A stretch of DNA of 49,914 nt from NCBI GenBank assembly GCA_021818955.1, contig JAKASR010000027.1:1-49914 (forward strand). The letters are read 5' to 3'. Below the pieces are notes generated by a model, which saw only the letters and a program-made list of their open reading frames with translations, was not told where the DNA came from and did no database searches. Position 1 is the stretch's first letter. Each line of letters starts with the position of its first letter. Made by a program: the position numbers and the translations under genes. Origin of the DNA: Acidobacteriota bacterium. Lineage in GTDB: Bacteria; Acidobacteriota; Terriglobia; Terriglobales; SCQP01. Positions 1-49,914 of the stretch are shown piece by piece.

Positions 1-155
1 TAGCCGCGGCTTAACCGGACGGTGGAAATGATGCAGCCCTGGCGGGCCGCACATTCCCACCGCCACGACGACGATTCATTGACCAGCAACAGGCGAAATG
101 AAAGTGCGAAAAATACTGGACACTACCGCACCACTTGCGGGCCAAACTTTTATTA

Positions 156-184
156 TTGATTTTCTATTCTATGCATAGTACATT
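156..184 (+). promoter_or_regulatory. Putative promoter and operator of the padR operon
   Basis: TTGATT at 156-161 and TACATT at 179-184 are separated by 17 bp, a reasonable sigma-70-type pair. A perfect 10-bp palindrome, CTATGCATAG (169-178), fills the spacer, and an ATAC-GAG-GTAT inverted repeat lies at 188-198 just before the start codon. PadR regulators usually repress their own operon from such sites, so autoregulation is likely but inferred. I see no gene in 1-155. Confidence 0.35.
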
Positions 185-204
185 GCTATACGAGGTATGT
201 GGCA

Positions 205-624
205 ATGGTGAGGTTAAGAACAAGATCCTCCAACTCGGACACGCCGGACCGCTGGGAAGCGCAGCTCCGCAAGGGGGCACTTGAAATGGCGGCCCTGGCG
301 AGCCTTTGGCATGGACGCCTCTATGGCCTTGAAATCATAAGATTTCTTGAAGGCGAATCGCAGCTCATCCTGGCGGAAGGCACAATCTACCCGATCCTGA
401 ATCGTCTGCGGGCAGAGGGTTTGCTCACTTCAGAGTGGGTCGAGGCTGAAGCCGGTCATCCACGCAAGTACTATTCCCTGACAGAATCAGGACGGCTACG
501 GCTGATGAAGATGGCAGAAGCCTGGGCCACCTTCGCCGCTGGATTGAGCCGGCTGCTTACCCCGGTCCTCAACCCAGCGGTGGGCACGGTCACAACCCAG
601 GAGAAACAGGAAGTTTTTTTATGA
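205..624 (+). CDS. PadR family transcriptional regulator
   Basis: This 139-residue protein has the PadR winged-helix fold. A helix-turn-helix region runs over roughly residues 22-60, with the typical YGLEI...GTIYPILNRL pattern, and is followed by the wing sequence GHPRKYYSLTESG. PadR proteins are dimeric repressors, often controlling the membrane protein gene beside them. I chose ATG 205 because GAGG at 192-195 lies 9 nt upstream; the in-frame GTG at 199 is only 3 nt from it. The gene overlaps the next one by 4 nt (ATGA), so the two are translationally coupled. Codon use (TTA, AGA, ACA) is less GC-biased than beyond the tRNA. Family assignment is secure; the ligand is unknown. Confidence 0.9.
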   Translation: MVRLRTRSSNSDTPDRWEAQLRKGALEMAALASLWHGRLYGLEIIRFLEGESQLILAEGTIYPILNRLRAEGLLTSEWVEAEAGHPRKYYSLTESGRLRLMKMAEAWATFAAGLSRLLTPVLNPAVGTVTTQEKQEVFL

Positions 625-1211
625 TTCAAACCACGGAGCTCGATTCGTATTTATCGTTACTACGTAACAGCCTCGGTTCACTGACGCAGAATGAGCGCGA
701 AGAGATTACGCGAGAGATCAAAGCACACATCCGTGACTCAGTCGAGCAGAGCAAATCCAGCGTTGAGGCGGTTCTCGCACGGCTCGGTCCCGCGGAGGAA
801 CTCGCTGCGCAGTATCGCGATGGCCTGTTAATCCGCCGGGCAAGCCGCAGTGTTTCTCCGCCTCTCCTTTTGCGCGCAACTTTGAGGCTTACCACCAAAG
901 GCTTCTCCGGAATTGTCGTCTTCTTCGCTGCTATTTTCGGTTACGCGATTGGAGGCGGATTCGTGCTCGAAGCAGTTGCGAAGTGTATCTTCCCTGGTCA
1001 TACCGGCGTATGGGTAAATGACGGAGATCTCGTAATGAGCGGCACGACTCTAACCAAATATATTCCACAGCCGCCAGCACACGAAATCCTAGGCTGGTGG
1101 TATGTTCCTCTAACGCTCGCATTGGGGAGTCTATTACTCATGATTACGACCCTTATCATTCGCAACATGTTGCGGGCTTCCAAATATGTGCAATCAAAGT
1201 TGTCACCATAG
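621..1211 (+). CDS. HAAS/DUF1700-type membrane protein partnered with PadR
   Basis: This 196-residue protein has an N-terminal helical domain (about residues 1-70) with acidic, amphipathic repeats and the pattern LTQNEREEITREIKAHI, typical of HAAS domains. Two membrane segments follow, at about 97-122 and 154-182. HAAS-domain proteins are commonly encoded directly behind PadR regulators and are thought to couple membrane state to the regulator. The ATG start overlaps the padR stop, so translation is coupled. GC content and codon bias are lower than in the rest of the window. The membrane partner role is inferred from gene order and family. Confidence 0.75.
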   Translation: MIQTTELDSYLSLLRNSLGSLTQNEREEITREIKAHIRDSVEQSKSSVEAVLARLGPAEELAAQYRDGLLIRRASRSVSPPLLLRATLRLTTKGFSGIVVFFAAIFGYAIGGGFVLEAVAKCIFPGHTGVWVNDGDLVMSGTTLTKYIPQPPAHEILGWWYVPLTLALGSLLLMITTLIIRNMLRASKYVQSKLSP

Positions 1212-1225
1212 AAGGAGGCATACAA

Positions 1226-1441
1226 TTGAACGCCGTGACTTCCAACTTTTCAATTGCGCTTCACGCTTGCGAGCTTCAGAAAGGGTTTGAAAAACTTCAC
1301 GATAGGCCAATTTCCAGGGTCCGCGAGCGCGAGTATATGGACTATGCCCTCAGGCATATTCGGTCATACGGCGCTCCAGATCCGATGTACAGCCTATATA
1401 AATTCTTCCTGTACTTTCGGATTGAAGAATATATAAGGTAA
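1226..1441 (+). CDS. Small hypothetical protein with TTG start
   Basis: A strong Shine-Dalgarno sequence, AAGGAGG (1212-1218), lies 7 nt before a TTG at 1226 and opens a 71-residue frame. A longer reading from ATG 1097 would overlap the previous gene heavily and has no such site. The product is soluble-looking, rich in Arg, Tyr and Phe, with the C-terminal stretch SLYKFFLYFRIEEYIR. I recognise no family. It is probably the third gene of the padR operon, 14 nt after the HAAS gene. Base composition is close to neutral (TAT, ATA and TTT codons are frequent), unlike the GC-rich genes further right. Confidence 0.5.
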   Translation: MNAVTSNFSIALHACELQKGFEKLHDRPISRVREREYMDYALRHIRSYGAPDPMYSLYKFFLYFRIEEYIR

Positions 1442-1510
1442 ACACGAATGCCAATCAGCGAACACCAGACTTTTCCAGCAAACCATGACGCGCCAATCAG
1501 TTGTATTGAA

Positions 1511-1587
1511 TGGTAGGCACGTGGGGACTCGAACCCCAGACCTCTACCGTGTCAAGGTAGCGCTCTAACCAACTGAGCTACGCGCCT
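1511..1587 (-). tRNA. tRNA-Val (anticodon GAC)
   Basis: Read on the minus strand this is a 77-nt cloverleaf. The acceptor stem is AGGCGCG with CGTGCCT (one G-U pair), the D stem GCTC/GAGC, the anticodon stem CTACC/GGTAG with loop TTGACAC, and the T arm TGGGG-TTCGAGT-CCCCA. Discriminator A and an encoded CCA follow. The anticodon GAC (complement at 1551-1553) reads GUC/GUU valine codons. A TAAAAT box about 20 nt upstream (minus, 1613-1608) may be its -10 element. It marks the border between the less GC-rich left segment and the GC-rich remainder. Confidence 0.95.
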
Positions 1588-1665
1588 ACGCTCGGTTTTG
1601 CTTGCTTATTTTATCATCATCGGCCGATGCCACGAACTCGCCGGCCATGCCATGCTAGGGGCTGC

Positions 1666-3993
1666 ATGCGCCGCGCTTCCCTGCTCCTGTTTGCCGCACT
1701 GCTGGCGGCTTCGCTACATAGCCTGACACGCCATAAGGCCGCCCCACCCCCAATTCGGAGACAGCCAACGGTCGCCTCCGTGCCTTACCGCTGGCGGCAT
1801 GCGCGCATTGGCGGAGGAGGGTTTGTGGATGGCGTCTATTTCTCTCCGCTTCAGCCCAACCTGATTTACGCCCGCACCGACGTGGGCGGAGCCTACCGCT
1901 GGAGCGCGCGGCGGCGGCGCTGGCGCGCGCTGACCGACTGGCTGGGACCGGCGCAAGCCAACTACACCGGCATCGAAGCGCTGGCGCTCGATCCGCGCGA
2001 CGCCCGGCGGGTGTACATGGCCGCCGGGTTGTACACCTTTCCGCAATCGCCGGCGGGCGCGATTTTGCGCTCCGACGACCGCGGCCGGAAGTGGAAAATC
2101 GCGCGCGTGCCTTTCAAAATCGGCGGCAACGAAGACGGCCGCTTCGACGGCAACCGCCTGGCGGTGGACCCGCGCCAGGACCGCAACCTGCTTTACGGCA
2201 CGCGCGATCGCGGGCTCTGGCGCAGCCGGGATTTCGGCATCCACTGGATGCCGGCGCGGGGCTGGCCTACGATACCCGCTTCGCGGCAGCCGAAGCCGCG
2301 ATTCCCGCGCTTTCATCCCGCCCGCATCGGCATCGCCTTCGTGCTGTTTGCGCCGCGGCGGCTCGATTCCAGCGAGGCCACGCAGCGGATTTTTGCCGGC
2401 GTCTCCAACCCGAGCTACGGCATTTCCGAAAGCCGCGACGGCGGCCGGCATTGGCGCCGCTTGAGTGGGCAACCGTCCGGGCTGCGGGTCAACCATGGCG
2501 AGCTGGGCCGCGGCGGGCGGCTGTATTTGACCTACGGCGATCATGCCGGCCCGAACGGGATGACGCGCGGCGCGGTTTGGCGCTACGACCCGCGCTCGCG
2601 ACGCTGGCGGAACATCACCCCGAAAATGCCCAACGGCCGCCAGACGGGATTCGGGTTTGGCGGGCTGGCGGTCGATCCCAGCCATGCCAGGACGCTGATG
2701 GTGACGACCATGGACCGCTGGGCGGGCGGCGACCTGATTTTCCGCTCGACCGACGGCGGCGCGCACTGGCGCAATCCGCTGCCCCAGGCGCGGTGGAATG
2801 CGGACTCGGCGCCCTGGCTGATGCGCATCGGATATGCCTGGCCGCCGGCGCATCCGGCGGGGCCGCCGCATCCGTCGGTATCATCCACCGGCTGGATGGG
2901 CGCGATCGCCATCGATCCGTTTCATGCCGGGCATGTGCTGTACGGCACCGGCTGGGGGATATGGGGCAGCGATGACGCCACCCAAGCCGACCGCGGCTTG
3001 CCAACGCATTGGAGCTTCCGCGACCAAGGCCTGGAAGAAACCGTGCCGCTGGCGCTGATCAGCCCTCCAATGGGCGCGCACCTGATCAGCGGGCTGGGCG
3101 ATCTGGATGGATTCCGCCACGAGCGGCTGTCGGTTTCCCCGCCGCAGGGCGCGTTTACCAGCCCTTATTTTCAGAACACCAGCTCGCTCGATTTCGCCGC
3201 CCAGCGGCCGCAGTTGATCGCGCGCAGCGGCAGCAGCGGCTGGCCGCATGCCACCTTTGGCGCGTATTCGACCGATGGCGGGCGAAGCTGGCGGGCGTTT
3301 GCGAGACGTCCGGCGCATAGCCGCGGCTCCGGCACGATTGCGGTGTCGGCCGACGGCGCGGCGCTGGTCTGGACTCCGCTGCCGGCATGGCATCGCGGGA
3401 TGCCCTTTGCCCGCGCCGGTAAGGCTTACGCCAGCTTCGATCGCGGCCGGCATTGGCTGCCCTGCCAGGGCTTGCCGGCGGGCGCGCGGGTGATTGCCGA
3501 CCGGGTGCTGCCGCGACGCTTTTATGCAATCGTTGCCGGCGCCGGCACGGTCTATGCCAGCCGCGACCGGGGCAGAAGCTTTGAGCGAATGTCGAACCCG
3601 CTGCGGCCGCAACCCGGCTTCGCGCAAGCGCAATTGGCCGCGGCTCCCGGCGAAGCGCTGAATTTATGGCTGGCGTCAGCGCAGGGCTTATGGCGCTCGC
3701 GCGATGGCGGGCGGCATTGGAGCCAATTCGCCGATGTACAGCATGCCTGGCGGATCGGGTTTGGAAAAGCGGCGCCGCGACATCATTACCCGGCGATTTA
3801 TATGTTTGGCGAGGCCAGCGGCGTTGCCGCGGTATTCCGCTCCGACGATGCCGGCAAGAGTTGGGCGCGGATCAACGATGCCCGGCACCAATACGGACGC
3901 ATTCGCGTCATCACCGGCGATCCGAGGATTTATGGAAGGGTATATATGGGCACGGACGGGCGAGGGATCGTCTATGGAACCGCGAAGCGATAA
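1666..3993 (+). CDS. Secreted GH74 xyloglucan-active endoglucanase
   Basis: This is a predicted exported beta-propeller glycosidase of 775 residues. A signal peptide (MRRASLLLFAALLAASL) is followed by the GH74 hallmark IGGGGFVDGVYFSP and ARTDVGGAYRW. The Asp of ARTD (residue 72) and the Asp of GLGDLDGF (residue 479) match the two catalytic aspartates of GH74 in motif and spacing. Many SxDGGxxW/BNR-like repeats build two seven-bladed propellers. The family cleaves the beta-1,4-glucan backbone of xyloglucan. ATG 1666 gives a compact signal peptide and has AGGGG 4 nt upstream; ATG 1627 in the same frame would add 13 residues. It stands just before a GH67 gene, so the pair looks like a hemicellulose locus. 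Endo or reducing-end specificity cannot be told. Confidence 0.88.
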   Translation: MRRASLLLFAALLAASLHSLTRHKAAPPPIRRQPTVASVPYRWRHARIGGGGFVDGVYFSPLQPNLIYARTDVGGAYRWSARRRRWRALTDWLGPAQANYTGIEALALDPRDARRVYMAAGLYTFPQSPAGAILRSDDRGRKWKIARVPFKIGGNEDGRFDGNRLAVDPRQDRNLLYGTRDRGLWRSRDFGIHWMPARGWPTIPASRQPKPRFPRFHPARIGIAFVLFAPRRLDSSEATQRIFAGVSNPSYGISESRDGGRHWRRLSGQPSGLRVNHGELGRGGRLYLTYGDHAGPNGMTRGAVWRYDPRSRRWRNITPKMPNGRQTGFGFGGLAVDPSHARTLMVTTMDRWAGGDLIFRSTDGGAHWRNPLPQARWNADSAPWLMRIGYAWPPAHPAGPPHPSVSSTGWMGAIAIDPFHAGHVLYGTGWGIWGSDDATQADRGLPTHWSFRDQGLEETVPLALISPPMGAHLISGLGDLDGFRHERLSVSPPQGAFTSPYFQNTSSLDFAAQRPQLIARSGSSGWPHATFGAYSTDGGRSWRAFARRPAHSRGSGTIAVSADGAALVWTPLPAWHRGMPFARAGKAYASFDRGRHWLPCQGLPAGARVIADRVLPRRFYAIVAGAGTVYASRDRGRSFERMSNPLRPQPGFAQAQLAAAPGEALNLWLASAQGLWRSRDGGRHWSQFADVQHAWRIGFGKAAPRHHYPAIYMFGEASGVAAVFRSDDAGKSWARINDARHQYGRIRVITGDPRIYGRVYMGTDGRGIVYGTAKR

Positions 3994-3998
3994 GCGGA

Positions 3999-4101
3999 GC
4001 ATGGCTTCGCCAGCATTTCTCATGCAATTTCTTCGAAATTGAGCATGCTAAAGACTATTTCTTCGAAATTGAGCATGCTAAAGACTATTTCTTCGAAATT
4101 G
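3999..4101 (+). repeat. Dispersed repeat copy A: three tandem 30-bp hairpin units
   Basis: The module GCATGGCTTC (3999-4008) is followed by a 30-bp unit repeated about 2.4 times exactly (4031-4060, 4061-4090, 4091-4101), with an earlier start at 4024. Each unit contains the inverted repeat AATTTC-TTC-GAAATT and the palindrome AGCATGCT. The same unit recurs near 27.0, 29.4 and 37.3 kb. This copy lacks the hairpin head and the conserved tail found in the others. The rest of 3994-4259 holds only the ribosome binding site of the next gene. Confidence 0.85.
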
Positions 4102-4259
4102 CACAATGCTCGACGATCCACCTATATTTCCAGATACACCGCGATCGGCTCGCAGTATTGATTTTGACCATTCCCGCAGATCCGCGAGACAAGCGGGCGC
4201 CGGAGGAAGGATGAAAGGAGTCGGAAGCCAGGAGCTAAGTAAAGGAAGGTGGACGGCGG

Positions 4260-7046
4260 ATGAAACTTAAAACAACGACAATTTTGAAACCGTTTCCAAG
4301 TCTGCTATTGCTCGCCCTTTCCGCACTGGCGCAGGCTCGCGTTTCCGCACGGCAGGCCAATACCGCGCCGGCTTCGCTCAATCGTAAGCCATCGCACATT
4401 CAAAAATCATTACCCGGCAGAAAGCCTTCGGCGGCGTGGTTGCGCTATCGGCCGATCCGCAATGCGGCGCTGCTGGCACTCGACCGGCGCGTGCCCTCGA
4501 CCATCGTCGTGGCCGGGCGCGAGCTGGTTTTGCAAACCGCCGCGGGCGAGCTGCAGCGCGGGCTCGAGGCGATGCTGGGCCGGCGCGAGCGCATCGCGGC
4601 GCGGATACCGCAATCGGGCGCGATCGTGCTGGCGACCACGGCGGAGTTAGGCGGGCTGATCGCGTCTCCGCCGCGGCGGCTGGCGCGGCTGCGCGCCAAC
4701 GGGTATCTGGTAAAGGCGCTCACGCGCCGGCGCCGGCCGGTGTGGCTGATTGCCGGCCGGGACGCGAATGGCGCGCTCTATGGAGCGTTTGCGCTGCTGC
4801 GCCGGATGGCGCTGGGGGGCGACGCCGCGCATATCGATTTATTGCGCAATCCGGCGGCGCCCATACGCTGGGTGGACCAGTGGGACAATCTCGACGGCAC
4901 GATCGAGCGCGGCTACGGCGGGCGCTCGATTTTTTTCAGCCACGGACAGGCGCGCCGCCACCTGGCGCGAGTGCGGGAATATGCCCGGCTGCTGGCCTCG
5001 CTGGGCATCAACGGCTGCGATATCAACAACGTCAATGCCGATCCGCGGGTGCTGGCGCCGGGGTTTTCTCCGCAACTGGCGCGCATTGCCGCCGCCATGC
5101 GTCCCTGGGGCGTGCGCATCGCGCTCTCGGTCAGCCTGGCCAGCCCGCAGACGGCGGGCGGGCTGCGCACCTACGATCCGCTTGACCCTCAAGTCGCGCG
5201 CTGGTGGCGGCGGCTGGCCGACCGGCTCTATCAGTGGATTCCCGATCTAGCCGGCATGACGGTGAAAGCCGGGTCGGAGGGCCAGCCCGGCCCGGCGGCC
5301 TACGGCCGCACCCATGCCCAGGCCGCCAACGTGGTGGCGCGCGCGCTGGCGCCGCACGGCGGCATCGTGCTCTACCGCGCCTTCGTCTATAACAATCACC
5401 TCGACTATCAAGATTTGAAAGCCGACCGCGCCAAGGCCGCCTACGATATTTTTGCTCCGCTCGACGGACGCTTCGACCCCAACGCCGTGGTGCAGATTAA
5501 ATACGGGCCAATCGATTTTCAAGTGCGCGAGCCGGTCTCGCCGCTGATTGGCGCGCTGCGGCGGACCAACCAGGCGCTGGAGTTGGAAATTACGCAGGAA
5601 TATACCGGACAGCAGCGCCAGCTCTGCTACCTGGCTCCGATGTGGCAAAAGGTGCTGCGCTTCAATTTTAAGGAAAGCCGCCTGCCGCCAATTGGCCGCC
5701 GCCAGCGCAAGGAAGAAAAAGCATCTTCGAACGATTGCCGGGCGGCGCGGCGGGTACGCCAGATCGTGTCCGGCGCCGCCTGGCGGCGTCCGCTGGGCGG
5801 CATGGTCGGAGTTGCCAATGTCGGGCGGGACTCCAACTGGATGGGATTCGACCTGGCGCTGGCGAATCTATACGCCTTCGGGCGGCTGGCCTGGAATCCG
5901 CGCCTGAGCGCGCGGCGGATTGCCGCCGAGTGGACGCGGCTGAGCTTCGGCGGCGATCCGCAAGTGGACCGCACGGTGAATGCGCTGCTGATGGAATCGT
6001 GGCATGTCTATAAGGACTACACCGGCGTGCTGGGGCTGCAGACGCTGACCAACATACTGGGGCCGCATTACGGCCCCGGCCCGGAATCGGCCGACCATAA
6101 TCGCTGGGGACAATGGATCCGCGCCGGGCACCGTGCGATCGGCATGGATCGCACGGTGGCGACCGGAACCGGATTTCTGGGGCAGTACCCGCCGGCGATC
6201 GCGCAACGCTATACGTCGCTGGCCACTTGTCCCGATAACCTGCTGCTGTTTTTTCATCACCTGCCCTACACCTATCGCCTGCACTCGGGCGAAACCGTAA
6301 TCCAGCATATTTACAACCGGCACTATCAGGGCGCGGCCGAGGCGGCGGAGTTTCCCCGCTGGTGGCGCGGGTTGCGCGGCAAAGTCGGCCGGCAGCGCTA
6401 TCGCGCGGTGCTGAATCATTTGGAATATCAGGCCGGATATGCGCGCGTCTGGCGCGACTATATCGATGAATATTTCGAGCGGCTTTCGGGCATTGCCGAC
6501 GCGCGCGGGCGCGTAGGCCACCATCCCGGACGGATCGAGGCGGAAGCCATGCGGCTCGACGGCTACCGCCGGGTGAAGCTGCATCCTTCCGAAGCCGCTT
6601 CCGGCGGCGAGGCGGTGGTTTGCCCGCGGGGGAAAAAGCAATGCCGGGCGGCGTTTCGCTTTGCCGGCGCGACGGGAAATTACCGGATCGCGGTGCAATA
6701 TTTCGATGTCTCTTCCGGCACGGCGCGATTCCGCCTGCTGGCCGGCGTGCGCCGCATTGCGGCCTGGAAAGCCAACGCCGATCTGCCCGGCCTGCCGCCG
6801 GCATTCGTTCTACGCCGGCTGCAAAGCCAAGGCGGCATTTCTGGCGCCGCCGCCCGACAGCGGGCCGCTTTTGAATTGCGCCTGGGCCTGACCGCCGACG
6901 ATTCCACCTGGAAAGTGGTGCGCGGGGTGAGGCTGCGGCACGGCGAGCGGATCGAGATTGTGGGCATTCCGCAGGGATATGACCGCGCGTCGGTGGATTT
7001 CGTTTCGATCAGGGAAATGAAACAAAGCAAGGGAACAGGGCAATAA
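4260..7046 (+). CDS. Secreted GH67 alpha-glucuronidase with C-terminal extension
   Basis: This 928-residue exported enzyme is predicted to remove 4-O-methyl-glucuronic acid side groups from glucuronoxylan fragments. After a signal peptide (residues 1-26) come the GH67 motifs WDNLDGTIERGYGG, GSEGQPGPAAYGRTHA and GPIDFQVREP. Glu340, Asp419 and Glu447 are spaced 79 and 28 residues apart, as in characterised GH67 enzymes (general acid plus two carboxylates on the base side). Residues after about 760 (from RIEAEAMRLDGY) are an extra domain, possibly carbohydrate binding, which is inference. AAGGAAGG lies about 10 nt before the ATG. Secretion implies polymer or long oligomer attack outside the cytoplasm, whereas many GH67 enzymes are intracellular. 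Confidence 0.9.
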   Translation: MKLKTTTILKPFPSLLLLALSALAQARVSARQANTAPASLNRKPSHIQKSLPGRKPSAAWLRYRPIRNAALLALDRRVPSTIVVAGRELVLQTAAGELQRGLEAMLGRRERIAARIPQSGAIVLATTAELGGLIASPPRRLARLRANGYLVKALTRRRRPVWLIAGRDANGALYGAFALLRRMALGGDAAHIDLLRNPAAPIRWVDQWDNLDGTIERGYGGRSIFFSHGQARRHLARVREYARLLASLGINGCDINNVNADPRVLAPGFSPQLARIAAAMRPWGVRIALSVSLASPQTAGGLRTYDPLDPQVARWWRRLADRLYQWIPDLAGMTVKAGSEGQPGPAAYGRTHAQAANVVARALAPHGGIVLYRAFVYNNHLDYQDLKADRAKAAYDIFAPLDGRFDPNAVVQIKYGPIDFQVREPVSPLIGALRRTNQALELEITQEYTGQQRQLCYLAPMWQKVLRFNFKESRLPPIGRRQRKEEKASSNDCRAARRVRQIVSGAAWRRPLGGMVGVANVGRDSNWMGFDLALANLYAFGRLAWNPRLSARRIAAEWTRLSFGGDPQVDRTVNALLMESWHVYKDYTGVLGLQTLTNILGPHYGPGPESADHNRWGQWIRAGHRAIGMDRTVATGTGFLGQYPPAIAQRYTSLATCPDNLLLFFHHLPYTYRLHSGETVIQHIYNRHYQGAAEAAEFPRWWRGLRGKVGRQRYRAVLNHLEYQAGYARVWRDYIDEYFERLSGIADARGRVGHHPGRIEAEAMRLDGYRRVKLHPSEAASGGEAVVCPRGKKQCRAAFRFAGATGNYRIAVQYFDVSSGTARFRLLAGVRRIAAWKANADLPGLPPAFVLRRLQSQGGISGAAARQRAAFELRLGLTADDSTWKVVRGVRLRHGERIEIVGIPQGYDRASVDFVSIREMKQSKGTGQ

Positions 7047-7062
7047 AGGGAAGCCATAAGGG

Positions 7063-7737
7063 GTGGCCCCCGAGCTCTCGCGGATTTTTAGCGCGCCGGC
7101 TGTCCACCCTGCCCGGCAGCTCGATATTGCATCCAATTCCCTTATGCGCAGCCGGCGGCGTGTAGTGGGCGGAGCGTTGGCGATAGCGGGCCTGCTGTTG
7201 CTGGCCCTCTCGCTGGGGCAATACGGGTTCATGTACTACCGCCAGCGGCAGTTGCAGCGCGAATGGCGGCAACTGGACGCCGGCGCGGCATCGGCCGCCG
7301 GCACGGCCGCGGCCTCCGCTTCCACTCCGTCCAGCACCGACAAAATCGGCAGCGGTTTGCTGAAGCTGGTCATTCCGCGCATTCAATTGAACGACATCAT
7401 CGTTCCCGGCACCAGCTATCAAGCTTTGCTGGAGGGGCCGGGTTGGATGCGGTCTTCTTCCCCGCCGGGCAAAGGCAACACCATTATTGCCGGCCATCGC
7501 GACACCTTTTTCCGCGGCATACATGAATTGCAGCCGGGGGATGCCATCCGCATTGAAAGCGGCAGCCGGACATACCGCTATCGCGTCGTTTCGCGGCGCA
7601 TCGTCGCGTCCAGCGACACTTCCGCGCTCGACTCGACGCCGAAGCCCATGCTGACGCTGGTGACCTGCTACCCTACATATTGGATCGGGCCGGCACCCAA
7701 GCGGCTGATCGTGCAGGCGCGACTGCAGTCTAAATAA
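7063..7737 (+). CDS. Membrane-anchored sortase (class D-like)
   Basis: This 224-residue protein has one N-terminal membrane helix (about residues 34-58), an Ala/Ser-rich linker, and a sortase domain from about residue 97. The catalytic triad is visible: His145 in AGHRDTFF, Cys202 in LVTCYPTY and Arg214 in APKRLIV. Sortases are cysteine transpeptidases that cleave a C-terminal sorting signal and attach the protein elsewhere. The sequence most resembles class D enzymes. I chose GTG 7063 because AAGGGAAG lies 8 nt upstream; ATG 7144 has no such site. It follows the GH67 gene by 16 nt. No canonical LPXTG substrate is encoded nearby, so its targets are unknown. Confidence 0.85.
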   Translation: MAPELSRIFSAPAVHPARQLDIASNSLMRSRRRVVGGALAIAGLLLLALSLGQYGFMYYRQRQLQREWRQLDAGAASAAGTAAASASTPSSTDKIGSGLLKLVIPRIQLNDIIVPGTSYQALLEGPGWMRSSSPPGKGNTIIAGHRDTFFRGIHELQPGDAIRIESGSRTYRYRVVSRRIVASSDTSALDSTPKPMLTLVTCYPTYWIGPAPKRLIVQARLQSK

Positions 7738-7753
7738 AGCGCCCGCAGTCAGT

Positions 7754-7781
7754 GGACGCGGCCGCGTCCGGCCGCCCGGAC
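7754..7781 (+). promoter_or_regulatory. Two overlapping, mutually exclusive hairpins before the ThiO-like gene
   Basis: The perfect 16-bp palindrome 7754-7769 (GGACGCGG/CCGCGTCC) overlaps the stem-loop 7766-7781 (GTCCGG-CCGC-CCGGAC). They share GTCC at 7766-7769, so an RNA can form only one at a time. The next start codon is at 7792. They may act as a terminator of the sortase gene or control the downstream gene; neither has a U-tract. Confidence 0.35.
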
Positions 7782-7791
7782 GCAATTGCAA

Positions 7792-8895
7792 ATGCCCTCC
7801 AACGTCTCCGCCTCTTCGTCTGAAACTTTCGATTTCTTATTGCTCGGCGCCGGCATTATCGGCATGGCTTTGGCGCGGGAATTGAGCCTGGCCGGCGTGC
7901 GGGTAGGCTTGCTGGAGCGCGGACAGTGCGGGCAGGGCGCCTCGCGCGCCGCCGCCGGCATGCTGGCCGTCTCCGGCTTTCCGCATGATTCCCCCCTGGC
8001 TCCGCTGGCGCGCGCCGCGGGCGAGCTCTACCCCGAATTTTTGCGGCAGCTCGAAGCCGAAACCGGCATGCAATGCGACTACCGCCGCATCGGCACGCTG
8101 GCCGCGCAAGCCGCAGTCGAGCGCCACGGCGGAAATCCCGCCGAGCTGGCGGCGATGCCGCCCGGCGCCGAGCCCGAATTGCGCGCCCAGGGCGCCTGGT
8201 ATAGCCTGCCCGGCGATCATTCGGTCAATCCGCGGGCGCTCTGCGATATGCTGCTGCGCTCGCTGCGCTCGCGCGGCGTAGCGATTTTCGAAAACACCGC
8301 CGCGCAATCGGTAGCCGCGCGGCCGCGGGGCGGCTTCACCGTCGCGACCAGCCGCGGCGCGATGGCCGCCGACCAGGTGGTATTCACCAGCGGCGCCTGG
8401 ACGGCCGAGATATCCGGCGGGCGGCTGCCGGTGACTCCCTGCCGGGGACAGATGCTCGCCCTGGAAGGCCGGCCTGAACTGCTGCGCCATGTGCTGCTCG
8501 GCCCCGATGTTTACCTGGTGCCGCAAAGCTCCGGACGCATTCTCGCCGGCTCGACGCTCGAGTACGCAGGCTTCGACCAGAACCCGGATGCCGCAACCCT
8601 GATGCGATTGCGCCGCGCCGCCATCGCGCTGGCGCCCGCGCTCGAGCCTTTGCCTACGGTTGAAACCTGGGCGGGGCTGCGGCCCGATACCAGCGACCAT
8701 TTGCCGCTGCTGGGCGAAGCCGGCGCGCCGGGCTTGTGGTCCGCCACCGGACATTACCGCGACGGCATACTGCTCGCGCCCATTACCGCCCGGCTAATGG
8801 CGGCGCTGGTGCGCGGGCGCAAGCCGGAAATCGAGCTGAGCCCGTTTGCGCCAGCCAGATTGCAAAGCGCGTCAGGACGAGCGAAAACGAGCTAA
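7792..8895 (+). CDS. thiO: FAD-dependent glycine/D-amino acid oxidase (ThiO-like)
   Basis: This 367-residue DAAO-superfamily flavoenzyme has an N-terminal Rossmann motif (LLGAGIIGMALARELSLAG), an acidic residue ending strand 2 (LLERG), a conserved SRAAAGML segment, and the C-terminal FAD-binding pattern GLRPDTSDHLPLLGEA...GHYRDGILLAP. That last pattern is typical of ThiO, which oxidises glycine to iminoacetate for the thiazole of thiamine. No other thiamine gene is nearby, so oxidation of another small amine is possible. ATG 7792 is preferred over an in-frame TTG at 7786; no good Shine-Dalgarno is visible. Length is normal for the family. Confidence 0.75.
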   Translation: MPSNVSASSSETFDFLLLGAGIIGMALARELSLAGVRVGLLERGQCGQGASRAAAGMLAVSGFPHDSPLAPLARAAGELYPEFLRQLEAETGMQCDYRRIGTLAAQAAVERHGGNPAELAAMPPGAEPELRAQGAWYSLPGDHSVNPRALCDMLLRSLRSRGVAIFENTAAQSVAARPRGGFTVATSRGAMAADQVVFTSGAWTAEISGGRLPVTPCRGQMLALEGRPELLRHVLLGPDVYLVPQSSGRILAGSTLEYAGFDQNPDAATLMRLRRAAIALAPALEPLPTVETWAGLRPDTSDHLPLLGEAGAPGLWSATGHYRDGILLAPITARLMAALVRGRKPEIELSPFAPARLQSASGRAKTS

Positions 8896-8933
8896 AACGA
8901 GCCCAAGCCGAGCGACGAGCGAAAATTAACTCC

Positions 8934-9971
8934 ATGCGAGCAGCCGAACTGAACGCCCCGCGCAGGTTCCAAATCGTCGCGACGCCAATTCCAGAGCCGG
9001 CGCCCGGAGAAATCCAGGTCCGCATCGAGTCGGTCGGCGTATGCGGCTCCGACCTGCACGCCTACGCGGAGGGCGCGGTGGGCAGCACCCCCAATCTCTA
9101 TCCGATGATTCTGGGCCATGAGCCCGCCGGCACGATTGTCAAAACCGGAGCGGGCGTTAGCGGACTGGCGCCCGGGGATCGCGGCGCGCTCGAGCCCGCG
9201 CTCTATTGCTATCACTGCGAATTCTGCCGCAGCGGACATCACAACGTCTGCGCGCAGATCCGTTTTCTCAGCAACCCCGGCAACCCCGGCTTCTTTCGCG
9301 AATTCGTCAACCTGCCGGCGATTAACTTTCTGCCCATTCCCGCCGGCATGTCCTTCGACGAAGCCGCATTGGCCGAACCGCTCGCCGTCGCCATGCATTC
9401 CGTCCAGCTCGCCTCGATTCAAGCCGGCGAAACCGCGGCGGTGATCGGCGCCGGTCCGATCGGACTGCTCACCATCGCCGCCTTGCGGGCGGTAAACGCC
9501 GGCCGCATTTTTGCCATTGAACCTTTGCCCCATCGCCGCGAGCTGGCCCGAAAACTCGGCGCCGAGGCTGCATTCGAACCGGCGGAAGCCGAACAGGCAA
9601 TCAGCCAGGCCACCGCCCGGCGCGGCGTGGATTGCAGCCTGGATTGCGCCGCCGGGCCCGATACGTCCAACCAGGCCATTCAATTCACCCGCCATGCCGG
9701 CCGCGTGGCGATCACCGGCATTCATGCCATGCCCGCCGTTTTCCTGGACGGCTCCGCCATGCGCCGCAAGGAGCTGACGATTTTTAACGTTCGCCGCTCC
9801 AACCATGAGAGCGAAACGGCGCTGGCGCTGCTCCAACAAAACCCCAAACTGTTCGCGCCGCTTTTGACCCATAGCCGCCCGCTCGACCGCATCGGCGAAG
9901 CTTTCAAAATCGCCGGCGAATATCGCGATGGGGTGGGCAAGATGATGATACGGGTGGCGGAGACGAGTTAA
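8934..9971 (+). CDS. Zinc-dependent medium-chain alcohol dehydrogenase
   Basis: This 345-residue MDR-family protein resembles sorbitol/threonine dehydrogenases. Catalytic zinc ligands are Cys37 (GVCGSD) and His62-Glu63 (GHEPAG). The structural zinc site is Cys92, Cys95, Cys98 and Cys106. A Rossmann motif, GAGPIGLL, lies in the second half. It should oxidise a secondary alcohol or polyol with NAD(P), but the substrate is not evident. ATG 8934 aligns the protein with its family; a longer frame upstream runs back into the ThiO-like gene. The 38-nt gap before it contains ACGAGC-rich direct repeats. Confidence 0.85.
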   Translation: MRAAELNAPRRFQIVATPIPEPAPGEIQVRIESVGVCGSDLHAYAEGAVGSTPNLYPMILGHEPAGTIVKTGAGVSGLAPGDRGALEPALYCYHCEFCRSGHHNVCAQIRFLSNPGNPGFFREFVNLPAINFLPIPAGMSFDEAALAEPLAVAMHSVQLASIQAGETAAVIGAGPIGLLTIAALRAVNAGRIFAIEPLPHRRELARKLGAEAAFEPAEAEQAISQATARRGVDCSLDCAAGPDTSNQAIQFTRHAGRVAITGIHAMPAVFLDGSAMRRKELTIFNVRRSNHESETALALLQQNPKLFAPLLTHSRPLDRIGEAFKIAGEYRDGVGKMMIRVAETS

Positions 9972-10134
9972 AGCGACTTATTGAAGGCGCGACAGGCGGC
10001 GTAGCCGGCGGCGGCGGGCGAGCCCACGGCGGCGCCGAAGCGCGCCGCGCGGCTGCGCGACAGGCTATGAGGTTGGATGGCGCAAGCGTGGACGGACGTC
10101 TTTTCAGCTCACAACGAGGATCCCGGCGACAAGC

Positions 10135-10169
10135 AGAAAAAACGCGTCCCGGGCAGGCCGGGGCGCGTT
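10135..10169 (-). terminator. Intrinsic terminator of the SYLF gene
   Basis: A 12-bp stem (10141-10152 with 10158-10169, one G-U pair) has a 5-nt loop. Read on the minus strand it is followed at once by six T residues (complement of 10137-10142). It lies about 20 nt after the SYLF stop codon. The GC-rich 9972-10134 stretch before it holds no convincing gene. Confidence 0.85.
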
Positions 10170-10188
10170 ATTTTCTTTGGCGGGTGGC

Positions 10189-10908
10189 TTAGCTTTGCTG
10201 GCGGGCAGCAGCGGATTCAACCGTGATTTCATGCAGCAGCGGTTCGGCGGCGGGAGGCACGCGCACATGGCCATTGAGCACCGATTGATTCGCCACGGTG
10301 CCGTACATAGCGCGGTTGCCGCTGTCATCCGGCTGCACAACGCTGCCGTTCAGGCTAACGCCGGCGAAAGCGCCGCGGCTGCGCGAATAGGTCAGGATCT
10401 TGCCATGCAGGCTGGCGCTGGTGGCGGCGGCGGCGTTGCGCCCGACCGGGCCGGCCGCGGCGGTGGCTTCACCACCAATCTTGAATTTATTGCTGAGCAG
10501 GTGATCCAGGCCGCTGCGGTTCATGAACACCATGACCACGTCGGAGGAGGCTCCGCCGATCTGCAAGCCCCAACTGCCGCCGCCGAGGGTGATAAACAAC
10601 GGCGCGCTCCAGGCGCCGGTGCGCGCGCTCCGGCAGGTCACCATGCCTTTGCCATACTGCCCGCCAAAACCGAAGGCTAACTTCTTTTCACCCGGAATGA
10701 TGCCGATGCAGCGGGCATGTTCCAGCAATTCCTTGGGAATACCCTTGTCGGGGGTTTTCATGATGGCGTGAAAGACTTTCGTGGCGCTGCGGATGCGCGC
10801 CACATCATCGCTGCGTCCGGAATGCGCCGCCAGGGCCGAAACCGTAAACCCTCCGAGCACCGCCACGCTGGCCAATACGGCTTGTAATTTCAAATCATGC
10901 TTTTTCAT
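10189..10908 (-). CDS. Exported SYLF-domain (Ysc84-type) lipid-binding protein
   Basis: This 239-residue protein has a signal peptide (MKKHDLKLQAVLASVAVL...SALA) and then a SYLF domain over about residues 35-205. The domain shows CIGIIPGEKKLAFGFGGQYGKG, ITLGGGSWGLQIGGASSDVV, and a later GRNAAAATSASL / YSRSRGAFAGVSLNG segment. SYLF domains bind phosphoinositides in eukaryotes; bacterial members are exported and of unknown function. A strong Shine-Dalgarno (GAGGAGG on the minus strand) lies 5-6 nt before the ATG. It is transcribed alone and ends at a clear terminator. Confidence 0.88.
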   Translation of the reverse strand: MKKHDLKLQAVLASVAVLGGFTVSALAAHSGRSDDVARIRSATKVFHAIMKTPDKGIPKELLEHARCIGIIPGEKKLAFGFGGQYGKGMVTCRSARTGAWSAPLFITLGGGSWGLQIGGASSDVVMVFMNRSGLDHLLSNKFKIGGEATAAAGPVGRNAAAATSASLHGKILTYSRSRGAFAGVSLNGSVVQPDDSGNRAMYGTVANQSVLNGHVRVPPAAEPLLHEITVESAAARQQS

Positions 10909-11219
10909 GCAATCCTCCTCCGTCCCCCTCTGTCACTCTGCCGCTAGGATGTTTAGAGATTCCCTTCAGCTATGCAAGTTGCCCGCAATCGGGCCTTTCG
11001 GTAATATTCTGGCGCGCATGCCGCCTCGGGCGCGTGGCCACTCCGCGGCGGGGTAAGAAGCTGCCACTTGGCGTCTCCGGCCGGGCATGCTAACGTAATG
11101 TTTTCTCTAAACGATGCTTTGCCGCTTCAGTATTCACCTTTTTTTTGCAACAGCCTCCGCGGCCGAAAGGCGGCTACGGCTGCGCGCTTACCTGATGCCC
11201 AGGCCTTAAGGGAGATACG
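10909..11219. other. Intergenic region between the SYLF gene and gcvT
   Basis: This 311-nt gap between divergent genes carries the SYLF ribosome site, a small GCCCG-CAAT-CGGGC hairpin (10981-10994), a T8 run near 11145 and a GC-rich hairpin just before gcvT. I looked for the conserved core of a glycine riboswitch because of the gcv operon and did not see it. Promoters for both genes should lie here, but I could not assign them. Confidence 0.5.
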
Positions 11220-12338
11220 GTGTCCGCTATAAGTACCCCGGCCGAACCCCGCCGCACCCCGCTGCATCGACTGCATCGCCAACTCGGCGCCAAGATGGTG
11301 CCCTTCGCCGGCTGGGAGATGCCGGTCGAGTATGCCGGCATCGTCGCCGAACATCTGGCGGTGCGCACCCGCGCGGGTTTGTTTGACGTCAGCCACATGG
11401 GCGAAATCCTGGTGGCGGGCCCGCACGCACTGGAGCTGGTGCAGCACGTCACCAGCAACGACGCCGCCCGGCTTAAATGCGGCCAGGCGCAGTATTCCGG
11501 CCTGATGACGGCTGAAGGCACTTTTGTGGACGATCTGCTCGTACACAAGCTGGGCGACGAGCAATACCTGCTGGTGGTCAATGCCGCCAATCTCGACGCC
11601 GACCTGGAGCATCTTCGCGCCAATAATCCCATGGCGGCGGAGGTGCGCGACCTCAGCCCGGAATACGCCCAGATCGCGCTGCAGGGTCCGCTGGCGCTGG
11701 AAATCATCAAGCCGTTTTCGCCGGCGCCGCTCGCGACCATTCCCTATTACTGGTTCATTCAAGACCGCTTTCTCGGCTTCGAGGCGCTGCTCGCCCGCAC
11801 CGGCTATACCGGCGAGGATGGCTTTGAAATCTATCTCGCCCCCGAGCACGCCGAGGCGGCCTGGAACGCGCTGATGGAGGCGGGGCGCGAACGGGGGCTG
11901 CTGCCCTGCGGCCTGGGGGCGCGCAATACCCTCCGCCTGGAAGCCGCCATGGCGCTTTATGGGCATGAAATCAATCGCCAGACCACTCCCTGGGAGGCCA
12001 ACCTGGGGTGGATTTGCAAGCTGGAAAAAGCCGAATTCCTAGGCCGCGAGCGGCTCGCCCGCCTGCGCCAGCAGCCGCTGCAACGCAAGCTGATCGGCCT
12101 GGAAATGATCGAGCCGGGGATTGCCCGCGACGGCTATCCGTTGTTTCACTGCGGCCGCCAGGTAGGGCAGGTCACCAGCGGCTCGCCGGGGCCCTTTGTG
12201 CAGCGCAACATCGCCCTGGGCTACGCGCCGGTGGAGCTGGCCACGCCCGGCGTCGAACTGCAAGTCGCCATTCGCGCCCGCCACGCGCGCGCGCGCGTCG
12301 TCCCTTTACCGTTTTACAAACGCGCGCCGAAGCCGTAA
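11220..12338 (+). CDS. gcvT: Glycine cleavage system T protein (aminomethyltransferase)
   Basis: This 372-residue T protein transfers the methylene carbon from aminomethyl-lipoyl-H protein to tetrahydrofolate and releases ammonia. Family features include an N-terminal HRQLGAKMVPFAGWEMPVEY, AGLFDVSHMGEI, ARTGYTGEDGFEIY, and the C-terminal barrel with KLIGLEM and GQVTSG. Length is typical. The GTG start is supported by AAGGGAG 6 nt upstream. It is the first gene of a compact gcvT-gcvH-gcvPA-gcvPB operon, 19 nt before gcvH. Confidence 0.95.
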   Translation: MSAISTPAEPRRTPLHRLHRQLGAKMVPFAGWEMPVEYAGIVAEHLAVRTRAGLFDVSHMGEILVAGPHALELVQHVTSNDAARLKCGQAQYSGLMTAEGTFVDDLLVHKLGDEQYLLVVNAANLDADLEHLRANNPMAAEVRDLSPEYAQIALQGPLALEIIKPFSPAPLATIPYYWFIQDRFLGFEALLARTGYTGEDGFEIYLAPEHAEAAWNALMEAGRERGLLPCGLGARNTLRLEAAMALYGHEINRQTTPWEANLGWICKLEKAEFLGRERLARLRQQPLQRKLIGLEMIEPGIARDGYPLFHCGRQVGQVTSGSPGPFVQRNIALGYAPVELATPGVELQVAIRARHARARVVPLPFYKRAPKP

Positions 12339-12357
12339 GCCGCGCGGGAAAGCGCCT

Positions 12358-12759
12358 ATGTCCTATCCCAAAAATTACCGTTACACGGCCGAGCACGAAT
12401 GGGTGGCCGCCCCGGAAAACGGCCGCGCCCGCATCGGCATTACCGACTATGCCCAGCATGCCCTGGGCGATATCGTCTTCGTGGAACTGCCCGCGGCCGG
12501 CGCCCACCTGGAAGCCGGACAGCCGTTGGGCACGGTCGAAAGCGTCAAGGCGGTTTCGGAAGTCTTTGCTCCGGTTTCGGGCACGGTGACCGCGGTGAAT
12601 ACCAGCCTGTCGGCCCATCCGGAACTGATCAACCAGGACCCGCACGCCGGCGCCTGGATGGTGGAAGTGCAGCTCGATGACGCGGCGCCTCTGGATAAAC
12701 TGATGGACGCGACCCGCTACGAAGCTTTCATCGCGGAAGAACAAACCGGTAAAGCCTGA
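12358..12759 (+). CDS. gcvH: Glycine cleavage system H protein
   Basis: This 133-residue lipoyl carrier shuttles the aminomethyl group between the P, T and L proteins. Lys64 in GTVESVKAVSEV is the lipoylation site. YTAEHEWV at the start and GDIVFVELP are diagnostic. ATG 12358 gives the canonical length; longer frames run into gcvT. It sits 19 nt after gcvT and 34 nt before gcvPA. No lipoate ligase or lpd gene is in the window, so lipoylation and the L protein come from elsewhere. Confidence 0.96.
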   Translation: MSYPKNYRYTAEHEWVAAPENGRARIGITDYAQHALGDIVFVELPAAGAHLEAGQPLGTVESVKAVSEVFAPVSGTVTAVNTSLSAHPELINQDPHAGAWMVEVQLDDAAPLDKLMDATRYEAFIAEEQTGKA

Positions 12760-12793
12760 GGCCCGGCCAGCTATCGAAAAACGGAACCCCCGC

Positions 12794-14170
12794 ATGCGTT
12801 ATCTGCCTAAATCCGACGTCATTCGCCGCGAAATGCTCTCCACGCTGGGCCTGGAAAACGTGGACCAGTTATTTGCGCACATTCCCGAATACTGCCGCCT
12901 GCGCCGCCCGCTGAATCTGCCCGCGGGCCGGAGCGAGCCGGAAATCCTGGAAGATTTTCGCGCGCTGGCGGAGGATAATGCCGCCGGCTACGCCTCGTTT
13001 CTCGGCGCCGGCGCCTATCACCACTTTCGTCCGGTGCTGATCGAGGCGCTGATCTCGCGCGGCGAATGGTTCACGGCCTATACCCCCTACCAGCCGGAAA
13101 TCAGCCAGGGAACGCTGCAATCCATCTTTGAATTTCAAACGATGATCTGCCAGCTCACCGGCATGGAAGTCGCCAATGCGTCCATGTACGACGGCTCGAC
13201 GGCGATGGCGGAAGCGGCGCTGATGGCGCGGCGGCTGACCGGGAAATCGGCGCTGCTGGCCGCCCGCTCGACGCACCCTCAATACCGCGAGGTGCTGGCC
13301 ACCTACCTGCAACACCAGCCGGGCGGGTTGCGAGAATTCGGCTATGGCGAAAGCGGCGCTGTGGATGCGGAACAACTGGAGCGCGAACTGCGCGCCGGCG
13401 ATGTGGCCGCGGTGCTGCTGCAAAGCCCCAACTTTTTCGGCACGGTGGAAGATTGGGAAGCGGCCGCCCGCCTCGCCCATGCCCACGGCGCCCTGCTGGT
13501 GGCCGTGATCGCCGAGCCGGTCAGCCTGGGCTTGCTGCCCCCGCCGGCGGCCGCCGATATCGTCGCCCTGGAAGCCCAGGGCTTTGGCATTCCCGTGGGT
13601 TTCGGCGGCCCGTATGCCGGGGTGTTGGCGACCCGCCAAAAGTACGTGCGCAGCCTGCCGGGCAGACTGGTGGGCGAGGCCCGCGACCGCCAGGGACGGC
13701 GCGGATACGTGCTGACGCTGGCCACGCGCGAGCAGCATATTCGCCGCGAAAAGGCGACTTCCAATATTTGCACCAACCAGGCGCTGTGCGCGCTGATGGC
13801 GTCGATTTTCATGGCGGTGTACGGCCGCGAAGGCCTGCGCGAGCTGGCCAAACAGAACCTGGCCAAGGCCGATTATGCCGCCCGCGCCTTCGCCGCCGCC
13901 GGGGTGGAATTGCTATTCCCCGCCCCCCGCTTTCATGAGCTGGTGGCGCGCCCGCGCCGGCCGCTGGCGGAGATTGAAGCCGAATTGCTGGCGGCGCGCA
14001 TCGTACCCGGGCTGCCGCTGGGCCCCTGGTATGGCGAGCTGGAAGGCGCGGCGCTGATCTGCGTCACTGAAACCGCCACGCGCGATGCCATAGACAAACT
14101 GGCCGCCGCTTACGCCGCCGGCGCGCGCCGTCCCGCCCGCCAGGCGAAAGAGGTTTCGCTGCACACCTGA
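12794..14170 (+). CDS. gcvPA: Glycine dehydrogenase (decarboxylating) subunit 1
   Basis: This 458-residue alpha subunit belongs to the split P protein, which decarboxylates glycine on PLP and loads the residue onto GcvH. Recognisable family motifs are the N-terminal RYLPKS, FLGAGAYHHFRP, TPYQPEISQGTLQSIFEFQ and the SNICTNQAL segment. Subunit 1 lacks the PLP lysine, which lies in GcvPB. Length is normal. The two-subunit form is common in Acidobacteriota, Firmicutes and thermophiles, unlike the single-chain E. coli enzyme. Confidence 0.95.
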   Translation: MRYLPKSDVIRREMLSTLGLENVDQLFAHIPEYCRLRRPLNLPAGRSEPEILEDFRALAEDNAAGYASFLGAGAYHHFRPVLIEALISRGEWFTAYTPYQPEISQGTLQSIFEFQTMICQLTGMEVANASMYDGSTAMAEAALMARRLTGKSALLAARSTHPQYREVLATYLQHQPGGLREFGYGESGAVDAEQLERELRAGDVAAVLLQSPNFFGTVEDWEAAARLAHAHGALLVAVIAEPVSLGLLPPPAAADIVALEAQGFGIPVGFGGPYAGVLATRQKYVRSLPGRLVGEARDRQGRRGYVLTLATREQHIRREKATSNICTNQALCALMASIFMAVYGREGLRELAKQNLAKADYAARAFAAAGVELLFPAPRFHELVARPRRPLAEIEAELLAARIVPGLPLGPWYGELEGAALICVTETATRDAIDKLAAAYAAGARRPARQAKEVSLHT

Positions 14171-14236
14171 TGCGGCGGATTTTTCCGCGGGCCGATGTAG
14201 CCGTTTCCTTCGGCCGCGGCTGAACTTTGAGCTTTT

Positions 14237-15748
14237 ATGCCTGAAATTACGCCTGAAAATACGCCAGCGCTCGCCGCCACCCATATCCAGAGCGACGAGC
14301 CGTTATTATTCGAAATCTCCTCGCCGGGCAAACGCGCCTGGCAATTGCCGCCGCTCGACGTGCCCGAAGCCGATTTGGAGCTTCTGCTGCCCGCCGGCAC
14401 GCGCGACGATATCGCCGGCTTTCCCGAACTCAGCGAAATCGAGCTGGTGCGCCATTACACCCGGCTCAGCACCTGGAACTATGCCATAGATCAGGGGCTG
14501 TATCCGCTAGGCTCGTGCACGATGAAGTACAACTCGCGCCTGAACGAAGTGGTGGCGCGGCTGGAGGGCCTGGCCGAAGGCCATCCCTTGCAGCCGGCCG
14601 CGGTCATGCAGGGAGCGCTGCGGCTGATGCGCCGGCTGGAAGCCGCCCTGGCCGAGATTACCGGCATGGACGCGGTCACCTTGCAACCGGCCGCCGGCGC
14701 TCAAGGCGAGCTGACGGGGATTTTAATTATCCGCGCCTGCCTGGCGGCGCGCGGCAATCCGCGCGCCAAAATTCTGATTCCCGATTCGGCGCATGGCACC
14801 AACCCCGCCACCGCCGCCATTGCCGGCTACCGCGTCGAAAACCTGCGCTCCGATGCCCGCGGCCTGGTGGAGCTTTCCAGCCTGGAACGATTGATGGACG
14901 AGTCGGTGGCGGCGCTGATGCTCACCAATCCCAATACCCTGGGTTTGTTCGAGGAAGACATTCACCGCATCGCCGAACTGGTGCATGCCCGCGGCGGCCT
15001 GCTTTATATGGATGGCGCCAACATGAACGCCCTCGTCGGCCGCGCCCGTCCCGGCGACTTCGGCGTGGATGTAATGCACCTGAACCTGCACAAGACCTTT
15101 TCCACCCCGCACGGCGGCGGCGGCCCGGGCGCGGGTCCGGTCGCGGTAAAGAGCTTTCTCGAACCCTTTCTGCCGGTGCCCCGAATCGTGGAGGGCGAAG
15201 CCGGCGGCCTGCGGTTGGAAACCGATCGCCCGGCTTCGATCGGCCGGGTGCGCGCCTTCTTCGGCAATTTCGGCATGTTCGTCCGCGCGCTCGCCTACAT
15301 TCTCGCCAACGGCAGCGACGGCTTGAAGCAGACCACCGACGACGCCGTGCTCAACGCCAACTACATCCGCCAGCAACTGGAAGACAGCTATGCGCTTCCC
15401 TATGCCACACCCAGCCTGCACGAGTGCGTTTTCAGCGACCGTTTGCAGGCGCGCCAGGGGGTGCACACCGGTGACATTGCCAAGCGGCTGATGGATTATG
15501 GCTTCCATCCTTACACCGTCTCGTTTCCGCTGATCGTGCCGGGAGCGCTGATGATTGAGCCGACGGAAAGCGAAAGCCGCGAGGAACTCGACCGCTTCAT
15601 CGCCGCCATGCGGGCCATTGCGCGCGAAGCCGAGACCGCGCCCGAGTTGGTGCAAGCCGCGCCCCATCGCACCCGCATTTCCCGGCTCGACGAAGCCGCC
15701 GCGGCGCGGCAGCCGGTGCTGCGCTGGCAGCCGAAGGCGCAAGGCTGA
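14237..15748 (+). CDS. gcvPB: Glycine dehydrogenase (decarboxylating) subunit 2
   Basis: This 503-residue beta subunit carries the PLP-binding lysine, Lys286 in HLNLHKTFSTPHGGGGPG. Other family motifs are GSCTMKYNSRLNE, the PAAGAQGELTG cofactor region, DSAHGTNPATA and DGANMNALVG. It forms an alpha2-beta2 enzyme with GcvPA and completes the operon. The ATG is 66 nt after gcvPA. A hairpin at 15749-15775 directly follows the stop. Confidence 0.95.
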   Translation: MPEITPENTPALAATHIQSDEPLLFEISSPGKRAWQLPPLDVPEADLELLLPAGTRDDIAGFPELSEIELVRHYTRLSTWNYAIDQGLYPLGSCTMKYNSRLNEVVARLEGLAEGHPLQPAAVMQGALRLMRRLEAALAEITGMDAVTLQPAAGAQGELTGILIIRACLAARGNPRAKILIPDSAHGTNPATAAIAGYRVENLRSDARGLVELSSLERLMDESVAALMLTNPNTLGLFEEDIHRIAELVHARGGLLYMDGANMNALVGRARPGDFGVDVMHLNLHKTFSTPHGGGGPGAGPVAVKSFLEPFLPVPRIVEGEAGGLRLETDRPASIGRVRAFFGNFGMFVRALAYILANGSDGLKQTTDDAVLNANYIRQQLEDSYALPYATPSLHECVFSDRLQARQGVHTGDIAKRLMDYGFHPYTVSFPLIVPGALMIEPTESESREELDRFIAAMRAIAREAETAPELVQAAPHRTRISRLDEAAAARQPVLRWQPKAQG

Positions 15749-15775
15749 GCGAGACACGGCGGGGCCGCGTCTCGC
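15749..15775 (+). terminator. Hairpin at the end of the gcv operon
   Basis: A 12-bp stem (15749-15760 with 15764-15775, one mismatch) with a GGG loop begins at the gcvPB stop codon. There is no T-tract, so it may stop transcription poorly or protect the 3' end. Confidence 0.5.
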
Positions 15776-16157
15776 CCTCGACAAAACAGGCAAGCCATAG
15801 ATAAACCAGGGCTTAAGCGGTGGCGGGAGGCAGTATTTTAAAAAAACGACGTGTCTCATGGTTTCATTAGAATTTTCTAATCATTCGCGCTGCATTCATC
15901 TGAATTTAGCGGCTGCTAAAAGTATCCCCTCATTGGAGGCTCCGCAAGCTATAGATATTTAAGGGAAAATATTTTTATTATCTTTTTTGAACCGATATTT
16001 TTAACGACGATTGCCGTTATTCATGATTTTTACAGGGATATTTGCCGATTTAACCCTTTCGCTATTATTTCTCCGTAATTGCCTGTAAGCCTATGGTTTC
16101 TATGGATATTACTAACTGTATATTACTTATGAGTTACTATATGTTATAATGATATTT
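15776..16157. other. AT-rich gene-free island with a consensus -10 box
   Basis: From about 15,850 to 16,157 the sequence is strongly AT-rich, in sharp contrast to its flanks, and I see no gene in either strand. It contains palindromes (TTAGAA-TT-TTCTAA and TTTAGC-GGCT-GCTAAA), several T-runs, and a perfect TATAAT at 16145-16150. No good -35 box matches the TATAAT. It could be a leader or upstream element for a transcript starting near 16157, a silenced foreign remnant, or the promoter-side remnant of something deleted. Confidence 0.6.
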
Positions 16158-16315
16158 GGATCAGAAGATCCGATGCGCCACGGCGGAAGGCGCCGCCCAA
16201 GGACTTCGGCGCGCCACCTGCGAGCGCAAGTTCTTTAACAATTCGCCGGGTTGGTTGGGGGATGCACGGGCGAGCATCCCCAGCCCGCGCGGGGTGGGTT
16301 GTAACCCCGCGCGGG
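16157..16315 (+). ncRNA. Candidate non-coding transcript with boxA-like motif
   Basis: A transcript starting 7 nt after the TATAAT box would begin with a GGATC-AGAA-GATCC hairpin (16158-16171). It then carries GTTCTTTAACAATT (16230-16243), which closely matches the boxA antitermination motif of rRNA and some CRISPR leaders. It ends in two perfect hairpins (16258-16281 and 16284-16315). Neither an rRNA gene nor a repeat array follows; ilvE ends on the opposite strand at 16339. This is a prediction from motifs only. Confidence 0.25.
16258..16315 (-). terminator. Double hairpin downstream of ilvE
   Basis: There are two perfect stem-loops: GGGGATGC/GCATCCCC (16258-16265 with 16274-16281), and a 12-bp stem CCCGCGCGGGGT (16284-16295) with 16304-16315. 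They lie just past the ilvE stop, between convergent transcription units. Neither is followed by a T-run, so their role as terminator is probable rather than shown. Confidence 0.5.
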
Positions 16316-16338
16316 CGGCGGGCGGGCGGGCTGGCGCT

Positions 16339-17292
16339 TTAGCGCGCCAGCGAGGCTTCGCGTTCGCGCGCGCCGGCGGGAGTGAGCCAGCCGTGGCGGT
16401 CTTCAGCGTAGCCCTGGACTAACTCGAAAAATCGCCGCTGCAGCGCTTCGGTGACCGGTCCGCGGACGCCCTGGCCGACGGGAATGCGGTCCACGCTGCG
16501 AATCGGGGTAATTTCGACGGCAGTGCCGCTAAAAAACAGCTCGTCGGCGATATATAAGGCTTCGCGCGGCAATTGAGCTTCCTGCACTTCGATTCCCATA
16601 TCGCGGGCGATTTGCATGACCGAGTCACGGGTAATGCCGGGCAGCACGGAACTGCTCAAGGGCGGAGTAACCAGCCGGCCCTGGCGCACGAGAAAAAGGT
16701 TTTCCCCACTGCCTTCGCTGACGTAGCCGCTGGCGTCGAGCGCAATCCCCTCGGCGTAGCCGTTGGTGATGGCCTCCATCTTGATCAACTGCGAGTTCAT
16801 GTAATTGGCCGAAGATTTAGCCATCGCCGGCAGCGTATTGGGGGCGATGCGCGACCAGGACGAGATGCAGACCTCCACTCCCTTTTCCTGGCTTTCCTGG
16901 CCCAGATAGCGGCCCCAATCCCAGGCGGCGATATAGGTTTCGACCGGATTGTCAAAGGGGTTGACTCCCATCGGCCCGAAGCCGCGGATCACAAGGGGAC
17001 GCAGATACCCGGCCGGCATTCCGCTCTCGCGCACCACCGCCAGGCATGCCTGGCAGAGGACATCGAGCGTATGCCCGACCTGCATGCGGTAAATGCGCGC
17101 CGAGTTCAGCAGCCGCTGCATGTGGTCCGGCAGGCGAAACACCGCCGGCCCGCGCGGGGTGGAATAAAAGCGGATGCCTTCGAAGACCCCCGAACCATAA
17201 CTGACCACATGCGCGAGCACGTGAATGCGCGCATCCTGCCAGGGAATGAGTTGGCCGTTATGCCAGATTTTAGCGGCGACGTTGAGGCTCAT
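16339..17292 (-). CDS. ilvE: Branched-chain amino acid aminotransferase
   Basis: This 317-residue fold-type IV PLP enzyme performs the last transamination to leucine, isoleucine and valine. Lys159 in NTLPAMAKSSANY is the Schiff-base lysine, at the same number as in E. coli IlvE. YGSGVFEGIRFY near the N terminus and GSGENLFLV, LPGITRDSV and DELFFSGTAVEITPI in the second half are diagnostic. Length is normal. It appears to be a single-gene unit followed by a double hairpin. Confidence 0.93.
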   Translation of the reverse strand: MSLNVAAKIWHNGQLIPWQDARIHVLAHVVSYGSGVFEGIRFYSTPRGPAVFRLPDHMQRLLNSARIYRMQVGHTLDVLCQACLAVVRESGMPAGYLRPLVIRGFGPMGVNPFDNPVETYIAAWDWGRYLGQESQEKGVEVCISSWSRIAPNTLPAMAKSSANYMNSQLIKMEAITNGYAEGIALDASGYVSEGSGENLFLVRQGRLVTPPLSSSVLPGITRDSVMQIARDMGIEVQEAQLPREALYIADELFFSGTAVEITPIRSVDRIPVGQGVRGPVTEALQRRFFELVQGYAEDRHGWLTPAGAREREASLAR

Positions 17293-17420
17293 GGCGGCGA
17301 TGCTCCATACGAATTTTCATTATAGTCCCGCCCCATAGTCTCGCCCCGGAATGCGGCTGGCATGAACGGGTTGGCAGCCGGGCCTCGGCATCGAGAGAAA
17401 GGTTAGTCGTAATTTGGAAG

Positions 17421-18662
17421 CTATTTGCCGGGAGCCGATGCCGCCCCCCGGCTGAAGCCAGTGGCGCGGCGCGCCACCTTTTGAGCCGGTTTCGCCGCCG
17501 CCGAGATGGGGTACACGAAGCCGCCGAGGAAATATTTACCGGCGGGAGCGGCGCTCATTTCCCGCATGGCGGTTTCCGCCTGGGGATAGCGGTTTTCCGC
17601 GTTCCAGAACATGAAGCCGACGGCATGCAACTGGCGCGCGGCCTCGACCTGGGTGGCGACATAGGCGGAATTGAAATCGCGGGTATGCCAGCCAAACGCC
17701 TGCAGCCAGGGACGGATCACCACGCCGGTATCGGCGGTGATGTCATTGAAGCGGGTTAAGGCGTGGGCGATCAGCAGGTGGGGTTGATCGGCGGGATCCG
17801 CCAGATGATCGAAGTGATGGAAAAAGTGCGAGGGATAAATCATCGGGCAGATCACGTCAGCCTGATAGGACAGCGCCACGATATCCTGTCCGGTCGCCAG
17901 CACATCCACCGGGCGCGCCCAGGCGGTAATCCCGAACACGTCAATGGAAATATGCACTCCCTGGGGATGGAGCTGCAGCCGGGCGCGATGCAGGAAGCCG
18001 CTGATCACGTCGGTGCGTTGCCAGCGGGGATGACGGCGCTGGTAATAAAAGACGCAATTTTTTTGATCGCCGCCCACCGGAAAACGAATGTAATCGAATT
18101 GGATCTCGTCCACGCCGGCCGCCGCCGCTTCCCGGGCCAGGCCAAGCGCATAATTTTGCACGGCCGGCAGCGAAGGATCGAGCCAGGCCGGTTTGCCCTT
18201 CCGCAGCCAGACGCCGCCGCCGCGTTTTTGCACCGCTAATTCGGGATGATGTTCGGCCAGTTGCTGATCTTTAAAGGTCGCAATGCGGGCAATGACATAC
18301 AAGCCGTGAGTGTGCAACCAAGCTACCCATTCCGGCAAATTTTTGATCGGCGTGTACGCATTCGGATGCGCCAGTGCCAATTTGGAATTGAAAGAGACAT
18401 CGCCATCCCAGTCCTTGATATCGAACACCACGGCATTGCCGCCCAACCGGCGCCAGTGTTCAACCAGCCTTCGACCCTTGATACTCCCGGCAGATGAGCC
18501 GGTTAAATAAAGCGCGCGGATTTCCACTCCGGCCGGCACAGTTACCCGTGAGGTTATGGGGAAGGCCGCTGCCGGCGCAGTGGCGAACAATGGCCATAAA
18601 ACTGCAGCGCAGATTATGGTAGCGATGCGAGGAAGGCGGCTGAAAAGATGTTGGCGAACCAT
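17421..18662 (-). CDS. Exported putative glycoside hydrolase (DUF4015-type TIM barrel)
   Basis: This 413-residue protein has a signal peptide (about residues 1-33) followed by a TIM-barrel domain of the putative-glycosidase family formerly called DUF4015. Supporting segments are EIRALYLTGSSAG, NAVVFDIKDWDGDV, YVIARIATFKD, AGVDEIQFDYIRFP and VICPMIYPSHFF. The acidic residues of DIKD, DEIQFDY and a later NAENRY are candidate catalytic positions. The substrate is unknown for this family. A Lys/Arg-rich tail follows at the C terminus. It sits alone between ilvE and a divergent unit. Confidence 0.75.
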   Translation of the reverse strand: MVRQHLFSRLPRIATIICAAVLWPLFATAPAAAFPITSRVTVPAGVEIRALYLTGSSAGSIKGRRLVEHWRRLGGNAVVFDIKDWDGDVSFNSKLALAHPNAYTPIKNLPEWVAWLHTHGLYVIARIATFKDQQLAEHHPELAVQKRGGGVWLRKGKPAWLDPSLPAVQNYALGLAREAAAAGVDEIQFDYIRFPVGGDQKNCVFYYQRRHPRWQRTDVISGFLHRARLQLHPQGVHISIDVFGITAWARPVDVLATGQDIVALSYQADVICPMIYPSHFFHHFDHLADPADQPHLLIAHALTRFNDITADTGVVIRPWLQAFGWHTRDFNSAYVATQVEAARQLHAVGFMFWNAENRYPQAETAMREMSAAPAGKYFLGGFVYPISAAAKPAQKVARRATGFSRGAASAPGK

Positions 18663-18930
18663 TGGACCTCTGCCGGCAGCGGGACACGAGACCGTACCCG
18701 GGCTTCGATTTTTCTGATTGAGGGCGCGGGGTTTTACCCACGCAAAGCTTCTACAACTCTGGATGCTAGCATGACCGGCATCGCATGTGACCTGGCTTCG
18801 ACGGCCGCATCCAAGTAATTATCGAGGTCGCATGCTTTGCAATCAGCATCCACCACAGATGATTCAGCATCCATCAGTAGTGGTGGTCAAAAGGGCCACT
18901 TAATTCCAAAACAGGATGGAAGGGGCTGCC

Positions 18931-19374
18931 ATGGCGTTCATTCGAAAAAAAGGAAAATCTTTTTATCTGGTGCACAATGTGCGTGAAAACGGGCGGGTGC
19001 GGCAGGTGCATCTGGCGTGTTTGGGCAACCGTCCACGGGTGAATCCGGAAATGATCGAGCAGGTGCAGCGCGAGCATCCGGAACTGCAGATTGACTGGGA
19101 GGCGGTACGCACGCGGGCCTCGGAAAGTTTTGCTCCGCCCTTTCACGACCAGGAGGGGCTGGAGGATTTGCTGCACGAAATTCGCAGTTTGACGCAAGAT
19201 TTGCGCGAACTGCATATCGAGCAATTGCGGCTACGATTTCCGGAACAGAGCCAGGAACTGGTCCGCGAATTGCATGCCTTACAGCAAGCGGCGGGTGTGG
19301 TACTGGAAAGCGGGGCCAACTCGCCGCCGGCCAGCGTGAGCTCGCCGCCGGAGGCGGAACGCGCGGCCAGCTAG
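18931..19374 (+). CDS. Hypothetical coiled-coil protein with transposase-like N terminus
   Basis: This 147-residue soluble protein starts with a basic beta-rich segment (AFIRKKGKSFYLVHNVREN, then RVRQVHLACLG) that resembles the first 35 residues of some IS1634-type transposases. No catalytic DDE domain follows. Residues 65-125 are predicted to be a coiled coil rich in Leu, Glu and Gln, and the tail is Ser/Pro/Ala-rich. ATG 18931 is chosen because AAGGGG lies 6 nt upstream; ATG 18916 is only 2 nt from its nearest AGGA. The AAA+ gene follows 70 nt later, so the two may be cotranscribed. Function unknown. The upstream 268-nt gap holds a CCACCAC/GTGGTGG inverted repeat around 18,850-18,890. Confidence 0.65.
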   Translation: MAFIRKKGKSFYLVHNVRENGRVRQVHLACLGNRPRVNPEMIEQVQREHPELQIDWEAVRTRASESFAPPFHDQEGLEDLLHEIRSLTQDLRELHIEQLRLRFPEQSQELVRELHALQQAAGVVLESGANSPPASVSSPPEAERAAS

Positions 19375-19444
19375 CGCCAGATCGGGCCAAAAGCCATTGG
19401 GGGTTTCGGCGTCTAACGAAGCAAAGACAATACGAGGTCCGCTC

Positions 19445-20605
19445 ATGCGTAGTACAGCCACCGCCAAAGTCACTCTCGACCCCACGCGAAGGGGCGAGGA
19501 AATCAGCCGCTTCGAGGAGAACTTGCACCGTAAAATTGTCGGCCAGCCGGCCGCGGTGGAAGCCATCGTCGAGCTTTATCAGACTTTTCTCGCTGGACTT
19601 CATCCCCCCGGCCGCCCCATCGCCAATCTGTTGTTTCTCGGCCCCACCGGCTCGGGGAAAACCCGGGTGGTGGAAGCCATGGCGGAATCGTTGTTTGGCG
19701 ACATTCGCGCGTTGATCAAAATCGATTGCGGCGAATTTCAACATAGCCATGAGATCGCCAAGCTCATCGGCTCGCCGCCAGGTTATCTTGGCCATCGTGA
19801 GACTCACCCGGTGCTCACCCAGGAGGCTTTGAACCAATGGCACACCGACCGGCTGCACCTGTCGCTGCTGCTGTTTGACGAAATCGAAAAAGCCTCCGAC
19901 GCGCTCTGGCAGTTGCTGCTCGGCATTCTGGATAAGGCCACGTTGACCTTAGGCGACAACCGCCGCGTGGATTTTTCGCAAACCATCATCTTCATGACCT
20001 CCAACCTGGGCTCGGCCGAGATGAACGGCTTAATGCAGGGCGGCATCGGATTTTCCTCCGCCACGCCGGCGCTGGGCGTCCTGCTCGACGCCAAGCTCGA
20101 CCGCGTGGCGGTGGAATCGGCGCGCCGCAAATTCTCGCCGGAGTTCATGAACCGCATCGACCGCAGCGTCGTCTTTCGCTCGCTCCGTCCCGGCGATCTG
20201 GAATCGATACTGGATATCGAGCTCAATCAGGTGCAACAGCGCATTCTGGCCGCGGCCGGCGCCTCCCCCTTCCTGTTCAGTTGCTCGCCCGGCGCCCGGT
20301 CGCGCGTGCTGGAAGAAGGCTATGACCCCAAATATGGCGCGCGCCACCTCAAGCGCGCCATCGAACGCAATATCGTGCTGCCGCTGGCCAAACTCATGGC
20401 CACCGGGCAAGTGCGCTTAGGCGATCTGGTCCGGATTGACGCCGACCCCGACACCGGCCAAATGTCGTTCATTCGCGAAGCCGAAGGCTTGCTCATCCCG
20501 ATGAGCCACGAACCCAGCCCGGAAATGCTGCCGCCGCATCCCAACCGCGCTCAACGCGCCCCGGGACGCCGGCTGGAGTTTCCCTTCGCGATCGAATCGA
20601 AGTGA
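19445..20605 (+). CDS. Single-module AAA+ ATPase of the Clp/HSP100 D2 type
   Basis: This 386-residue protein has one AAA+ module plus the C-terminal D2-small domain of Clp ATPases. The Walker A is GPTGSGKT (66-73), the Walker B is LLLFDEIEKA, sensor 1 is in MTSNLG, the arginine finger region is FMNRID, and the small domain has GYDPKYGARHLKRAIERNI. ClpA/B/C proteins carry an N domain and a D1 module as well; these are absent. It also lacks the ClpX zinc domain. Such proteins should unfold or remodel partners, but I see no peptidase gene nearby. ATG 19445 has GAGG 8 nt upstream; an in-frame TTG at 19397 is less likely. Confidence 0.82.
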   Translation: MRSTATAKVTLDPTRRGEEISRFEENLHRKIVGQPAAVEAIVELYQTFLAGLHPPGRPIANLLFLGPTGSGKTRVVEAMAESLFGDIRALIKIDCGEFQHSHEIAKLIGSPPGYLGHRETHPVLTQEALNQWHTDRLHLSLLLFDEIEKASDALWQLLLGILDKATLTLGDNRRVDFSQTIIFMTSNLGSAEMNGLMQGGIGFSSATPALGVLLDAKLDRVAVESARRKFSPEFMNRIDRSVVFRSLRPGDLESILDIELNQVQQRILAAAGASPFLFSCSPGARSRVLEEGYDPKYGARHLKRAIERNIVLPLAKLMATGQVRLGDLVRIDADPDTGQMSFIREAEGLLIPMSHEPSPEMLPPHPNRAQRAPGRRLEFPFAIESK

Positions 20606-20616
20606 GCCAGCGCACG

Positions 20617-20638
20617 GAGACCGGCGCCCGCCGGTCTC
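20617..20638. terminator. Hairpin between convergent genes
   Basis: The perfect 9-bp stem GAGACCGGC / GCCGGTCTC with a GCCC loop stands 12 nt after the AAA+ gene stop and about 60 nt from the end of the convergent NRAMP gene. It is a likely shared 3' end signal although the T-run is weak. Confidence 0.55.
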
Positions 20639-20701
20639 TGTTGCCACGCGGGCGCACGGCCTTGAATCGCCGCTCCTATACCGCCATGATCGCCCCGGAG
20701 C

Positions 20702-21952
20702 TTAGCCCGCATTCACCATAATGGCGGCGGCTACGGCTCCGCTCAGCGCCACCGCCGTCCACAGCCAAAAGCGTTGCGAGCGGCTGAGGCGCACGCGGCG
20801 GTCTCCGCGCCGGCGCTCGAGAAACAGCATCAACCCCAGCAGCACCGGCGCGAGCAAGCCCCAAAAGATCTGCGACCATACCGTGAGGGTAATGGTATTC
20901 AAAGGCAGGTAAGCGCAAATTCCAGTAAGCAGCAGGATGCCGGAAAGCGTGGTGTAAAACTTGCCCGCCTGCCAGGGGCGATGTTCCAGCCCTTTACGCC
21001 AGGCAAAAGTTTCAGCGGCGACGTAGCTGGAGGTGGCCGCCAGCACCGGCACGGCAATCAATCCCGCGCCGACGATGCCGATGGCAAACAGCAGATAGGC
21101 CGCGCCGCCGGCGACCGGGCGGAGTAATTCCGCCGCCTGCCGCACGGTTTCGAATTCCGCGCCATGCGAATAAAGCCCCAGCGCGCCGGCCAGGACGATA
21201 AAACCGCCCACCACGTTGGAAGCCACCATGCCGGTGGAGATATCCGCAACCGTATACGCCCGCAGCCGCACGTCGGCGTAAGCTTCGGTTTCCGCGCTGG
21301 CCTGCCAATAAAACATATAAGGTGAAAACCGGCTGCCCAGCAGCGCCGCGGCGGTGGTCAGGGAAACCGTCCAGCCCGCCTTGCGCAGGCTCCAAACCGG
21401 CCAAAACAGTCCTTTCAGAATGTCCAGCAGGTGCGGGTGCAGCAGCAGCGCCGCGGGAATATAGGACAGCAGCGTTAAATTCAGGATCGCCAGCAGGCTC
21501 ATGAGCCGGCGGAAATTGTGAAACACCAGCAGGTGCCAGCAGAGAAAGATGATGAGCGCAGGAAAATAATATTGCGCCAGCCCGGTAACCAGCGATAGCG
21601 CCTGGCTAAGGATGCGGGTATCGGCGACCAAGGCGGCCAGATTGCCGGCGAGAAAGGCGAGGCTGAGCATAGCGCTCGTCCAAAGGCCAAAGCGGGCGCG
21701 GATGAGCGCGGCCAGCCCATGCCCGGTTTCCGCGCCCAGGATGCCGCAGATCGATTGCACCGCGACCAGCATGGGAGTAGTAAGCAGCAGGATCCATAAC
21801 TGGCCCACGCCCACGCGCGAACCCACCCAGGCGAAAGTGGCGATGCCGGCGGGATCGTTATCGGCGCCGCCGGCGATCAACCCCGGCGTGCGCAATCGCG
21901 CCGCAAAGGTCCGATGAGTCTGGGCCGGCAACGCCTTGGACGGGCTATTCAT
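20702..21952 (-). CDS. NRAMP-family transporter with altered metal-binding motifs
   Basis: This 416-residue integral membrane protein has about 11 hydrophobic segments and an NRAMP-type N terminus (GLIAGGADNDPAGIATF). NRAMP proteins bring Mn2+, Fe2+ or related ions into the cell with protons. The usual DPGN of helix 1 reads DPAG here (residues 33-36), and the helix-6 MPHN motif appears to be SPYM (210-213). This removes the Asn and Met ligands that give transition-metal preference. The ion is therefore uncertain; magnesium or another hard ion is possible, as in NRAMP-related Mg transporters. It overlaps the upstream small membrane protein gene by 4 nt. Confidence 0.8.
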   Translation of the reverse strand: MNSPSKALPAQTHRTFAARLRTPGLIAGGADNDPAGIATFAWVGSRVGVGQLWILLLTTPMLVAVQSICGILGAETGHGLAALIRARFGLWTSAMLSLAFLAGNLAALVADTRILSQALSLVTGLAQYYFPALIIFLCWHLLVFHNFRRLMSLLAILNLTLLSYIPAALLLHPHLLDILKGLFWPVWSLRKAGWTVSLTTAAALLGSRFSPYMFYWQASAETEAYADVRLRAYTVADISTGMVASNVVGGFIVLAGALGLYSHGAEFETVRQAAELLRPVAGGAAYLLFAIGIVGAGLIAVPVLAATSSYVAAETFAWRKGLEHRPWQAGKFYTTLSGILLLTGICAYLPLNTITLTVWSQIFWGLLAPVLLGLMLFLERRRGDRRVRLSRSQRFWLWTAVALSGAVAAAIMVNAG

Positions 21953-22314
21953 GGTCTGCGCGGAGGCGCGGCGGGAGGCAAGCTGCGAATCAGATTGTCT
22001 TCAAAGCGAAGCCGGTGCGGGCGGTAATAGGTCAGGTATAAAAACAGCGCCAGCGATCCCAGCAGGAAGGCGCAACCGAGAACAAACAGCGCCAGGCGCG
22101 CGCGTGGAGTCAATAACCACGCCAGCACCGGGCGCATCGCCGAGGCGCCCAGCAATGACATCAGGATGGCCGCCAGGCCCAGCGCCGCAACCAGGTAGGC
22201 GGGATTACGCGACCGCCGACCCTTAATGTAATGCATGGAAAATTCGTAAATTGAGCCCGCTAATACCGCCAGCGCCACCAACGCCGCCGCCAGTTGCTGC
22301 ACTACAGGCTCCAT
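21949..22314 (-). CDS. Small three-helix membrane protein, function unknown
   Basis: This 121-residue protein has three predicted membrane helices (about 6-27, 38-60 and 72-94) and a basic, proline-rich cytoplasmic tail. Its stop codon overlaps the NRAMP start by 4 nt, so the two form a translationally coupled pair. I recognise no family. The linkage suggests an accessory role in the transporter's function or stability, which is inference only. Confidence 0.65.
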   Translation of the reverse strand: MEPVVQQLAAALVALAVLAGSIYEFSMHYIKGRRSRNPAYLVAALGLAAILMSLLGASAMRPVLAWLLTPRARLALFVLGCAFLLGSLALFLYLTYYRPHRLRFEDNLIRSLPPAAPPRRP

Positions 22315-22349
22315 GCTATTCCCTGAACCATCCTGAACTGCTGTCAGAT

Positions 22350-22372
22350 GCCGCCCGGCAGCACCGGGCGGC
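22350..22372. other. Perfect 9-bp hairpin in a divergent intergenic region
   Basis: GCCGCCCGG / CCGGGCGGC with a 5-nt loop. A second hairpin, GGGGC-TGCG-GCCCC, lies at 22434-22447. Both are between the divergent small membrane protein gene and the dGTPase-like gene. They could be operators or 5'-leader structures. Confidence 0.4.
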
Positions 22373-22523
22373 TTGGCTGGTTTCCATGCGGAGTGCGCTT
22401 ATCCAGGCACCTTTTTTATTTCAACGTCACTGAGGGGCTGCGGCCCCGTATTTCGCTGGCGTTCCAGGATGTATTGCAGCCGCGATCCGGGCTTGTTTTT
22501 TCTTGCTTCCAGGAGCAGCGAGC

Positions 22524-22529
22524 TATAAT
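22524..22529 (+). promoter_or_regulatory. -10 box giving a probably leaderless dgt-like mRNA
   Basis: A perfect TATAAT ends 6 nt before the ATG at 22536, so transcription would start at or within a base of the start codon. TTGCTT at 22503-22508 is a weak -35 with a short 15-bp spacer. No Shine-Dalgarno lies at a usable distance from the ATG. Confidence 0.5.
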
Positions 22530-22535
22530 CGGCGC

Positions 22536-23651
22536 ATGTTGGGCGCATGCGCTTTTCGCGAAGAGGAATCGCGCGGCCGCCGTTATCCCGAACCGCGGCA
22601 CCCCTATCGCGGCGAATTCCAGCGCGACCGCGACCGCGTTATCCACGCCCGGGCGTTCCGCCGCCTGGAAAACAAAACCCAGGTCTTCACCCGCCGCGCT
22701 TCCGACCACTTCCGCACGCGCCTGACCCATACCCTGGAAGTTGCGCAGATATCGCGCACGGTCGCGCGCGCGCTGCAGCTCAACCAGGATCTGGTGGAAA
22801 CGCTGGCGCTGGCGCACGACATTGGCCACCCTCCCTTCGGCCATTCCGGCGAGCAGGCGCTCGATCGCGTCCTGCGCGAGTTTGGCGAGCATTTTGAACA
22901 CAATCTGCATGCGCTGCGCATCGTGGAGGAATTCGAGCAGCGTTATGCCGCTTTTCCCGGGCTCAATTTGACCTTCGAAGTTCGCGAAGGCCTGATCAAG
23001 CATTCGCGCGACTATGAAGCCGCGCGCTATCCGCAACTCGGCGAATATCTGCTGGACCGCCGCCCGCCGCTGGAAGCGCAACTGCTCGACCTGACCGATG
23101 AGATCAGCTACGACTGCGCCGACCTCGACGACGGACTGGAGGCACGGCTGCTGGATCGGGAACAGTTGCGCGCGGAATTGCCGCGCATGCACGATTGGAT
23201 GAACGAGATGGAACGCGCCTATCCGCGGGCAGCCGCCAAGCTGCAACTGAATGAAGCCTTGAAACGCCTGCTGGATTTTTTCGTTACCGATCTGATTGAC
23301 TCCACCGCGGCCCGGGTGGAGGCGGCCGGCTGCCACAGCGTGGAACAGATCCGCGCGCATCCCCTGCGGCTGGCGGCATTTTCGCCCGCAGCCGAATCGT
23401 TGCGCAAGCAACTCAAGCGATTCCTGACGCAGCGGCTATACGAGCATCCCGATGTCAAAGGCGAAAAGCAACGGGCGGAAGAAATCGTCGAGCAGACCTT
23501 TCGCCGCTTGCTCGAAGCGCCCGAGCGGCTACCCCGGCATTATCACCAACAGGCCGAATCGCAGCCGCTGTTTCGCATTGTCTGCGATTATCTGGCGGGC
23601 ATGACCGATGGCTATATCAGCCGCCTGCACCGGGAATTCAGTCAAGCCTAG
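22536..23651 (+). CDS. dGTPase-like HD-domain deoxynucleotide triphosphohydrolase
   Basis: This 371-residue HD-superfamily enzyme should convert dGTP or other dNTPs to the nucleoside and triphosphate. Metal ligands are visible: His65 in TRLTHTLEVAQ, His94-Asp95 in LALAHDIGHPPFGHSGE, and a later Asp in DEISYDCADLDDG. The N-terminal FRRLENKTQVF and DHFRTR segments are typical of the dGTPase-like branch. ATG 22536 is preferred over TTG 22503 because the latter would lie inside the promoter. It is the first gene of a plus-strand run. Confidence 0.88.
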   Translation: MLGACAFREEESRGRRYPEPRHPYRGEFQRDRDRVIHARAFRRLENKTQVFTRRASDHFRTRLTHTLEVAQISRTVARALQLNQDLVETLALAHDIGHPPFGHSGEQALDRVLREFGEHFEHNLHALRIVEEFEQRYAAFPGLNLTFEVREGLIKHSRDYEAARYPQLGEYLLDRRPPLEAQLLDLTDEISYDCADLDDGLEARLLDREQLRAELPRMHDWMNEMERAYPRAAAKLQLNEALKRLLDFFVTDLIDSTAARVEAAGCHSVEQIRAHPLRLAAFSPAAESLRKQLKRFLTQRLYEHPDVKGEKQRAEEIVEQTFRRLLEAPERLPRHYHQQAESQPLFRIVCDYLAGMTDGYISRLHREFSQA

Positions 23652-23691
23652 GGCCATGGCTCCATCGCCTCCGCCCGCATGGCGGCGCGAG

Positions 23692-23719
23692 GCGGCGCGG
23701 CCGCTTTTACTTTTAGGTC
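23692..23719 (+). repeat. Dispersed repeat copy E: head fragment acting as terminator
   Basis: The sequence GCGGC-GCG-GCCGC followed by TTTTACTTTTAGG matches the first 25-28 bp of the long repeat copies at 26.8, 29.2 and 37.2 kb. The hairpin plus TTTT lies about 45 nt after the dGTPase-like stop and looks like an intrinsic terminator. The rest of the repeat is missing here. A TATACT box (23723-23728) follows and may serve the next gene. Confidence 0.55.
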
Positions 23720-23748
23720 ATTTATACTGGAACTTAGGGTTTTCGCAC

Positions 23749-24267
23749 ATGGATACGCAAGAAGAAATATCGCTGAAGGTTACCGACCGCCGGCATTTCA
23801 CCGCCGAAGGCGAGCGCCGCGCCGATGTCCCCGAGCCGGCGCCCGGCGGCGAGACGGCCGGCAAAGCAGGGGATATTCCCGCGGCCGCGGCCAATTCCGC
23901 CACTCCGATTATTGGCGGCGCCGCAGAGACCGGCGCGGCGGCGCCGCCGCCGTCCGCGACAGCCCCGCCGCAACCCGATGCCGCCTTCCTGGAACTGCTG
24001 GATAGTCTTTACGCCACCACCATGTTGCAGATGGGCGCTCCGGCTCAGCCCGGCGCGCCCGCCGGCACGCCCGACCTGATCAGCGCCCGGCAGACGATCG
24101 ATTGGATCGCGGCGCTGGAAATGAAGACGCGCGGCAACCTGGCCTTACAGGAAAAAGAATTTTTCGAAAGCGTGCTCTATAACCTGCGCCTGACCTACGT
24201 CGAGCTGACGCGCAAACTATCCGGCCAGGCGCCGCCGCGGGCCAACGCCGGCAAAAGCCGCAAATAG
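23749..24267 (+). CDS. DUF1844 domain-containing protein
   Basis: This 172-residue cytoplasmic protein has an N-terminal VTDRRHFTAEGERR segment, an Ala/Pro/Gly-rich linker (about 25-80), and a C-terminal DUF1844 helical domain (about 80-160) with FLELLDSLYATTMLQMG and ARQTIDWIAALEMKTRGNL. Function of the family is unknown, but it is widespread in Acidobacteriota and Deltaproteobacteria. ATG 23749 gives the family N terminus; the in-frame extension to 23608 would read through the repeat fragment. The next gene starts 14 nt later. Confidence 0.8.
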   Translation: MDTQEEISLKVTDRRHFTAEGERRADVPEPAPGGETAGKAGDIPAAAANSATPIIGGAAETGAAAPPPSATAPPQPDAAFLELLDSLYATTMLQMGAPAQPGAPAGTPDLISARQTIDWIAALEMKTRGNLALQEKEFFESVLYNLRLTYVELTRKLSGQAPPRANAGKSRK

Positions 24268-24281
24268 CGCCGGCGGCCACC

Positions 24282-25079
24282 GTGGTGGGCAAGCTCATCA
24301 TTCTTGGCTCGGGCACTTCCACCGGCGTGCCGACGCTGGGCTGCGATTGCGCCGTCTGCCACTCCGCGGATCCTCGCGACCGCCGGCTGCGCCCCAGCGT
24401 GCTCATCTCGGCCGGCGGCCACAATATTCTGATCGACACCACGCCCGACTTCCGCTACCAGGCCATGCGAGCCGGACTGCGTTCGATCGAAGCGGTGCTT
24501 TTCACCCATTCGCACGCCGATCACATTATGGGCATGGATGATATTCGGCCGTTCAACTTCAATCGCTCCCAGCCCATTCCGATTTACGCCGATGCCGGAG
24601 TGCTGGAGGATCTGCGCCGCGTCTTTCGTTATGTTTTTTCCGGCAACGAGTACGCCAGCGCCATCCCCCGGCTGACGGCGCACGCGATGCAGGGGCCGAT
24701 GGTGATCGAGGGCGTGCGGTTCGAGCCCCTGCCGGTCATGCACGGCAATTTGCCGATCCTGGGGTACCGCTTCGGCCCGAATGCTTACGTCACCGACTTC
24801 AGCAGCATACCCGAGGCGACGCTGCAGCGGCTGCGCGGACTCGACCTGCTGATTCTGGACGCGCTGCGGCATCGTCCGCATCCGACCCATTCCCATTTGG
24901 CCAACTCCCTGGCGCTGGTGGAACGGTTGCAGCCGCGCCGGGCGCTGTTCACTCACATCTGTCACGAGCTGCCGCATCGGGAAACTTCGGCCCTATTGCC
25001 GCCGGGGGTGGAGTTGGCCTATGACGGCTTGGAAGTGGGGATCCGGCTCGATGACGCCGCCGAGGACGGACTCGCCTAG
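24282..25079 (+). CDS. PhnP-like metallo-beta-lactamase-fold phosphodiesterase
   Basis: This 265-residue MBL-fold hydrolase has IILGSGTSTGVPTLGCDCAVC at the N terminus, the metal-binding motif THSHADHIMGMDD, a further His in VMHGNLPILGYRF, and LILDALRHRPHPTH near the C terminus. The CDCAVC cysteines match the extra zinc site of PhnP-type enzymes, which hydrolyse cyclic phosphoribosyl phosphate. No phn genes are near, so the true substrate may be another cyclic phosphodiester. The start is GTG 24282 (or GTG 24285). ribF starts 5 nt after the stop. Confidence 0.8.
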   Translation: MVGKLIILGSGTSTGVPTLGCDCAVCHSADPRDRRLRPSVLISAGGHNILIDTTPDFRYQAMRAGLRSIEAVLFTHSHADHIMGMDDIRPFNFNRSQPIPIYADAGVLEDLRRVFRYVFSGNEYASAIPRLTAHAMQGPMVIEGVRFEPLPVMHGNLPILGYRFGPNAYVTDFSSIPEATLQRLRGLDLLILDALRHRPHPTHSHLANSLALVERLQPRRALFTHICHELPHRETSALLPPGVELAYDGLEVGIRLDDAAEDGLA

Positions 25080-25084
25080 CCGGC

Positions 25085-26038
25085 ATGCGAGTCTATCGCC
25101 AGCCCGAAGCATTCTCCGCCGAGGCCGCCGGCACGGTGGTTTCGGCGGGCAATTTCGATGGCGTGCATTGCGCGCATCGCAGCATCCTGGCCGAAGCCGT
25201 CGCCGACGCCCGCTGCCGCGGCGCATGGGCGGTCGCGCTCAGCTTCGACCCGCACCCCGCGCATATCCTGCATCCGGACACCGCGCCACCGCTGTTAACG
25301 GATACGCCGGAAAAAATTCACCTGCTGTCGGAGCTGGGACTCGACGCGCTGTTGCTGCTGCCCTTTACCCGCGACCTGTCGCTGATGCCGCCGCGCCAGT
25401 TTGTCGCCGAACTGCTGTTGCGCCAGTTGCGCATGCGCTCGCTGCACGAAGGCGCCGATTTTCGTTTCGGGCACCGTCATGCCGGCAATGTCGAATCGCT
25501 GCGCCTCTGGTCCCAAGAATTCGGCTTCGACCTGAAGGTGCACACGCCCATTACTTTCCGCGGGCAGGTGATTTCCAGCAGCCGCATCCGGCAACTGCTG
25601 GCGGAAGGCCGGATCGGGCTGGCGCGCAGGCTGCTGGGGCGAAGCTACAGCCTGCAAGGCGCCATCATTGCCGGACGCGGCATCGGCCGCCGCGAAACCG
25701 TTCCCACGCTCAACCTGCAACCTTCGCCTTTGCGCTTATTGCCGGCCCGGGGCGTCTACGTTACCCGCTGCCGCATCGCCGGACGGCGCTTTCATGCGGT
25801 CACCAATGTTGGCCTGCGCCCCACCTTCGCCGACACCCCGCCTTCGCCGGCGATCGAAACTCACCTGCTCGACCAACAGCCTCCTCCAGCCGAAAACATG
25901 CAGGTGGAGTTTCTGTTCCGGTTGCGGCCGGAAATCGCCTTTCCCCATGCCGCCGCTTTGAAGGCGCAAATACTCGACGATGCGGCGCGCGCCCGGCGCG
26001 CTTTCGCGCACCTGGCCGCATGCGGCTTGGACGAGTAA
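25085..26038 (+). CDS. ribF: Bifunctional riboflavin kinase / FAD synthetase
   Basis: This 317-residue protein makes FMN and FAD from riboflavin. The adenylyltransferase half shows SAGNFDGVHCAHRSIL and the ISSSRIRQLL motif. The kinase half shows GRGIGRRETVPTLNL, VTNVGLRPTF and the IETHLLD segment with a candidate catalytic Glu. The usual PTAN nucleotide motif reads PTLN here. Length is normal. It follows the PhnP-like gene by 5 nt and is probably cotranscribed with it. Confidence 0.93.
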   Translation: MRVYRQPEAFSAEAAGTVVSAGNFDGVHCAHRSILAEAVADARCRGAWAVALSFDPHPAHILHPDTAPPLLTDTPEKIHLLSELGLDALLLLPFTRDLSLMPPRQFVAELLLRQLRMRSLHEGADFRFGHRHAGNVESLRLWSQEFGFDLKVHTPITFRGQVISSSRIRQLLAEGRIGLARRLLGRSYSLQGAIIAGRGIGRRETVPTLNLQPSPLRLLPARGVYVTRCRIAGRRFHAVTNVGLRPTFADTPPSPAIETHLLDQQPPPAENMQVEFLFRLRPEIAFPHAAALKAQILDDAARARRAFAHLAACGLDE

Positions 26039-26100
26039 GCGCCGCGGGTTCGGCGGCGCCGCGGCCCAGGGACTTACGGCGATCCTTAGCAAAAGCTGCG

Positions 26101-26106
26101 TATAAT
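26101..26106 (+). promoter_or_regulatory. -10 box of the DinB-fold gene
   Basis: A perfect TATAAT lies 50 nt before the ATG at 26157. No convincing -35 box precedes it at 16-18 bp. Confidence 0.45.
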
Positions 26107-26156
26107 ACCTTAGTCCGGACGCCGTTTCCACCCGGCACTTTCCAAGGAGGCAGAGC

Positions 26157-26693
26157 ATGAAAAAGGTTTACCTGGCCTGGGCGGTGTGCTTGCTGACCGC
26201 GGGCGCATTAGCCGCCCAAAGCAATCCGGCCAGCCGAATGTTCCGCGGCATGCTGATGCGCAATCAGCACAATATGGTCGGTTCGGCGGAGGCGATGCCC
26301 GCCGCAAAATACGGCTACCGCGCAACGCCCAAACAATGGACATTCCGCCATCTGATCGAGCATGCGACCATGGCCAACAACTATCTGTGCGCGGTGATAA
26401 GCGGCGCCACACCGAAACATGCCAGGCCCGCGAAAAACCCCGGCAAAGCCGAGTTGGTGAAGGCGTTGCGCGCATCGTACGCCTATTGCCATAGCCGCCT
26501 GGCCCAGCTCACCGACGCCGACATGAATAAGCCCGTCACCCTGTTCGGCCGGATGCATACTTCCGTTGCCGGCGCCATGCTGGTCGCCGCCGGAGACTGG
26601 AGCGATCACTATGCCCAGGCCGCTTTCATGCTGCGCCTGAATGGGTTGCTGCCGCCTTCAGCGCAACACGGCCGCATGCGGAAACATAAATAA
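26157..26693 (+). CDS. Exported DinB-family (four-helix) metal-binding protein
   Basis: This 178-residue protein has a signal peptide (MKKVYLAWAVCLLTAGALAAQS) followed by a DinB/YfiT four-helix domain. Conserved histidines lie in TFRHLIEHATMANNYL and GDWSDHYAQAAFMLRL, the usual metal triad region. Most DinB-fold proteins are cytoplasmic thiol-dependent enzymes; exported versions are common in Acidobacteriota and functionally unknown. AAGGAGG stands just upstream of the ATG. A long perfect hairpin follows the gene. Confidence 0.85.
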   Translation: MKKVYLAWAVCLLTAGALAAQSNPASRMFRGMLMRNQHNMVGSAEAMPAAKYGYRATPKQWTFRHLIEHATMANNYLCAVISGATPKHARPAKNPGKAELVKALRASYAYCHSRLAQLTDADMNKPVTLFGRMHTSVAGAMLVAAGDWSDHYAQAAFMLRLNGLLPPSAQHGRMRKHK

Positions 26694-26706
26694 AATTCAA
26701 ACGCCT

Positions 26707-26740
26707 GGCGAGCCTGGCGCGCGCATGCGCCAGGCTCGCC
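26707..26740. terminator. Perfect 14-bp hairpin after the DinB-fold gene
   Basis: GGCGAGCCTGGCGC (26707-26720) pairs perfectly with 26727-26740 around a 6-nt loop, 13 nt after the stop codon. AACTTCGTTTAT follows rather than a clean T-run. It is the strongest stem-loop in the window. Confidence 0.65.
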
Positions 26741-26810
26741 AACTTCGTTTATACCTGTCTCAATCCATAAACATCCGGCTTGATTAAACTTCCCCGCCCG
26801 CAAACTTCCG

Positions 26811-27060
26811 GCGGCTCGGCCGCTTTTACATTTAGGCGCTGACGCTTTCGCAAAGATCCGGCCGAAGCCGGACGCTTGGCGAATACGCATGGATGCCGGA
26901 AGTTTAATGTCGTTCAAAGGCGCGGGACCTAACAGGAACCCCGCGCGAACCCGGCCGGCGGGCATGGCTTGAGGCAATTTCTCCGAAATTGATAATGCTA
27001 GAGGCAATTTCTCCGAAATTGCCAATGACAAAAACTGCTGTCCGACGCGGCCGTTAACGC
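26811..27060 (+). repeat. Dispersed repeat copy B (full length)
   Basis: This 250-bp element is collinear with copy C. In order it has the hairpin GCGGC-TCG-GCCGC plus TTTTA; a GCGCTGACGCTTTCGCAA block; the hairpin TCCGGC-CGAA-GCCGGA; GGAACCCCGCGC; GGCATGGCTT; two tandem 30-bp units (26971-27000 and 27001-27030), each with AATTTC-TCC-GAAATT; and a tail from CTGTCCGAC to CCGTTAACGC. It fills the gap between the DinB-fold and DUF481 genes. A TACAAT at 27072-27077 follows it, 12 nt after the TTAACG of the tail. Confidence 0.88.
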
Positions 27061-27089
27061 TTCTGGAAAGCTACAATGCTGAAGAGCCT

Positions 27090-28172
27090 ATGAAGCGTCC
27101 GATGTCTGCCGTTTTCCGCCTGGCCGGCGTCATGTTGCTGCTCTGCGCCGCGCATGCCGCCGCCGATACTCTCACTTTCACCAATGGCGACCGCATCACC
27201 GGCACCCTGGTGCGCGCCGACGCATCCAATGTGTATTTCCAGAGCCCGATGTTCGGGCAAGCGGCCGTGCCCTGGAAGAATATCCAATCGCTGACAACGG
27301 AAAAACCTTATGTGCTGATTACCAGCCGTTATGGCGTGCATCATGGGCGTATCCTCCTGCGCCATCAGCAACTCATCATTTACCGCCAGGGTCATGCCAC
27401 CGCCATCCTGACGCCCAAGCAAACGGCGATGCTGGTCACTCCGGAAACCTACAGCCATGACATCACCGCCGCCTATCCGATCTGGAGCGGCTGGAAAGGC
27501 GCGCTCACCGCCGGAATCAGCCTGGTCAACGCCACCCAGTCGGTGCGCAGTTTTACCGGCAGCATCGCGATCAGCCGCCAGACGCCGCGCCTGGATTGGC
27601 TCCCGCCGCAATCCAAGACCAGTTTCGCGCTGCAAGGCAACTATGGCCGCATTGCTCAAACCGGGCATCCAACCGTTCTCACGGAAATTTTGAACAGTGC
27701 GCTCGAGCAGGATGAGTATCTCTCTACCCGGCTGTTTCTCTTCGCGAACGCGATAGGGGACCGCAATATCGCGCAAGGGTTGGGGCTGCAGCAAGCCTAC
27801 GGCGGCGGACTGGGCTGGAAAATCAAGCACACGCCGGCAACCGAGATTTCCGTCCGCGCCGATTTGCACTACACCCGCCAGCGCTTTTTAAACCAGGCCG
27901 GAAATCACTTTCTCGCTTCCAGCTACACCGAGAATTTCAGCCACCATTTCAACCAGGCGGTGATCTGGACCGAGTCGTTGAGCGTCACTCCCTCGTTGAC
28001 TCAAAGCCTGGCTTACCAAACCTCCGGTTCCACCGCGCTGGTGATTCCGCTGTATAAGGCGCTCAGCTTCAATACCAGCATCATCGACAGCTACATCAAC
28101 AACCCGCAGCCGGGATTTCTGAAAAATTCGCTGCAGTTTGTCAGCGGATTGCAATTCACGCTGCCCGGATAA
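27090..28172 (+). CDS. DUF481-family outer-membrane beta-barrel protein
   Basis: This 360-residue exported protein has a signal peptide (residues 1-25) followed by a small N-terminal domain with LTFTNGDRITGTLV and VPWKNIQSLTTEKP. From about residue 125 it has alternating amphipathic strands typical of DUF481 barrels, including GLGLQQAYGGGLGWKI and FNTSIIDSYINN and a C-terminal aromatic/hydrophobic strand. Function unknown; related proteins are salt-inducible outer-membrane proteins. Its promoter region contains repeat copy B. The stop is 5 nt from the end of the convergent nfo gene, so there is no space for a separate terminator. Confidence 0.8.
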   Translation: MKRPMSAVFRLAGVMLLLCAAHAAADTLTFTNGDRITGTLVRADASNVYFQSPMFGQAAVPWKNIQSLTTEKPYVLITSRYGVHHGRILLRHQQLIIYRQGHATAILTPKQTAMLVTPETYSHDITAAYPIWSGWKGALTAGISLVNATQSVRSFTGSIAISRQTPRLDWLPPQSKTSFALQGNYGRIAQTGHPTVLTEILNSALEQDEYLSTRLFLFANAIGDRNIAQGLGLQQAYGGGLGWKIKHTPATEISVRADLHYTRQRFLNQAGNHFLASSYTENFSHHFNQAVIWTESLSVTPSLTQSLAYQTSGSTALVIPLYKALSFNTSIIDSYINNPQPGFLKNSLQFVSGLQFTLPG

Positions 28173-28177
28173 CGGGT

Positions 28178-29161
28178 TTACGCGTCGCGAAGACGCAGCA
28201 AGGTTTGTAAGTTGCGCCGGTCGTCGCCGTCTTTTTCCAGGGGCGTTTCCAGGATAAAAGCGGCCTGCTTCCAGCGGGCATCGTGCAGCATGCGCCGAAA
28301 AAGGCCTGGGCCCAGATTGCCCGCCCCGATATGCTCATGCCGGTCGAGCCGCGAACCCAGGCGCGAGCGGGTATCGTTGGCGTGCCACACAAAGACGCGC
28401 TCGCGCCCAAGCTCGCGTTCGATATGCCGGCAGGTTTCCCGATAGCCGGCCTCGCTGACCAGATCGTAGCCGGCCACCCAGCAGTGGCAGGTATCGAGGC
28501 AAGCGCCGGCGGGCAAGCCGCGCAACAAATCGAGGATAGCGGCAAGCTCCCGGAAATCGCCGCCCAGGCGCCCGCCGCCGCCGGCGGTGTTTTCGATCAG
28601 CAAACGCAACCGGCCCCAGGCAAAGCCAGCGGCGGTTTCACGGATGGCCGCGGCCAGGCGAACGCGGGCGGCTTCACGGTCGCGGGGCGGCGCCCCCGGC
28701 CCGGTTTCGCCGCTTCCGGCAGAGGCGTCTTCCGCCCCCATGCTGCCGGGATGCAGAATGAGGAAATCCGCCTTGAGCGCCGCGGCGCGCTCTAATTCCC
28801 CCCGAAACGCCGCCTGCGAACGCTGCCGCAGGGATGCCTCCGCGCTGGCGAGGTTGACCAGGTAATTGACGTGGATGGCCAGGGGTTCGAGCCCGTATTG
28901 GCGCCGGCGCGCGGTCAACTCGGCGCAAGCGGCAGCGCTGGGCGTAATTGCGCGCCATTGCCGCGGGCTGGCGGAAAATATCTGCAGGCATTCACAGCCC
29001 AGCGCCCGCGCCCGATCCGCCGCGCGCTCCACGCCTCCGGCAATCGAGGTATGGATGCCGATGCGCGGACGGGGGCCGGCTGGACGCCCGCCCGCACCCG
29101 CTTTTGCCCGGCCGTTCGCCGGTTCCACCGGCGGCGCATGTTTACTTGTCGCTGCCCGCAT
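28178..29161 (-). CDS. nfo: Endonuclease IV (AP endonuclease family 2)
   Basis: This 327-residue DNA repair enzyme nicks 5' to abasic sites. The zinc ligand motifs are present: HVNYLVN, LILHPGS, LLIENTAG, CLDTCHCWVAGYD, WHANDT, DRHEHIGAGN and ILETP. About 35 extra residues, low-complexity and Pro/Ala-rich, precede the barrel. I chose the ATG at 29161 (minus) because GGGAG lies 6 nt upstream. The frame stays open back to 29518, but that extension is repeat copy C read in reverse. The enzyme starts divergently from the phosphofructokinase gene. Confidence 0.87.
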   Translation of the reverse strand: MRAATSKHAPPVEPANGRAKAGAGGRPAGPRPRIGIHTSIAGGVERAADRARALGCECLQIFSASPRQWRAITPSAAACAELTARRRQYGLEPLAIHVNYLVNLASAEASLRQRSQAAFRGELERAAALKADFLILHPGSMGAEDASAGSGETGPGAPPRDREAARVRLAAAIRETAAGFAWGRLRLLIENTAGGGGRLGGDFRELAAILDLLRGLPAGACLDTCHCWVAGYDLVSEAGYRETCRHIERELGRERVFVWHANDTRSRLGSRLDRHEHIGAGNLGPGLFRRMLHDARWKQAAFILETPLEKDGDDRRNLQTLLRLRDA

Positions 29162-29183
29162 TTTCGGCTCCCGCCTCGATGAA

Positions 29184-29430
29184 GCGGCTCGGCCGCTTTT
29201 ACTTTTCGGCGCTGACGCTTTCGCAAGGGTCCGGCCGAAACCGGACGCTTTGCAAATACTCACAGATGCCGATAGTTTATCTTCGTTCATAGGCGCGGAA
29301 CCTAACCGGAACCCCGCGCTTCGGCCTGCGAGCATGGCTTCAGGCAATTTCTCCGAAATTGAGCATGCTAAAGACAATTTCTTCGAAATTGCCAATGACA
29401 AAAACTTCTGTCCGACTCGGCCGTTAACGC
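29184..29430 (+). repeat. Dispersed repeat copy C (full length)
   Basis: This 247-bp element matches copy B along its whole length, with the same order of head hairpin GCGGC-TCG-GCCGC plus TTTTA, TCCGG...CCGGA hairpin, AGCATGGCTTC, two 30-bp units (from about 29341) and tail CTGTCCGAC...CCGTTAACGC. The two copies differ by many scattered substitutions, so they are not recent duplicates. It occupies most of the gap between the divergent nfo and pfp genes. Both strands are open in frame through it. Confidence 0.88.
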
Positions 29431-29452
29431 TTCCGGCGCAATCCGGTACAAT
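29424..29452 (+). promoter_or_regulatory. Promoter of the phosphofructokinase gene, -35 supplied by the repeat
   Basis: TTAACG (29424-29429), part of the conserved repeat tail, and TACAAT (29447-29452) are exactly 17 bp apart. Transcription would start near 29459, giving a 5' leader of about 65 nt before the ATG at 29525. Confidence 0.55.
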
Positions 29453-29524
29453 ATGGTTTCCATTATCGCAGTTGGAATGATTCCGGTCCGAATGATCTTC
29501 GGACCAGTAAAAGGACAACGGCTC

Positions 29525-30556
29525 ATGCGTATTGGTGTCTTGACAGGTGGGGGAGATTGCCCCGGGTTGAATGCGGTCATTCGCGGCATTGTACGGAAAG
29601 GCACGATGTTTTATGGCGACTCCGTCATCGGCTTTCTGGAAGGCTGGCGCGGAGTACTGGAGAACCGCTATCAGCCGCTGGATATCGACACCATTGCCGG
29701 GATCATCTTCCGCGGCGGCACCATCTTACGCACCTCGCGCACCAATCCGGCCAAATACGAAAATGGCATGGAACGCATCAAGGGCGCTTTTCAAACCAAC
29801 CAACTCGACGCCCTGATCGCCATCGGCGGCGACGATACCCTGGGGGTGGCGCAAAAGCTTTTCCAGGCCGGGTTGAACGTGGTCGGCGTGCCCAAGACGA
29901 TCGATAACGATCTCTCCGGCACCGATTATTGCTTTGGCTTCGATACCGCGGTCATGATCGCCACCGAGGCGATTGACCGGCTGCACACCACCGCCGAAGC
30001 GCACAATCGCATCATGGTAGTGGAGGTGATGGGACGCGATGCCGGCTGGATTGCCACTTATTCCGGCATCGCCGGCGGCGCCGACGTCATTCTGATCCCG
30101 GAAAAGCCGTTTGATATCGAGCAAGTCTGCGATTTACTGAAGCACCGCCATGCCCGCGGCAAATATTTCAGCATTGTGGTGGTGGCCGAGGGGGCGCGTT
30201 TCGCCAACGAAGCCGAACAAGCCACCCAGGGCAAAACCCGCGACGAATTCGGCCACGCGCGGCTGGGCGGCATCAGCAGCCGGCTCTCGGAAGAAATCGA
30301 GCGCCGCACCGGGTATGAAAGCCGGGTGGTCATCCTGGGGCACATCCAGCGCGGCGGCACGCCCACGGCGTTTGACCGGGTGCTGGCCACCCGCTACGGA
30401 GTGCAGGCGATTGATATGGTCCATCGCGGCGAGTTTGGCAAAATGGCCGCCTTGCGGGGGCAGCAATTAACCGCCGTTCCCCTAAATGAAGCGTTGGGCG
30501 TGAACCGCAAAGTGGACCCGGAGCTGTACGAACTGGCTTCCGTTTTCTTTGGCTGA
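29525..30556 (+). CDS. pfp: Phosphofructokinase, probably pyrophosphate-dependent
   Basis: This 343-residue group of PfkA-like enzymes phosphorylates fructose 6-phosphate. Active-site motifs are GVLTGGGDCPGLN, IGGDDTLG, PKTIDNDL, MGRDAGWIA and ILGHIQRGG. The residue after GGD is Asp104 and the residue before TIDND is Lys124. ATP-dependent enzymes such as E. coli PfkA have Gly at both sites, while Asp104 with Lys124 is the classic signature for pyrophosphate as phosphoryl donor. The enzyme would then be reversible. AAAGGA lies 9-10 nt before the ATG. The aroF gene follows after 38 nt. Donor specificity is inferred from residues only. Confidence 0.88.
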   Translation: MRIGVLTGGGDCPGLNAVIRGIVRKGTMFYGDSVIGFLEGWRGVLENRYQPLDIDTIAGIIFRGGTILRTSRTNPAKYENGMERIKGAFQTNQLDALIAIGGDDTLGVAQKLFQAGLNVVGVPKTIDNDLSGTDYCFGFDTAVMIATEAIDRLHTTAEAHNRIMVVEVMGRDAGWIATYSGIAGGADVILIPEKPFDIEQVCDLLKHRHARGKYFSIVVVAEGARFANEAEQATQGKTRDEFGHARLGGISSRLSEEIERRTGYESRVVILGHIQRGGTPTAFDRVLATRYGVQAIDMVHRGEFGKMAALRGQQLTAVPLNEALGVNRKVDPELYELASVFFG

Positions 30557-30594
30557 AGCCGGCGCGCGGGCGGCCGCCCCGCAAGGATGACCGT

Positions 30595-31620
30595 ATGTTA
30601 ATCGTGATGAAAGCCGGCGCCAGCCCGGCGCAGGTGCGCGCCATTTGCGAGCACATCGAACGCCTGGGGCTGCGCGCCCACCCCATTCCCGGCGCCCAGC
30701 GCACGGCGATCGGCATTACCGGCAACAAGGGCGCGATTGAGCTGAGCGATCTGGCCGGGTTGGATGGCGTGGCCGAAGCCATCCGGGTTTCGAAACCCTA
30801 CAAGCTGGTCAGCCGCGAGGTCAAGCCGGAATCCACCGCCTTTGCCCTGGGCCACGCCCAACTGGGCGGCCGCGAACTGGTGCTCATGGCCGGTCCCTGC
30901 GCGGTGGAAACCCGCGACCAGGTATTTCGCATAGCCGAGCGCGTTGCCCGCGCCGGGGCGCAGGCGCTGCGCGGCGGCGCCTTCAAGCCGCGCACCTCGC
31001 CATACAGCTTTCAAGGTTTGGAAGAGCGCGGCCTGGAAATTCTGGCGGCGGCGCGCGAAGCCTTTGGCCTGGCGATCGTCACCGAGGCTATTGATCATGA
31101 ATCGCTGCGCCTAGTGGCGCAATACGCGGATATGATCCAGATTGGCGCGCGCAACATGCAGAATTTCTCGCTCTTGCGCGCCGCCGGGCGCTGCGCCAAG
31201 CCGGTACTGCTCAAGCGCGGCATGGCCGCCACCCTGGAAGAATGGCTGATGTCGGCCGAATACCTGCTTTCCGAAGGCAATTATCAGGTCGCCCTCTGTG
31301 AACGCGGAGTGCGCACCTTTTCCGACCACTCGCGCAACACCCTCGATCTCAGCGTGGTGCCGGCCGTGAAGGAACTCAGCCATTTGCCGGTGATCGTAGA
31401 TCCCAGCCACGGCACCGGGCGGCGCGACCGCGTCCTGCCGCTTTCGCGCGCCGCCATCGCGGTCGGCGCCGATGGCCTGATCGTGGAAGTGCATGACGAG
31501 CCGGAACGCGCGTTCAGCGATGGATTGCAATCCATCTATCCGGAACAACTGGACCAGCTCTCGGCAGATCTGGGGAAATGGGCGCCGCTGGTGGGCCGCG
31601 GCTGGCGGCTAACGACCTGA
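30595..31620 (+). CDS. aroF: 3-deoxy-7-phosphoheptulonate synthase (DAHP synthase)
   Basis: This 341-residue enzyme condenses phosphoenolpyruvate and erythrose 4-phosphate, the first step of aromatic synthesis. An N-terminal ferredoxin-like regulatory domain (residues 1-75, starting MLIVMKAGA) precedes the barrel with [48 protein letters not shown] and [13 protein letters not shown]. This is the type I beta architecture, as in Thermotoga. It follows the phosphofructokinase gene by 38 nt. Feedback control by tyrosine or phenylalanine through the N domain is likely but not visible. Confidence 0.93.
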
Positions 31621-31625
31621 AAATT

Positions 31626-32798
31626 ATGCTTTGCACATGGCGATCGCGCACGGCGCTGCTGGCCGGGGTGCTAGCCGCATGGCTGGGAGCACTCGGCTGC
31701 CAATCGCGATCGCTGCCGCTCCGCAGCAGCTATCATGCCGCCATCTATGTCGCCGGCTCCGCCTTTCACTCGCGCCGCGTGGGCGAACTATGGGCCTTCG
31801 ATGCGATGAAACCCGCCCTGAAGAACCGGCAGCGCATGGGAAGCCAACCGATTGCGCTGGCGTTCAACCCCGCCCGCAACGAACTGTATTGCCTGAATCA
31901 GGGCTCGCGCGATCTCTCGATCCTGGATGTAGTGAACCGGCGTCTGGTGGGCCGCATTCGGCTGCGCGCCACCCCCCTGGCGATGACGCTCAGCCCCGAC
32001 CACCTTTATGCCCTGATTGCGGCGCGGATTCGCCGCCAAGGCTGGATTTTCAAGATCGACCTGCCCTCGCGGACCATTGTCGCCCGCCGGCAGGTGGGCA
32101 CCGACCCGGTGGCATTGGCCACCAATCTCAGCGGCACGCGCCTGCTGGTGGCCGACGCCACCGGCAGCCGGGTCTGGGTGCTGAACAATGTCGGCTCGCA
32201 ACTGCGGCAGCCGCAAGCCATCGCCCTGCCCGGGCCGCCCACACAAATTCAGGTTCTGCCCTACGGTCCCCAGGCTTTTGTGTTGTGCCCCGGCGTCAAC
32301 CAGGTCTCGGTGCTGAATATCCAACCGCCGGCGCTGGTCACCAATCTTACCGTCGGCCATCAGCCCCAGCAAATGGTGTTAAAACCGGACGGCGGCGAAC
32401 TCTACGTCTCCAATAGCGGCGATGGCACGATCAGCATCATCGATACCGCCACCGACGAGGTCTCCGGGATGATGCTGGCCGGCGCAAATCCCATGGGAAT
32501 GGCCATCAGCAACGACGGGCGCCACCTGATGGTCGCCAATGCGGGGTCCAACACCGTCAGCCTGCTGCGGCTATCGGACCGCAAAACCCTGGCCAATATA
32601 CCGGTGGGAATGGGCCCCCAGCGGCTGATCTATGGGCCTTATGGCCTGTACGTTTACGTGCTGGATGCCGGCTCGAACGATATCGCCGTCGTACGTCCCG
32701 ACCTGGCCACGATGGTCACCCTGCTGCCCTCGCCCCCCCATGCGAGCGCGATATGCCTGGTCGCTTATCACCAACCGCCGGCGCAGCCCCCCAGCTAG
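31626..32798 (+). CDS. YVTN-type beta-propeller lipoprotein
   Basis: This 390-residue protein has a lipoprotein-like signal (hydrophobic residues 10-24, Cys25 in LGALGCQS). The lipobox is imperfect, with Ala at -3. Repeats of about 42 residues follow, such as ELYVSNSGDGTISIIDTATDEV and HLMVANAGSNTVSLLRLSDRKT, which form a seven-bladed YVTN propeller. Such proteins are usually periplasmic or surface proteins with unknown ligands. ATG 31626 is chosen because it starts the signal sequence; it lies 5 nt after the aroF stop. It converges with the small pil-linked gene with only 3 nt between stops. Confidence 0.78.
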   Translation: MLCTWRSRTALLAGVLAAWLGALGCQSRSLPLRSSYHAAIYVAGSAFHSRRVGELWAFDAMKPALKNRQRMGSQPIALAFNPARNELYCLNQGSRDLSILDVVNRRLVGRIRLRATPLAMTLSPDHLYALIAARIRRQGWIFKIDLPSRTIVARRQVGTDPVALATNLSGTRLLVADATGSRVWVLNNVGSQLRQPQAIALPGPPTQIQVLPYGPQAFVLCPGVNQVSVLNIQPPALVTNLTVGHQPQQMVLKPDGGELYVSNSGDGTISIIDTATDEVSGMMLAGANPMGMAISNDGRHLMVANAGSNTVSLLRLSDRKTLANIPVGMGPQRLIYGPYGLYVYVLDAGSNDIAVVRPDLATMVTLLPSPPHASAICLVAYHQPPAQPPS

Positions 32799-32801
32799 GA
32801 C

Positions 32802-32948
32802 TTAAAACCAGCCGCTGCGAAATGCCACCCACCAGCAGGCCGCCAGGTTAATCACCGACAGCGGCAGCCACCAGGCCAGCGGAGCCAGAAAGCCGATGGC
32901 CAAATCGGTGGTGCTGTACAGCACCCAAAAGATTTTTTTGGGCTCCAT
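32802..32948 (-). CDS. 48-residue membrane microprotein downstream of pilC
   Basis: The minus strand from ATG 32948 encodes MEPKKIFWVLYSTTDLAIGF, continues with two closely spaced hydrophobic stretches rich in Trp and Leu (APLAWWLPLSVINLAACWWV), and ends in FRSGWF. It lies 34 nt after the pilC stop on the same strand and fills almost all the space to the convergent gene. A weak GGGG lies about 6 nt before the ATG. GC-biased third positions support coding. Function unknown; the position suggests a pilus-linked membrane protein. It is too short for usual gene finders. Confidence 0.55.
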   Translation of the reverse strand: MEPKKIFWVLYSTTDLAIGFLAPLAWWLPLSVINLAACWWVAFRSGWF

Positions 32949-32982
32949 GCGGGTCCCCGGGCTTACCGCCGCGCCACCGGTT

Positions 32983-34188
32983 TCAGTGCACCTGCTGCGA
33001 GAGTTGCGAAATCAGGCTGAACATGGGCATATACATGGAGATGACGATGCCGCCCACGGTGAAACCGAGAACGCCGATCATCAGCGGCTCCAGCATGGCC
33101 AGCATGTTCTTGGTGGCCGCATCGACCTCATCTTCGTAGAAATCGGCGATTTTCTGCAGCATCGCGTCCATGCTGCCGGTTTGCTCGCCGACTCCGACCA
33201 TCTGCACCACCATGTTGGGAAAGACCCCGCTATCGCGCAGCGGCTCGATCATGGTCCGGCCCTGCTCGACCGCGACGCGGACGTTCATCAAGGTTTTTTC
33301 AATCAGCGCATTGCCGCTGGTGCGGGCGGTGATCGACAAGGCATCGAGGATCGGCACGCCCGAACTGACCAGCGTTCCCAGGGTACGGGAAAAACGGGCA
33401 ATCGAAATTTTGCGCAGCACCAACCCCAGGATGGGCAATTGCAGCACCAGACGGTCGAGCACCATACGCCCCTGCTCGGTGGCGTGATAACGGCGCAACC
33501 CCAACACAGTGACCACCGGCAAGCCCAAAATCAGCCACCAGAAGGAGCTGACGAAGCGGCTGAGCTCGATGACGATGCGGGTCGGCAGCGGCAACGTGGC
33601 ATTCAAGCTGGTGAACAAGTGAACGAAGATGGGCACGATTTTCCAGAGCAGGAAAAACACGATCAACCCGGCAAAGGTGATCACCGAAACGGGATAGATC
33701 AGGGCGCTCTTGACCGCGCCGCGCAGCTTGACCGATTTTTCCAGGTACACGGAAAGCCGCTGCAGGATGACATCGAGGATCCCGCCGCTTTCGCCGGCGG
33801 CGATCATGTTGCAGGTCAGGTCGTCAAACACCTTGGGCTGGTGGCGCATGGCGGCCGCCAAGGAGGCGCCGCCCTCGACATCGCCGCGCACCTCGGCCAG
33901 CACACGGCTGAAACTTTCGTTTTCCAGGTTGCCCCCGATCAGATCGATGCACTGCACCAGCGGCAGGCCGGCGTCGATCATGACCGAGAACTGGCGGAAG
34001 AAAATCGCCAAGTCCCGGATGGCGATTTTCTTCTTGCGGCCCTTGGCCGCCTGCTTTTCGATAATTCGTTCCGGCAAGATACGCTCGCGCCGCAACGCCT
34101 GCTCCAGCTGTTGACGATTCGCGGCATTGCGCTCACCCCGAATGCGCGCGCCGGCATGCGATTTGCCTTCATAGACGTAAACAGGCAC
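32983..34188 (-). CDS. pilC: Type IV pilus inner-membrane platform protein
   Basis: This 401-residue GspF/PilC-family protein has two related domains of about 120 residues (FFRQFSVMIDAGLPLVQCI and FSRTLGTLVSSGVPILDAL) and three main membrane helices (about 165-195, 215-235 and 370-395). It links the cytoplasmic ATPases to pilus assembly. The GTG start follows AAGGAGG by 6 nt. It is encoded 26 nt after pilT in the order pilB-pilT-pilC. Pilins are not in the window. Confidence 0.94.
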   Translation of the reverse strand: MPVYVYEGKSHAGARIRGERNAANRQQLEQALRRERILPERIIEKQAAKGRKKKIAIRDLAIFFRQFSVMIDAGLPLVQCIDLIGGNLENESFSRVLAEVRGDVEGGASLAAAMRHQPKVFDDLTCNMIAAGESGGILDVILQRLSVYLEKSVKLRGAVKSALIYPVSVITFAGLIVFFLLWKIVPIFVHLFTSLNATLPLPTRIVIELSRFVSSFWWLILGLPVVTVLGLRRYHATEQGRMVLDRLVLQLPILGLVLRKISIARFSRTLGTLVSSGVPILDALSITARTSGNALIEKTLMNVRVAVEQGRTMIEPLRDSGVFPNMVVQMVGVGEQTGSMDAMLQKIADFYEDEVDAATKNMLAMLEPLMIGVLGFTVGGIVISMYMPMFSLISQLSQQVH

Positions 34189-34214
34189 GATGGACCTCCT
34201 TCTGACCTATGTGA

Positions 34215-35327
34215 TTACCGGCGCGGGGCGGCTCCCACGGCGCCGGGCGCCGCGGCGGCCTGGGCGCGCTTCAACAATTCCTGCAACTCGTCCGGCAGGG
34301 ACGAAGCGTTCAGCGCGGTCTGAACTTCGATTTGCTTGCTCAACACCAGTTGCAACAGGCTCTGGTTGAACGTAATCATGCCGTACTTATCCTGCCCGGT
34401 TTGCATGCTGGAATAAATCTGATGCACTTTGTCTTCGCGAACCAGGTTGCGAATGGCGGGATTGGGGATCAGAATTTCCATCGCCATGACCCGGCCGCCG
34501 CCCCGGCGGGGCAACAGGGACTGGCAAAGGATCCCCTCCAGGACCAGCGACAACTGGGTGCGAATCTGCGACTGCTGGTGCGCGGGGAAGACATCGATGA
34601 TGCGGTTGATGGTGCTGGCGGCGGAGTTGGTATGCAAGGTGGCGAAAGTGAGGTGACCGGTTTCGGCGATGCGCAGCGCCGCCTCGATGGTTTCCAGGTC
34701 GCGCATTTCGCCGATCAGCACCACGTCCGGATCCTGGCGCAGCGCCACCCGAAGAGCACTGGCGAAGCTGTGCGTATCGGACTGAATTTCACGCTGGTTG
34801 ACCAGCGCCCTTTTGTTGAGGTGAACGAACTCGATCGGGTCTTCCAGGGTGAGGATATGGTGAGGGTAGGTGGTATTGATGCGGTCGAGCATCGCGGCCA
34901 GGGTGGTCGATTTGCCGCTGCCGGTGGGGCCGGTCACCAGGATCAGCCCGCGCGGGCGCTCGCATAGTTTGGCCACCACCGCCGGCAGGCGCAGTTGCTC
35001 AAAGCTCTTGATGGCCATCGGGATCAAGCGAAACACCGCACCGACGGCGCCGCGCTGGTGATAAATGTTGCCGCGGAAACGCGCCAGGCCTTTGAGTCCG
35101 AAAGAGAAATCGATTTCCAGCGCCTCTTCCAGCCGTTTCTTCTGCTGCTCGGTTAAAACGCTGTAGGCCAGTTGCTTGGTGTCGGAGGGCGACAGCGGCT
35201 CCAGGTCGGAAATCGGCTTCAGTTCTCCGTGCACGCGCACGATGGGCGGCGTGTTCGCCGCCAGGTGCAGATCGCTGGCGTCCATATCCAGCATCCGCTG
35301 CAGCAGATCGGTCATTCCATACTCCAT
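34215..35327 (-). CDS. pilT: Type IV pilus retraction ATPase
   Basis: This 370-residue hexameric ATPase depolymerises the pilus and powers twitching. It has the Walker A VTGPTGSGKSTT, the Asp box LTLEDPIEFVH, the Walker B PDVVLIGEMRD, the His box LTFATLHTNSAAST, and a PilT-specific AIRNLVRED motif. Length fits the family plus an Ala/Pro-rich tail. ATG 35327 has GAGG 4 nt upstream; ATG 35315 has GGAG 6 nt upstream and is an equally good choice. The gene lies 12 nt after pilB. Confidence 0.94.
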   Translation of the reverse strand: MEYGMTDLLQRMLDMDASDLHLAANTPPIVRVHGELKPISDLEPLSPSDTKQLAYSVLTEQQKKRLEEALEIDFSFGLKGLARFRGNIYHQRGAVGAVFRLIPMAIKSFEQLRLPAVVAKLCERPRGLILVTGPTGSGKSTTLAAMLDRINTTYPHHILTLEDPIEFVHLNKRALVNQREIQSDTHSFASALRVALRQDPDVVLIGEMRDLETIEAALRIAETGHLTFATLHTNSAASTINRIIDVFPAHQQSQIRTQLSLVLEGILCQSLLPRRGGGRVMAMEILIPNPAIRNLVREDKVHQIYSSMQTGQDKYGMITFNQSLLQLVLSKQIEVQTALNASSLPDELQELLKRAQAAAAPGAVGAAPRR

Positions 35328-35339
35328 GCCGCCTCTCTT

Positions 35340-37055
35340 TCAGCGCACCGTCTCGCGCAGGATTTCTTCCACCGTGCTGACCCCGGCTTTGATCTTCGCC
35401 AGCCCGCTGCGGCGCAGGGTGACCATGCCGTTTTCCACCGCCTTCCGCTTCAATTCCAGAGCCGAGGCGCCGGCCAGCACCAACTCGCGCAAGCCCTCGT
35501 CCATGGGCATGACCTCGAACAAGCCCACCCGCCCTTTATACCCGGTCTGATGGCAATGGGCGCAACCCGCCCCGCGCCGGGGCTTGAAGCCTTCCGCTTC
35601 TTCCGGCGTGAAGCCCAGCTCGATCAGATCGCGCGCCGGCACGGAGTATTCCTCCTGGCAATATCCGCAAATGCGGCGGATCAGCCGCTGCGCGCACACC
35701 AGATTGACGCTGGTCGCCGCCAAAAACGGTTCAATGCCCATATTCATCAGCCGGGTCATAGTCGAGGGAGCGTCATTGGTATGCAGGGTGGAAAGCACCA
35801 GGTGGCCGGTCAGCGCCGCCTTCACCGCAATCTCGGCGGTTTCAAAATCGCGCACTTCGCCGACCAGGATAATGTTGGGATCCTGGCGCAGAAATGAACG
35901 CAGCGCGGCGGCAAAATTGAGTCCGATCTGTTCCTTCACCTGCACCTGGTTAATGCCGGGCAACTGAAATTCCACCGGGTCTTCGGCGGTCATGATGTTG
36001 GTTTCCGCGGTATTGAGCTGCGAGATGGCGCTGTAGAGGGTATTGGTCTTGCCGCTGCCGGTGGGCCCGGTGACGAGCACCATGCCGTAGGGCTGATGGA
36101 TGGCTTCCTGAAACTTCGCCAAGGCCTCCGTTTCAAAGCCCAATTTTTCCATATCGAGCCGCAGGTTTTCCCGGTCGAGCAGGCGCATCACCACTTTTTC
36201 GCCAAACAAAGTGGGCAGGATGGAGACGCGCAGGTCCAGCAGCTTCATTTTGTTCTGGCGGACGTAGCGCAGCACGATGCGGCCATCCTGCGGCAACCGT
36301 TTTTCGCTGATATCCAGGCGAGCCATGATTTTGATACGGCTGATCATGGCGTCGCGCAGTTGCAGCGGCGGGTTCATGACTTCCTGCAAGACGCCATCCA
36401 CGCGATAGCGCACGCGCAGGATGCGTTCGTAAGGCTCGACGTGAATATCGCTGGCGCCGCGGCGCAAAGCCTCATTCAAGATCGCATTCACGAGCCGGAC
36501 CACCGGCGCCGCTTCCGCCGCCTTCTCCAGCTCCTCCATCCCGGCGATCTCGTTGGTTTCGACCTCCAACGCGGTGATGGGCAGGTCGAGGTCCTGCATG
36601 ACCTTCTGAATCTGGTCCTGCCCATAATCCAGACTGCCGTAGAGTTTGTCGATGGCGATGCTGATGGCGGATTCACAGGCCACCACGGGCTCGATTTTCA
36701 GCCCGGTCATGAATTTCACATCGTCGAGCGCGAAAACATTGGTGGGGTCGGCCATCGCCATGCGCAATGACGAGCCATCGCGCGAAAGCGGCAACACCTG
36801 AAAGCGCTCGGCGGTTTCGCGGGGAATCAGCTTTAACACCGCCGGCGGAACTTCGACGGTTTGCAAATCGAGCGCCGGGACGCCATATTGGCGGGAGAGA
36901 ATGCGCGCCACATCCTGCTCGCTGACCAAGCCCATCTTGATCAGACAGGTGCCGAGGCGCCCGCCATGGCGCCGTTGATAATTCAAGGCGTCTTCGAGTT
37001 GCGCCGGCGTAAGGATCTGATCCTCTATCAACAAATCGCCGATGCGTTCAAACAT
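35340..37055 (-). CDS. pilB: Type IV pilus assembly ATPase
   Basis: This 571-residue extension ATPase has an N-terminal MshEN-type domain (about 1-150, MFERIGDLLIEDQ...), which binds c-di-GMP in some relatives. A core ATPase follows with VTGPTGSGKTNT, NIILVGEVRDFETAE and LVLSTLHTNDAPST. A CxxC...CxxC zinc motif (CGYC and CAHC) is present. ATG 37055 starts the family consensus; the frame runs to 37103 but that extension has no homology pattern. First gene of the pilB-pilT-pilC operon. c-di-GMP binding is only a possibility. Confidence 0.94.
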   Translation of the reverse strand: MFERIGDLLIEDQILTPAQLEDALNYQRRHGGRLGTCLIKMGLVSEQDVARILSRQYGVPALDLQTVEVPPAVLKLIPRETAERFQVLPLSRDGSSLRMAMADPTNVFALDDVKFMTGLKIEPVVACESAISIAIDKLYGSLDYGQDQIQKVMQDLDLPITALEVETNEIAGMEELEKAAEAAPVVRLVNAILNEALRRGASDIHVEPYERILRVRYRVDGVLQEVMNPPLQLRDAMISRIKIMARLDISEKRLPQDGRIVLRYVRQNKMKLLDLRVSILPTLFGEKVVMRLLDRENLRLDMEKLGFETEALAKFQEAIHQPYGMVLVTGPTGSGKTNTLYSAISQLNTAETNIMTAEDPVEFQLPGINQVQVKEQIGLNFAAALRSFLRQDPNIILVGEVRDFETAEIAVKAALTGHLVLSTLHTNDAPSTMTRLMNMGIEPFLAATSVNLVCAQRLIRRICGYCQEEYSVPARDLIELGFTPEEAEGFKPRRGAGCAHCHQTGYKGRVGLFEVMPMDEGLRELVLAGASALELKRKAVENGMVTLRRSGLAKIKAGVSTVEEILRETVR

Positions 37056-37127
37056 GGCTATGCCAATCCCGCCAGAGAGAGCAGGGCAAAAGAATCCTAG
37101 CACGAGGAAGGGCCGATTTTAGCGGCG

Positions 37128-37193
37128 TTGTTGATCACGCATGTACCTTTTATAAAATTCCCGGTGTGGGCCGGGAAGCGCGCGCGCTTTTTT
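37128..37193 (+). promoter_or_regulatory. Promoter followed at once by an intrinsic terminator
   Basis: TTGTTG (37128-37133) and TATAAA (37151-37156) are 17 bp apart. Directly after come a 7-bp stem TTCCCGG/CCGGGAA (37158-37177) and AAGCGCGCGCGCTT with six T residues (to 37193). Any transcript would be about 30 nt unless termination is bypassed. It may be an attenuator for the TPR gene at 37395. Confidence 0.4.
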
Positions 37194-37238
37194 GATTCGT
37201 TTGGAAACAATTTGTGGAGCGGACGGCTTCCCGGCGCG

Positions 37239-37359
37239 GCGGCTCGGCCGCTTTTACCTGTAGGCGCGGGCCCGATGAAGACCCCGGTTTGGCCTGGCCG
37301 GGCGCAATTCTCACGAAATTGACTATGACTTGAACCGCTGTCCGACCCGGCCGTTAACG
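37239..37359 (+). repeat. Dispersed repeat copy D (internally deleted)
   Basis: This 121-bp copy has the head hairpin GCGGC-TCG-GCCGC plus TTTTACCTGTAGGCGC, one divergent 30-bp-type unit (CAATTCTCACGAAATTG) and the conserved tail CTGTCCGAC...CCGTTAACG. About 130 bp of the middle found in copies B and C is missing. It lies between the pilB start and the TPR gene. The whole of 37056-37394 is otherwise gene-free. Confidence 0.8.
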
Positions 37360-37394
37360 TTTATTGCAGGCGGAAAGGAGCGTGATAATGGGAC

Positions 37395-37928
37395 ATGAAG
37401 CCGCGTTGGCCTGCCCCGGCCCTCCTTGTCATTTTGGCTGCGAGTTCCTGGGGCTGGGCGCTGCCGCCGGCGCAACGCATCCACTCCGGCCCGTCCACGC
37501 CCTCGCCGCACTTACCGGCGCATCCGGCGGCGCCGAAAACTCCGGCTAAGCCGGTACACCCCAGTCCGGCGGCAGGCGCCTATTCAGCCGGGCCTCCGCC
37601 CAAGCCGATTTATTTTCCCGGACATCGTTTCGATCCCCGGCGCTCGCAGCACGACTATCGGGTGGGCATGACGTATTACCACTTGAGGAATTACGCGGGG
37701 GCGCTATCGCGCTTTCGGGGCGCGTTCCGTCACGATCCGCACAACTGGCGCGCGCTGTACTATTGCGGCCTGGCCAGCGCCAAGCTGCACCGCCGCGGCC
37801 AGGAAGAGCGTTACTGGCGGCGGTTTCTGGCGCTCTTCCCCCGGAATTCGAAGGCGCGGAACGTGCGGCGCCGGTTATGGAAGCTGGCGCGCCGGCGGCA
37901 CACGCCGCCCGCGGCGGCTTCGATATAA
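37395..37928 (+). CDS. Exported proline-rich TPR-like protein
   Basis: This 177-residue protein has a signal peptide (MKPRWPAPALLVILAASSWG), a Pro/Ala/His-rich linker (about 25-72), and a C-terminal helical region (about 85-145) with one or two TPR-like repeats (YYHLRNYAGALSRFRGAFRHD and WRALYYCGLASAKL). TPR units mediate protein contacts in the envelope. AAAGGAG at 37373-37379 is better spaced for an out-of-frame ATG at 37388, which opens only a 53-codon frame, so translation of this gene may be indirect or weak. An ABC exporter follows after 43 nt. Confidence 0.7.
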   Translation: MKPRWPAPALLVILAASSWGWALPPAQRIHSGPSTPSPHLPAHPAAPKTPAKPVHPSPAAGAYSAGPPPKPIYFPGHRFDPRRSQHDYRVGMTYYHLRNYAGALSRFRGAFRHDPHNWRALYYCGLASAKLHRRGQEERYWRRFLALFPRNSKARNVRRRLWKLARRRHTPPAAASI

Positions 37929-37929
37929 T
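37924..37929 (+). promoter_or_regulatory. -10 box before the ABC exporter pair
   Basis: A perfect TATAAT overlaps the stop codon of the TPR gene and would start RNA near 37936, 36 nt before the exporter ATG. No -35 box is clear. Confidence 0.4.
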
Positions 37930-37971
37930 TGAACATATTCGGGCCGCGCGCATCATCGCTCCGGACAATTC

Positions 37972-39732
37972 ATGTCTCGCCGCCAGCTCTACTCCCTCTT
38001 CCCTTACCTGGCGCGTTATCGCGGCCGCATCGGGCTGGGGCTGCTGATCCTGCTCTGCAACATCACCGCCTCGGTTTCCATCCCCTATATTCTTAAGCTG
38101 GTCTTCGATCATCTCCAGAAGGGCATGAGCGCGCGCCGGCTTTGGTTTTATGCCGGCGCCTTCCTGGGCATCATCCTGGCGCGGGCCGGCTTTCAATACT
38201 TGCAGCGGCTGATTCTGATTACCACGTCGCGGTATATCGAATACGATATCCGCAACGACCTGCTCGACCGCCTCGTCCTGCTTTCGCGCTCCTGGTTCCA
38301 GCGCATGCGCACCGGCGAGATCATGGCCCGCGCCACCAACGACCTGAGCGCGGTGCGCAACATGCTGGGGCCGGGGCTGATGTATTCCGCCAATGCGCTG
38401 GTGCTGTTCGTCTTCGTGCTGGCGATCATGCTGCGCCTCGACCGGCAATTGACCCTGATTGCCTTTGTGCCGGCGCCCTTCGTCATCCTGGCGGTGCAGT
38501 GGTTCGGAAAACGCATTCACGAGCGCTTCGAGCGCATTCAATCGATGTTCGCGGTGCTGGCCACGAAGGTGGAGGAAAATCTGGCGGGGTTGCGCATTAT
38601 CCGGGCGTACGCCCGTGAAGAAACGGAGATGGCCGCTTTCGACGACCTCAACCGGGAATACATTCGCCGCAACCTGCGCCTGGTGCTGCTTTCCGGAGCC
38701 TTCGACCCGCTGCTAGCTTCCCTGCTGGGATTGGCGATGGTGCTGGTGCTTTGGTTCGGCGGCCGCGCCGTGATCCGCCACCAGATCACGCTGGGCGATT
38801 ATGTCGCCTTCAACGCTTATATGATGTTGATGTCCTGGCCGATGATCGCCATGGGCTGGGTGATCAACCTGGTGCAACGCGGCTCGGCTTCGTGGATCCG
38901 CTTGCGCGAGATTATGACCCAGGCGCCGGAAATCGCCGATGGTCCCGGCACCGATCATCGCCTGACGCGGGTCACCGGCACGCTGGAGTTCCGGCATCTG
39001 AATTTCCGCTTTCCCGAGGATTCGTCCGAAGCGCCGTGGCGGCTTTGCGACCTATCGCTGCAAGTTCCCGCCGGCACCAGCCTGGCGATCGTGGGGCCCA
39101 CCGGCGCGGGAAAATCCACGTTAGCGGCGCTAGTGCCCCGCCTCTACGAAGCGGCGCCGGGCAGCGTGCGGCTGGATGGACGGCCGCTGGCCGAGTTTCC
39201 GCTGGCGATTCTGCGGCAGTCGATTGGCCTGGTGCCGCAGGAAACTTTTCTTTTCAGCGACAGCTTGCGCAACAATATCGCCTTTGGCCGGCCCGATGCC
39301 AGCGAGGCGGAGATACGGGCGGCGGCCGAGGTGGCCGGGCTTGCGTCCGACCTGGAACGCTTTCCGGCAGGCCTGGAAACGCGCATCGGCGAGCGCGGCT
39401 TGACGCTTTCCGGCGGACAAAAACAGCGGGTGGCGATCGCCCGCGCGGTGCTGCGCCAGCCTCGCATCCTGATCCTGGACGACGCGCTCTCGAGCGTGGA
39501 TACGATTACCGAAGAGCATATCCTGGAGCGCCTGCGCGAGATCATGCGCGGCCGCACCACGCTGTTTATCAGCCATCGCATTTCCACCATCCGGCACGCC
39601 GACAACATCGTGGTGCTCGACCACGGCCGCATCATCGAGGCCGGCGATCATTCCAGCCTGATCAGCCGGGGCGGACATTACGCCGGGCTTTATGAAAAGC
39701 AACTGCTTGAGGAAGAATTGCAGACGGTTTGA
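37972..39732 (+). CDS. ABC exporter half-transporter, degenerate-site subunit
   Basis: This 586-residue protein has six membrane helices (about 15-300) fused to an ATPase domain. Walker A is GPTGAGKST (Lys381), the signature is LSGGQKQR, and the H-loop His is in FISHRIST. The Walker B reads LILDDALSS, so the catalytic Glu is replaced by Asp504. With the canonical signature, this matches the degenerate subunit of heterodimeric exporters such as TM287. The second subunit follows 12 nt later. Substrate unknown; lipids or drugs are typical. Heterodimer formation is inferred from motif complementarity. Confidence 0.88.
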   Translation: MSRRQLYSLFPYLARYRGRIGLGLLILLCNITASVSIPYILKLVFDHLQKGMSARRLWFYAGAFLGIILARAGFQYLQRLILITTSRYIEYDIRNDLLDRLVLLSRSWFQRMRTGEIMARATNDLSAVRNMLGPGLMYSANALVLFVFVLAIMLRLDRQLTLIAFVPAPFVILAVQWFGKRIHERFERIQSMFAVLATKVEENLAGLRIIRAYAREETEMAAFDDLNREYIRRNLRLVLLSGAFDPLLASLLGLAMVLVLWFGGRAVIRHQITLGDYVAFNAYMMLMSWPMIAMGWVINLVQRGSASWIRLREIMTQAPEIADGPGTDHRLTRVTGTLEFRHLNFRFPEDSSEAPWRLCDLSLQVPAGTSLAIVGPTGAGKSTLAALVPRLYEAAPGSVRLDGRPLAEFPLAILRQSIGLVPQETFLFSDSLRNNIAFGRPDASEAEIRAAAEVAGLASDLERFPAGLETRIGERGLTLSGGQKQRVAIARAVLRQPRILILDDALSSVDTITEEHILERLREIMRGRTTLFISHRISTIRHADNIVVLDHGRIIEAGDHSSLISRGGHYAGLYEKQLLEEELQTV

Positions 39733-39744
39733 CCGGAAGGCAGA

Positions 39745-41604
39745 ATGAGCAACGCGCAAGACGACGAAATCGTCGGTAAAGCCTACGACGGGCGCCTGAT
39801 GCGGCGCCTGCTCGGCTACGTCCGCCCCTACCGCTGGCAAGTGGCGCTGGCGACGGCGGCGGCGGTGCTGCATTCCGGCATGGCGGTAGTCGGGCCGTAT
39901 TTCAATCAGATCCTGATCGACCGCTATCTGGCGCCGCGGCAAGGCGCCCAGGCCCATAACTTTCTCGATCGCTACCTGCCCCACAAGCCCAACCCCGGCA
40001 TTGAAGTTATCGCCCTGCTGTATATCGCCGCGCTGATGCTGGGCTTTCTTTTCGATTTCGCCCAGACCTACATCATGCAGTGGGTGGGACAGCATTCGAT
40101 GTTCGACTTGCGCCGCGACCTGTTCGGTCATTTACAGCGGCTGCAAATCGCCTTCTTCGATCAAAATCCGATCGGCCGCATGGTCACCCGCGTCACCAAC
40201 GACGTGCAGGCGCTCAACGACATGATCGCCTCGGCGCTGGTGGCCTTTTTCGACGACAGCTTTGTGCTGATTTTCATCGTCGTCATTCTGTTTCATTACG
40301 ACTGGCGACTGGCGCTGCTCACCCTCTGCGCGCTGCCGCTGATCACCTTTGCCGCGTTTTATTTCCGGCGCGCGGTGCGCGACAGCTATCGCCGCATGCG
40401 GGCCGCGCTGGCCCGCATTAACGCCTTCCTGCAGGAACATATCAGCGGCATGGCGGTGGTGCAGGTTTTCAACCGCGAGAACCTAGCCCGGGAGCAATTC
40501 CGCGAGATCAACCGCGCCCACCGCGGCGCCTGGATCGACGCCGTCATCGCTCACGCCATTTATTACCCGGTGGTGGATATTCTCAGCAATCTCGCCGTCG
40601 CCGGCATTCTGTTGTTCGGCGGGACCTGGGTGCTACACGGCCGCTTGACGCCGGGCATTCTGGTGGCGTTTATCATGTACGCCCAGCGCTTCTTCCGCCC
40701 CATCCAGGATTTGAGCGAGAAATACAACCTGATGCAATCCGCCATGGCCAGCTCGGAGCGGATCTTTAAATTGCTGGATACTCCGGTGACGCTGGCCACG
40801 CCGCCGCAACCGGCTCCGATTTCCAACTCGCCGGGACGGATCGAATTCGACCACGTCTGGTTCGCCTACAAAGGCGAAGACTGGGTGCTGCAGGACGTCA
40901 GCTTCAGCATCGAGCCCGGCTCGACTGTCGCCGTGGTGGGGCATACCGGCGCGGGCAAGACCACCCTGATCAGCCTGCTGCTGCGCTTTTACGATGTCCA
41001 GCGGGGCGCGATCCGCTTGGGCGGGGTGGATATTCGCCATCTCGACCTGCAGCAGTTGCGGCGCCGCTTCGGGGTGGTGTTGCAGGATCCATATCTGTTC
41101 AGCGGGGCGGTGGCGCACAACATCCGCCTGGGCGAAGCCGAAATCAGCGACGAAGCGATATTGCACGCTTCGCGCAGCGTGAACCTGCATGAATTCATCG
41201 AGGAACTGCCCCAAGGCTACGATACGGTGCTGCGGGAACGCGGCAACGAGCTTTCGACCGGGCAAAAGCAACTGGTCAATTTCGCCCGCGCGCTGGCGCC
41301 CAACCCGCCCTACCTCATTCTCGACGAAGCCACCTCGAGCGTGGACACCGACACCGAACTGCGCATCCGCGCCGCCCTCAATCACCTGGTGAAAGACCGC
41401 ACCAGCATCATCATCGCCCACCGGCTTTCGACCATCCAGCGCGCCGATCAGATTCTGGTGATGCACAAGGGGCGCTTGCGCGAGCAGGGGGCGCACCAGG
41501 AGTTGTTGCGCCTGCACGGCATCTATTGGCGGCTCTACCGGCTGCAGTATAAAGATCAGGAACTGCCGCCGGAGGCCGCGCCCGCCAGTTTACTTACCAC
41601 CTGA
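39745..41604 (+). CDS. ABC exporter half-transporter, catalytic subunit
   Basis: This 619-residue partner has six membrane helices in the first 340 residues and a C-terminal ATPase domain. Walker A is GHTGAGKTT (Lys405). Walker B is LILDEATSS with the catalytic Glu528 intact. The signature is the non-standard LSTGQKQL and the H-loop is IIAHRLST. Together with the preceding subunit this gives one full and one degenerate ATP site, as in TM287/TM288. A cytoplasmic N-terminal stretch of about 25 residues precedes helix 1. Substrate unknown. Confidence 0.88.
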   Translation: MSNAQDDEIVGKAYDGRLMRRLLGYVRPYRWQVALATAAAVLHSGMAVVGPYFNQILIDRYLAPRQGAQAHNFLDRYLPHKPNPGIEVIALLYIAALMLGFLFDFAQTYIMQWVGQHSMFDLRRDLFGHLQRLQIAFFDQNPIGRMVTRVTNDVQALNDMIASALVAFFDDSFVLIFIVVILFHYDWRLALLTLCALPLITFAAFYFRRAVRDSYRRMRAALARINAFLQEHISGMAVVQVFNRENLAREQFREINRAHRGAWIDAVIAHAIYYPVVDILSNLAVAGILLFGGTWVLHGRLTPGILVAFIMYAQRFFRPIQDLSEKYNLMQSAMASSERIFKLLDTPVTLATPPQPAPISNSPGRIEFDHVWFAYKGEDWVLQDVSFSIEPGSTVAVVGHTGAGKTTLISLLLRFYDVQRGAIRLGGVDIRHLDLQQLRRRFGVVLQDPYLFSGAVAHNIRLGEAEISDEAILHASRSVNLHEFIEELPQGYDTVLRERGNELSTGQKQLVNFARALAPNPPYLILDEATSSVDTDTELRIRAALNHLVKDRTSIIIAHRLSTIQRADQILVMHKGRLREQGAHQELLRLHGIYWRLYRLQYKDQELPPEAAPASLLTT

Positions 41605-41643
41605 CCGCGGCCTGCGCGGGAGTCTTGACGCCATAATAGGCTC

Positions 41644-43032
41644 ATGGTCATGTCCAGCCCGGAAAGCGCCGCCAGCTCGCCGGCCGCCTGGGGACGGCTG
41701 GAGAACTTGCGCGAGGCGCTGCTCGACGCGCGCCGGCGCACGCTCGAATTGCAACAGGATTTGAGCGACCAGCAGATGCGCGTGCCGCAACTGCGCATCA
41801 TCAATCCGCCGCTATGGGAACTGGGGCACGTGGGCTGGTTTCAGGAATTCTGGATCCTGCGGCATCTGCTCGGGCGGCCGCCGCTGCGCGGCGACGCCGA
41901 CCAGCTATGGAATTCCAGCGCGGTCGCGCACGATACGCGCTGGGGCCTGGCGCTGCCCAGCCGCGAGGGGGTGCTGGAATACCTGCGGGAAGTGCTCGAC
42001 AGAGTGCTGCAGGCCTTGCCCGAAAAGCTCACGCCGGAGCAGGCCTATTTTTGCTGGCTGGCGCTGATGCACGAAGACATGCACGGCGAGGCGTTTATGT
42101 ACACGCGCCAGACGCTGGCCTGGCCGGCGCCGCAATTGAGCCAGCCCGCCGCCGCCCTGGCGCTGCCCGCCGCGGGGGCGACGCCGGCGGACGCGGCCGG
42201 CGATGCGCCTATTCGCGGCGGGCGATTTCCACTGGGCGCCGCTCCGGGCAGCATCGCTTTCGATAACGAGAAATGGGCCCATTGGGTCGAGCTCGGCGAT
42301 TTCGCCATTGCCCGCGCCCCCGTCAGCTATAGCCAAATGGCGGAGTTTACCGACGAGGGCGGCTATCGCCGGCGCGAATTCTGGAGCGAGGACGGCTGGC
42401 AATGGCGCGAGCGGCAGCAAGCGGAGCATCCGCTATATTGGCGCCGCGACGGAGGGACATGGCTGCATCGCCAGTTCGAGCAATGGCGGCCGCTACCGGA
42501 AAATACCCCGGTCATCCATGTCAACTGGCATGAAGCGGAAGCCTGGTGCCGCTGGGCGGGACGGCGGCTGCCTACCGAGGCGGAATGGGAGTTGGCCGCC
42601 TCGCTGGACCCGGATTCATGGAAAGCGCTGCGCACTCAAGCCGGCGACCCGGCCGATGCGGCCGCCGCCGCCATGAAGAAACGCACCTTTCCCTGGGGCG
42701 AACAGCCGCCTTCGCCCGCGCATGCCACACTCGATGCGCTCCGCATCGGCCCGCAGCCGCTTATGGCCTGCTCGCAGGACCGTGGCGGCTTCGGACTCCG
42801 GCACCTGATCGGGAACGTCTGGGAATGGACGGCATCCACCTTCGCGCCCTATCCGGGCTTTGTGGCCGATCCTTATCGCGACTATTCCCAGCCCTGGTTT
42901 ACTCCCGACTATCGCGTGCTGCGCGGCGGCTGCTGGGCCACCCGCTCGCGCCTGCTGCGCAATACCTGGCGTAATTTCTATACCCGCGACCGAAACGATG
43001 TATTGGCCGGATTCCGCAGTTGCGCGCGGTGA
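41644..43032 (+). CDS. EgtB/SenA-like iron-dependent sulfoxide or selenoxide synthase
   Basis: This 462-residue protein has an N-terminal DinB-type helical domain with a three-His iron site (His62 in LGHVGWF, His143 and His147 in HEDMHGEAF). A C-terminal FGE/SUMF1 domain (about 190-460) shows HVNWHEAEAWCRWAGRRLP, GNVWEWT and LRGGCW. This is the EgtB/OvoA/SenA architecture, in which a thiol or selenol is joined to hercynine. No egtD or sen genes are nearby, so product and donor are uncertain. A CATAAT ends 7 nt before the ATG, so the mRNA may be leaderless. Confidence 0.78.
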   Translation: MVMSSPESAASSPAAWGRLENLREALLDARRRTLELQQDLSDQQMRVPQLRIINPPLWELGHVGWFQEFWILRHLLGRPPLRGDADQLWNSSAVAHDTRWGLALPSREGVLEYLREVLDRVLQALPEKLTPEQAYFCWLALMHEDMHGEAFMYTRQTLAWPAPQLSQPAAALALPAAGATPADAAGDAPIRGGRFPLGAAPGSIAFDNEKWAHWVELGDFAIARAPVSYSQMAEFTDEGGYRRREFWSEDGWQWRERQQAEHPLYWRRDGGTWLHRQFEQWRPLPENTPVIHVNWHEAEAWCRWAGRRLPTEAEWELAASLDPDSWKALRTQAGDPADAAAAAMKKRTFPWGEQPPSPAHATLDALRIGPQPLMACSQDRGGFGLRHLIGNVWEWTASTFAPYPGFVADPYRDYSQPWFTPDYRVLRGGCWATRSRLLRNTWRNFYTRDRNDVLAGFRSCAR

Positions 43033-43069
43033 GCGGCCGGAAAAGCAAGGGCGGCGGGAAGTCGCCGAT

Positions 43070-43098
43070 TTGACGGCGCGGAAGCCGTTGCATAATAT
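43070..43098 (+). promoter_or_regulatory. Promoter of tatA
   Basis: TTGACG (43070-43075) and TAATAT (43093-43098) are 17 bp apart; CATAAT overlaps at 43091-43096. Transcription would start near 43105, 36 nt before the ATG. Confidence 0.5.
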
Positions 43099-43140
43099 CG
43101 AGTAGGCGGCTGTCACCCGACCGGCATCTTCTTCCACCCG

Positions 43141-43695
43141 ATGAACTTCCCCGATTTGTTGTTTTTCGCCGTACTGGCCCTGCTGATTTTCGGACCCAAG
43201 CGGCTACCTGAGATTGCCCGTACCGTGGGCAAGACGATGACGGAATTGCGCCGCGCCAGCAACGAATTTCGCCAGTCGCTCGAAGAGGAGTTTCATAATC
43301 TGGAAGAACCGCTGGACAAGCCCCCCACTATTGACTTAACTCCTGATTTCACAGAGCCTTACAACGACAAGGCGGAAGCTGAGCCTGATGCCGAGCCGCT
43401 GGACGAGGCCGGCCATGAACTGCCGCCCTGGGAAGCCGATCTGGAAGAGGAAAACTTCGACGACCCGGAAGTGGACGATTCCGGCTGGATGGCGGAAGAT
43501 CACGAATCGGGCGACCATCCCGCCGAAATCGCCGCCGCCGACTCGCCCGGGTTGCCGGAAAGCCCGGCAGCGGCGGCCACTAGCGGCGCTAAAACCGCAC
43601 CCGCCGACGTTGCCGAAAAAACCGCGGCGCCACCCCACCTGACCGAAAATGAACCGCAGCCGATGATTCCGGCCAAATCGGAAGACCATCGCTAA
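43141..43695 (+). CDS. tatA: Sec-independent translocase TatA/TatB family protein
   Basis: This 184-residue protein has a short N-terminal membrane helix (about 4-18) ending in the FGPKRLP hinge, an amphipathic helix (about 24-50, EIARTVGKTMTELRRASNEF) and a long acidic, disordered tail. It forms the pore or receptor part of the twin-arginine pathway that exports folded proteins. The long tail and NEFRQSLEEEF pattern are somewhat TatB-like, so A or B cannot be settled. tatC follows after 179 nt. Confidence 0.88.
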   Translation: MNFPDLLFFAVLALLIFGPKRLPEIARTVGKTMTELRRASNEFRQSLEEEFHNLEEPLDKPPTIDLTPDFTEPYNDKAEAEPDAEPLDEAGHELPPWEADLEEENFDDPEVDDSGWMAEDHESGDHPAEIAAADSPGLPESPAAAATSGAKTAPADVAEKTAAPPHLTENEPQPMIPAKSEDHR

Positions 43696-43874
43696 TTGGC
43701 CAGCGCTTCGCGGCGCCGGCTCAGCGATCGCATCCGCCCCTAATCGCTTTTTGCCGCTTTCAATGCGAAAATGGGAGTTTCCGGACCGTATTGCTTCCCG
43801 TAAAAAGTGGAAGTCTTTTCCGCTTGAATAGGCATAGTATTTCCGGATGAAGCCGCGCCCGACGAGGATAAATT

Positions 43875-44699
43875 TTGGCCATTCTCGACCGCCTACGCCG
43901 CACCGCAAGCAGCGCACAAACTGAAGGGGAAGAGCAGCTTGGCGGAGCCATGTCGTTTCTCGAGCATCTGGAGGAACTGCGGCGCCGGATTTTTTATTCG
44001 CTGATCGGCCTGGCCATTGGATTTTTTGTCTGTTTTTATTATCACGACGCCATATACAACATCATGGACCGGCCGCTGGTGAAAGCGCTGGCCGCGCATC
44101 GCCAGACCACCAAGCTGATTTATTTCAACCCCATCGATCCGTTCAATCTCTACGTCAAGCTGGCGTTGATCGCCGGGCTGTTCCTGGCCTCGCCCTGGGT
44201 TTTATACCAAGTCTGGCTGTTTATCGCGCCCGGCCTCTATAAACGCGAGCGCAAATACATCATTCCCTTCGTGTTGCTGACCTCGGCGCTGTTCATCAGC
44301 GGCGGTGTTTTCGCATATTCCTTCGCGTTTCCGATGGTGCTGAATTTTCTGATCGGGTACGCCCATCAGTTCGCCGCCGCTCCGGAAATCAACGAGTATT
44401 TCGATTTGTTCGCCACGGTGGTGCTGGGCACGGGACTGATTTTCGAGTTGCCGATACTGATTCTATTTTTATCCATTATCGGCATCGTCAACTCCCGCTT
44501 TCTATTGCGCAACTTCCGCTACGCCGTGCTGATCATTTTTATCATAGCGGCGGTTATTACCCCCACCTCCGACATCACTACCATGGTGGTGTTCGCAACA
44601 CCCATGCTGATCTTGTATATTCTGAGCATCGGGCTGGCCTATCTGTTCGGCAAGGAACGCCGGCAGCGGCGGCAGCGCGCAGCAGGAAACGCCGGCTGA
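43875..44699 (+). CDS. tatC: Sec-independent protein translocase TatC
   Basis: This 274-residue membrane protein with six helices recognises twin-arginine signal peptides. Family motifs are MSFLEHLEELRRRIFYS, the P-rich loop before helix 2 (NPIDPFNLYVKLALIAG), SPWVLYQVW and the FxFE-like GLIFELPILI. The TTG start at 43875 has GAGG 7 nt upstream. ATG 43950 would give the compact family start but has no well-spaced site. A small promoter may lie in the 179-nt gap before it. Confidence 0.92.
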   Translation: MAILDRLRRTASSAQTEGEEQLGGAMSFLEHLEELRRRIFYSLIGLAIGFFVCFYYHDAIYNIMDRPLVKALAAHRQTTKLIYFNPIDPFNLYVKLALIAGLFLASPWVLYQVWLFIAPGLYKRERKYIIPFVLLTSALFISGGVFAYSFAFPMVLNFLIGYAHQFAAAPEINEYFDLFATVVLGTGLIFELPILILFLSIIGIVNSRFLLRNFRYAVLIIFIIAAVITPTSDITTMVVFATPMLILYILSIGLAYLFGKERRQRRQRAAGNAG

Positions 44700-44724
44700 T
44701 AGGCGGGATCGCGGCTTCGTCCGT

Positions 44725-45429
44725 ATGCATCCGCACCTGGCACATTGGCTCATCGGGTTGGCCCGCACGCTCGGGCTGGCCGGCATTTTTATACTGACAC
44801 TGCTCGACAGTTCGTTTTTAATCGCGGTGCCGGGGTTGAACGACCTGGCGCTGCTCAGCTTTGTCATCGCCAAAAATGACTGGATGTGGGCCATTACCGC
44901 CGCCGCCCTGGCCACCATAGGCTCGGTGCTGGGCTCACAGGTGACCTATAAAGTAGGGCAGCGCGGCGGCAGCGCCCTGCTGCGCAGCCGGTTTACCCGC
45001 CACTGGCAGCAAAGAGTCATGGCATGGACCAAGCGCTATGGCGCCCTGCCGGTCGGCCTGGCCGCGGTCATGCCGCCTCCCTGCCCCTATGCGCCTTTTG
45101 TCATCACCGCGGGCATGCTTTCGATTCCCAAAGCCCGATTCAGCATATCGGTGGCGCTGGGCCGGGGCGCGCGTTATGCCATTGACGCCACCTTGGCCAT
45201 GCTGCTCGGACGCCACTTGCTGCGCTATTGGCAACTGGACTATTGGGCCGCTATTAAAATTTTCGCCTGGGTGGCGGCAGGCGCGGCCGCGCTCTGGCTT
45301 CTGTACCACTTTTTCCTGCGCCGCCGCGCCGCGATAATTTTGCCGTTTATCGGAGAAGAAGAAGCAGCAGAAGAAGTGAAGATCGTGGAAATTGAAAAAA
45401 GCGGAACGAACGGCCAGACATTGAATTAA
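44725..45429 (+). CDS. DedA-like / VTT-domain membrane protein
   Basis: This 234-residue protein has four to five membrane segments and a VTT/SNARE-associated domain with LDSSFLIAVPGLNDL near the start and GALPVGLAAVMPPPCPYAPFVITAGML in two adjoining pieces, resembling the PxP region of DedA proteins. The family includes undecaprenyl-phosphate and phospholipid scramblases. The tail is charged (GEEEAAEEVKIVE). It follows tatC by 25 nt and may be cotranscribed. Confidence 0.75.
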   Translation: MHPHLAHWLIGLARTLGLAGIFILTLLDSSFLIAVPGLNDLALLSFVIAKNDWMWAITAAALATIGSVLGSQVTYKVGQRGGSALLRSRFTRHWQQRVMAWTKRYGALPVGLAAVMPPPCPYAPFVITAGMLSIPKARFSISVALGRGARYAIDATLAMLLGRHLLRYWQLDYWAAIKIFAWVAAGAAALWLLYHFFLRRRAAIILPFIGEEEAAEEVKIVEIEKSGTNGQTLN

Positions 45430-45499
45430 ACATTTCCCCAAAATGCGCGCCCGCGCCGCTACCGCCCCGCTGCGATTTTCGACATTTCCCGGCGGCAAG

Positions 45500-48400
45500 C
45501 TAATTCACGGTGACCGAAAGCGTAGCTTGCTGGCTGGCAATGCCGGCCGCGCTTGCGGTCACGACAATGCTGTAGGTTCCAGGTGGCGTGCCGGGAGGCG
45601 GAGGAGGAGGGGGAAAATAGGCCGCGCTTCCGCCGCAGGCACACAACAGCAAACTTATACCTAAGACGCCGATGAGGCGCAGCCGTTGGTTCAAGACGCA
45701 GGCGATTAGCAACAGCGCGGCCAAACCAATTTCTAAAGCCGTAAACGGCGACACTGGAGGCAGTAGTGGCGGGCTTGCGCCAGCAGCCAGCGTCGTCACC
45801 GAGAGCACAACGGAAACGCCGGTGGCATTCACGGTGGGCGAACTGGGTTTGAAGCTACAGCCCATGCCGTAGGGCAGCATGCCATCCTGCGCCGCGCCGC
45901 AGGCTAAAGAGACCTGGCTGTTAAAGCCGCCTTCGCCGGCCAGCGCCAGCGTAAAACTGGCGGACTGGCCGGGGTTAATCGAAGCCGAGCTGGGCGTAGT
46001 TTGCAGGCTGATGCCGGGAAGAGTCAGCACCGCGCTGGCAGTGTGAGTGTGCGTGCCATCGTTGCCGCTGAGTGTCACGGTATTGCCGCCATCGGCAAGC
46101 GAACCGGTGCCCACCGTGACGGTGCTGGAACTGCCGGGAGCAATCGAGGCGGGCGAGACCGAGCAGCCGGTGGTGGGCGAGACGCAATTCAGCAGAATGG
46201 TCTTGGTATCGCCTCCGATCGACTGCGAGCTTAAGGTCATTTGCGCCGTGCTGTTGGCGCTGACATTCTGAGAGGCGGGCGAAAGGCTCAGAGAGAAATC
46301 GGGAGCGGCGAGGGCGGTTTCAGAAAATCGCACCGGCGCCAGGCTGCCGCCGTCGGCGGTAATGGTAATGGCGCCGGCGGCCGGGGGCAGGGTGTAAACC
46401 GTCGAGGCATTGCCGGAACTGTCGGAAACCGCGGTCAGGGGCGAAAACGAGCCGCCGGCGTTGGCGTCGGAAAAGGAGACGGAAAAACCCGCAACCGGAT
46501 TGCCCAGGCTGTCTTCCACCCGCACGACCAGCGGCGAGGACAGCGGCTGATTCACGGTTTGCGATTGTCCCGAGCCGGAATAGGCAATCAGCTTGGCGGC
46601 GGCGGCGGCTACCACGATTTCGGTGAAACGCGCCGGCTGGCTGGCGCCTGAACTTATTGCCGGGGTAGCCAGAACGGCGACCGTGCCGCCAACCGAAGGC
46701 AGCGTGTATGTGGTCTGCACCAGGCCTTGAGAATCGCTGAGCGACTGCGGGGCGCTGAAACCGCCGCCGGCGCCGTTATCCGACCAGGTCACGGTGACAC
46801 CGCTGAGCGGGGCGCCAAACGCATTGAGCACCTGCGCTTCGAGCGCCAGCGGCAGGATCGCGCCCGGAGCCGCCGACTGATTATTGCCGGAAATCACCGC
46901 GCCGGTTTCGGCGTTGGGCTGCAAGGGGAAACTCCAAATTCCACGTCCGGCGGTGCCGGCCAGCAGCTTGCGGCTTTTGGGACGAAGGGTCAAGGTCACG
47001 ATCTGGCTGCGCGGCAAGGCTTGCCCCAATGCCAGCCAATGCTGGCCTAAATCGGGCGTGGCCCACACCCCCAGACTATTGGCGGCATAAAGAATGCGCG
47101 CATCGAGCGGATCGGCAAGCAGGGCGGCGATGGGCAAATCGGGCAAACTGCCGGTGATATCCGTCCACCCGCCGCCGCTATAGGTAAAAACGTGGCCGGC
47201 GGGCGTGACCGCGTCGGTTCCGGTAAAAGCGGCGGCGAGCGTTCCCGCAGCCGTCCAGACTAAGCCGGAAATGCCTCTGGCCGGCAGGCCAAGGCTGAGA
47301 TCCTGCCAAGTCAGACCGCTGTTTTCCGACACCAGTACCTGGCCTTGGGCGCTGCCTTCCGCCAGCCAGGGGGGAGCGGCGGCCAGCGCGGTAATGCCGG
47401 AACTGGCCTGCGAGCCGGGGATCGGGCTCCAGGTGCCGCCGCCATCCGAACTCGACCAGAGCTGATCGGTGGCCAGATACAGCGCGGCCGAGTTCGCCGG
47501 ATTCACCCACAACGGCGGATGCTGGGCGGCAAAGCCGGCATCCCGTGAAGGATTCGGCGTTTGGTTGAATTGCGGTACAAAGCTCATCCCCGGGGCGGAG
47601 GAAATTTCCAGCGCCTGCGCCTGGGCGGCCAAAGCGAAGGCGGCAGCGCCGCCGCCCGCCACCAGCGCCGGCGTGCCGGAGACCAGGCTGGAAACCGTGT
47701 TCCACTGCCCGGTATTGTTCAGGCTTTCGGCAAAGCCTTCCGTCGCCGTAGCCGCCAGCATGGTCGTGCCGGAGGCCGCCAGGCCGGCAATGCCCATAAT
47801 CGAAAGCGAGGCGTTCAGATCGTTAAAGCCCTGGCCGACCGGATTGGAACTGCTCCAGACGCCGCCATCGTTCGCCAGCCAGACCATCGGCTCGCCGCCG
47901 GAAGCCGCATCGCCAAAGGCGAGCGCGTGCTGGCCGGCATGCACCAGGGCCAGCGACGTGCCGCCTTGCGTCGCGGTCAGGTTGGTCCAATCGGCGCCCT
48001 GGTCGGTGGAATACCATAAGTCCACGCCGCCGGCATATAACGTTCCGGAGACGGGATCGACGGCTAGAACAATATCGTTTGCGCCCTGGCCGTTGCCAAA
48101 TAAGTTGCTGGTGAACACGTTCGAGAGGATATTCACCGGAACCCAACTCGAGCCGCCATTCAGGCTCTGATATAAGCCGCCGAAATTTCCCTGGGCATTG
48201 GCTTCCAGCAGCCAGATGGTGGCCGGCGATCCGGCGGAAACGGCCAAGGCCAAACGCAGGTAGCCGGAGGGCGGAGGCGCGGCGGGCGGCTGAAAACTCG
48301 CGCCGTTGTTGCTGGAGACGGCCAGCGCGCCATTCTGGTCGGCCACAATCTGTTGCTGCGCCGGCAGCCAGAGAAAGTCGCGGCAGTTGCCCGTCAATAA

Positions 48401-49069
48401 ACGCTGCCAGTTCGCGCCGCCGTCCGTGGAAACAAACAATCCGGGATTCAACCCGGTGCTGCCCGACGGCGCGGCCGCGGCCGCGAACAGATGTTGCGCA
48501 TCCTGCGGATCCACCTGGATGCGGGTGATGGCCAGGCCATGAAAGACACTTTGGCCTTCGAGTATCCAGGTCTGGCCGCCGTCGGTTGAAACCAGCAGCC
48601 CGCTGCCGGCAATATTGGCGCCGGTTAACGCGGTTGTGCCGGTGCCGGCATAAATCACGTCATGATTGGAGGCCGCCAGCGCCAGCGCGCCAATGGCCAG
48701 ATTGAGTTGCGTATCGGTCAGCGGCTGCCAACTCTGCCCGTTATCGCCGGTTTTCCAAACCCCGCCATCCCAGGCGCCCAGGTAAGCCGTGCCAGACTGA
48801 GTGGTATCGGGAGCGATGGCCAGCACCGGTCCGGCAATCCAGCTATTGCTCAGCGTCAAATCGTTGTAAATCGCGGCGGGGCCGACAAATTGCCAGGGAG
48901 TGGTTTGATAAGGAACCGGCGCCTGCGCGGAGCAAGCCAGCACGGAGACTAACAGACACAGACATACTTGCAAGGCTCTATGCCCGGCGTTTTTTCCCAA
49001 CGCGGAAATGAAGCGCGCATCCACGACATATCTCCCGGGAAGCACGAATGGAGATATTTGAATGTCCAT
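45500..49069 (-). CDS. Large secreted propeller and Ig-like repeat protein
   Basis: This 1189-residue protein has a signal peptide (hydrophobic core about 32-47). Residues about 55-720 contain repeated SxDGGxxW/BNR-type motifs that form sortilin-like propellers. Residues 730-925 hold two Big-1-like Ig domains (VTVTWSDNGAGGGFS and FSVSFSDANAGGSFS). Residues 930-1090 hold two further Ig-like domains. Near the C terminus come LPPVS (1103-1107), two hydrophobic segments separated by NQRLRL, a lipobox-like LLCACGGS, polyproline, and a last Ig strand (TYSIVVTASA). The role is probably surface adhesion or binding. No catalytic site is seen. Long propeller/Ig proteins of this type are common in Acidobacteriota. 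Confidence 0.75.
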   Translation of the reverse strand: MDIQISPFVLPGRYVVDARFISALGKNAGHRALQVCLCLLVSVLACSAQAPVPYQTTPWQFVGPAAIYNDLTLSNSWIAGPVLAIAPDTTQSGTAYLGAWDGGVWKTGDNGQSWQPLTDTQLNLAIGALALAASNHDVIYAGTGTTALTGANIAGSGLLVSTDGGQTWILEGQSVFHGLAITRIQVDPQDAQHLFAAAAAPSGSTGLNPGLFVSTDGGANWQRLLTGNCRDFLWLPAQQQIVADQNGALAVSSNNGASFQPPAAPPPSGYLRLALAVSAGSPATIWLLEANAQGNFGGLYQSLNGGSSWVPVNILSNVFTSNLFGNGQGANDIVLAVDPVSGTLYAGGVDLWYSTDQGADWTNLTATQGGTSLALVHAGQHALAFGDAASGGEPMVWLANDGGVWSSSNPVGQGFNDLNASLSIMGIAGLAASGTTMLAATATEGFAESLNNTGQWNTVSSLVSGTPALVAGGGAAAFALAAQAQALEISSAPGMSFVPQFNQTPNPSRDAGFAAQHPPLWVNPANSAALYLATDQLWSSSDGGGTWSPIPGSQASSGITALAAAPPWLAEGSAQGQVLVSENSGLTWQDLSLGLPARGISGLVWTAAGTLAAAFTGTDAVTPAGHVFTYSGGGWTDITGSLPDLPIAALLADPLDARILYAANSLGVWATPDLGQHWLALGQALPRSQIVTLTLRPKSRKLLAGTAGRGIWSFPLQPNAETGAVISGNNQSAAPGAILPLALEAQVLNAFGAPLSGVTVTWSDNGAGGGFSAPQSLSDSQGLVQTTYTLPSVGGTVAVLATPAISSGASQPARFTEIVVAAAAAKLIAYSGSGQSQTVNQPLSSPLVVRVEDSLGNPVAGFSVSFSDANAGGSFSPLTAVSDSSGNASTVYTLPPAAGAITITADGGSLAPVRFSETALAAPDFSLSLSPASQNVSANSTAQMTLSSQSIGGDTKTILLNCVSPTTGCSVSPASIAPGSSSTVTVGTGSLADGGNTVTLSGNDGTHTHTASAVLTLPGISLQTTPSSASINPGQSASFTLALAGEGGFNSQVSLACGAAQDGMLPYGMGCSFKPSSPTVNATGVSVVLSVTTLAAGASPPLLPPVSPFTALEIGLAALLLIACVLNQRLRLIGVLGISLLLCACGGSAAYFPPPPPPPGTPPGTYSIVVTASAAGIASQQATLSVTVN

Positions 49070-49086
49070 ATTACTGCTAAATCAAG

Positions 49087-49914
49087 TCAGTTGTGAGAAG
49101 GAGTAACGCGACGATAATTAAAGTATTCCCGAAGGGTTTCCCGGCGCAATCGATCGATAAAAAATTTGCGGATGGTCAATTTCATGTCGAGAGCGCGCCG
49201 AACCCAGATCCGGCCGAAAGGCATTTGAATCAGGACGATACGGCTGCCGCCGGATAACTGCCCCAGCCCCCATTTAAAGGAAATTGCCTGCAATACCCGA
49301 ACATCGGCGCGCACCAGCGAGCCGGTGCGGCGGTCGATCCAGAGCGTGCCGGCGAGGTGGCGCAGAATTATGAAATCCGCACTGGGCGCATGATAGCCGG
49401 GATTCGGCCAGGCGGAAATCACATAAGCCGGCCCGGTTTTGAGTTGCTTCATGCCGCGCAACCGGAGATTGAAGGCTTGCGGAATTGCCGCCTCCAGGGC
49501 TTCGAGATGACGGTGGGAGGCCTGTGCTTGTTTCCCCAATTCGGCAATTTGCGCCGAGGTCAATCTCCGGAGAAATTGTGCTTTTGCATTTTGTAGTTGT
49601 GCAGTTTGTGTCGCAGTCAAATGAGCGGTTTGCGCCTTAGTCAATGGATGGCCGTTAGAACTCAACGAAATACTTAGCAATAACCCATGAAAAGGCTGAA
49701 CCAAATTGGACACGTCCGAAAGTGTTTTGACGATCTGTCCTTTGGCATTGAGACGATAAGATCGTTCTCGTTCTAGAAATTCAAGATGGATAACGTACTC
49801 TATTTTTCGCACATTTGAACAGGCCTGAGCTGGTCTGGTACAAAAACAGAGCTGGCGCCACTGAAACAGAGCGGCGCCAGCGATTAACCAGCACAGGAGA
49901 CCAGCATGGCGCAA
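49087..49914 (-). CDS. LolA-like envelope protein, 5' end cut by window
   Basis: At least 275 residues are encoded; the reading frame is open to the window edge, so the true start may lie outside. It begins with a hydrophobic stretch, then a beta-rich first half (YVIHLEFLERERSYRLNAKG). A Gln/Ala/Thr-rich helical insert (about 95-150) follows, then GPAYVISAWPNPGYHAP and GTLWIDRRTGSLVRAD, which resemble LolA/LppX-type lipoprotein-carrier folds seen in Acidobacteriota. It is on the same strand and 17 nt upstream of the large propeller gene, so the two may be an operon. Confidence 0.6.
   Translation of the reverse strand: MRHAGLLCWLIAGAALFQWRQLCFCTRPAQACSNVRKIEYVIHLEFLERERSYRLNAKGQIVKTLSDVSNLVQPFHGLLLSISLSSNGHPLTKAQTAHLTATQTAQLQNAKAQFLRRLTSAQIAELGKQAQASHRHLEALEAAIPQAFNLRLRGMKQLKTGPAYVISAWPNPGYHAPSADFIILRHLAGTLWIDRRTGSLVRADVRVLQAISFKWGLGQLSGGSRIVLIQMPFGRIWVRRALDMKLTIRKFFIDRLRRETLREYFNYRRVTPSHN

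Follow-up and report, generated by a model that had tools for sequence, protein, structure and literature searches.

Introduction

Five related stretches of DNA occur in a 49,914-nucleotide sequence from an Acidobacteriota bacterium (the window), and each of the five is on the plus strand, as is the next gene downstream of it, an arrangement that an earlier note had observed. Does this arrangement mean that the element is maintained by virtue of the genes it precedes, or does its orientation have another source? We addressed the question in the host assembly (G000; 3.80 Mb in 47 contigs, 96% complete) and in related genomes. For a census of the element, 1.62 Mb of G000 (43% of the genome) was read directly; gene borders in this part are approximate, as they come from a home-made hexamer model.

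Anatomy of the element

Copies B and C, previously described as a collinear composite with a fixed internal order, align over about 253 bp with 87% identity (E = 3e-74), and the description of copy D as internally deleted, copy A as units only and copy E as head only was borne out as well (Table 1). The next downstream plus-strand genes of copies A, E, B, C and D are GH67 (4260), DUF1844 (23749), DUF481 (27090), PFK (29453) and TPR (37395), respectively. An Rfam search of the window gave no match to the element; its sole match was a tRNA gene on the minus strand at 1514-1587.

Table 1. Copies of the element in the window and modules of copy B
Feature	Position	Strand	Description
Copy A	4009..4108 (about)	+	unit array alone: three 30-bp units, without head or tail
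Copy E	23691..23717	+	head alone
Copy B	26811..27062	+	complete element with two 30-bp units; then CTG and the conserved G at 27066
H1 left-end hairpin, copy B	26811..26823	+	GCGGC-TCG-GCCGC, then TTTTA; terminator-like head
H2 hairpin, copy B	26847..26884	+	outer stem TTCGCAA, inner stem TCCGG/CCGGA
Closing stem P1, 5' strand, copy B	26911..26916	+	CGTTCA in B; CGTTAA in most copies
P3 hairpin, copy B	26920..26946	+	GCGCGGG...CCCGCGC
Two 30-bp units, copy B	26973..27023	+	each centred on inverted repeat CAATTTC-loop-GAAATTG
Closing stem P1, 3' strand, copy B	27054..27059	+	TTAACG, within tail CTGTCCGAC..CGGCCGTTAACGCTT
Copy C	29184..29432	+	complete element with two 30-bp units; conserved G at 29436
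Copy D	37239..37362	+	head and tail kept, middle deleted; conserved G at 37366

Across the family, the layout is a head, middle hairpins, 0-5 units of 30 bp and a tail. Complete copies with both flanks have sharp ends, GCGGC-W-CGGCCGCTTTTA on the left and CGGCCGTTAACGCTT on the right, which places the exact end bases at GCGGC and CGCTT. The main length classes of complete copies are about 30 bp apart (189, 219-224, 248-252 and 278-279 bp), and the number of unit hairpins per complete copy is 0 (n = 53), 1 (34), 2 (23), 3 (9), 4 (6) or 5 (1). Tandemly repeated heads are also present (L028). When the two ends are read inward (GCGGCWCGG vs AAGCGTTAACG), no terminal inverted repeats are found.

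Copy number and distribution

Further copies elsewhere in the genome, which the earlier note had proposed to count, proved numerous. Over the whole of G000, a 29-nt head pattern with at most three mismatches matched 359 times (190 plus, 169 minus) and a 25-nt tail pattern 255 times (133 plus, 122 minus), while the reversed controls matched 0 times each. The directly read 1.62 Mb holds 216 elements, 214 of them intergenic and two within called genes; together they span 37,981 bp, or 2.3% of that sequence; set against its intergenic space, this length amounts to about 13%. The family is a high-copy one, with several hundred copies between the genes of G000. Repeats of other kinds occur in the same assembly, namely long (CARAGCG)n arrays of a 7-bp repeat on contig C12 at about 199-203 kb (L119/L120) and on C14 (L168, about 0.4 kb), those listed all being on the plus strand, and a large gene (C12 270910-276451) in which tandem repeats of about 276 bp lie at about 273.7-275.9 kb.

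The family is also present in G001, which belongs to the same genus, in G004 and weakly in G008, and a strongly diverged, separately amplified form occurs in G003 (76 exact heads, 169 loose candidates). An exact match to the 18-nt head occurs in 3 of the 399 genomes examined from the class, and each of the three belongs to the Acidobacteriota family of G000. Several further members of this family, among them G002, G005 and G006, gave no detectable element; by the head pattern, there are 359 matches in G000 vs 2 in its congener. When named genomes were scanned with 17-mers, most matches were chance tails and the element was present in L104 only, at the same score as G001:C39; neither viral contigs (searched with exact patterns) nor plasmid records contained a match. 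In these sequence searches, the element was thus found in one Acidobacteriota family only.

A conserved fold

Folded as DNA, the consensus of copies with 0 units forms H1 at the extreme left end, H2, and a right-end domain that is closed by P1 (CGTTAA/TTAACG) and contains P3 and P4/P5 (z = -3.7; opposite strand, z = -4.6). P5 applies to 0-unit copies, because in unit-bearing copies a unit partly replaces its 5' half. Covarying base pairs, which the earlier note had suggested looking for, were found in P1, P3 and P5. Among 26 sequences, with the G003 tail regapped by one base, P1 shows two-sided changes (T-A to C-G; A-T to C-G or G-C), P3 a compensatory change from C-G to T-A, and in P5 one pair occurs as G-C, C-G or A-T while a second changes from C-G to T-A. 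In the untouched alignment, 89.9% of cells are paired, as against 29-44% when partners are slid; the covariation score is 0.133 (slid partners, 0.016-0.066). Because the rows represent only four genomes in three genera, the count of cells exceeds that of independent changes. The compensatory base changes across three genera support the predicted single-strand fold as a conserved one.

Insertion sites

A G stands four bases past the right end (+4) in 138 of 149 copies (93%), accompanied by weaker flank preferences for A at -2, T at +1/+2 and G at +3. The same G is found at +4 in relatives with different right-end sequences, including 8 of 9 copies in G003. The cleanest empty site (C12:350364-350552 compared with G001 L217) shows, for this one site, zero bases gained or lost; since the empty site already holds the G, it is most simply regarded as a target base. 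Most of the 149 copies have no flanking duplication, and duplications of 7, 12 and 14 bp flank three of them, against 0.22 expected at a length of at least 7 bp. Direct repeats of 14 bp and 12 bp flank two element copies, at the L078 and L028 junctions, in contrast to nearly all other copies.

Orientation appears to follow replication rather than genes

The apparent bias towards sites upstream of co-directional genes did not extend beyond the window. In the 1.62 Mb, the classes of flanking genes in the frame of the element are balanced (++60, --58, +-47, -+40), and the element shares the orientation of its nearest gene in 76 of 154 cases. The gene-direction part of the earlier reading is not supported; an ordered, multi-module element in several hundred copies is, and the compensatory changes across genera show that its fold was maintained. 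If the element were kept upstream of genes for a cis-regulatory or terminator/attenuator function, the terminator-like head (hairpin and TTTT) and the five window copies would be accounted for, but this explanation is contradicted by the balanced gene context, and we regard it as the least probable of those considered, with a very slight chance of being right.

Orientation is, on the other hand, coherent over about 100 kb, with about 90% agreement among neighbours over tens of kilobases. Several contigs are one-sided (elements in the two orientations: C6 28/0, C45 0/25, C22 0/15, C43 19/1, C36 11/0), and pairs of elements 1-5 kb apart share an orientation in 57 of 63 cases, whereas their nearest genes do so in 34 of 63. 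Third-codon T/A skew differs between genes co-oriented with elements (0.089) and anti-oriented ones (0.275; P = 6e-39), and third-codon GC skew also separates the two groups (P = 2e-7); these P values overstate certainty because genes are treated as independent, but the per-contig counts stand without them. When direction is taken from T/A skew, 167 of 193 elements are oriented as predicted (124 of 134 at strong skew); the nearest gene matches the element in 84 of the same 193. At about 245 kb on C12, element orientation and skew switch together. G003, from a second genus, shows the same skew effect (0.132 vs 0.264, P = 1.8e-5).

Given this long-range coherence and its match to strand asymmetry, orientation appears to follow replication, not genes, and the five-for-five pattern in the window arises because copies share an orientation over large chromosome segments. 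The direction of replication is taken here from strand composition, without a located origin: the dnaA gene on C36 has no dnaN or gyrB among the neighbours examined, and a search for a dif-like site gave nothing convincing. As to the sense of the elements, third-codon GC skew points to the leading strand, T/A skew (on the assumption of T-rich leading strands in this genome) to the lagging strand, and the excess of G-to-A over C-to-T in element copies (35 vs 19 per thousand) likewise to the lagging strand. Polarity shows no clear difference between young and old or degenerate copies. Because full-length and fragmentary copies are both polar, the evidence favours a polarity set at insertion rather than by later selection.

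Search for the machinery

A profile search for the Y1 transposase (PF01797), in which controls worked, found none in G000, 96% complete as assembled. Across the family, the presence of Y1 does not match the distribution of the element, and the Y1 loci examined in relatives are without element ends. In the first 1.24 Mb, no autonomous copy with a transposase between its ends was found; head-to-tail spans considered as candidates were rejected, as the genes examined in them are of ordinary kinds, encoding YmdB-like, radical SAM and two-component proteins, a glycosyltransferase and peptidases. No repeated transposase-sized sequence was found in 1.62 Mb, though the assembly may collapse such repeats. 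The sole reverse transcriptase found in G000 is fused to Cas1 (RT-Cas1, 698 aa) and belongs to a type III CRISPR-Cas locus (L155:3520-12314, C28 at about 103.5-112.3 kb) that also carries Cas6, Cmr3, Cmr4 and Cas10c.

Explanations for the element

We put at about one half the probability that these are small, non-coding, non-autonomous mobile elements of a BOX-like kind, inserted at replication forks by an enzyme supplied in trans, most likely via folded single-stranded DNA. A recombinase, HUH-like or other, would act in trans and take the structured ends as its recognition substrate, with single-stranded DNA at the fork as the entry point; the number of units may change by slippage or recombination, as proposed for boxB, and the copies would be largely parasitic. 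More tentatively, the responsible enzyme might be an undescribed one that inserts folded single-stranded DNA at replication forks and needs little beyond a G four bases from the junction. That polarity is alike in young and degenerate copies is expected if it is set at insertion, while the three duplications of 7-14 bp are not predicted by a pure single-strand cut-and-paste model.

These duplications would be more at home in a MITE-type element, moved by a DDE transposase that acts on double strands and sets orientation by docking onto a part of the replication machinery such as the sliding clamp; a beta-clamp orientation bias of bacterial transposable elements figures in the title of a 2014 paper cited in PMC6006769 and PMC4549789. 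We consider this unlikely, as terminal inverted repeats and a repeated transposase-sized sequence (with the above proviso on collapse) were not found and the target duplications are neither regular nor of fixed length (3/149, lengths vary). Somewhat less likely is a polar signal of chromosome architecture (KOPS/AIMS-like), whose single orientation selection would preserve for the sake of replication, segregation or fork control: the agreement among neighbours and the same coupling in two genera fit it, but the uneven copy number (hundreds of heads in G000, two in the congener and none detected in several family members), the similar polarity of young and old copies, and a modular sequence of 190-250 bp rather than an octamer do not. 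Less probable again is retroelement-like spread, in which a structured RNA would undergo reverse transcription and insertion at forks. Compensatory changes in the fold, replication polarity and occasional flanking duplications of variable length are compatible with such a route; it is opposed by the CRISPR association of the sole reverse transcriptase found and by the lack of an Rfam match to the element in the window. Among mismatches, G-U shows no excess over A-C beyond the background spectrum when the unit-disrupted P5 helix is excluded, a result that does little to separate RNA from DNA.

Comparison with known systems

How REP, BOX and similar intergenic repeats spread is poorly understood. 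The present family combines exact ends and hundreds of copies with a fixed target base, a conserved fold and strong coupling to replication, which makes it a clean case for finding the machinery; its copies may also serve as replication-direction markers in unfinished genomes.

IS200/IS605 elements, like the present one, have structured ends, a short target requirement and no regular duplication. The element further resembles them in its replication-linked orientation, the direction being inferred from composition, and in insertion without duplication or loss (at one clean empty site and in most copies); transposition of IS608 and ISDra2, members of that group, is single-stranded and coupled to the replication fork (PMC6006769). 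It differs in that a single fixed G three bases away takes the place of an adjoining tetra- or pentanucleotide, and no Y1 HUH transposase was found in G000.

A resemblance to REP/RPE-type palindromic elements had been proposed. Like REP, BIME and REPIN sequences with their RAYT (TnpA-REP), the family comprises hundreds of intergenic, palindrome-bearing and probably non-autonomous copies. REPs, however, are 20-40 bp long, carry GTAG or CGTC tags and are often paired in opposite orientation (PMC3733652), whereas this element is 190-250 bp long, untagged and one-way, and no Y1 (RAYT) gene was detected; membership of REP/RPE is therefore not supported, and BOX offers the closest plan. KOPS/AIMS share the coupling of orientation to replication, but they are polar octamers (PMC5993296) and not an amplified modular element. 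Membership of REP, IS200/IS605 or MITE is thus not shown, because the defining features failed.

Pneumococcal BOX elements (boxA-boxB(n)-boxC) are composite, intergenic, rich in stem-loops and high in copy number, and have been proposed to be non-autonomous and parasitic in the part of PMC3049150 drawn on here. As in BOX of Streptococcus pneumoniae, fixed 5' and 3' modules enclose a variable number of tandem middle units. The likeness is one of plan only, given a different phylum, sequence and module sizes (30-bp units here), together with the G at +4 and an orientation that follows replication, the latter not being among the BOX properties in that same part of PMC3049150. On the best reading, this family behaves as a non-autonomous mobile element of the BOX type whose insertion is coupled to the fork.
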